Of a DNA stretch of 33,219 bases, positions 1-33,219 are shown in pieces; position 1 is the stretch's first letter; every line of letters starts with the position of its first letter. The DNA comes from Bacteriovorax stolpii (GTDB lineage: Bacteria > Bdellovibrionota > Bacteriovoracia > Bacteriovoracales > Bacteriovoracaceae): NCBI GenBank assembly GCA_945905815.1, contig CAMDQH010000025.1:1-33219 (forward strand), given 5' to 3'. The notes under the pieces are model-generated. The model saw only the letters and a program-made list of their open reading frames with translations, had not been told where the DNA came from and made no database searches. The position numbers and the translations under genes were made by a program.

Positions 1-55
1 GGGCTTTGGGTTTCCTACACCATCAAATAACACTCATAATATGGTATATTTAGAG

Positions 56-82
56 AAGGCACCTTTCGGGTGCCTTTTTTTT
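56..82 (+). terminator. Rho-independent terminator of an upstream gene
   Basis: An 8-bp perfect stem (AAGGCACC at 56-63, GGTGCCTT at 69-76) with a 5-nt loop runs directly into a tract of eight T (75-82). It ends a transcript entering from left of the window; no coding region is visible before it. Confidence 0.9.
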
Positions 83-318
83 GGTCTTATTCCATGTAAT
101 ATTTACAGCTTAGCTTGCCATCACTGACGCGCTATTTACATTGCGAAAGAGGGCGTGCTACATAGCTCTCAGTCGTACATTTGTTTGCCTTGTTCTCCCA
201 CACCGGATCTTTATCTGTCTTAAGGTCTACGTGGTTCCCAAGGTTTTTTAGAGACCTCTGACCGTCTCTTATTATTCAAAAAAACGCATATATTTATTTT
301 TCTCTAAAGGAGAAACGC
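83..318 (+). other. Long non-coding leader region of the helicase gene
   Basis: About 235 bases with no convincing gene lie between the terminator and the helicase start. A small hairpin is visible (AGAGAC at 250-255, GTCTCT at 264-269, 8-nt loop), followed by an A-rich stretch and a strong ribosome binding site (AAGGAG at about 307-312). I could not place a convincing sigma-70 promoter. Known deaD/csdA-type helicase genes often have long structured leaders used in cold or RNA-decay control. Whether this one does is inference. Confidence 0.4.
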
Positions 319-2037
319 ATGTCTTTTCTATCGCTAGGACTCAAAGAGTCTTCAATCAAAGCTATTACCAAGATGGGTTATGAAACCCCATCTGAAATTC
401 AAGAACAGGCCATTCCTGTTTTATTGAAAGGTGATATCGATTTTATCGGCCAGGCCCAAACTGGTTCAGGTAAAACTGCTGCTTTCGTTCTTCCTCTTCT
501 TGAAAAATTGGATTTTAAATCTCCAACTCTTCAGGCCATTATCCTTGCTCCAACTCGTGAGCTTGCGAACCAGATTCACGAAGAGATTCAGAAGCTATCA
601 GCTTTTGAACCAATTCGTTCAATGTCTGTATACGGCGGTACTTCTACCGGTCTTCAAATTAAAGATCTTAAAGCTAAAAAACCACAAATCGTTGTTGGTA
701 CTCCTGGACGAGTGACTGATCTAATTGAACGTGGAGTTCTTAAATTTGAACATACAAAATTTGTAGTTTTGGATGAAGCTGATGAAATGCTTGATATGGG
801 CTTTTTTGATGACGTAACAGACATCATTGCTAAAATTCCTGAAAAGAAAATCTGGATGTTCTCTGCAACTATGCCGGGACCAATTGCGAACCTTGTTGCA
901 CGTGAATTTAATAATCCAGTTATCGTTAGAGTTACGAAAAAAGTTTTAACTGCCGATTCAGTTGATCAGCAAGCAGTTGTTGTTCGTCGCGAAAACGGAA
1001 TTGAAGCTCTTTGTCGCTATATGGATTTCTCAGACAATATGTATGCGATCATTTTCACTAGAACTAAAATTGGTGCTAAAGAGCTTACAGATGAGTTAAA
1101 TGCTCGTGGTTATCCGACTGACGCACTTCACGGGGACATGGACCAAGCCGCTCGTGATATGACGATGAAAAAATTCAAAGAAAAGAAAATTAACCTTTTG
1201 GTTTGTACTGACGTTGCTGCACGTGGGATTGATGTAAGTAACCTTACTCACGTAATCAACTTTGGTCTTCCACAAGATAACGAATCATACGTTCATCGTA
1301 TTGGTCGTACTGGCCGTGGTGGATCGAAAGGGATTTCTCTTTCAATCATCGAGCCTTCTGAACAAAGCCGTGTTGGTCAGATCGAAAGACTAACGAAAGC
1401 TCAAATTCAGAGAGTAAACCTTCCACGAGTTGCTGAAATTAGAGAAAAAATTCTTGAGAAATCAATGGTTCGTTTTACTGATCATGTATCTAACTTTAAT
1501 GATGAAGAGGCACTGCACTTTGATTCTTTCAAAACTAAGTTTGATTCGCTTGATAAAGAAGACTTAATCAAAGGTATCTATGGTTTCATGTTTGAGAACA
1601 CTCTTAAGCGTTACCAGAAAGCGATTGATATTGATGTTGCTCCTCGTGGTTCAGCACCGACTGGAGAAAGAGGCGGCGTTCGTGTCACTTCTGGTATGCA
1701 GAGATTCTTTATCAATTTAGGAACTATGGATGGAGTATCTTCAGGCGATCTTCTTAAATTTGTGGCCCAGGCAGCAGGAATCAATGGTCGTGAAATTGGC
1801 CGTATCGATACTAAAGAAAAATTTGCTTTCATTGAAGCGAACTCAGTTTACACAGATTCCATCATGAAACTTAAAGGTGAAATGTTTGGAAATCGTCGAG
1901 TGAGTGTTGAGCTTGCAGAAGCTCCGTCAGTCTTCGGTGGTGGTCGCCCAAGTTACGGTGGCGGTCGTAGCGGTGGTGGAAGTCGTGGAGGCGGTCGCTC
2001 ATACGGCGGCCCAAGTCGTTCTCCTAGTCGTTACTAA
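319..2037 (+). CDS. deaD: DEAD-box ATP-dependent RNA helicase (DeaD/CsdA-like)
   Basis: This is an ATP-dependent RNA helicase that remodels structured RNA, with likely roles in ribosome assembly, mRNA decay and cold adaptation (family knowledge). Visible motifs are the Q-motif region (residues 4-32), Walker A AQTGSGKT (46-53), DEAD (152-155), SAT near 180 and HRIGRTGR (about 326-333). After the two RecA-like lobes, residues about 455-530 look like a DbpA-type RNA-binding domain. The last 40 residues are a low-complexity Gly/Arg/Ser tail of RGG type that probably adds non-specific RNA affinity. At 572 residues it lies between RhlE/CshA (450-500) and E. coli DeaD (629). The ATG at 319 follows a strong AAGGAG site. 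It appears monocistronic, with a hairpin just after the stop. The exact subfamily (DeaD, DbpA or CshA) is less certain than the helicase call. Confidence 0.93.
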   Translation: MSFLSLGLKESSIKAITKMGYETPSEIQEQAIPVLLKGDIDFIGQAQTGSGKTAAFVLPLLEKLDFKSPTLQAIILAPTRELANQIHEEIQKLSAFEPIRSMSVYGGTSTGLQIKDLKAKKPQIVVGTPGRVTDLIERGVLKFEHTKFVVLDEADEMLDMGFFDDVTDIIAKIPEKKIWMFSATMPGPIANLVAREFNNPVIVRVTKKVLTADSVDQQAVVVRRENGIEALCRYMDFSDNMYAIIFTRTKIGAKELTDELNARGYPTDALHGDMDQAARDMTMKKFKEKKINLLVCTDVAARGIDVSNLTHVINFGLPQDNESYVHRIGRTGRGGSKGISLSIIEPSEQSRVGQIERLTKAQIQRVNLPRVAEIREKILEKSMVRFTDHVSNFNDEEALHFDSFKTKFDSLDKEDLIKGIYGFMFENTLKRYQKAIDIDVAPRGSAPTGERGGVRVTSGMQRFFINLGTMDGVSSGDLLKFVAQAAGINGREIGRIDTKEKFAFIEANSVYTDSIMKLKGEMFGNRRVSVELAEAPSVFGGGRPSYGGGRSGGGSRGGGRSYGGPSRSPSRY

Positions 2038-2059
2038 TTTCTCACTCTGATTTTTTGCA

Positions 2060-2080
2060 GGGGCACTCGTCGAGTGCCCC
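2060..2080 (+). terminator. GC-rich hairpin after helicase gene
   Basis: A strong perfect inverted repeat (GGGGCACT at 2060-2067, AGTGCCCC at 2073-2080, loop CGTCG) starts 22 bases after the helicase stop. The T-run lies before the stem rather than after it, so it is not a classical intrinsic terminator on either strand. It may still stop polymerase weakly or protect the mRNA 3' end. Confidence 0.5.
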
Positions 2081-2115
2081 TATCAAACCGGTAAAAAATT
2101 CTTCTTTGTAACTCA

Positions 2116-2154
2116 TTGTAAGCACTGAATGACCGTGTTAAATTGTATTAACAC
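2116..2154 (+). promoter_or_regulatory. Candidate promoter with overlapping palindromic operator
   Basis: A sigma-70-like pair, TTGTAA (2116-2121) and TAAATT (2139-2144) with a 17-bp spacer, matches consensus at 4 of 6 positions in each box. A 7-bp inverted repeat, GTGTTAA (2135-2141) and TTAACAC (2148-2154), overlaps the -10 box and start site. That is typical placement for a repressor operator. The downstream gene is the FtsB/DivIC-like gene, with a leader of about 55 bases. No regulator is known, and both calls are from pattern only. Confidence 0.4.
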
Positions 2155-2208
2155 ACAAACCCAAATGATATGGGCCGTTAGTGCTCTAAAATACAGGATG
2201 TATTTTGC

Positions 2209-2871
2209 GTGGAATTAAGAATGAACCGTCCGTCTTATGATGAATATGAAGAAGTAGAGTCCCCTTTTGCGGCTAGATCATCTGATAAATCTATTCCCCG
2301 TGACAGATTACGCGCTCGAAAAAATGTTTTTAACCGTCCCTTTGCGACGGAGGCCACATCTGCGCCTTTAATTGTTGAAACTAAATCAACTAGAAGAGCT
2401 ATTGGTCATGCTGACATGACAGATATGCTTGAGCATCGTCAAAGTGATCTTGCAGATACAGAAATTGAATATCTTGATGAAGAAGATGATGAAGAAATTG
2501 AGAGGCGCCCGGCCACTCGTTCAGTTTCGAAGAAAAAAACGATAACGAAAAAAAATCTTTTACCAAAACTTGCATGGTCCGTTGTGGGACTTTTGGTTCT
2601 TCGATTAATTTGTATGGATCGGGGAGTTTGGGATTTCTTTGCAACTGAGGGAGAAATTCACGAAAAGCAAAGCGAACTTAAATCTATTCAAAATGAAAAC
2701 AAGTCCATCAAAACAGAAGTTGCGCGTATTCAGTCTGATAAAAATTATCAGCGCCATTTAGCAAAAGATCATCTCGGCGTAATCGCTGCCGATGAATTTC
2801 TTGTTCTTTTTGCAGGTGAAACTAATGATTCGTCTGAGTCTAAGTCTGAGGTTGGGAAAGAAATTTTTTGA
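2209..2871 (+). CDS. FtsB/DivIC-like septum formation initiator
   Basis: This is probably a bitopic divisome protein of the FtsB/DivIC (septum formation initiator) family, which links FtsL and FtsQ to activation of septal peptidoglycan synthesis. Residues about 119-136 form one membrane segment. It is followed by MDRGVWDFF, a heptad-rich coiled coil (about 145-175) and an ending of the type LAKDHLGVIAADEFLVLFA, the classical FtsB layout. The odd part is a long cytoplasmic N-terminus of about 115 residues, rich in charge with an acidic run near residues 88-98; typical FtsB is about 100 residues in total. The start may be GTG 2209, with AGGA about 10 bases upstream, or ATG 2221; neither has a strong site. 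The 3' end overlaps the convergent DUF192 gene by 32 bases. Confidence 0.75.
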   Translation: MELRMNRPSYDEYEEVESPFAARSSDKSIPRDRLRARKNVFNRPFATEATSAPLIVETKSTRRAIGHADMTDMLEHRQSDLADTEIEYLDEEDDEEIERRPATRSVSKKKTITKKNLLPKLAWSVVGLLVLRLICMDRGVWDFFATEGEIHEKQSELKSIQNENKSIKTEVARIQSDKNYQRHLAKDHLGVIAADEFLVLFAGETNDSSESKSEVGKEIF

Positions 2872-3355
2872 TAGCCTCTTCAGTTTCAATAAGATTCAAA
2901 GAAGATTTCCATTCCAATTGATCACTCATTTTTAATTTGGATGAAATAGGCGATGAAGATTTCATCTCCAGCACATGTCTACCCCAAGCACCCCGCGCTC
3001 TTGGAATAAGATCAGGATTAGACCTGCCAATGTAGTGAGGTAGCTTGCGGATTATATCGATGATTCTTAAATCCTTATCTAGAAAAAATAAATCCAAATC
3101 AAAGTAAGTATCTGGCATCCAAAAATGCATCTCTTGCTCGGCCAGATAAAAGAAAACCATTCCCTGATCCTCTGAAAAATCCTCCGATTTTACGCCAGAT
3201 AGGCCCTGTTCCATGTCTTTCGGGGTAAAGGATAGCGTGGTTTTTATAACATCCCCCCCAGGACTTTTTAATTCAAGATACTTAAGTGGGTTTTGTGACT
3301 CGCTTTGGCAGGCCGAAAGAGTTAAAAGGAGAAGGATAGTAAGAAATTTTGTCAT
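2840..3355 (-). CDS. DUF192 family lipoprotein
   Basis: This is a small exported lipoprotein of the DUF192 family, whose function is not established. Starting at ATG 3355 gives a clean lipoprotein signal peptide with lipobox LSAC and acyl-acceptor Cys16; upstream extensions lack a signal. The body shows family features: EQGLSGV, GMVFFY, MHFWMPDTYFDLDLFFLD and a later segment on IPRARGAWGRHVLEM. The length of 171 residues is normal for the family with a signal. It is convergent with the FtsB-like gene, overlapping its 3' end by 32 bases, and divergent from aspS with about 66 bases between starts. Confidence 0.82.
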   Translation of the reverse strand: MTKFLTILLLLTLSACQSESQNPLKYLELKSPGGDVIKTTLSFTPKDMEQGLSGVKSEDFSEDQGMVFFYLAEQEMHFWMPDTYFDLDLFFLDKDLRIIDIIRKLPHYIGRSNPDLIPRARGAWGRHVLEMKSSSPISSKLKMSDQLEWKSSLNLIETEEAIKKFLSQPQT

Positions 3356-3421
3356 GAAGTTTATTCCTGATTCGGGTATGATGCTAGCTTCAAGTCTAAG
3401 AGAAGTGCGAGGAGTTTTCAA

Positions 3422-5212
3422 ATGGGATCATCAAAAAATCTGGCCGGTTCACTACGTACGCATCATTGTGGTGAGTTACGGGAATCCGATATCGGTAAAA
3501 CTGTCACTTTGTGTGGTTGGATGAATAAGTACCGAAACCTTGGAAGCCTTCACTTCATAGATCTTAGAGATAAATATGGAATTACTCAGTTGGGCTTTGA
3601 AGCGTTTAAGGGTGATATTAATGAACTTCGTATTTTTTCATTAGAGTCAGTTTTAATGGCCACAGGAAAAGTGATTGCTCGTCCTGATTCTGCAAAAAAT
3701 GCAGGAATGGGGACAGGCATAGTGGAAGTTCAGGTAGAAGAAATCAAATTACTTTCTCTTGCTGAAGAAGTTCCTTTTCTTCCACATGGTATGGTTCAGG
3801 CGACTGAGGATCTTCGACTTCGTTACCGTTACCTTGATCTTCGTTCTAAAAAACTACAGGATATCCTTCAACTAAGATCTAAAACTGCTCGTAACGTGCG
3901 TGAAGCTCTTTATGCTTTAGATTTTACCGAAGTAGAAACACCGATTCTTTATAAAACAACTCCTGAAGGCGCACGTGACTATATTGTTCCATCACGAGTG
4001 CATCCTGGAAAAGTGTATGCTCTTCCCCAATCTCCACAGACACTTAAGCAGCTGTTGATGATTGCGAACACTGATAAATATTTTCAGCTCTGTCGTTGTT
4101 TTAGGGATGAAGATTTGAGAGCAGATAGACAGCCAGAGTTTACTCAGGTGGATATTGAAGTTTCTTTTCCTACTCAAGAGTACATGAAAAATCTCGCGAC
4201 TCACGTGATGAAACATGTTTTCAGTTTGCCAGATGATTTCGAGATGAAAGGGATTCCTTATGACGAAGTCATGAGAGATTATGGTTCGGATAAACCAGAT
4301 GTTCGTTTTGCTTTAAAACAAATGAACGTAACGGAGTTATTTAAAACTTCAGGGTTCACAACTTTTTCTGAAGTGGCTGCAGCGAAATACGGATTGGTAA
4401 AAGCAACTTTTCTACCTGTTTCCATGGGAACATTGGCCCGCAAAGATATTGACGGTCTTGCAGAAGTTGTTAAACCGTATGGTGGTAAAGGTGTTGCGTG
4501 GTTTAAAGTTGAAAACGGTGCAATCACAGGTGGTATCTCGAAATTTATCGATGCCAATCTTTTAAATGCTTTGTATGAAAAGTCGATTGAGAAGGGTGAT
4601 GGACTATGGTTTTTTACTGCTGATAAAAATGAAAATGTTTCACATGATTGTTCCGATGCAGTTAGACGTCACTTAGGTAAGACTCTCAAGCTAATTAATC
4701 CAGACGTGTATGCATTCCTTTGGGTTTATGATTTTCCTCTTTTTGATTACGATGCAGAGGCAAATACTCTGCATGCGAAACACCATCCTTTCACAAGACC
4801 TAAAGATGAAGATGTCGCACTATTTTTCTCTAACGATAAATCAAAAATCAAAGATGTTAAGGCCTATGCTTACGATATCGTTTGTAATGGGTATGAGCTT
4901 GGCGGTGGTTCTATGCGAATCTTCGACAATAAACAACAGTCTCGCATGTTTGAACTTTTAGGTTTTACCCCTGAAGATGCTCAACATCAGTTTGGTTTTT
5001 TTATTGAAGCTCTTAAATATGGAACTCCTCCTCACGCAGGTATGGCCTTTGGGTTGGACCGCTTGATTATGCTGCTTGCGAAAACGGATTCAATTCGAGA
5101 TGTTATCGCATTTCCCAAAACAGCTTCTGCTACAGATTTGATGGCAAGTTCGCCATCAAAACCAAGTTCTGCTCAGACTAAAGAACTTGGTTTTGAGTGG
5201 TTGGCGGAATAG
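3422..5212 (+). CDS. aspS: Aspartyl-tRNA synthetase
   Basis: This class II synthetase charges tRNA-Asp with aspartate in the cytoplasm. At 596 residues it has normal bacterial length. Domains in order are the N-terminal OB-fold anticodon-binding domain (about 10-115), the catalytic core with motif 2 FRDEDLRADRQPEF (from about 226), the bacterial GAD insertion (about 290-430), and motif 3 containing GLDRLIML near residue 541. At the anticodon-domain position where non-discriminating bacterial enzymes such as that of Pseudomonas carry His, this protein has Leu (RNLGSL, Leu40), as in E. coli. It is therefore probably the discriminating, Asp-only type (inference). The ATG at 3422 is preceded by GAGGAG with good spacing. 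It appears to stand alone, with a long gap after it. Confidence 0.97.
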   Translation: MGSSKNLAGSLRTHHCGELRESDIGKTVTLCGWMNKYRNLGSLHFIDLRDKYGITQLGFEAFKGDINELRIFSLESVLMATGKVIARPDSAKNAGMGTGIVEVQVEEIKLLSLAEEVPFLPHGMVQATEDLRLRYRYLDLRSKKLQDILQLRSKTARNVREALYALDFTEVETPILYKTTPEGARDYIVPSRVHPGKVYALPQSPQTLKQLLMIANTDKYFQLCRCFRDEDLRADRQPEFTQVDIEVSFPTQEYMKNLATHVMKHVFSLPDDFEMKGIPYDEVMRDYGSDKPDVRFALKQMNVTELFKTSGFTTFSEVAAAKYGLVKATFLPVSMGTLARKDIDGLAEVVKPYGGKGVAWFKVENGAITGGISKFIDANLLNALYEKSIEKGDGLWFFTADKNENVSHDCSDAVRRHLGKTLKLINPDVYAFLWVYDFPLFDYDAEANTLHAKHHPFTRPKDEDVALFFSNDKSKIKDVKAYAYDIVCNGYELGGGSMRIFDNKQQSRMFELLGFTPEDAQHQFGFFIEALKYGTPPHAGMAFGLDRLIMLLAKTDSIRDVIAFPKTASATDLMASSPSKPSSAQTKELGFEWLAE

Positions 5213-5644
5213 TTACCAAGGTCCTTACAAGACTTGGACGTTGAATCAAGACCATTTTAGGTTTAGTACGCTGCTTAATTTCAAGTTGAAGGCATATTAA
5301 TGGCCTAATAAAATGTTATCTCATTATGTGAATGATTTTGATCACAAGTGGATAGATAGCAAAGCTGTAATTAAACAATCTCAATTAGGCACACCTGATC
5401 TTCAATCTCTCGCCGATCTTTCCCCGAGCATAAAAATTATTCAAGATATGCGAATCGTTCTTTTTATAACGTTTCTTCTTTTGAAATTTAATATCAACGA
5501 ACTTATCGTTTTCATATTTAAACTTGTTACAGGTCACTAATTCCATTAAGTAATTAAATCAATCAGGACATCTAGAAAACAAATTGTTTGAGGCAGTTAG
5601 GGCCATACTGATTCTCTATTTTATAAGCACAAGCGAATGTTTTT
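5213..5644. other. Intergenic stretch, no convincing gene
   Basis: Just after aspS there is an imperfect inverted repeat (CCAAG near 5216, CTTGG near 5233) without a T-run. A 75-codon open frame at 5313-5540 (+) encodes a hydrophobic C-terminal half, but it has no ribosome binding site and no recognisable family, so I do not call it a gene. A 13-base palindrome, AAACAA-A-TTGTTT (5577-5589), lies about 100 bases upstream of the predicted sigma-54 start site and could be an activator site. Confidence 0.4.
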
Positions 5645-5674
5645 ATGTGCCATTCATATGGCACATGACTTGCT
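5645..5674 (+). promoter_or_regulatory. Sigma-54 (-24/-12) promoter with overlapping inverted repeat
   Basis: TGGCAC (5659-5664) and TTGCT (5670-5674) match the sigma-54 consensus TGGCACG-N4-TTGCW, with exactly 10 bases between the invariant GG (5660-5661) and GC (5672-5673). Transcription should start near 5685, giving a leader of about 46 bases to the lipoprotein ATG at 5731. The -24 element is also the right arm of a 9-bp perfect inverted repeat (ATGTGCCAT 5645-5653, ATGGCACAT 5658-5666). rpoN itself is encoded in this window at 12437. Confidence 0.72.
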
Positions 5675-5730
5675 TTATTTATATGTTGATTCCGCTTCAA
5701 GATAGAAGCAATTAACCCGTGGAGGTGTGT

Positions 5731-6330
5731 ATGAAACATCAAAAATTTACCCTCATAACAATGACAGCTTTGTGCCTGGTTCTAGCTGCTGGTTGTTCTA
5801 GCTCAAAAAAAGAAAAAAAAATGGCCAAGCTTCAGGATGAAAAAACAAAAACGGTTGCAGCAGCACCAGTAGCGGAGCCAGTGTTGAATGCTCTAAACTC
5901 GGACCAAATGGATTATACGACGATTCAATTTGATAGAGGTGAAGCTAAGCTGAGCGAAATGGACTTTCGTAACATTAATAACCTTTTGACTGAAACCACA
6001 CAGGCCGGAAAAATTGTTCAAGACATTAAGGTTCTTACTTGGTCAGACAGGGCGGTAAATAAAAATGAAGAAGCTACGAATACCGAAATCTTTCTTGCAA
6101 GACAACGCGCCGACAACATTCAAAAATACCTGAATAGTAAAATAAAACCGAAAAAACAAACTGATTTCTATAATATGGCAGAAAATCCAGAAAGATATGC
6201 AGAGTATATGAAGGAAAAGGGAGTCAACTTGGAAGATGCCTTTAACGTAGAAGGTATGAAAGAAACACCTGACAGTCATGCCCTTGTTATTATCGAATAT
6301 AAGGGCGGTCCAATGCCCTCTACATTATAA
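5731..6330 (+). CDS. Lipoprotein with divergent OmpA-like C-terminal domain
   Basis: This exported lipoprotein has a signal peptide ending in lipobox LAAGC (Cys22), then a Lys-rich linker. Residues about 65-195 resemble the OmpA C-terminal fold: a first strand (TTIQFDRGEAKL), a helix (NINNLL), a strand (IKVLTWSDR) and the typical helix LARQRADNIQKYL. The match is weak, and an insertion of about 35 residues precedes the last strand (ALVIIEYKGG). If correct, it would sit in the outer membrane and contact peptidoglycan. The start is ATG 5731, which has GGAGG at 5721-5725; an in-frame GTG at 5719 lies before that site and is less likely. It is preceded by a sigma-54 promoter, so expression probably depends on an unidentified enhancer-binding activator. 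Confidence 0.75.
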   Translation: MKHQKFTLITMTALCLVLAAGCSSSKKEKKMAKLQDEKTKTVAAAPVAEPVLNALNSDQMDYTTIQFDRGEAKLSEMDFRNINNLLTETTQAGKIVQDIKVLTWSDRAVNKNEEATNTEIFLARQRADNIQKYLNSKIKPKKQTDFYNMAENPERYAEYMKEKGVNLEDAFNVEGMKETPDSHALVIIEYKGGPMPSTL

Positions 6331-6342
6331 ATATACGTTATG

Positions 6343-6389
6343 AAGAGAAGCGATTTTTAAGTATAATAAACTTAATATCGGCTTCTCTT
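6343..6389. terminator. Bidirectional hairpin between convergent lipoprotein genes
   Basis: A long stem pairs AAGAGAAGC (6343-6351) with GCTTCTCTT (6381-6389). An inner TTAAGT/ACTTAA stem extends it, and a T-rich stretch follows on the plus side. It lies between two convergent stop codons (6330 and 6402) and can serve both genes. Confidence 0.75.
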
Positions 6390-6401
6390 ATTTTATTGAA
6401 A

Positions 6402-6854
6402 TTAGATCAAGTGAACATTACCCACTTCTCTCATGAAAGAATCTTGCCGAAGGGCCTGCTCACCAGAGATTGCTTTAAATTTTAGAATAAAGTCATTAAG
6501 TTCTTTTATGTTTTTCTTGTAAATTTTTTCTAGCTCTTTGGTCGTCGCAATTGTTTGCGAGTTTGAACCATCTGCAGACTCGAGGAGCTGATTAATGAGT
6601 AATGCACGTAACTGACTCTGTTGCATTTTTATTTGATCAGATTTTTTTGCCTGTACGTTTACTAATTCAATGAGTTCATTTTTTTTATCTTTGTCTAATC
6701 CTTTATTGTTTTTAATCATTGTAATTATTCTTTCCACCTGATCATTTCTGTCTATGATGGGTTCGTACGCTCTCGCTAGCTCGGCAGGTTTCTCTTGTGA
6801 ACTGCATGAGACGACAGCGATAAGCAAGGCAAAGGTTAAAATAGTTAATTTCAT
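6402..6854 (-). CDS. Small helical lipoprotein of unknown function
   Basis: This 150-residue predicted lipoprotein has a signal peptide with lipobox VVSC (Cys17). The mature part is almost entirely helical and charged (heptad-like stretches around residues 40-75 and 95-130) with no motif I recognise. A single-helix or helical-hairpin periplasmic anchor is plausible but unproven. The ATG at 6854 has AAGGATC in good position, supporting a real gene. It is convergent with the OmpA-like lipoprotein, sharing a terminator. Confidence 0.75.
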   Translation of the reverse strand: MKLTILTFALLIAVVSCSSQEKPAELARAYEPIIDRNDQVERIITMIKNNKGLDKDKKNELIELVNVQAKKSDQIKMQQSQLRALLINQLLESADGSNSQTIATTKELEKIYKKNIKELNDFILKFKAISGEQALRQDSFMREVGNVHLI

Positions 6855-7261
6855 GAAGATCCTTTTTTAGGTATTGTATCTAAAGTGTTTAGAAGTAAGA
6901 TTTTTCGAATACCGGCCAAGACCAACTTGAAAAAGTACTGCCATCCGATTGCCGCTTATGTCTCTGCCATATAAATCATGCTTGAATATCAAAGTCACTC
7001 ATTTTATGTATCAATTTAGATTTGAGATATGACGTGTTACGTATGATTAAGTCTAATGCATTTTTAAGGATGGACTTGTCCACAAGACAACAGAAATACA
7101 AAACTCTTGAGAAATGATTGTAGAAATTAAAAATAATGTATTTTTTAATTTCATGAGGATTACCTAAATAGTTTGATTTTCTGAGTCTAGGCTTAGTGTG
7201 TTTAACTTATGGCATAAGCATATTGCAAAAAAAGAAATTTATCTACTTGCATCGATTTATT
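6855..7261. other. Intergenic stretch, about 400 bases, no gene seen
   Basis: The region is AT-rich with no coding frame of useful length. Short inverted repeats are present: ACGT-GTT-ACGT (7032-7042), overlapping repeats TGGAC/GTCCA (7071-7082) and CTTGT/ACAAG (7075-7086), and CTTATG-G-CATAAG (7206-7218). None has a T-run or promoter-like placement that I can defend. It must hold the promoter of the minus-strand lipoprotein at 6854. Confidence 0.4.
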
Positions 7262-7849
7262 CTAAGCAGCCTTAAGATAGCTTTCATCTTTAGTCTTAGT
7301 AGATGTTACGAAATTTACTGAAACAACATTCCTTGCCTGCATTAATTCCAAGTAAAGATGATCATGTTTTTTAAATTCGCCAAAATTTTTATCTTTCATC
7401 CAATTATAAGTGAATAGAAATGAAAGACCACCAGTCATCATAAGTGTCGTTGAAAACATTGCCCATACCAGAGAAGATCTGAAACTCATCTCTTTCATTT
7501 CGATTCGATGATTCATTTTGTTCATTCCCCATGTTTGTCCATGGTTGAAAAAAAAGCTAAAAAAGAAATAACTCATAAACATGAGAGGTAAAAAGTTAAT
7601 AATGATGCTTGAGAACTTAATTGCTTCAAAAGCGTTCTCCAATGAACTCGTTACCATCCAAGAATTAAATGAAAGTATGAGAAATGCGGATGCCATCACA
7701 CTTATTGTTGTAATCGTCATAAAATCGATGAAATATGCTGCAACAATTTTTGATGATTTGATATCAATTGCTTCAACAGGATTTTGACTCAAAAGAGCTG
7801 ATGGGATTTTTTTTGAATGTGTGTAATCAATCAGGTCAATTGGAGTCAT
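7262..7849 (-). CDS. RDD family integral membrane protein
   Basis: This is a multi-pass inner-membrane protein that looks like a divergent RDD family member. The first membrane segment begins with ASKIVAAYFIDFM-like sequence, where the family's Arg and first Asp region appears as SKIVAAYFIDF. A second hydrophobic block (about 80-105) is followed by the GQTWGMNKMNHRIEM segment typical after RDD helix 2, then a further membrane segment (about 125-150) and a polar tail. Members have been linked to sodium or osmolyte transport, but for most the substrate is unknown. The start is ATG 7849 with AGAGG upstream; an in-frame GTG at 7855 overlaps the ribosome binding site. The start and its binding site are buried in a hairpin directly after mutS, suggesting coupled or conditional translation. 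It probably shares the mutS transcript. Confidence 0.7.
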   Translation of the reverse strand: MTPIDLIDYTHSKKIPSALLSQNPVEAIDIKSSKIVAAYFIDFMTITTISVMASAFLILSFNSWMVTSSLENAFEAIKFSSIIINFLPLMFMSYFFFSFFFNHGQTWGMNKMNHRIEMKEMSFRSSLVWAMFSTTLMMTGGLSFLFTYNWMKDKNFGEFKKHDHLYLELMQARNVVSVNFVTSTKTKDESYLKAA

Positions 7850-7881
7850 AGGCACCTCTAAGATTCTTATCGGTGCCTATG
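7847..7881 (-). promoter_or_regulatory. Hairpin sequestering the RDD gene start
   Basis: A perfect 10-bp inverted repeat (7847-7856 with 7872-7881) encloses an inner TAAG/CTTA stem with a 3-nt loop, separated by a symmetrical 2x2 internal loop. On the minus-strand mRNA the 3' arm contains part of the ribosome binding site and ends with the ATG of the RDD gene. The 5' arm begins about 15 bases after the mutS stop codon. No T-run follows on either strand, so it is not an intrinsic terminator. A translation gate coupled to mutS translation is the simplest reading. Confidence 0.6.
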
Positions 7882-7895
7882 ATATAATACTGAAT

Positions 7896-10562
7896 TTAAA
7901 CGTTGAGGATTTTTGTTTTCAAGTCATGGAGTTTTTGAAGCGCCTGAATAGGGGTCAAGTTCATGATATCCAAGGCTTTTATGTCCTGTTCCAGCCCAGA
8001 TAAGTGCTCAGGAATTGTATGTGCAACTTCGAACATATTAAGCTGATCTTTTCCGAAAGAAATTCGATCCACTAGTTCTAAAGAAGATGAGCTTTGGTTC
8101 TTTTCAAGTTCCTTGAGGATTTCTTTTGAACGCTTAAGCACACCCTTAGGAAGGCCTGCAAGCTCTGCCACGTGGATACCAAAACTCTGTGTGGCACCTT
8201 GTTCAATTAACTCATACAGGAACTGGACCTTGCCATTTTTTTGTTCAGTTCTGACCGTGAGATTTTTCGCCTCGGGTAAACTTTCAACCAGAGCAATAAG
8301 CTCGTGGTAATGAGTGGCAAATAAAGTTAGGGCCTTTAGATTTTTAACGAAGTGTTCAACTAAAGACCATGCGATTGATAGACCATCGTAAGTTGAGGTT
8401 CCGCGCCCAATTTCATCCAAGATGATTAAAGATCTTTCTGATGCGTGACGTAGAATTTCTGCCGTTTCTGCCATTTCAACCATAAAGGTAGACTGGCCAC
8501 GGATAATATCATCCGAAGCACCTAGGCGTGAAAAGAGATAATCACAAACGCCAAGCTCAGCTTTAGCAGCTGGAACAAAACATCCCAATTGGGCGAGATA
8601 TTGAATGATCGCAGTTTCTCTCATGACGGTAGTTTTACCGGCCATATTTGGGCCAGTGATCAATCCGAAGAAACATTTCTCAGTGAGCGAAATATTATGG
8701 GTTACAAAACTTTCGCGGACATTACTCTTAATTAGAGGGTGCCAAGCACCTTCGACATTAATGATTTTCTTTTCAGCATGAATGGTAGGACGAACGAAAT
8801 TTTCCTGAAAGCAAACCCATGCTAATGATTGTGAAACATCAATTTGAGCGAATCTTTTCGCAACATCAAGAATTAGATAGCCATGATCGGCCATCTGAGT
8901 TGCGATGTTGGTAAAGATCTCTCTTTCTAACTTTATTAGTTTATCTAAAGCCGAAGTGATGTCTTTTTCAAATGCTTCAAGCTCAACGGTAATGTAGCGC
9001 TCATTATTCACGAGTGTTTGACGCCGCTGAAATGTTTTAGGCACTTTTGAAAGATGCGAATTTGATATTTCAATGAAATAACCAGAAATATTATTATGTT
9101 TAATTTTAAGATTACCAATACCTGTAGATGATCTGTACTTGGTTTCTAATTTTAAAAGTTCGTCAGCAGCTGAATCTGAGAGTGATGCCAGACGGTCTCT
9201 TTGCTTTGAGGCGCCTGGACGGATAAGATTGCCCTTGTCTGGATGAGCACCCATTTCATCACTAATGGTGTTACGAATCTCTTTTGCAAGCTTGCAAAGG
9301 AAATCAATATCTTTCTTAGGGAGTTTTTGAAAAAAGTTAAAATTTTCTTTTTCCATTTCCTCTTCTATTTCAAAGAAAATCTCAATCGCTAGCGCCATAT
9401 TAATCATATCGCCAGCAGTTACTTTCTGTGTTGAGACCTTGGCCATAATCCGGTCCATATCTCTTACGTTATCAAGTTTGCTTCTGAGGGATTTTAGAAA
9501 AGGATTCTTTTTCATCAATCCCTCAATCAGATCAAGCCTTTTAGTTATCACGTTCAGGTCACTTGAGGGTGTTTGGAAAAACCGACGTAGATTACGAGCG
9601 CCCATAGATGTCTTCGTTTTATCCATGAATCCTAGTATCGAATGACTTTCTGTTTCACGTGATCTCGGGAATATTTCAAGACCCACTAGAGTTGAGAAAG
9701 TAGCTTTCATATTTTCATCGTTATGGATGATTTTGAAAGGACGTAAATGCGAAATTTTCTCAATTGTTTGAGTCGAGGTTACATAATAGCTGACAGCACC
9801 TAAAGGGGAAAGAATGCCTGGGTTTTGGGCTATGATGCCATCTCGCTGGTAAGTAGGAATCAGTTTTTGAATATAAAAAGCAGAATGTTTTTCTTCGAAA
9901 TACTCCTGACTTAAATTCGTCTTGAGTACATCTATTGAGCTTAGATATTCTTCTAGAACTGGAAACTTGTCCCACTGGCCAAGATAAGAAATAAATTCCT
10001 TCGGCTTTAGCATCATTAAGCGTTCACAAAATTCTTCAATGTGCTTAAAGGTAAGTCCAAAGAAATCACCAGTCGTAAAATCTAGCAGTACTAGCATGAA
10101 GACATTGTTCTGAAAAAAACCTGAAGCGATGAATTTATTTTCCATCGCAGATGTTTTATCCAAATCATAAGGCATGCCAGGAGAAACAATTTGAGAAACT
10201 CCTCGTTTCACAATTCCTTTGGCCTGTTTTGGATCTTCTAGTTGTTCACAAATCACAACTTTTTTTCCCTGTTGTGAAATACGATCAACATAAACTGAGG
10301 CTGCATGGTGAGGAATTCCTGCCATTGGTATTGGCACATCACCCAGTTTCCCACGAACGGTTAAAGTAATATTCAAAATGCGTGCGGCCTCACGAGCATC
10401 TTCAAAAAACATCTCGTAGAAGTCACCCATTCGAAACATGAGAAGGATGCCAGGATATTGTTTTTTTACCTGATAATATTGTTCCATCATTGGAGTGAGC
10501 TTAGCGCCCTGATCTACCAATTCTTGGAGGGTCTGGGATTCTGGAAGTGTTTGATTTTGCAT
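7896..10562 (-). CDS. mutS: DNA mismatch repair protein MutS
   Basis: MutS recognises base mismatches and small loops, and uses ATP to signal MutL. At 888 residues it is normal to slightly long for bacterial MutS1. The mismatch-binding motif Phe-Tyr-Glu is at residues 48-50 (GDFYEMF). The connector, lever and clamp domains occupy the middle. The ATPase shows Walker A GPNMAGKTT near residue 635 and Walker B with signature LDEIGRGTSTYDG near 713, followed by the helix-turn-helix dimer region and a C-terminal tail. The ATG at 10562 has no obvious ribosome binding site. mutL is not adjacent. The RDD protein gene follows 47 bases downstream and is probably cotranscribed. Confidence 0.98.
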   Translation of the reverse strand: MQNQTLPESQTLQELVDQGAKLTPMMEQYYQVKKQYPGILLMFRMGDFYEMFFEDAREAARILNITLTVRGKLGDVPIPMAGIPHHAASVYVDRISQQGKKVVICEQLEDPKQAKGIVKRGVSQIVSPGMPYDLDKTSAMENKFIASGFFQNNVFMLVLLDFTTGDFFGLTFKHIEEFCERLMMLKPKEFISYLGQWDKFPVLEEYLSSIDVLKTNLSQEYFEEKHSAFYIQKLIPTYQRDGIIAQNPGILSPLGAVSYYVTSTQTIEKISHLRPFKIIHNDENMKATFSTLVGLEIFPRSRETESHSILGFMDKTKTSMGARNLRRFFQTPSSDLNVITKRLDLIEGLMKKNPFLKSLRSKLDNVRDMDRIMAKVSTQKVTAGDMINMALAIEIFFEIEEEMEKENFNFFQKLPKKDIDFLCKLAKEIRNTISDEMGAHPDKGNLIRPGASKQRDRLASLSDSAADELLKLETKYRSSTGIGNLKIKHNNISGYFIEISNSHLSKVPKTFQRRQTLVNNERYITVELEAFEKDITSALDKLIKLEREIFTNIATQMADHGYLILDVAKRFAQIDVSQSLAWVCFQENFVRPTIHAEKKIINVEGAWHPLIKSNVRESFVTHNISLTEKCFFGLITGPNMAGKTTVMRETAIIQYLAQLGCFVPAAKAELGVCDYLFSRLGASDDIIRGQSTFMVEMAETAEILRHASERSLIILDEIGRGTSTYDGLSIAWSLVEHFVKNLKALTLFATHYHELIALVESLPEAKNLTVRTEQKNGKVQFLYELIEQGATQSFGIHVAELAGLPKGVLKRSKEILKELEKNQSSSSLELVDRISFGKDQLNMFEVAHTIPEHLSGLEQDIKALDIMNLTPIQALQKLHDLKTKILNV

Positions 10563-10667
10563 AGGTAATTAGACTACAAAAGCAGAGCAATTTCGTCACC
10601 TGTTTTCAACTTACATAGAGGAGGAAATTGCTACTTAAGTGTCGGAAATCGCACCAAATGCTACAAT

Positions 10668-11696
10668 ATGTTTATGATGATTCGTAATCCAAGATCAATA
10701 ATAATTATTTTCCTTTATAGCATACTCAATGTTTTCATCATTATTGAGGCCATGAAACAAAAACCGGATGAGTTTCAAACTTTAAAATCTCCCGGAACCA
10801 TAGCGCCTGAATATACTCAAATCGAAGACTTAAATTATTTTCATCTCAAAGCAGATATTCCAGCGATGTCATTAGCAGCAATAAAAATGCGGTCGCTTGG
10901 TGAAGAGAGAGCTGAGTTCACTGAACCCAAAGGTGTTTATAATTACCAGGAAAAAAAACAAACGATGCGATATCAGGCGATGGAAGCCGTTTATAAAAAG
11001 GCAAAAGATCTGCTCGTTTTAACAGGTAAAGTTAAAGTTGTTTCTGATGAAGCTGAGTATGAAGCTGAGCGATTAAAATATTATTTGAAAAAAGATCTTA
11101 TTCTTGGATACGGCGGAGTCACATTCACAGGCATAGATTTAAAATCTAAAGACCTGATTAAGATTAACTCCGAGACGATGCGTGCCAACCCACAAAATCA
11201 ATTGGCGCGCTTCAAAGGCAACGTGCAAGGGAGCATGGAAAGAAAGAAAAAGTATGAAGGTAAAATGACGTTTTCATCTCAACAACTGCAATTAAACGGG
11301 ATAGAGTCACTTGCCCATCTTGAAGGAGATGTGAGCATGAAGAGACAAAATTACCTCATAACTGCCGGAAAAGCCGATATCTATCTGGAAAACTATAACA
11401 AAAGCCTCAAGTATTTCGTTTTTAATGACGATGTGAAACTGACGGAAACATTGGAGACCCCGCAGGGGAGAACCTATCGCAAAGCCTTTTCAGAAAGGCT
11501 CGAGGGGTTTGGCAGAGAACAAAAAATGATTCTCTCCGGTGCCCCGAAGGTTGAGCATGGTGAAGATGTGGTGAAAGGTTACCGCATCACTGTCCGAGAA
11601 AACATGGATCTGATTGAAGTTGATGATGCCATCTCGGATGTACAAGTTAGACGCAAGGATGCTGAGAAGAAAAAAGAAAATAAACTAAAGGAATAG
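10668..11696 (+). CDS. Predicted LptC-LptA fusion, LPS transport bridge protein
   Basis: This is probably the periplasmic bridge component that passes lipopolysaccharide from LptBFG towards the outer membrane. Residues about 9-28 form one N-terminal membrane anchor, as in LptC. The rest is long beta-rich sequence of LptC/OstA type: a first block (about 60-150, with [14 protein letters not shown] and [17 protein letters not shown]) and a second OstA-like block (about 170-310). At 342 residues it is much longer than LptC (about 190) or LptA (about 185) and close to their sum, so it may combine both. lptB begins 4 bases after its stop, supporting the assignment. ATGs at 10668, 10674 and 10677 all lack a ribosome binding site. 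A -10-like TACAAT (10662-10667) abuts the first, so a leaderless start at 10674 is possible. Confidence 0.82.
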
Positions 11697-11700
11697 TTTA

Positions 11701-12426
11701 ATGAGTGCAAGTTTCCATGCCAGGGATTTAAAGAAATCCTACAATGGCCGGCAAGTAGTGAAGAACGTAAGTATTGATGTTGAAAGAGGTGAAATCGTAG
11801 GACTTTTAGGTCCAAACGGTGCCGGAAAAACAACATCGTTTTATATGATGGTGGGATTGGTGAAGGCAGATGAGGGAAATATAAATCTCCTCAATGAAAA
11901 TGTCACAGATCAACCATTGCATGTGAGAGCTAGAAAAGGAATTGGTTATCTTCCACAGGAAGCATCAGTTTTTAGAGAACTCACAGTTGAAGAAAATATT
12001 GTATCTGTCCTCGAAATCCGGGATCTCTCGGAAAAAGAAAGACAGAATGCTCTGGATAACCTGATAAGTGACTTTGGTTTGGATCATATCCGAAAATCCA
12101 AAGGAAGAGAGCTCTCAGGTGGAGAAAGAAGAAGGGTAGAAATCGCGCGCTCCCTGGCACTTGATCCAAAGTTTGTCCTTTTGGACGAACCTTTTGCAGG
12201 AGTCGATCCGCTGGCCGTAGGTGATATCCAGCAGATCATTAGGCGCTTGAAACAGAAAAATATTGGAGTGTTGATTACTGACCATAACGTAAGAGAAACC
12301 CTGGGCATCGTGGACCGAGCGTACATCATGAGTGCAGGGGAATTACTGGTAAGTGGCACACCCGAAGAGATTATTAATAACGAAGTCGCCCGTAAGTTCT
12401 ACTTAGGGGAAGAATTCAAGATGTAA
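11701..12426 (+). CDS. lptB: LPS export ABC transporter ATPase LptB
   Basis: LptB is the cytoplasmic ATPase of LptB2FG, which extracts lipopolysaccharide from the inner membrane. At 241 residues it has the exact family length. Walker [10 protein letters not shown] is at residues 37-45, followed by a Q-loop (YLPQEASVF), signature [15 protein letters not shown] near 138, Walker [14 protein letters not shown] (about 157-169) and the H-loop [10 protein letters not shown]. The FAGVDP and DHNVRETL sequences are LptB-specific. A ribosome binding site (AAGGAA) overlaps the end of the upstream LPS gene. rpoN begins 10 bases after its stop. lptF and lptG are not in the window. Confidence 0.97.
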
Positions 12427-12436
12427 GGGATGTTTT

Positions 12437-13879
12437 ATGGCGATTAAAATGCATCAAGGGCTAAGACAGTCACAAAGCCTCATGATCACGCCTCAACTTC
12501 AGCAAGCTATTAAGCTTCTGACTCTCACTCATCTCGAAATGACAACGCTCATCTCGCAAGAGATGGTTGAAAATCCCATGCTTGAAGAAATCGAAGGCGA
12601 AGTTGAAGATACTTCAAGTCGCGAAGAAATGGATTGCCAGGAAGCAACTGCAGATAATTTTTCAGGCCCTGAACTAATTGAAGGTTCTAAAGATACTTTT
12701 GATTGGGAACAATATTCAGAATCATTTAATTCCTCATCATCAACATCTCCCAATATGAAGGAGAGCGGGTCTCCTGATGATCTACCAAGCTACGAAAATA
12801 TGATTTCCAAGAGCCAGAGTTTACAAGAACATCTGGAATGGCAATTAAGAATGGAAAGTTTGACTCCTGAGGAACTCAATTACGCTCTGGAACTCGTTGG
12901 TAATATTGATGATGATGGTTATTTAGAAGTTCCAGTCGATGAAATTATTGGCCGATCAAAACTTGAAAGAGATCAGGCCTTTGGTATTTTAGGCCTTGTT
13001 CAGCATCTAGACCCTGTAGGATGTGGAGCACAGAATCTAGAAGACTGCTTAGGAATTCAGGCCAGACTTTTGCCTGAAAGATCTCCGCTCGTAGAACTCA
13101 TTGTTGAGAGAAACATGAGGGATCTAGAGAAAAAAGATTATGCTAAAATCGCCAAAGACTTTGGTGTCAGTAAAGATAAAGTAAAAGATGCTGAATTAAT
13201 TATTATGGGTCTAAATCCTAAGCCAGGTCGGTTGGTTTCTGCTGAAGAAACCCAATACGTTGTGCCAGATATTTTCGTTGCGGAAGTCGGCGGAGAATTT
13301 GTCGTACAGATCAATGATGAAGGTGTGCCACGTCTGAGGATTTCAAATCTTTACAAGTCATTGATTAAAAATCAGCAAAGTGACACAGAAGCTAAGGAGT
13401 TTGTTCAAGATAAACTTCGTTCAGCGATGTGGCTTATTAAATCAATCGAGAATCGTCAAAAAACAATTTATAAAGTATCTAACTCAATAGTGCGTACTCA
13501 GCAGGAGTTCTTTAAGAAAGGTCCAGCGTTTTTGAAACCTATGATCTTAAAAGATATTGCGAATGAAATTGGTATGCACGAGTCAACTGTTTCTCGAGTC
13601 ACAACAAACAAGTTTATGCATACACCAATAGGTACTTTCGAATTAAAATATTTTTTTAATGCCGGTATCGGAGGTAAAAACGGCGGTATTGATATAGCAG
13701 GAGAAAGCTTAAAACTCAAAATCAAAGAGATGGTCGGTCACGAAGATCCAAAAAGGCCGTTATCCGATCAAAAAATCTCTGAACTCTTGAGTACTAAAGA
13801 TATTATTGTGGCCCGTAGAACGGTTGCAAAATATCGAGAGATGATGGGAATTGCCCCTTCATCTAAACGTAAAAAATAA
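12437..13879 (+). CDS. rpoN: RNA polymerase sigma-54 factor
   Basis: Sigma-54 directs polymerase to -24/-12 promoters and needs an ATP-driven activator to open DNA. Region I is the Gln/Leu-rich N-terminus (residues 1-50, LRQSQSLMITPQLQQAIKLL), followed by an acidic region II (about 50-110), the core-binding domain (about 115-310), a helix-turn-helix (about 360-395) and the RpoN box ARRTVAKYRE at 459-468, which reads the -24 element. Its 480 residues match the family. It follows lptB by 10 bases in the conserved lptB-rpoN-hpf order. A strong sigma-54 promoter lies elsewhere in the window, at 5658. The last codons form the left arm of a hairpin that extends into the rpoN-hpf gap. Confidence 0.98.
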   Translation: MAIKMHQGLRQSQSLMITPQLQQAIKLLTLTHLEMTTLISQEMVENPMLEEIEGEVEDTSSREEMDCQEATADNFSGPELIEGSKDTFDWEQYSESFNSSSSTSPNMKESGSPDDLPSYENMISKSQSLQEHLEWQLRMESLTPEELNYALELVGNIDDDGYLEVPVDEIIGRSKLERDQAFGILGLVQHLDPVGCGAQNLEDCLGIQARLLPERSPLVELIVERNMRDLEKKDYAKIAKDFGVSKDKVKDAELIIMGLNPKPGRLVSAEETQYVVPDIFVAEVGGEFVVQINDEGVPRLRISNLYKSLIKNQQSDTEAKEFVQDKLRSAMWLIKSIENRQKTIYKVSNSIVRTQQEFFKKGPAFLKPMILKDIANEIGMHESTVSRVTTNKFMHTPIGTFELKYFFNAGIGGKNGGIDIAGESLKLKIKEMVGHEDPKRPLSDQKISELLSTKDIIVARRTVAKYREMMGIAPSSKRKK

Positions 13880-13929
13880 AACCAGGAGGTCATTGATATG
13901 AAGTAATCGTTTAGATAGTTTTTTTGACA
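13861..13929 (+). promoter_or_regulatory. Attenuator-like hairpin with two-codon ORF, plus -35 box
   Basis: ATCTAAACG (13861-13869, within the last rpoN codons) pairs perfectly with CGTTTAGAT (13908-13916). Two bases later a run of seven T (13919-13925) follows, as in an intrinsic terminator, but the loop is 38 bases. Inside the loop lie the rpoN stop, a perfect AGGAGG (13884-13889) and, 8 bases on, ATG-AAG-TAA (13898-13906), a two-codon reading frame. TTGACA (13924-13929) follows, but no well-spaced -10 box does (TATCTG at 15 bp is the best). A ribosome finishing rpoN would cover the left arm and could block the stem. Its role in hpf control is inference. Confidence 0.5.
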
Positions 13930-13960
13930 GTGCAATTATTAATTTATCTGAGGCACGTTT

Positions 13961-14350
13961 ATGAAATTAAAAATATCTTTCAAGCATCTTAATCACACTC
14001 CGGCTCTTGATGAGCGTATAAAAGAAAAATCTGAAAAACTGGACAAGTATTTTGAAGGAAACACCAGTGTCTCTTGGACTTGCTGGGTTAGTGGTGATGA
14101 TCATTGGGCAGAAATTAAAGCCCATGGTCCGAAATTTGATTTTTTTGCCAAAGCTTCTGCTGACAATATGTACAAGTGTCTAGATCTCTGTGTCGAAAAG
14201 ATGGAGAGACAGTTCGATAAACAAAAGGATCTCTACAAAAATAAAATTCACAATGCTGCACATGAATCACCAAAGTATAAAGTTATTCAAGAAAGAATAA
14301 AGGATGAAATTGATTTTCAAAACAAAGAAATGGAGGAGAAATCCGCTTAA
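13961..14350 (+). CDS. hpf: Ribosome hibernation promoting factor (HPF/YfiA family)
   Basis: HPF binds the decoding region of the 30S subunit in slow growth and promotes ribosome inactivation and dimerisation. The sequence has the family's beta-alpha-beta-beta-beta-alpha pattern: ISFKHLNHTPALDERIKEKSEKL, then WVSGDDHWAEIKAHG, FDFFAKASADNMYKCLDL and a helix MERQFDKQKDLYK. The final 30 residues are a charged extension. At 129 residues it is a short-type HPF/YfiA lacking the dimerisation domain of long HPF. GAGG (13950-13953) serves as the ribosome binding site. Its position after rpoN is conserved in many proteobacteria. Confidence 0.93.
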   Translation: MKLKISFKHLNHTPALDERIKEKSEKLDKYFEGNTSVSWTCWVSGDDHWAEIKAHGPKFDFFAKASADNMYKCLDLCVEKMERQFDKQKDLYKNKIHNAAHESPKYKVIQERIKDEIDFQNKEMEEKSA

Positions 14351-14358
14351 CATAAAGA

Positions 14359-14382
14359 AAGGCTCCTTAGGGAGCCTTTTTT
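14359..14382. terminator. Bidirectional Rho-independent terminator
   Basis: AAGGCTCC (14359-14366) pairs with GGAGCCTT (14371-14378) around a TTAG loop and runs into six T on the plus strand. The minus side is also moderately T-rich. It ends the lpt-rpoN-hpf transcript and probably also the convergent PilZ gene, whose stop codon lies in the T-run. Confidence 0.9.
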
Positions 14383-14689
14383 ATACCTTACCGATGAACT
14401 CGACCCCCACTTTAAAATCTACTCCAAATTCATCCAGCGGGGACACATAACGAACAATCGCCTTCAAGGCATCTTTCAGAATTAAATTTTCGACTTCAAG
14501 GACATAAAGCTTTTGTCCAAATGAAAACTCACTTTTTGAATGGGATTTAAAGCTAATGCCACCTTGGGACAAATCGACTAGTTGATACATCTTGAAATCA
14601 GACATCTTTTGATTGGCCTTATTGATTTTCACCCACATACCCGGTCTGAAATCAAATCTTTTAAATTCCCTATTGTTTATGTCACTCAT
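14381..14689 (-). CDS. PilZ domain protein
   Basis: This is a single-domain PilZ protein of 102 residues, a likely cyclic-di-GMP receptor. The N-terminal RxxxR motif is visible (R7-E-F-K-R11), as is the DxSxxG motif in VDLSQGGISF, followed by the beta-barrel strands and FGVDFKVGVEFIG. All canonical ligand-contact residues appear present, so c-di-GMP binding is likely; the downstream target is unknown. Such proteins are abundant in predatory Bdellovibrio relatives. No ribosome binding site is seen before ATG 14689; TACCAT, 6 bases upstream of the ATG, resembles a -10 box. It is divergent from the cobalamin riboswitch and btuB. Confidence 0.88.
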   Translation of the reverse strand: MSDINNREFKRFDFRPGMWVKINKANQKMSDFKMYQLVDLSQGGISFKSHSKSEFSFGQKLYVLEVENLILKDALKAIVRYVSPLDEFGVDFKVGVEFIGKV

Positions 14690-14744
14690 GAGAATATGGT
14701 AAGACCAAAATCGAAGAAAATCTATTCAAGAAATGTGGCATGAA

Positions 14745-14893
14745 GGGTCTACATTCCTTAAAAAGCATGTTAAAACAGTATTATCTCAACCACCGGAAGC
14801 TGGTGTAAATCCAGCACTGTCCCGCAACTGTAACCTCATCCTGAGGAAGTCAGATACGACTTGAGTAATCCAGACATTCCCGGGGAGGATATT
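14745..14893 (+). promoter_or_regulatory. Cobalamin riboswitch
   Basis: The conserved core is recognisable: CCGGAAGCTGGTGTAAATCC (from 14793), then GCACTGTCCCGCAACTGTAA, a short CCTCA/TGAGG hairpin (14834-14846) and the B12-box-like AAGTCAGATACGACTT. The usual GCCACTG is GCAACTG here, a small variant. The ribosome binding site GGGGAGG (14882-14887) lies close behind, so ligand binding probably blocks translation of the receptor gene. The 5' boundary is approximate. Confidence 0.92.
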
Positions 14894-14894
14894 C

Positions 14895-16697
14895 ATGTCA
14901 AAGATTTTGTTGTTGCTTCTTTTTTGTTTCGTTCACGTTCATGCAGAAGAAGTGTATGAGTTAGATAAAATCCAAGTTGTAGCAAAAAAAAGCGTTCCCG
15001 ATTTTACTTTTTCAAGGCCTGAAACTATTACGACTTCTCAGTTGGAGTCGCAAGCCTCTGGTCAGGTCGCTCCTCTTCTTAATCAAATTTCTGGTATCAT
15101 TGGCAGTCAAAATGGTGGGCCAGGTGGAAGAGTTTCCTTTTTTATCCGAGGAACTGAAAGCCGGCACGTCGCATTCACGCTAGACGGGCTCAAGCTTAAT
15201 GATATATCGAATACTGACAGGCAATTTGATGCAGCTTTTTTCTCAGCACCATTTTTGAAGCAAGTTGAAGTTCATAAGGGCCCACAATCAGTTCTATATG
15301 GTTCAGATTCTTTGGGCGGATTAATTGAAATGAGTACGCGAAAAGGTGAAAATGCGCCTCAAACGAGATTCGATCTTAATGGAGGAAGCTTTGGAACGAT
15401 TGATATGTCTATTGCAAATGACTGGAAGACAGGGGAAGCCGGCAGTAGAGGCACATTAACAGCATATCGATTTCATAGCGATGGTATTTCCCGTCTGAAT
15501 AAAAAACGATTTAAAGCGGTGGAGCGAGATGCTACGGATATTACACAGCTCTCTTCTTCTTCAAATCACAAGTGGATTCCAAGGCTAGATACTGATTTAC
15601 TTTTTTCATTTTTGAGAGGAGAAAATGAATTAGATGGGGCTACTGATGATAACTCTTATGACAAAAGTACGAATGATCAATTCATCGCTCAACAGAAAAC
15701 AAACTTAAAACTATCTAAGAGTTCAGCTCTTGCGCTTAGAAATGGCTTTAATAGGCATAACAGAAATCTTAAAACTCTCGCAGTGGGTAGCGAGTCTTTT
15801 TCGGGAAATTTAATCCAAAACGAAGCTCTCTATAATTATCAATACACCGACTTTAGTTTATTAACTGGCCTTGCAACTGAACATGAACAATTTCACTTTA
15901 CCGATGTTGATAGGAGCTTTGATCTTCATTCGTTTTTTCTTCAGACAGCTTTTAAGCTATCGGACCTTCGATTTCATTTAGGGGCAAGGGCGGAGAAGCA
16001 TTCTCGGTATGGGAGTTTTTATACAGGAAGTGGAGGTTTGGCCTATAAATTGAGTAGAAGCGTATTTTCGCTTCAATATTCTCAGGGATACAAAGCCCCA
16101 TCTTTGTATCAATTATATGCTCCCTCATTGTTTGGATTTAATGTTGGAAATTCAGAGCTCGTTCCTGAAGTTAATCACTCGTGGGAGGCATCTTGGCTTT
16201 TAAACCAAGATCAGTTTGAAACTGGCATTACACTATTTCAAAATCAGCTTTCCAATTTGATTACATTCACTACAGCCCAGGGGTATGTGAATCAGTCACG
16301 ATTTATTGCAGAAGGTGTAGAACTCTCGGCCAAGTTTAAGCAAAGGTCTTTTCATTTGATCTCTAGCTTTACTAATCAACAGTTCAGGGAGGAGGAATCT
16401 GTCATTTTAAGAAGACCCCTTAACGTTTTTTTGGCGGGTATTGCAACATTCCCAACAGAAAACTCGGAAGCTTCTTTAAAAGGAAGATGGTATTCGTCTC
16501 GAAAAGATATAAATGAAGCAGGGGAAACCATAAAACTTAATGGATATGATGTTTTTGATTTAGGTTTTAGATATCTATTCACTGATCTGGATCTCGGCTT
16601 ACAGATTTTGAATATTTTAAACCGCGAATATGAAGAGCTTTACGGTTACAGTATTATGCCTCGTTCGTTATTTCTTCATACTGGGCTTAGGTTTTAA
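14895..16697 (+). CDS. btuB: BtuB-type TonB-dependent outer-membrane receptor
   Basis: This outer-membrane receptor probably imports cobalamin using TonB energy. A signal peptide (residues 1-17, ending HVHA) is followed by a TonB-box-like segment (ELDKIQVVA). The plug domain is at about 35-155, with VRIRG-type sequence SFFIRGTESRHVAFTLDG and the VEVHKGPQSVLYGSDSLGG motif. A 22-strand-type barrel ends in a terminal aromatic (LFLHTGLRF). The 600 residues compare with 614 for E. coli BtuB. The substrate call rests mainly on the cobalamin riboswitch immediately upstream. No btuCDF transporter genes follow. The 3' end overlaps the next convergent gene by 30 bases. Confidence 0.92.
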   Translation: MSKILLLLLFCFVHVHAEEVYELDKIQVVAKKSVPDFTFSRPETITTSQLESQASGQVAPLLNQISGIIGSQNGGPGGRVSFFIRGTESRHVAFTLDGLKLNDISNTDRQFDAAFFSAPFLKQVEVHKGPQSVLYGSDSLGGLIEMSTRKGENAPQTRFDLNGGSFGTIDMSIANDWKTGEAGSRGTLTAYRFHSDGISRLNKKRFKAVERDATDITQLSSSSNHKWIPRLDTDLLFSFLRGENELDGATDDNSYDKSTNDQFIAQQKTNLKLSKSSALALRNGFNRHNRNLKTLAVGSESFSGNLIQNEALYNYQYTDFSLLTGLATEHEQFHFTDVDRSFDLHSFFLQTAFKLSDLRFHLGARAEKHSRYGSFYTGSGGLAYKLSRSVFSLQYSQGYKAPSLYQLYAPSLFGFNVGNSELVPEVNHSWEASWLLNQDQFETGITLFQNQLSNLITFTTAQGYVNQSRFIAEGVELSAKFKQRSFHLISSFTNQQFREEESVILRRPLNVFLAGIATFPTENSEASLKGRWYSSRKDINEAGETIKLNGYDVFDLGFRYLFTDLDLGLQILNILNREYEELYGYSIMPRSLFLHTGLRF

Positions 16698-16940
16698 ATC
16701 CTTATTCGTCTGGTAAGCATCTGGATCAAGATTTTTATTGTAGTTGTTTTCACCAAATGCATCAAAGCTGTCTTCTTCCGTATGCATTTTAAATTGGTCT
16801 CGGTCATTTTTTTCAAATTGAGAAGAAGTTTTAGTTCGCCTATCTATAACAGGAAAACTCCCCGTTTCACCATCATCTGCATGAGAAATCATAGGAAATA
16901 TAAATATGAGAGTCATGAGTGACATCGTTATAAATTTCAT
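16668..16940 (-). CDS. Small secreted protein of unknown function
   Basis: This 90-residue protein has a clear cleavable signal peptide (MKFITMSLMTLIFIFPMISHA, cleaved after residue 21) and a short, polar, probably disordered mature part rich in Asp, Asn and Lys. No family is recognised. The ATG at 16940 has a strong GGAGG site with good spacing, which supports expression. Its 3' end overlaps btuB by 30 bases on the opposite strand. Confidence 0.7.
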   Translation of the reverse strand: MKFITMSLMTLIFIFPMISHADDGETGSFPVIDRRTKTSSQFEKNDRDQFKMHTEEDSFDAFGENNYNKNLDPDAYQTNKDLKPKPSMKK

Positions 16941-17020
16941 ATCAACCTCCGCATCAAATGATATAGCAGCTTAGAGGTATAAAATTTAAAGAAAATCTAA
17001 AAATAAATGGAGCGTCAGTA

Positions 17021-17362
17021 TTAGTTGAGGATTTTATTGGGATCGTTGTCATTAAAGCAGCATGATCCTTCATGTCCTTCCATTTCTTCTTCTAAACTAT
17101 TTTCATAGGCTTTCTGTTCGTCTCGATTAAGGCCTAAAGAAGAAGAAAGGGTATCGCTTAAGGTAGGTACTATGACTTTTAAATCCAGGCCCATGTCTTC
17201 CATTTGAGCAGCAAATTGATACGCCTTATCGCTTTCCTGAATAGAACATTCAAACAGTGTTTGGCCGCTTTGTAGGTCAACAACACGAATTTTGGGCATT
17301 TCTTTTTCCATGGCTAGATGGTAGTAATTCTGTGCGCTAATTGTCAAAGGGTAGGTAGTCAT
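17021..17362 (-). CDS. Hypothetical protein with C-terminal Cys-Cys motif
   Basis: I do not recognise a named family. The core (IRVVDLQSGQTLFECSIQES, then a helix KAYQFAAQMEDMGLDLKVIVP) looks like a small alpha/beta domain, followed by an acidic helix and a tail HEGSCCFNDND. The adjacent cysteines near the end could bind metal or form a redox centre, but this is speculation. The start is uncertain: ATG 17362 gives 113 residues and shares CATG with the divergent receiver-like gene. An internal ATG at 17299 (MPKIRVV) gives 92 residues and has a purine-rich GGAAAAAGAA just before it. Confidence 0.6.
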   Translation of the reverse strand: MTTYPLTISAQNYYHLAMEKEMPKIRVVDLQSGQTLFECSIQESDKAYQFAAQMEDMGLDLKVIVPTLSDTLSSSLGLNRDEQKAYENSLEEEMEGHEGSCCFNDNDPNKILN

Positions 17363-17714
17363 GGGCCTGATTTTATGGATCGATCAAAATACGTTTGCAA
17401 CTAGCTTAATTGAGAGGGCCTTTAAAACAAGATCTTTACCTTTTTATACAGTCAATACTGTTGAGGATTTTTCATATTTGGTTGATGATTTAAATCCCGT
17501 TCTCATTGTTTTGGACGATGAAACCTTTTCGAAGAATCCAGGGGCTTTCTTAAAGCAATATCAAAATTCTCCCAAAATGCAGGCACTTCCCTTTATCTTG
17601 CTAGAACCTAAAAGTGATTTTAGTTTTATCAAAAACAAGATCGGTGAAATCACGAGACCGCTTAAACCATTTGAGCTGCCTGAAATCCTGGCAAAAATAG
17701 TCTCTGCCAGTTAA
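17361..17714 (+). CDS. Divergent receiver (REC)-like domain protein
   Basis: This 117-residue protein fits a single CheY-like receiver domain. LILWIDQN is the first strand with one acidic residue (Asp8). PVLIVLDDETF places Asp52 at the phospho-acceptor position. RPLKPFE carries the conserved Lys-Pro pair (Lys102) at strand 5. The usual Thr/Ser after strand 4 is replaced (PFILLEPK), and only one acidic-pocket Asp is obvious, so phosphorylation may be altered or lost. No output domain or kinase is nearby. ATG 17361 overlaps the start codon of the divergent gene (CATG). Confidence 0.65.
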   Translation: MGLILWIDQNTFATSLIERAFKTRSLPFYTVNTVEDFSYLVDDLNPVLIVLDDETFSKNPGAFLKQYQNSPKMQALPFILLEPKSDFSFIKNKIGEITRPLKPFELPEILAKIVSAS

Positions 17715-17727
17715 AATAAAACTAAGC

Positions 17728-17756
17728 CTGACATATTTAGCTTCTTTATCTATAAT
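17728..17756 (+). promoter_or_regulatory. Near-consensus sigma-70 promoter
   Basis: CTGACA (17728-17733), a 17-bp spacer and a perfect TATAAT (17751-17756) form the best -35/-10 pair I found apart from 26058. The expected start site is 7 bases on, at 17763, exactly the A of an ATG opening a 33-codon frame. The transcript would therefore be leaderless and run antisense to the 3' end of the DnaA-N-like gene. Confidence 0.65.
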
Positions 17757-17762
17757 TTGATC

Positions 17763-17861
17763 ATGAATAAAAGAGATAAGTTCGTTATTATAGTCGGTTT
17801 AGGATTAACCTTATCGATCTTCATCATGACGCTTTACTTCAGGAGTGGCGCTTTCAAGTAA
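17763..17861 (+). CDS. Putative leaderless 32-residue membrane peptide
   Basis: The frame encodes a basic N-terminus (MNKRDK), one hydrophobic span of about 16 residues (FVIIVGLGLTLSIFIM) and a short basic tail (YFRSGAFK): the layout of a single-pass small membrane protein. No ribosome binding site is present, but a near-consensus promoter places the expected RNA 5' end on the A of the ATG. The last 51 bases overlap the 3' end of the convergent DnaA-N-like gene. Small leaderless proteins are often missed, and type I toxin-like peptides have this size and topology, but nothing here proves toxicity. The promoter might instead serve an antisense RNA. Confidence 0.4.
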   Translation: MNKRDKFVIIVGLGLTLSIFIMTLYFRSGAFK

Positions 17862-18242
17862 TGTAGGGTTCATCATTATTGCGGCAGGGTGTCGCTCAGA
17901 CTGTGAAATAAAAAAACTAGATAGCTTCTTATCAAGCACGGACAAAAGTACGTCAACTAACTCATGATAGTGGGTATGTATCCATTGCGCTGAAAAATGG
18001 TTAGGCACTTCTAAAATCAAAACATTGTCAGAAATTATTAATGGTTTTGCCTGCTTGAACCACTGATGGTGAACTTCTGGTCCTAATACATCACAAAGCT
18101 GTTCAGATAAAATTGACCAGGTATAAAAAGCTTTAACTACCGGGTGGGCAAGATTTAAGCTTTTTTCTTTTAGCCTGTTCTGTTTTTGAGTCCAGCGCGA
18201 CTTTAAATTATTTTTGGGAGCAATTACTCTGTTTTTTTTCAT
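17811..18242 (-). CDS. Stand-alone DnaA domain I-like protein
   Basis: Residues about 40-105 resemble the N-terminal domain (domain I) of the replication initiator DnaA: WSILSEQLCDVLGPEVHHQWF, then the strand LIISDNVLILEVPNHFSAQWI and the helix HYHELVDVLLSVL. DnaA domain I self-associates and binds DnaB helicase and regulators such as DiaA or HobA. No AAA+ or DNA-binding domain follows, so this 143-residue protein cannot initiate replication itself. It might modulate DnaA or DnaB, or share only the fold. The basic N-terminus (residues 1-30) could bind nucleic acid. ATG 18242 has no ribosome binding site; a weak promoter (TTGTCC, 17 bp, TAATCT) sits 13 bases upstream. It follows hflX by 49 bases. 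Confidence 0.65.
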   Translation of the reverse strand: MKKNRVIAPKNNLKSRWTQKQNRLKEKSLNLAHPVVKAFYTWSILSEQLCDVLGPEVHHQWFKQAKPLIISDNVLILEVPNHFSAQWIHTHYHELVDVLLSVLDKKLSSFFISQSERHPAAIMMNPTLLESATPEVKRHDEDR

Positions 18243-18291
18243 AAAGGAGGAGTGAGATTAAGGTCTTTTTAACGAGAGGACAAGTCTTTTT

Positions 18292-19626
18292 CTAGTCTAA
18301 AGGCTCATTTTGTTCCCATCTTTTTGCCTCTAATGGGGCCAAAATATAGTTATTCAATCCAAGTTGTTGAAAAATAAAATCAGGAATTCGAATTCGATAA
18401 AAAATACCTTGCTCATGAGAAATATTTTTTATGACGTTGGCATTTCCCCTGATCTTAGAATGTGCCTCACCTTGCTCATAAGGAATAAATAAGTCGTAAT
18501 GATCTTGTTTAGATAAAAAATAATCTATGACATGGGTTCTTAGATTTTTCATATCCTCTTCATTATAAGAAGAAACTAAAAAGGAATTTGGAAAGTTGCG
18601 CATGATTATTCGAGCTCTGACAGGGTCATTTAAAAGATCTTTTTTATTAAAAACTATAATTTGATTTTTGTCTTCAATCTTAAGTTCGGTTAGAACTTCT
18701 TGTGTCACGCGAAGATGTTTTTGGTAATTCGGATCTGAGATGTCACAAACGATAAGGAGCAAGTCTGCCTCTAAAGCAGATTCTAGAGTTGTTTTGAACC
18801 CTTGGATCAGGGTATTGGGAAGATTGGAAATAAATCCTACTGTATCAATCATAATCATTGGCGGTTTTGAGTCTGGATTAAGGGTTCTAAAGGTAGAGTC
18901 GAGTGTTGCAAAAAGCTTATTTTCTTCCAGAACATTTACGCGACATAGGCGATTCATAAGAGACGATTTTCCAGCGTTGGTATAACCAACTAAAGCTGCA
19001 GTGACGGCCTGATGCTGTCTCTTTTTGCCTTGCTGTTCACGAGATTTCTGAACTTCTTCAAGTTGCTTCTTATGGAATTCAATTCTTTCCCGAATCATAC
19101 GGCGATCAAGTTCAAGTTGTTGCTCACCTTCACCACCTAGGGCGGCACCGGCTGCCCTTTGTTTTGAAAAGTGACCCCACATAGAAGTGAGGCGAGGCAA
19201 TAGATATTTTAAACGAGAAATTTCTATTTGGATTTTTGCTTCTTTCGTCCTTGCATGATGAGCAAAGATTTCAAGAATCACAGTATTTCGATCGACGACT
19301 TCAAGTTTAGTGATTGCTTTTATATTTCTTACCTGAGATGCAGTTAGTTCGAAATCAAAAACTAAAAGTTCAGATCCTTCTGCACGTGCCTGATCAGCAA
19401 TTTCTTCAAGCTTGCCCGCGCCAAGCATCGTGGCCGGTTCTATTTGCTTTCTATTCTGAACATACTCTTCACCGCCAACTAGACCTAAAGTTCTAAGTAG
19501 CTCTCTCAATTCACGGAGAGAGCTGTTTGTTTCGAGAATAGTGGAGTGGTTCTCAAATTTTTCGCATACGATAGAGACTAGTGAAGCTTTTTGCCCCAAG
19601 GGCATTTTATAGTCTTCAGCGTTCAT
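18292..19626 (-). CDS. hflX: Ribosome-splitting GTPase HflX
   Basis: HflX is a GTPase that binds 50S and splits stalled 70S ribosomes under stress. The N-terminal HflX domain (about 1-180) contains the glycine-rich LGAGKLEEIADQA and the long helical linker. The conserved segment around GGEGEQQLELDRRMIRERI precedes the G domain. G1 GYTNAGKSS is near residue 213, G3 DTVGFISNLP near 260 and G4 NKKD near 325. A C-terminal domain includes YEQGEAHSKIR. Its 444 residues match the family. The start overlaps the panC stop by ATGA, with GGAGG inside panC, so translation is coupled to the CoA operon, an unusual partnership. Confidence 0.96.
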   Translation of the reverse strand: MNAEDYKMPLGQKASLVSIVCEKFENHSTILETNSSLRELRELLRTLGLVGGEEYVQNRKQIEPATMLGAGKLEEIADQARAEGSELLVFDFELTASQVRNIKAITKLEVVDRNTVILEIFAHHARTKEAKIQIEISRLKYLLPRLTSMWGHFSKQRAAGAALGGEGEQQLELDRRMIRERIEFHKKQLEEVQKSREQQGKKRQHQAVTAALVGYTNAGKSSLMNRLCRVNVLEENKLFATLDSTFRTLNPDSKPPMIMIDTVGFISNLPNTLIQGFKTTLESALEADLLLIVCDISDPNYQKHLRVTQEVLTELKIEDKNQIIVFNKKDLLNDPVRARIIMRNFPNSFLVSSYNEEDMKNLRTHVIDYFLSKQDHYDLFIPYEQGEAHSKIRGNANVIKNISHEQGIFYRIRIPDFIFQQLGLNNYILAPLEAKRWEQNEPLD

Positions 19627-20477
19627 TTAACCTCCAATTGCAAATTATCCAAAAGGCGGGTAGATCCCAGCTGGTAAACTGCAACAAGTGTAATTCGCGA
19701 AGATTTTGTTAAATCTTCAGACATCGTTTCAGCATCTCTCATTTCAAGATAATTCCATTTAGCATCAAGTAGGATTGTATTGATTTCTTTCTTTGCCATT
19801 GCAAGCTTGGCCTTCTTTCCATCGATGAAATTGGAAATTTTTAATAATGATTGATAAAGATTTAAGGCTTCTTGCTTTTGTTCAGTGGACAAATATTGGT
19901 TTCGGCTTGAAAGGGCAAGACCAGTCGTCTCTCGGATAATTGGCATGCCTATGATCTCAATTGGCATGGCCAGATCTTTGACCATTTGACGTATGACTAG
20001 AAATTGCTGGTAATCCTTTAAACCAAAATAGGCATTATGAGGTTTAACTATTTCAAACAGTCGATAAACGACAGTAGCAACACCATCAAAGTGGTTTAGT
20101 CGAAATCTTCCTTCAACAATATTATTGAAAGTAGGGACGGCAACGGTTTGCGAATAATTTAGCGGAAAAACTTCCTGAGGTTTTTCAGGAGCAAAGACTA
20201 CTATCTTTTTACCTTCGAAATTAGAATTGCACTTTTGAATTAACTCCAAATCATCTTCGAGAGTTCGTGGATATTTTTGAAAATCGTCGCTTGGCCCAAA
20301 TTGTTTTGGGTTAACAAAAATTGAAAAATAAACAACATCGTTATCTCTGAGGGCCTTCTCTAAAAGTGATATGTGACCAGCATGAAGATTGCCCATAGTT
20401 GGAACAAAGCCTATTCTTTCTTTTTCTTGATCACGACAGGATATAAGTTCATTTGTTGTCCTAATCAGTTTTACCAT
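19623..20477 (-). CDS. panC: Pantothenate synthetase
   Basis: PanC joins pantoate and beta-alanine to make pantothenate through a pantoyl-adenylate. It belongs to the nucleotidyltransferase superfamily. PTMGNLHAGH (His32, His35) is the HIGH-type motif, FVNPKQFGPSDDFQKYPRT the substrate-binding loop, and SSRNQYLS (about 179-186) the KMSKS-equivalent. The 284 residues match the family. It overlaps the end of coaBC by 7 bases and the start of hflX by 4, so it is in the middle of a translationally coupled operon. No panD (beta-alanine source) lies in the window. Confidence 0.97.
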   Translation of the reverse strand: MVKLIRTTNELISCRDQEKERIGFVPTMGNLHAGHISLLEKALRDNDVVYFSIFVNPKQFGPSDDFQKYPRTLEDDLELIQKCNSNFEGKKIVVFAPEKPQEVFPLNYSQTVAVPTFNNIVEGRFRLNHFDGVATVVYRLFEIVKPHNAYFGLKDYQQFLVIRQMVKDLAMPIEIIGMPIIRETTGLALSSRNQYLSTEQKQEALNLYQSLLKISNFIDGKKAKLAMAKKEINTILLDAKWNYLEMRDAETMSEDLTKSSRITLVAVYQLGSTRLLDNLQLEVK

Positions 20478-21703
20478 GTCTCATGGCCTTGGTACCACTG
20501 GACTAGCTTGTCACCAATTTCTCGCTTCTTTAAAAGATGTGGCCCAGATATAGTGTCGGTCTTAACAAAGTAATATTTACCTTCGTTCTTCTGAAATCCT
20601 TCAATAACGCTAGTACCTATTAATCCATTGGAAACTTTATTTCCAATCATTAGATCTACGGGTTTACGCTTCATTTTGCTCATAAAAACTTTTTCTGTTG
20701 TTTCAGTTTCAGCTGCAAAACTAACAATTTTTTGATGACTCTTTTTCAAAGTCAGAATTTCCTGAAGAATATCTGCCGCCTTATGATAAGGAAGGGCAGT
20801 AACCATTTCTTCTTTTTTTAATTTTTCCTTGGATTCATTAAATTCAATATCTGCTATTGCCCCAGTCGAAATATAAAGATCAGCTTCAGGGAAATGCTTA
20901 ACTGCCGCTGACCTCATCTGGGAAGTCGTTGGAGTTTTGATAAGTTCAAAATTTGGATGACCTAAAAGATTTTCCACTTCAAGACTGCATTCATGGCCTG
21001 CTAAAACTAAAACCTTATAGCCTTCTTTTAAAAAAGCTTTGGCAACAGATATGCCCATTCTTCCTGTTGAAGGATTTGTCATGTACCTTACTGGGTCTAA
21101 AGGAGCAGCCGTAGCCCCTGCAGTGACAATGACTTTTTGCTTTTGAATTTTTGTAGGTTCAAGCGTTTCTATCAAATCAATAACGGCATTTACATCCGGA
21201 AACTTTCCAGCACCCACATCGCCACATGCCAAGAGTCCTGAAACCGGATTAATGATACTAATATGAGATTGTTTTGCTAATTCGATGAGGTGATTCTGAA
21301 CTCGGAACTGATTTAGCATGTGAGTGTTCATCGCTGGGAACATCAGTACCGGTTTATTTCCAAATGCTAAAAAAAGGCTTCCTAGCAAATCATTATTTAA
21401 TCCAAGATTAAGCCTTGCTAGTGTGTTGGCACTTAATGGGGCCACAACTAATTTGTCGGCCCACTTGGCGAGTTCAATATGTAAGACTGTTTGGTTACGT
21501 GAAAGATGTTCAGGTTTGAAATCATCAGTCGGAAGATAAACTGCTTCCACACCCAGATACTTAAATGTTTCAGGCTTAATGAATTCAAGAGCACCTGATG
21601 TCAAAACAACTTTTACTTCGTGGCCATTTTTTACAAGTCCTCGTGCTACATCGTAGGCCTTATAACATGCGATGGAACCGGAGACGGCAAGAATACATTT
21701 CAT
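20471..21703 (-). CDS. coaBC: Bifunctional phosphopantothenoylcysteine synthetase/decarboxylase
   Basis: CoaBC couples cysteine to 4'-phosphopantothenate (CoaB, C-terminal) and decarboxylates the product to 4'-phosphopantetheine (CoaC, N-terminal, FMN-dependent). CoaC active-site residues are visible at His75 (HIELAKWAD), Asn126 (FPAMNTHM) and Cys160 (LLACGDVGAG). The CoaB part shows VTAGATAAPLDPVRYMTNPSTGRMG and the lysine motif KMKRKPVDLMIGNKV. The 410 residues match the family. The start overlaps the coaX stop by 4 bases, and the end overlaps panC by 7. Confidence 0.97.
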   Translation of the reverse strand: MKCILAVSGSIACYKAYDVARGLVKNGHEVKVVLTSGALEFIKPETFKYLGVEAVYLPTDDFKPEHLSRNQTVLHIELAKWADKLVVAPLSANTLARLNLGLNNDLLGSLFLAFGNKPVLMFPAMNTHMLNQFRVQNHLIELAKQSHISIINPVSGLLACGDVGAGKFPDVNAVIDLIETLEPTKIQKQKVIVTAGATAAPLDPVRYMTNPSTGRMGISVAKAFLKEGYKVLVLAGHECSLEVENLLGHPNFELIKTPTTSQMRSAAVKHFPEADLYISTGAIADIEFNESKEKLKKEEMVTALPYHKAADILQEILTLKKSHQKIVSFAAETETTEKVFMSKMKRKPVDLMIGNKVSNGLIGTSVIEGFQKNEGKYYFVKTDTISGPHLLKKREIGDKLVQWYQGHETW

Positions 21704-22443
21704 AGTGTTTCAATCTGGGTAGTCATCCAAAAGTGGAGGGCCCAGTGTATCAAAGTCTCATCTTCCTGCACAACGACACTTAGCTTTAGATCTTCAAAAA
21801 TATGCTTCCAAAGGGGAGAATCTCCGCCCGAAAGAACTATTTTTTGGATATTATGCTCAGAAACGAGTTTTTGAGCTAATGCAGCAAAGGCGAAATAGCT
21901 GTCACGCATAGCTTCAGTTGTGTCGTGGGGAAGGGCCCCAGAAACGTTTTTATTCAAGTCGATGGCCTTCAGTTGCTCACCTCTTTGAAATATTTCGAAA
22001 TAATTTTTGGCCCCTGGAATGATGTAGCCACCTTCGAAACCAGCTTTTGAAACCACGTCCATAGTGACGAAAGTTCCAGCATCAATCAAAAGAACCGGTT
22101 CTTTCAATTTTTTAAAAGTGTAAAAGGCTTGAATGAGACGATCTTCTCCTAAAGTTTTGGAGTAGTTTACAGGCATTCCCGCAAATTTTGATCCTCTCCA
22201 ATATTCCTTTACATGCGTGATGTGAAACCCTTGATGTAGAAAAGGAGTTAATTCATCGTCTCGAGATTTAACTTCGGCCAACACCATTGTTGTATTGTCT
22301 GGAGTCATTTGTAATTGATTTAAAAAGACAGGGAGCTCATTCCACGGACAAACTTTAATGAGATTCCATTCGTTTTGCTGCTTTTGAAAAAGTCCTGCAT
22401 GAGGATTGGTGTTACCAAAATCAATAGTGATCAGCCCTTGCAT
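21700..22443 (-). CDS. coaX: Type III pantothenate kinase
   Basis: CoaX phosphorylates pantothenate, the first committed CoA step. It is an ASKHA-fold, typically monovalent-cation-dependent and CoA-insensitive kinase (family knowledge). The phosphate motif LITIDFGNTN carries Asp8. PVNYSKTLGEDRLIQAF corresponds to the pantothenate-binding PxxxGxDR region. LLIDAGTFVTMDVV and GGYIIPG follow, and a late glycine motif is LSGGDSPLW. Its 247 residues are normal. It is joined directly to panB at the start and to coaBC at the end (4-base overlap). Confidence 0.94.
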   Translation of the reverse strand: MQGLITIDFGNTNPHAGLFQKQQNEWNLIKVCPWNELPVFLNQLQMTPDNTTMVLAEVKSRDDELTPFLHQGFHITHVKEYWRGSKFAGMPVNYSKTLGEDRLIQAFYTFKKLKEPVLLIDAGTFVTMDVVSKAGFEGGYIIPGAKNYFEIFQRGEQLKAIDLNKNVSGALPHDTTEAMRDSYFAFAALAQKLVSEHNIQKIVLSGGDSPLWKHIFEDLKLSVVVQEDETLIHWALHFWMTTQIETL

Positions 22444-23204
22444 TACTTCCTCTGATCTACCAAATATTGGTTAATGAGTTCTTTTTTTGTTTCGAATAAA
22501 TCTGCAATGGGAGTGCAGAATTTAGGTGGCATATTAGGACCCAGTTTTAAAAGATCATTAATCACTAAAACTTGCCCATCAGTGTTTTTACCAGAACCAA
22601 TACCAATCGTTGGGATTGATAGTGCTTTAGATATTTGAGTCGCTACGTTTTCTTCAACCATTTCAAGAACCAAACAAAAAGCCCCGGCAGCTTCAAGTGC
22701 CTTGGCCTCTTTCATTAATTGGTCTGCGGAACTTTCATTCTTTCCGTGGGTAAAGTATCCACCCAGCTGATGAACTGATTGTGGAGTTAAGCCAATGTGA
22801 CCCATCACTGGTATTCCTGTTTGGGTTAGTCTTTCAATCAGTTTTAACTGATAAGGGAATGCACCTTCAAGTTTTACCGCTTCGGCGCGAGTCTTTTGAA
22901 AAAGCTTGGTAGCCGAATGAATTCCTTGAGCGATTGTGGAATAGCTCCCAAAAGGCATGTCCACAATCAGAAATTTATCAGGAGCTCCACGTCTTACCGC
23001 GCTGGCGAATATTTCCATCTCTGTGAGGCTTACTTCTATGGTTGTTTCATAACCTAACATCACATTTCCTAGACTATCGCCTACTAGAATCATATCCAGA
23101 TCAGTTTGATTGAGAAGCATTGCTGTCTGATAATCATAACAGGTTAATACCTGAATATTTTTTTGCTTTGATTTACGGATGTCGCGGAGATTAAGTTTTT
23201 TCAT
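22443..23204 (-). CDS. panB: 3-methyl-2-oxobutanoate hydroxymethyltransferase (PanB)
   Basis: PanB transfers a hydroxymethyl group from methylene-tetrahydrofolate to 2-ketoisovalerate, making ketopantoate. This TIM-barrel protein shows LTCYDYQTA, VGDSLGNVMLGYETT (metal-binding Asp), VDMPFGSY, AVKLEG, MGHIGLTPQSVHQLGG and IPTIGIGSG. Its 253 residues are typical. The start lies within the last 14 bases of the KARI-like gene, suggesting coupled translation and a shared pathway. Confidence 0.97.
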   Translation of the reverse strand: MKKLNLRDIRKSKQKNIQVLTCYDYQTAMLLNQTDLDMILVGDSLGNVMLGYETTIEVSLTEMEIFASAVRRGAPDKFLIVDMPFGSYSTIAQGIHSATKLFQKTRAEAVKLEGAFPYQLKLIERLTQTGIPVMGHIGLTPQSVHQLGGYFTHGKNESSADQLMKEAKALEAAGAFCLVLEMVEENVATQISKALSIPTIGIGSGKNTDGQVLVINDLLKLGPNMPPKFCTPIADLFETKKELINQYLVDQRK

Positions 23205-24135
23205 TTTCTTCTTTTGCTTTCATGATATTAAAAGTTTTCATCAAAGAGGAATCCGACCAACGGCTACGGATCGTTTTTCTTAGCTCTTCAACATTCGTAT
23301 TTTCCAGCTCTTGATTAAATTTATTACTTTGAATATCAGTCAACAAGCTTCTTAGGTTAGATTTAAATTCAGGGGTGATAAGTTTTTGGAAGCCTTTTTC
23401 TGAACCAACTAAAGCATTGGGACTAATTAGATCAAAAAAACCTTCAGGGCCTTTATCTACCATGGCAATGGCGATGAGTTTCATTTCATGCCAAACTTCA
23501 AGATAGGCAAGCTCTGGTTCAATACCACTTTCCACAAGGTGTTGAAACATTTCTCCAGCAGTGTAAGGAATGAGTGAACAGAGAAGACCTTGTTCGGAAT
23601 AAAGATCAGCTTGAGTTTCGTGCAAGAAAGTTGTTTTAAACAATCCAATGTTGACACCCAAGTCCTTGGCCATCTTTCTGATCCAAGTTTCAATAGCGTC
23701 TGTGCCGCCTTTGACGAACTCAAGAGAATAAACAGCGCCAAATTGTCCTTTACTCAAATACTGCTTACGAATTTCGGATCCAATTGCCTTAACTGCAAAA
23801 AGGATATGCTTGAGGTGAGGTAAAGTTTCTTGAAAATTATTTTTTGAAAGTGAAAACCCATGATTATAAAGAATCAAACTGCCTTCATGGAAAAGTTGGC
23901 CATAAGTTGTCATGAATGAATGATGAGTATCGTCTGGAGTTAAGAGAACAAAGGCCCGATCTTCAAAAAATTCCTTGCTCCCTATCTCAACGGTCTCCAT
24001 TCCAAGTTCTACAACTTTGTCAAAAGAAGCGGAGTCCGGCTGCAAGGCCACACGAAAAGGAAAGGCTGAATCTTGTAGGTTTTGTGACCAGGCCTTCGCC
24101 TGATTTCCAAAACCAATGATTGTTAGTCGCATCAT
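23191..24135 (-). CDS. KARI (IlvC)-like reductase, probable ketopantoate reductase
   Basis: This is a two-domain protein of the ketol-acid reductoisomerase family. An N-terminal Rossmann domain (TIIGFGNQAKAWSQNLQDS) is followed by Lys in FAVKAIGSE. The helical C-domain keeps both metal motifs, DLYSE and EVWHE, and a Ser in ISPNALVG. Canonical KARI has an SDTAEYG-type sequence there, so the substrate pocket differs. Known IlvC enzymes can reduce ketopantoate, and this gene overlaps panB in a CoA operon that lacks panE. Ketopantoate reduction is therefore the likely role (inference). ATG 24135 or 24132 gives about 314 residues starting directly at the Rossmann strand. Upstream TTG 24189 and ATG 24174 add a hydrophobic stretch. 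No ribosome binding site is seen; TTGATA/TACTTT (16-bp spacer) puts the RNA start near 24132, perhaps leaderless. Confidence 0.8.
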   Translation of the reverse strand: MMRLTIIGFGNQAKAWSQNLQDSAFPFRVALQPDSASFDKVVELGMETVEIGSKEFFEDRAFVLLTPDDTHHSFMTTYGQLFHEGSLILYNHGFSLSKNNFQETLPHLKHILFAVKAIGSEIRKQYLSKGQFGAVYSLEFVKGGTDAIETWIRKMAKDLGVNIGLFKTTFLHETQADLYSEQGLLCSLIPYTAGEMFQHLVESGIEPELAYLEVWHEMKLIAIAMVDKGPEGFFDLISPNALVGSEKGFQKLITPEFKSNLRSLLTDIQSNKFNQELENTNVEELRKTIRSRWSDSSLMKTFNIMKAKEENEKT

Positions 24136-24212
24136 AAAAAGTACTAGTTGAAAACTCCCTATCAAAGCTATCATGATCGTAAAAGACAAGCCAAGTTTTA
24201 AGGGGTCAATAA

Positions 24213-25013
24213 GTGTCCGAAATCAGCAATCGTGCATTCATGTATGGTGAATCTGTTTTCACAACGATGCGTATGATAAATGGTCATTTATGTGACTGGG
24301 ATTACCATTTCGATCGGTTGAAAATGAGTGTTGAGTTTGTCTATGGTCCTTTCACTGATGGTAGTGAATGGTTTTTAATCCTAAAAAATCGTTTGCTTGA
24401 AAAATGTGCCAGTGAAAGTGGGGATCAAGTGATTAGGCTTTCCATTTATCGGGATCAGGCGCGGGGCTTAATTCTCACAGGCCTAGCTTCGGTCAATGAT
24501 TTAAAAATATCCCTTTCAGCCTCGCCTTATGGGTCAGATCGCAGCGAAGGAAAAATGCTTAAACTCCGAACGTGTGCCGCACCAGTAAGGCCCTACTGGT
24601 GGCCAGCTTTTTTAAAAACAGGCAACTATCTAGAAACTATTCTTTCCCAAAAAATGAATATGAAGCCAGGTGACGATGATGTGCTTTTTTTAAGCCAACG
24701 AGACACAGTGCTTGAATCATCAGTTGCTAATATTTTTGTTGTTAGACATAATGTTCTTTATACGGCCCCGACTGGGCCACAAGTTTTAGACGGAATCATG
24801 CGCAAAAAAGTTATCAAAGAAGCTGAATATTTTTTTGATGATGTTCAAGAATCAGAAACAACAATTGAACAGCTATACAAAGCCGACGCAGTTTTTGGGA
24901 CCAATTCAGTCAGAGGCCCTTTTTTAATTGATAAAATAGATGATTTTCAAATAATGTATTCTCAAGATTTTGTGTCTAATTTTGAAGCTTTAAGAAAAAG
25001 AGTTTTAGCATGA
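24213..25013 (+). CDS. Class IV aminotransferase (PabC/DAT/IlvE-like)
   Basis: This is a PLP enzyme of fold-type IV. NRAFMYGESVFTTMRM is the family's N-terminal signature, LKTGNYLETILSQKM carries the catalytic Lys, and VLESSVANIFVV is the glutamate-Asn-Phe region, with a phosphate-binding segment later (GTNSVRGPF). Its 266 residues suit aminodeoxychorismate lyase or D-amino acid transaminase better than branched-chain aminotransferase (300 or more). The GNY after Lys, however, is BCAT-like. Being divergent from the panB operon, it could supply 2-ketoisovalerate, but this is only inference. The start is GTG 24213 with AAGGGG upstream. The stop overlaps the yacG start by ATGA. Confidence 0.8.
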   Translation: MSEISNRAFMYGESVFTTMRMINGHLCDWDYHFDRLKMSVEFVYGPFTDGSEWFLILKNRLLEKCASESGDQVIRLSIYRDQARGLILTGLASVNDLKISLSASPYGSDRSEGKMLKLRTCAAPVRPYWWPAFLKTGNYLETILSQKMNMKPGDDDVLFLSQRDTVLESSVANIFVVRHNVLYTAPTGPQVLDGIMRKKVIKEAEYFFDDVQESETTIEQLYKADAVFGTNSVRGPFLIDKIDDFQIMYSQDFVSNFEALRKRVLA

Positions 25014-25243
25014 AAATTCTCAACGTTACCTGCCCAAATTGCAAAAAAGAATTTAATTACTATTCTTCTGAGTTCAGACCATTTTGTAATGAAAGGTGCC
25101 GACTAATTGATCTTGGACAATGGTTGAATGAGACTTATACTGTACCTGTGCATAAATTAACTTTGGAAGAAGCTGAAGCATTAGAGCAAATTATTCATGA
25201 AAAAGACAAAAACCCAGGCGAAGAAGACGATTCAACTAACTAA
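25010..25243 (+). CDS. yacG: DNA gyrase inhibitor YacG-type zinc-binding protein
   Basis: This small zinc protein shows the YacG pattern: CPNC, then 15 residues, FCNERC, directly followed by RLIDLGQWLNETYTVP. E. coli YacG binds GyrB and inhibits gyrase. The residues after the zinc finger match, but the C-terminal tail is acidic and divergent. The 77 residues are a little longer than E. coli YacG (65). Start and previous stop overlap (ATGA). The 3' end overlaps the next gene by 47 bases if that gene starts at 25197. Confidence 0.9.
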   Translation: MKILNVTCPNCKKEFNYYSSEFRPFCNERCRLIDLGQWLNETYTVPVHKLTLEEAEALEQIIHEKDKNPGEEDDSTN

Positions 25244-26048
25244 AGTCCTCGATCAAATGATCGAATGGGCTTTTGATTGTGGGACAATTCTCAATGATCA
25301 CTTAGTCAGATCATATACTGAGCCTCTAAAAATTATGGATAAAGGTAAACACGGTTTAGCTACCGAAGCCGATCTTTTATCAGAAGCTCATGTTATAAAA
25401 AAAATCCGTGAACACTACCCTGATCATGGAATTCTCTCAGAAGAAGACGCATTTACGAGAGAACTCAAGATCGAAGGGGCAAAGGCTGATCAGTACTTAT
25501 GGTTGATTGATCCACTAGATGGGACAAATAATTACTACAATAAAGTTCCCTTCTTTTGTGTAAGCCTGGCCTTAAACAAAGGCAATGAGACCTTAGTAGG
25601 CGTAGTTTATAATCCGGTTAACTGTGAGCTTTTCTATGCCATAAAAGGACAGGGGGCATTTTTGTATCGTCTCATTGGTCATAAAGAAGTTCGACTAAGA
25701 CTAGAAGCAGGTAAGGCCAAAAAGCCATTTATTGAAGCACTTTTGTCGGCCAATCTTACAGGCAAAAGAGTGGAGAAGGATTTGTTGAAACGATTTCCAG
25801 AAGTTCGGGCCATGCGCAGACTTGGAAGTGCAGCACTTGAAATGAGTTATGTTGCTGCAGGCATGCTTGATGCTTATTGGGAGCATCGACTTCAGCCATG
25901 GGATATGGCAGCGGCTGGACTAATTTGCAAAGAAGCTGGAGTTAAAATATCAAGTATTGAAGGTGAAGAGTATCATCCATTCGGACCATCAGTTCTGGCG
26001 GCTCACCCAACTCTTTACAGGGAACTATTGGCCATTCTAAACAGGTGA
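25197..26048 (+). CDS. Inositol monophosphatase family protein (SuhB-like)
   Basis: This is a magnesium-dependent phosphatase of the IMPase/FBPase superfamily. Metal and catalytic motifs are complete: ATEADLLSE, GILSEED, WLIDPLDGTNNYYNKVPFFC and the C-terminal HRLQPWDMAAAGLICKEAG. The substrate could be inositol phosphate, another sugar phosphate, or (CysQ-like) PAP; the sequence alone does not decide. ATG 25197 lies inside yacG and gives 283 residues with a basic N-terminal extension. The next ATG, 25257, starts close to the conserved helix. Neither has a clear ribosome binding site, so the start is uncertain. Confidence 0.88.
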   Translation: MKKTKTQAKKTIQLTKVLDQMIEWAFDCGTILNDHLVRSYTEPLKIMDKGKHGLATEADLLSEAHVIKKIREHYPDHGILSEEDAFTRELKIEGAKADQYLWLIDPLDGTNNYYNKVPFFCVSLALNKGNETLVGVVYNPVNCELFYAIKGQGAFLYRLIGHKEVRLRLEAGKAKKPFIEALLSANLTGKRVEKDLLKRFPEVRAMRRLGSAALEMSYVAAGMLDAYWEHRLQPWDMAAAGLICKEAGVKISSIEGEEYHPFGPSVLAAHPTLYRELLAILNR

Positions 26049-26057
26049 GAGTTTACT

Positions 26058-26086
26058 TTGACAAGAATTACTGTGGGTTAGATAAT
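26058..26086 (+). promoter_or_regulatory. Consensus sigma-70 promoter
   Basis: Perfect TTGACA (26058-26063), 17-bp spacer, GATAAT (26081-26086; 5 of 6). The expected start is near 26092, giving a leader of about 44 bases to the GTG at 26136. It drives the coiled-coil membrane protein and the HEAT-like protein. Confidence 0.8.
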
Positions 26087-26135
26087 AATCATACAGCACA
26101 AAAGTGTCTGATGAATTCAAATCCATGGAGGGGTT

Positions 26136-27065
26136 GTGTTCGATTCAGTAATAAATAATATTGATAAGTTTGGGCCAGACATCTTGCTCATTCAATCAGG
26201 CTTTCTTGTTATTATTTCCACCATTTTTTTATGGCTATGGTTTTCTAACCGTAGAAAATATCAAAATCTAAAACATGCCATTCCTGCAAATATCGTAAAG
26301 AGTTATCTTGATTCCATTATTCAAAATTCGACCGCACTTAAATCACAACTTTTTCGTGGCGGTGGTATTGATATCAACGGTATTCCTTCTGTTTTTCCAA
26401 TTAACAATTTAGTGGGGGGCGATGGGATTGCAATTAGTGGTGCACCTTCAACAGCTTTACTCGAAGAACTTAACCAAAAGAAAGCACAGATAGCTGCTTT
26501 GGAGAGTCAACTCCTATCATCTCAAAAATCTTGCCGTGAAGTTGAAAGTAAACTTGTAAATTCTCAAGGGTTTTTGGCCACAGCTGAAGCAAAAATTAAA
26601 GAACTTGAGGCTTTGCTTGCTCAAACGCGAACAAGTGGTGGTGGTGATGCTGCCATTCAAGCCGAATTAAAAATGGTATCGAAAGAAAGAGATGAATTTC
26701 GTGACCGCCTGAAAGAATTTGAAATTATTGCTGATGATCTTGCAAACTTAAAGCGTCTTCAGCAAGAGAATGAACAACTTAAAAAATCCTTGGGAATGCA
26801 GGGAGTGGAAACTATTTCTGTCGTTCAAGAGGAAGTGGATGTACCTCTTGCTCAAGCAGATGTGACTGATCCTTTTGAAGAGCTTTCAAAGGCGGAATTG
26901 GATAAAAATGATAATTCTGCTCTAGAAGAATTTCTCTCTGAACCAGTTGCCCCTGATCAAGAACCAATTCAGGCTTCGGTAGAAGCTCCCGTAGACGAGA
27001 AAAAATCAAAATCAGATAAGACTCCTGAAGATTTATTGTCCGAATTCGAAAAAATGTTGGGGTAA
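26136..27065 (+). CDS. Membrane-anchored coiled-coil protein of unknown function
   Basis: One N-terminal membrane segment (about residues 17-36, rich in Ile, Leu and Trp) is followed by a basic patch (SNRRKYQNLKH), so the bulk is probably cytoplasmic. A glycine-rich stretch (about 70-107) leads into a long coiled coil (about 110-225, with many Glu, Lys, Leu and Gln). The C-terminal 85 residues are acidic and disordered, ending in a short amphipathic motif (EDLLSEFEKMLG) that may dock a partner. The fold recalls scaffold or divisome/polar proteins, but I recognise no family. GTG 26136 has GGAGGGG close before it and is driven by a consensus promoter. The HEAT-like gene follows 2 bases after its stop. 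Confidence 0.75.
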   Translation: MFDSVINNIDKFGPDILLIQSGFLVIISTIFLWLWFSNRRKYQNLKHAIPANIVKSYLDSIIQNSTALKSQLFRGGGIDINGIPSVFPINNLVGGDGIAISGAPSTALLEELNQKKAQIAALESQLLSSQKSCREVESKLVNSQGFLATAEAKIKELEALLAQTRTSGGGDAAIQAELKMVSKERDEFRDRLKEFEIIADDLANLKRLQQENEQLKKSLGMQGVETISVVQEEVDVPLAQADVTDPFEELSKAELDKNDNSALEEFLSEPVAPDQEPIQASVEAPVDEKKSKSDKTPEDLLSEFEKMLG

Positions 27066-27067
27066 AT

Positions 27068-27886
27068 ATGTCATTGAACAAAATCCTTTGCCTCACTGGG
27101 CTAATGTCACTAAGTGCGTTTGCTGGTAATGCTGAGAAATCAATTAAGCTTCTTAAAAATCCTAACGGACAAAAAATAAATCTCGTAAAGGAAGATATTG
27201 TTACCCTTGAACGTCTCGAAAATATGTTTACCATGGATGCAAAAACACCGGGTTTAGGCGCAATGATTAAACGCCATACTTTTAAGCATCGCCAGAAAGC
27301 TGTTCCTGTCTTAGTAAAAGTGATGAAAGAAAGTAAGTATCCTGAACAAAATCGATGGCAGGCAACTATGCTCCTCGGTCAAATCATGGGTAAAAAATCG
27401 GCACCATTTATTGCAAAGTTTATTGATCACCCACATTGGATGATGAGAGTGGCTTCCTTGAAGGCCTTACTCGGTTTGAAACAAGATACATATCATTCGG
27501 TTTATGCCAAAGCTTTAAAAGACTCTTCTTTAATTGTAAGGGTTCAAGCATTGGACAACATTTCTAAAATGAATATCACACATCTTGCCCCACAGGTTTG
27601 GAGCATGATGTACGATCAGTCTAATTATAGTGGTGATACTGGTAAAAGAAAGCGCACGTCGATTGTTAAATCGATTATCCGCACCATAGGTGACGTTCGT
27701 TTTAATAAGGCCAAAGCACCATTGGCCAAGCTTATTCAAAAGCCAAAATATCAAGACTTGATCGAAGATCTGGATTATTCATTAGAGAAAATTACGGGTG
27801 AAGTTTCCCCTAATACATCAGTCGAAATAAGAAGGAATTTTTGGTCCAAGGTGAGTACGAATACTGTGGTTACGAAGAAAATTTAA
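27068..27886 (+). CDS. Secreted HEAT-repeat-like protein
   Basis: A signal peptide (residues 1-19, ending SAFA) is followed by an N-terminal segment and then paired helices resembling HEAT or PBS-lyase repeats from about residue 75 to 240: KAVPVLVKVMKES, RWQATMLLGQIMG, PHWMMRVASLKALLGL, SSLIVRVQALDNISKM, APLAKLIQKPKYQ. Such repeats mediate protein binding and have no catalytic residues. The location is periplasm or outside. It starts 2 bases after the upstream coiled-coil gene and is presumably cotranscribed. Its stop codon directly abuts that of the convergent lipoprotein gene (TTTAATTAAA). Confidence 0.75.
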   Translation: MSLNKILCLTGLMSLSAFAGNAEKSIKLLKNPNGQKINLVKEDIVTLERLENMFTMDAKTPGLGAMIKRHTFKHRQKAVPVLVKVMKESKYPEQNRWQATMLLGQIMGKKSAPFIAKFIDHPHWMMRVASLKALLGLKQDTYHSVYAKALKDSSLIVRVQALDNISKMNITHLAPQVWSMMYDQSNYSGDTGKRKRTSIVKSIIRTIGDVRFNKAKAPLAKLIQKPKYQDLIEDLDYSLEKITGEVSPNTSVEIRRNFWSKVSTNTVVTKKI

Positions 27887-28408
27887 TTAAAGCCCAGTAG
27901 ACTCAAGTTGTTCTTTCTCACGTGCCTTATCAATTTCCTTCAGTTTGTTATCTGTAGCGATTAGTCTTTCGATGCGGTAAAGAAGAGTCTTTTCAATAAT
28001 CCCATCAGCTGGCACCTCTTTCCAACCTTGAAGAAAATCCTGCTCCATTAGCTGACGTTTATAAATTGTGACCTTGGTGACTTCGCGCGAAGCCCGGAAA
28101 CCACGTACAACGTTTACAACAAGCTTAAACTTGGCAGCTTTAACTGAGTCCGAAGAGCCAAATGAATCCGTAAAATTCACTTCCAGCGTATTGTCCATCC
28201 AGCGGGTTTTGATAAAACCAGCTTCCTGATTCTGTTGTGCGATATCGTATTTGCGCATAACCTGTATGACCGCTTGCCATGACTGGTTATAGTCTGCTCG
28301 GTAGATTTTACTAGGGATATCGAGCTCTTCGGTCACCTGACGGAACTTTTCGTAGTTCGCACACCCATTTAATAGAGGCACAAGGATGATAAAAAGATAA
28401 AACTTCAT
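27887..28408 (-). CDS. Outer-membrane lipoprotein, unknown function
   Basis: This 173-residue lipoprotein has lipobox LLNGC (Cys16). The mature part has a pattern of one domain with a helix (NQSWQAVIQVMRKYDI) and paired strands (AGFIKTRWMDNTLEVNFTD, KFKLVVNVVRGF, VTKVTIYKRQLM), then a charged C-terminal helix. The segment 'helix, then xGFIKTRW' recalls BamC-type domains, but similarity is too weak to name it. ATG 28408 has no ribosome binding site; TATCAT sits 7 bases before it. It is divergent from kdsD with about 50 bases between starts. Confidence 0.7.
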   Translation of the reverse strand: MKFYLFIILVPLLNGCANYEKFRQVTEELDIPSKIYRADYNQSWQAVIQVMRKYDIAQQNQEAGFIKTRWMDNTLEVNFTDSFGSSDSVKAAKFKLVVNVVRGFRASREVTKVTIYKRQLMEQDFLQGWKEVPADGIIEKTLLYRIERLIATDNKLKEIDKAREKEQLESTGL

Positions 28409-28459
28409 GACTTTTATGATATCAATGAATTAGATAAAAAGAAATCATTTGGAAAGAAC

Positions 28460-29452
28460 ATGAACCATAAAAATCTCTTCACCCAGGTATTAGTCTCTGA
28501 AGCGAAGGCCATAGAAAGAGCAGCTCAGAACTTTGATGAAAAGACAGTAGTTCAATTGGTCTCTTTGTTTGAATTATTGGCCGGAACTGGCGGAAGCTTA
28601 GTGGTTTGTGGTGTGGGCAAGTCTGGCCATATCGGAACTAAGATTGCTTCGACTTTTTCTTCGCTCGGTCTTCCATCATTTTTTCTGCATCCAACTGAGG
28701 CCATGCACGGCGATTTAGGACGAGTTTCCAAAGCCGATGCCATCCTCTTAATTTCCAAATCGGGCACAACTGAAGAAATTTTAAATCTTTTGCCTTACCT
28801 GTTAATTCCTAAAGAAAGGATAGTCGCACTGGTTGGGAAAGTGAATTCTCCTATTGCAGAAAAATCCGGTATTATCCTGGATGCTTCGGTTGAAAAAGAA
28901 GCCTGTATCAACGATCTTGCGCCAACAACAAGTACAACTGTTGCTCTTGCTTTGGGTGATGCCATGGCAGTTCTCTATGAAAATGTTTTAGGCGTATCGA
29001 AAGAGAAATTTGCGGTCAATCATCCAGCGGGCCTCCTTGGAAAAACATTAAGTTTAAAAGTAGAACGTTTAATGATTCCGGCCAGTGAATGTCCTCAGGT
29101 TGATGAGAAAGCCACTCTTCAAGATGCCATCATGGCGATGACACAAAAGCCTGTAGGGATGTGCGCGATCGTGAACGGTGGATTGATGAAAGGCATTTTA
29201 GTCGAAGGTGATATTCGTCGCGCATTTGCTAAAAGGGCCGATGCGATTCAAATGCCAATCAGTGAATTTATGAATGCGAAGCCAACGACTTTATTACCTA
29301 CAATCCTGGCTTTTGAAGCTTTGAAAGTGATGGAAGATACTGATCGTCCACTTAGCGTTATTCCGATCGTGGAGAATGGAAATTTTCTTGGAGTACTTAG
29401 GCTGCATGATTTATTTAAGGCCGGCTTTCACTCTTCCAAAACGATTATTTAA
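28460..29452 (+). CDS. kdsD: Arabinose-5-phosphate isomerase
   Basis: KdsD/KpsF converts ribulose-5-phosphate to arabinose-5-phosphate, the precursor of KDO in the LPS inner core. The N-terminal SIS domain (about 30-190) contains GVGKSGHIGTKIASTFSSLG, FFLHPTEAMHGDLG (catalytic His region) and SKSGTTEEI. Two CBS domains follow (about 205-325: ATLQDAIMAMTQKPVGMCAI and the last copy ending IVENGNFLGVLRLHDLF). The 330 residues match the family exactly. GGAAAG precedes ATG 28460. Together with the lpt genes in this window it indicates KDO-containing LPS. Confidence 0.96.
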   Translation: MNHKNLFTQVLVSEAKAIERAAQNFDEKTVVQLVSLFELLAGTGGSLVVCGVGKSGHIGTKIASTFSSLGLPSFFLHPTEAMHGDLGRVSKADAILLISKSGTTEEILNLLPYLLIPKERIVALVGKVNSPIAEKSGIILDASVEKEACINDLAPTTSTTVALALGDAMAVLYENVLGVSKEKFAVNHPAGLLGKTLSLKVERLMIPASECPQVDEKATLQDAIMAMTQKPVGMCAIVNGGLMKGILVEGDIRRAFAKRADAIQMPISEFMNAKPTTLLPTILAFEALKVMEDTDRPLSVIPIVENGNFLGVLRLHDLFKAGFHSSKTII

Positions 29453-29585
29453 TCTCCTCAGAACATCTTTTCTAGTAATTAAGGCGATCGCCGCAGCTTT
29501 CTGAATGAGATCATTTGGAAGTCTTAACTCCATTTAACGTAGGCATATAGAAGTAGTGCAAGGGATTTTTTTAATGAAGTTGTTT

Positions 29586-29616
29586 CAAAGACTCTCTTTT
29601 AGCAAGAGAGTCTTTG
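29586..29616. terminator. Long hairpin between convergent genes
   Basis: A 13-bp perfect stem (29586-29598 with 29604-29616) around a 5-nt loop lies 9 bases beyond the stop of the minus-strand gene and about 130 bases after kdsD. There is no adjacent T-run on either side, so termination efficiency is uncertain. Confidence 0.6.
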
Positions 29617-29625
29617 AAGATAAAA

Positions 29626-30207
29626 TTAATGATTAAGCATTTTTGTTTTTACAGGTTCTAGTTCGATGACAAATTTAGCACGCCCTTGAGCTTTTAAGGT
29701 AAACTGAGTTGTTTCTTCAAGAGAGATCGTTTGCATTCTTGTGGCATTACCCAAAAAATTTCGAATCGAAGCGCGAAGACTTCCTGTCAGGCCGGCATCG
29801 TTATCAGTTTTTCCAGTTACGACAGCATCTGCCACTAAAAGGTCATAGACATTATCAATATCGTTGTGCAGAGAGAAGATGGCCGGTCGGTAGAACATAT
29901 CGACAATAATTTCTTCGCTTGTTATGACATAAGATTTATTTGAGATGCACTCACTCTTATCAGATTCAGTCCAAAGACTTGCAATGTCAGATTTGCCTGA
30001 CATAACTAAACAATCCGACTTCGCGCTTTGTGATAAAAGACCAGCCTCTGAATTAAAACGGATAAAGGCCCTTGTTGGGGTAAGCTTTCTGGTGTTACCT
30101 AATTCGTCATAGTATCGACCTGTGACTTTGAATTTTGTTTCAAGAATATCTGCTTGAGCAGCAAAAGTTGCTAATGTGGCCAAAACTAAAAGTGCGATCT
30201 TTTTCAT
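29626..30207 (-). CDS. Secreted protein of unknown function
   Basis: Starting at ATG 30207 (AGGAG upstream) gives 193 residues with a standard signal peptide (MKKIALLVLATLATFAAQA). The mature part appears beta-rich, with two cysteines (SDCLVMSG and KSECISNKS) that could form a disulfide. No family is recognised. The upstream in-frame ATG at 30252 would bury the signal and is rejected. It is probably monocistronic. Confidence 0.72.
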   Translation of the reverse strand: MKKIALLVLATLATFAAQADILETKFKVTGRYYDELGNTRKLTPTRAFIRFNSEAGLLSQSAKSDCLVMSGKSDIASLWTESDKSECISNKSYVITSEEIIVDMFYRPAIFSLHNDIDNVYDLLVADAVVTGKTDNDAGLTGSLRASIRNFLGNATRMQTISLEETTQFTLKAQGRAKFVIELEPVKTKMLNH

Positions 30208-30519
30208 ATCTTCTCCTGATTGGTTAAGTAAATTGAAACAAGTATCTATCAAAAAAGCTCGCCTAGGTTAGAGATTGGAATAATGTTCCTAGGGTGTATA
30301 ATTTTTGAACAGCTCTAAGCTACTGGTTGGGCAATGCTGGTCAAGGCTATCAGAGCGCAGAGAATTGAAAATAGTGTCTTAATTCTATTTTCTGTAAGCA
30401 CGCTTCCCGAAAAATGAAAAGAAATAGAGTAAAATCAATCACTTGAGGAGAACTAAAACGCAAACTCAATCTTCTTAAGATGTTTACCGATAAATAACAG
30501 TAATCATAAGGGGATAATC
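30208..30519. other. Intergenic stretch between divergent genes
   Basis: About 310 bases without a gene. One hairpin is visible: GAAAATAG (30367-30374) with CTATTTTC (30385-30392), 10-nt loop. It must contain both divergent promoters, but I could not assign convincing -35/-10 pairs. AAGGGG lies before the ATG at 30520. Confidence 0.35.
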
Positions 30520-33060
30520 ATGAAATTTACTTTTATTATTTTGGCGTTTGTTTTTTCGGTTGGGTCTTGGGCCCAAACCTACACTGATCCATGTAATTCA
30601 CAAAATCTTCAACAACTCCTTGCAGGTGTTGAAAATGGTTTCCACAGTAGAATCGAGGCAAATAATTGTTTAAAAAAAGCTAAAGATACTGGGTCACCAG
30701 TAAAAGCAACACAAGTAGATGGTAAACAAAATACTTGGGGGTTTGAATTCAAAGTTGGAGAAAAAATTACGACTCGTTACCTAAAACTTAATAAGAAGGA
30801 TTTCTTTTTAACTAATACGTTGCTCGGAAAATACAAAGCTAACGATACTAACCGAAAAGAAAACAAAGCAATGAATAAAACGAAATTTATTCCAGCTGAA
30901 TGTATTGAGTTTTCTACTGAGATCTGTTCTCGCATGAATCCTCCACAAGATTTCGACGGAGATTATTGTAAGTGCGTAGATAAAGATGCAGTTTATTGTG
31001 GTGACAAGAATTGGTCATTTGAGAAAAAAGATAAATCTCACAAAAAGTGTGATGAAAGAGAAGATCATGTTTGGGATGATACGACTTGCGAATGTTCTAA
31101 GGAAAAGTTTTGCGGTGTAAAAGAATGGAGTAAAAATAAAAAAGAAAGTGAAGCTGAGAGTTGCCTTGGTAAAAAAGGTACAGAATGGGATGACGAATCC
31201 TGCTTATGTACCGAAATTAAATACTGTGCTGAAAAGAAGTGGAGCCTTAAAAAACTTGAAAAAGAAGAGTCTGGTTGTTCTGAGAAAAAAAATCACGTTT
31301 GGAATCCAGATACATGTTCATGTGACACAGATACGAATACAACAGTGATGTGTAAAGGGAAGCCTGTTGATGCTTTGAAAATGAAGGATGAAGAAAGACG
31401 TTGTGAAGAAAAAAGCACTAACCAGGTTCATTATTCATGGGATGAAATCGAGTGTCGCTGTGATAAAGAAAAAATGACCGTTATTTGTAGTGGTGAAACT
31501 GTTGGTCAGGCAAAACATGATCGTAAGAAGCAAAGATGTATGGAAAGACAGGCCAAAGATGATCGCTGGTCATGGGACGAAGATCAATGTGATTGCATTA
31601 AAAAAGAAGACCCAGAAGATCACCCTCTGTGCGGTGAAAGAAAAATGTCTCAAAGAAAAATTGATCGTAAGAAAAGCCGCTGCGATGGGATCAAGGGTGA
31701 GTGGGATCCACAAACTTGTAAATGTAAGGACCCATGCTATGAAGTCGAGGAATGGAAAGATGAAAAGCTTGAAACTTGTACAGACACTGTGCCAAAACTT
31801 GGTGATGTCGCATTCGATGACTTGGGTGCCAAGGTTTGTGAGAAGGCCATACCTGATGCTGAAAAAGCTGAGATGAAAAAACAATGTAAAGAAAAAGTAG
31901 AAGAAGCATTTAAACAATCTCCAGACCAGTCAGAACTTACTCCTATAGAGATCGAAATTGATTACACGTTTAAGGGGCAAGTGCTTTGTGCTGAAAAAAT
32001 TGTTGCCGTTAATAGCACAAAAGAAATCCAGCGCGCTCTACCTTCAAACGTCCCAACTACTGATCCAAAAGCCTTCTCAGAAAACTGTCCGGCCACACTG
32101 AAGGGTGATCTTTATGAATACCGCAATAAGGTAATTAATTGTGTCGAGATGGAACAGGTCAAAGGTGGACATGCCGAGATTCTAAAAGCTGCCAACGATC
32201 CCTTCGATGAGTTCTTTACTAAGCTCAATATTGTAGGTCAAATTTCTGCTCAAGAAATGGATAAACTTCTTGAGACATCAATCTTTAACTTAGAAGTAAT
32301 CGGCACTGCTAATAGAAGTAATAATGGCACAGGTATAACTCTGGATGCCCTGGCCTTAAAGAGAAAGCAAGAGGCGGAAAGAATTATCAGAGCTGAACTG
32401 ATAGCCAAAATTCAATCAAAAGTTGCGGGTGGGACCTACGTGGTGAAAAATACCGAGAAACTCATCACATATAATGGCGGGATCTCACAGGCAGTAGGCC
32501 CGCTTAATCCCAAAGCCAGCTCTTCCTCAATGCACAAAGTGCTTGCGGAAGCGGAAGCTCCTGCAGAGCTAAAGAAATGTGCTACCGGTGCAAATGGAAA
32601 ACCGGCCACAGACACCAAAATGATGTATGCGTGTTCAGTGAACTTTTTCGTTGATAAAGAATGTCCGACTCTTGACCGAGAACTTCATAAGAAACTTTGT
32701 GACGGTAGTCCAGAAGAATTAAAAATTAAACTCATGGCCTATGACGACGTAGAAGATCTGGAAGAATATAAAATGTTTCAGGTTGGCGTTGGCATGAGTA
32801 CGGAAACGAGGACCCCTGTCTATGATGATGTTGGAACCATTAAAGTTAAGTGCTCTGCTGGCATCACAACCGAAGATGTATCGGAAACCACGACCACCAT
32901 TACAGAAATGCTAAAAGTGACCAAGCCAGGATTTTTTAGAAGAATGAAGAAAGACTGCCGGGAAGAAAGAAAAATCTTGAATGAAAAGTATGGCAGAAAA
33001 AATGTACGTAAAGCTGCCAATCACAGAAAAAACCCTGGCGGTATTGTAATCGGTGAATAA
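30520..33060 (+). CDS. Large secreted protein with six tandem four-cysteine repeats
   Basis: An 846-residue exported protein (signal peptide MKFTFIILAFVFSVGSWA, cleaved near residue 18). Residues 160-402 hold six tandem repeats with C-x16-C, then 6-11 residues, W-[DN]-x3-C-x-C. Cysteines are at 160/177/190/192, 198/215/228/230, 236/253/266/268, 278/295/312/314, 323/340/357/359 and 371/388/400/402. A degenerate first unit (128/136/150/152) precedes them. The repeats are very rich in Lys, Glu and Asp. The WDxxxCxC ending recalls Balbiani-ring/VEGF-C silk-type cysteine motifs, a pattern-level similarity only. Residues about 580-640 (FNLEVIGTANRSN, then ALKRKQEAERII) weakly resemble an OmpA-like domain. 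The basic C-terminus ends in KNPGGIVIGE. The protein is probably disulfide-bonded, in periplasm, envelope or outside. Function is unknown. AAGGGG precedes ATG 30520. Confidence 0.8.
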   Translation: MKFTFIILAFVFSVGSWAQTYTDPCNSQNLQQLLAGVENGFHSRIEANNCLKKAKDTGSPVKATQVDGKQNTWGFEFKVGEKITTRYLKLNKKDFFLTNTLLGKYKANDTNRKENKAMNKTKFIPAECIEFSTEICSRMNPPQDFDGDYCKCVDKDAVYCGDKNWSFEKKDKSHKKCDEREDHVWDDTTCECSKEKFCGVKEWSKNKKESEAESCLGKKGTEWDDESCLCTEIKYCAEKKWSLKKLEKEESGCSEKKNHVWNPDTCSCDTDTNTTVMCKGKPVDALKMKDEERRCEEKSTNQVHYSWDEIECRCDKEKMTVICSGETVGQAKHDRKKQRCMERQAKDDRWSWDEDQCDCIKKEDPEDHPLCGERKMSQRKIDRKKSRCDGIKGEWDPQTCKCKDPCYEVEEWKDEKLETCTDTVPKLGDVAFDDLGAKVCEKAIPDAEKAEMKKQCKEKVEEAFKQSPDQSELTPIEIEIDYTFKGQVLCAEKIVAVNSTKEIQRALPSNVPTTDPKAFSENCPATLKGDLYEYRNKVINCVEMEQVKGGHAEILKAANDPFDEFFTKLNIVGQISAQEMDKLLETSIFNLEVIGTANRSNNGTGITLDALALKRKQEAERIIRAELIAKIQSKVAGGTYVVKNTEKLITYNGGISQAVGPLNPKASSSSMHKVLAEAEAPAELKKCATGANGKPATDTKMMYACSVNFFVDKECPTLDRELHKKLCDGSPEELKIKLMAYDDVEDLEEYKMFQVGVGMSTETRTPVYDDVGTIKVKCSAGITTEDVSETTTTITEMLKVTKPGFFRRMKKDCREERKILNEKYGRKNVRKAANHRKNPGGIVIGE

Positions 33061-33063
33061 TTC

Positions 33064-33095
33064 AATGATCCCCTTCTTAAATGAAGGGGATCATT
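33064..33095 (+). terminator. Strong hairpin after the cysteine-repeat gene
   Basis: A 13-bp perfect stem (33064-33076 with 33083-33095) and a 6-nt loop start 4 bases after the stop codon, followed by an AT-rich but not pure T stretch. It is a likely terminator. Confidence 0.75.
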
Positions 33096-33219
33096 TATAA
33101 TTATATTTAGCGAGAAGTCTGTGTAAAGTTCAGTGTGTTGCTAAATTAAGAACGTATTCTGTACTTGATACTCTTTCTGCTGCTATCGACGAGTTTTTAT
33201 TGTTCAAGACCCAGATATT
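33096..33219. other. Right-edge non-coding sequence
   Basis: AT-rich sequence to the window edge with no reading frame or promoter that I can support; probably the upstream region of the next gene. Confidence 0.3.

Follow-up and report, generated by a model that had tools for sequence, protein, structure and literature searches.

The window, namely the whole stretch of 33,219 nucleotides analysed here from Bacteriovorax stolpii (assembly GCA_945905815.1, contig CAMDQH010000025.1), carries near its end a forward-strand open reading frame of 846 aa (30520..33060), which starts with ATG, leaves 159 bases between its stop and the contig end, and is supported over its whole length by orthologues with the same architecture. 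A Shine-Dalgarno-like AAGGGG (30508..30513, forward strand) was recognized in the sequence 6 bases 5' of the ATG. The encoded protein begins with a Sec-type signal peptide (aa 1–18; 30520..30573, forward strand) according to sequence and hydropathy, with the cleavage site placed by eye between SWA and QT. The hydropathy maximum of the protein was located at aa 3, and no later 19-residue stretch exceeded 0.55, indicating no further membrane segment. The signal peptide and the lipobox were both assessed by eye; no lipobox cysteine followed the signal peptide, the nearest and first cysteine being aa 25, preceded by YTDP, and the protein was thus not taken as a bacterial lipoprotein. A secreted protein had been proposed by an earlier reading of the same DNA (the sequence-only reading), and the Sec-type signal agrees with it. 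The whole protein contains 43 cysteines, two of which lie in the N-terminal region (aa 19–127; 30574..30900, forward strand) delimited by alignment and a low-confidence model.

The central feature of the protein is an array of seven four-cysteine units, six of which are full. The full units follow C-x16-C-x(11, 12 or 16)-C-x-C, each with W-x4-C-x-C, and together cover aa 160–402 (30997–31725). All of them are on the forward strand: unit 1, aa 160–192 (30997..31095); unit 2, aa 198–230 (31111..31209); unit 3, aa 236–268 (31225..31323); unit 4, aa 278–314 (31351..31461); unit 5, aa 323–359 (31486..31596); and unit 6, aa 371–402 (31630..31725), with a longer loop before the tryptophan in units 4 and 5. 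The cysteine gaps of units 1 to 6 were 16,12,1; 16,12,1; 16,12,1; 16,16,1; 16,16,1 and 16,11,1 residues, and the distances from the second cysteine to the tryptophan were 7, 7, 7, 11, 11 and 6 residues, respectively. The six units with exact C-x16-C and W-x4-C-x-C, as well as the linker of 6, 7 or 11 residues between the cysteine pairs, were already described correctly in the sequence-only reading; its count of 24 cysteines also holds, while the end it gave (31728) lies three bases beyond the last cysteine codon, which ends at 31725. The full units are preceded by the shorter seventh unit, C-x7-C-x13-C-x-C (aa 128–152; 30901..30975, forward strand). When the region was shuffled 20,000 times, six 16-residue gaps never occurred (0/20,000), and any single gap length of at least 5 occurring at least six times was found in 83 shuffles. 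The repeat region consists of 48% K/R/D/E/H with a net charge of −4 and a pI of 6.0. Direct repeats in the DNA of the array were short and weak only, thus the units are old, and a recent DNA duplication was rejected as the origin of the array.

AlphaFold run on a four-sequence alignment of the whole protein gave a mean pLDDT of 59.6 and a pTM of 0.36. In this model the repeat units were alike, each with a strand-helix-strand pattern at a pLDDT of ~55–80, in which a helix of ~13 residues stops close to the second cysteine and W-x4-C-x-C lies within a two-strand hairpin. The model suggests, with moderate confidence, that the module is a hairpin-helix-hairpin.

Relatives were searched in 58 genomes first and then in 369 genomes of the phylum. 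The gene was present in four of the 369, namely the source genome, G010, G007 and G049. G010 and G007 are MAGs of the same genus, and their orthologues have six units each and are 47–48% identical to the window protein, while G049 is a MAG of another family with an orthologue of four units and ~30% identity. Comparison of the 22 units of the four proteins (6 + 6 + 6 + 4) revealed four invariant cysteines and an invariant W/Y-x4-C-x-C in 22/22, with a first gap of 16 residues in 17 of the units and of 17 or 18 residues in the remaining five. The longer gaps were found in unit 5 of the two close orthologues (17 residues) and in the distant orthologue (16, 17, 18 and 17 residues), whose four units align with units 3–6. 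C-x16-C had been regarded as invariant in the sequence-only reading, which is true for the window protein and too strict for its relatives (16, 17 or 18 residues). Homologues with lost cysteine spacing, which it had named as evidence against such a module, were encountered in a mild form only, since the first spacing drifts by 1–2 residues.

Among the three same-genus proteins, 24/24 repeat cysteines and 9/10 tryptophans of the repeats were unchanged, compared with 22/41 lysines and 16/31 glutamates, and most other residues vary; conservation of all 24 cysteines in the two orthologues supports the proposed repeated cysteine module as real. The four cysteines of the short unit were kept in the two close orthologues and not in the distant one. 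For units 2, 4, 5 and 6 the best match across species was the positional counterpart (units 1 and 3 were not clearly resolved), and the long-loop units occupy the same places of the array in other species; therefore, the array predates the divergence of the species. Between the G010 and G007 orthologues, dN was 0.074 and dS 1.155 for the whole protein (dN/dS ~0.06), and dN was 0.063 and dS 1.805 for the repeats, showing purifying selection. The neighbouring citrate synthase of the same two genomes had a dN of 0.017, thus the cysteine-repeat protein evolves about four times faster.

Of the 25 other genomes in the genus, 23 lacked the gene, high-quality ones included, and 2 of the 12 high-quality genomes (completeness table) carried it. 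A failed search does not account for this absence, because the nearby SIS/CBS-domain isomerase-like gene (28460–29452) was found in 23/26 genomes. Beyond the four orthologues, no other protein of the 369 genomes contained the repeat at E < 0.01, and the weak repeat matches within the genus were partial with E of at least 0.02. Scanning genome contigs gave no match with the single protein as seed and the same three orthologues only with the alignment; for the distribution outside the phylum, seed scans of genome contigs were the sole source. A phage or plasmid origin was rejected, as there was no tblastn match in phage and plasmid collections, no relative on viral contigs and no significant PHROGs family. 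With most of the genus lacking the gene, a core role in predation can be excluded.

The gene neighbourhoods also differ. The window gene adjoins the isomerase-like gene; in G007 and G010 the orthologue is found elsewhere, with the same neighbours in both, between a 150-aa open reading frame and a gene which we take, by eye, to be citrate synthase. The differing neighbourhoods together with the patchy presence show that this is an accessory gene which has moved or has undergone more than one gain or loss. The site downstream of the isomerase-like gene is variable in the genus (window 29453–33219; L044:81-1226). An apolipoprotein N-acyltransferase-like gene directly follows the isomerase-like gene in G025, G010 and G014, and in the closest relative G019 a different open reading frame of 381 aa with a hydrophobic glycine/alanine-rich middle is present there. 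Two further open reading frames of the window lie close by on the reverse strand. The first (29626–30252) has an apparent signal peptide (from MKKIALLVLATLATFAAQA, ~195 aa), is patchy (3/26 genomes of the genus: the source, G016 and G010) and gave no significant family match in Pfam or NCBIfam. The second (27887–28408), beside the isomerase-like gene, encodes a lipoprotein-like product of 173 aa, is conserved at this place in G019 and G021, and has a weak match to NlpB/DapX (Lipoprotein_18) with 18 bits vs a cut-off of 25. Near the distant orthologue (L011:17354-21427), a 1357-aa lipoprotein-like open reading frame was noticed, whose many tandem repeats have W-x-R-x-T/S-x-x-P at their ends and may be Ig-like.

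These data bear on the main rival reading, that the repeats form a binding surface; the protein would then act in adhesion or contact, its charged modules binding the prey envelope or an extracellular polymer and the length of the array tuning avidity. A surface, adhesive or prey-contact protein had been considered possible in the sequence-only reading. In favour, the host is a freshwater member of a predatory bacterial group, the modules are highly charged (48% K/R/D/E/H), the number of units differs between lineages (six vs four), and the surfaces vary on a fixed cysteine frame. However, the gene is lacking in the same 23 of 25 further genomes of the genus and almost throughout the phylum, there is no surface anchor or secretion-system partner gene, and the repeat region is near neutral (net −4), unlike basic heparin-binding modules; these points argue against it, and we consider a binding role rather unlikely.

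No significant match of the window protein was obtained in Pfam, NCBIfam, PHROGs or PDB sequences, in agreement with the sequence-only reading, which could assign no known family; a match of the repeats to a described domain family, which would have spoken against a new module, did not occur. That reading had pointed to a resemblance with the eukaryotic silk-type motif (Balbiani ring/VEGF-C), and this part was not borne out. PF03128 scored 12.5 bits vs the curated cut-off of 15 (E = 0.21), and the repeat profile built from 16 units matched nothing in the PDB except the VEGF-165 heparin-binding domain at E = 1.3, both scores being within chance. The BR3P/CXCXC family (PF03128; Balbiani ring 3 protein, VEGF-C/D silk homology domain) has in common with the window protein short tandem cysteine repeats in secreted proteins and an acidic/aromatic, W/D-rich turn before C-x-C. 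Moreover, unit 6 ends with C-x-C-x3-C, with an extra cysteine three residues on, in 4/4 proteins. In contrast, the BR3P repeat pattern is C-x10-C-x-C-x(1,3)-C (PMC10328876), which no unit fits: the gaps before C-x-C are 11–19 and never 10, a cysteine 1–3 residues past C-x-C occurs in the last unit only (x3) with a gap of at least 5 otherwise, and the units of the four proteins possess an extra cysteine 16–18 residues upstream with a predicted helix between. Since the rest of the protein also has no eukaryotic look, membership of BR3P/CXCXC was rejected, and there is only a very slim chance that this bacterial array and the animal silk-type repeats are related.

The VEGF-A165 heparin-binding domain (PDB 1kmx, 1vgh, 2vgh) offers a helpful parallel to a module with four cysteines and two disulfides, as it is composed of two beta-sheet subdomains with two disulfides each (PMC3568127). 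It is strongly basic (pI about 11; PMC3568127) and has two units, whereas the window repeats have a pI of 6.0 and six units; the similarity to the solved domains was non-significant (best E = 1.3), and membership was rejected. Bacterial cysteine-rich repeats in NCBIfam and Pfam likewise combine repeated cysteine motifs with export, but no such model reports the window protein or its orthologues.

The array is followed by a linker and cysteine-containing region (aa 403–540; 31726..32139) opening with a conserved DPCY, a C-terminal core (aa 541–740; 32140..32739) with V-[IM]-GTANR-[SN]-NN and R-x2-EAER, and a C-terminal end (aa 741–846; 32740..33057), all on the forward strand and delimited by alignment, together with the model for the core. 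Conservation between the same-genus orthologues is highest in the C-terminal end (96% and 64%). AlphaFold of aa 528–740 alone gave a pLDDT of 80.6 and a pTM of 0.73, and the fold matches of this model include Pal, FopA, OprF and MotB (E 3.1 to 7.8). The conserved C-terminal region is suggestive of OmpA-like domains (PF00691; Pal, OprF, MotB) at a non-significant level, with a predicted order like theirs of a strand with G-x-x-[DN], a helix with L-x-x-x-R and subsequent strands. An hhalign comparison with five OmpA-like domains from the source genome (E = 0.24) placed VIGTANR against VEGHCDE and LALKR against LGERR. In OmpA-like domains, an Asp and an Arg bind the peptidoglycan peptide; in this alignment, itself non-significant, the Arg is present, while GTAN has Asn where Asp is usual, in 4/4 proteins. 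OmpA-like membership is not claimed, as Pfam gave no PF00691 match at E up to 10, the profile E was 0.24 and the fold matches had E of at least 3. Wider relatives of the C-terminal domain were also rejected: the five weak matches inspected were ordinary unrelated genes matched by chance, which by eye we take to be of the elongation factor G type, the chemoreceptor type, two iron-type alcohol dehydrogenases and a transglycosylase.

DsbB is encoded in the same genome, together with six matches to the DsbA family, and the means to oxidise an exported protein with 43 cysteines are thus present. The N-domain of DsbC was not found in the genome; an isomerase is expected to help if pairing is not between successive cysteines. 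The oxidising export compartment bears on the alternative that the four cysteines of each unit bind zinc or copper and the product is a secreted metal-storing or scavenging protein. A tetrathiolate site could be built from the four conserved cysteines of a unit, of which two form C-x-C; however, export into a compartment with DsbA/DsbB, the lack of a zinc-ribbon or metallothionein family match and the lack of an obvious adjoining metal-transport gene in the loci read make such a metal array improbable. All four proteins have an odd cysteine total (43, 43 and 43 in the genus, 33 in the distant orthologue). Outside the four-cysteine units, 15 cysteines are common to all four proteins, 13 C-terminal ones aligning in all four and two N-terminal ones matched by local sequence, and the distant protein has two more. 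The odd number of shared cysteines suggests one interchain disulfide, forming a dimer, or a free thiol.

On balance we lean, with moderate confidence, towards an exported accessory envelope protein of Bacteriovoracaceae, periplasmic or at the surface, with a disulfide-locked modular stalk or spacer. In its favour are the spacing of the repeats, their unchanged cysteines and nearly unchanged tryptophans under purifying selection, the age of the array, the Dsb proteins of the genome, the like pattern of the modelled units and the cysteines shared outside the units. The repeat protein would be exported by Sec and then oxidised by DsbA/DsbB. Each unit of ~32–40 residues would comprise the first cysteine, a W-containing turn, a charged helix of ~13 residues and the W-x4-C-x-C hairpin, probably closed by two internal disulfides. 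Six such units, 5–11 residues apart, may form a soluble, highly charged stalk or spacer, stiff and resistant to proteases, which would join the small N-terminal region to the larger conserved C-terminal region. Against this stalk reading, there is no anchor, sorting signal or partner gene for a surface location, the gene neighbourhoods differ, the DsbC N-domain is missing from the matches in the genome, and the AlphaFold model was built on four sequences. A more far-reaching combination, in which a new disulfide-locked fold serves as stalk or binding array, the C-terminal domain of the envelope protein represents a new family and the odd cysteine links dimers by a disulfide, all in a few members of the predatory Bacteriovorax group, is put forward only tentatively and is doubtful at present.

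In conclusion, the export signal (by eye), the even-cysteine module and the oxidising compartment are all those of disulfide-rich secreted proteins with tandem modules, and the array is an uncatalogued repeat of this well-known general kind. The narrow distribution makes broad importance unlikely, and tandem four-cysteine modules of such spacing, which have no Pfam or NCBIfam entry, point to a small uncatalogued domain family.
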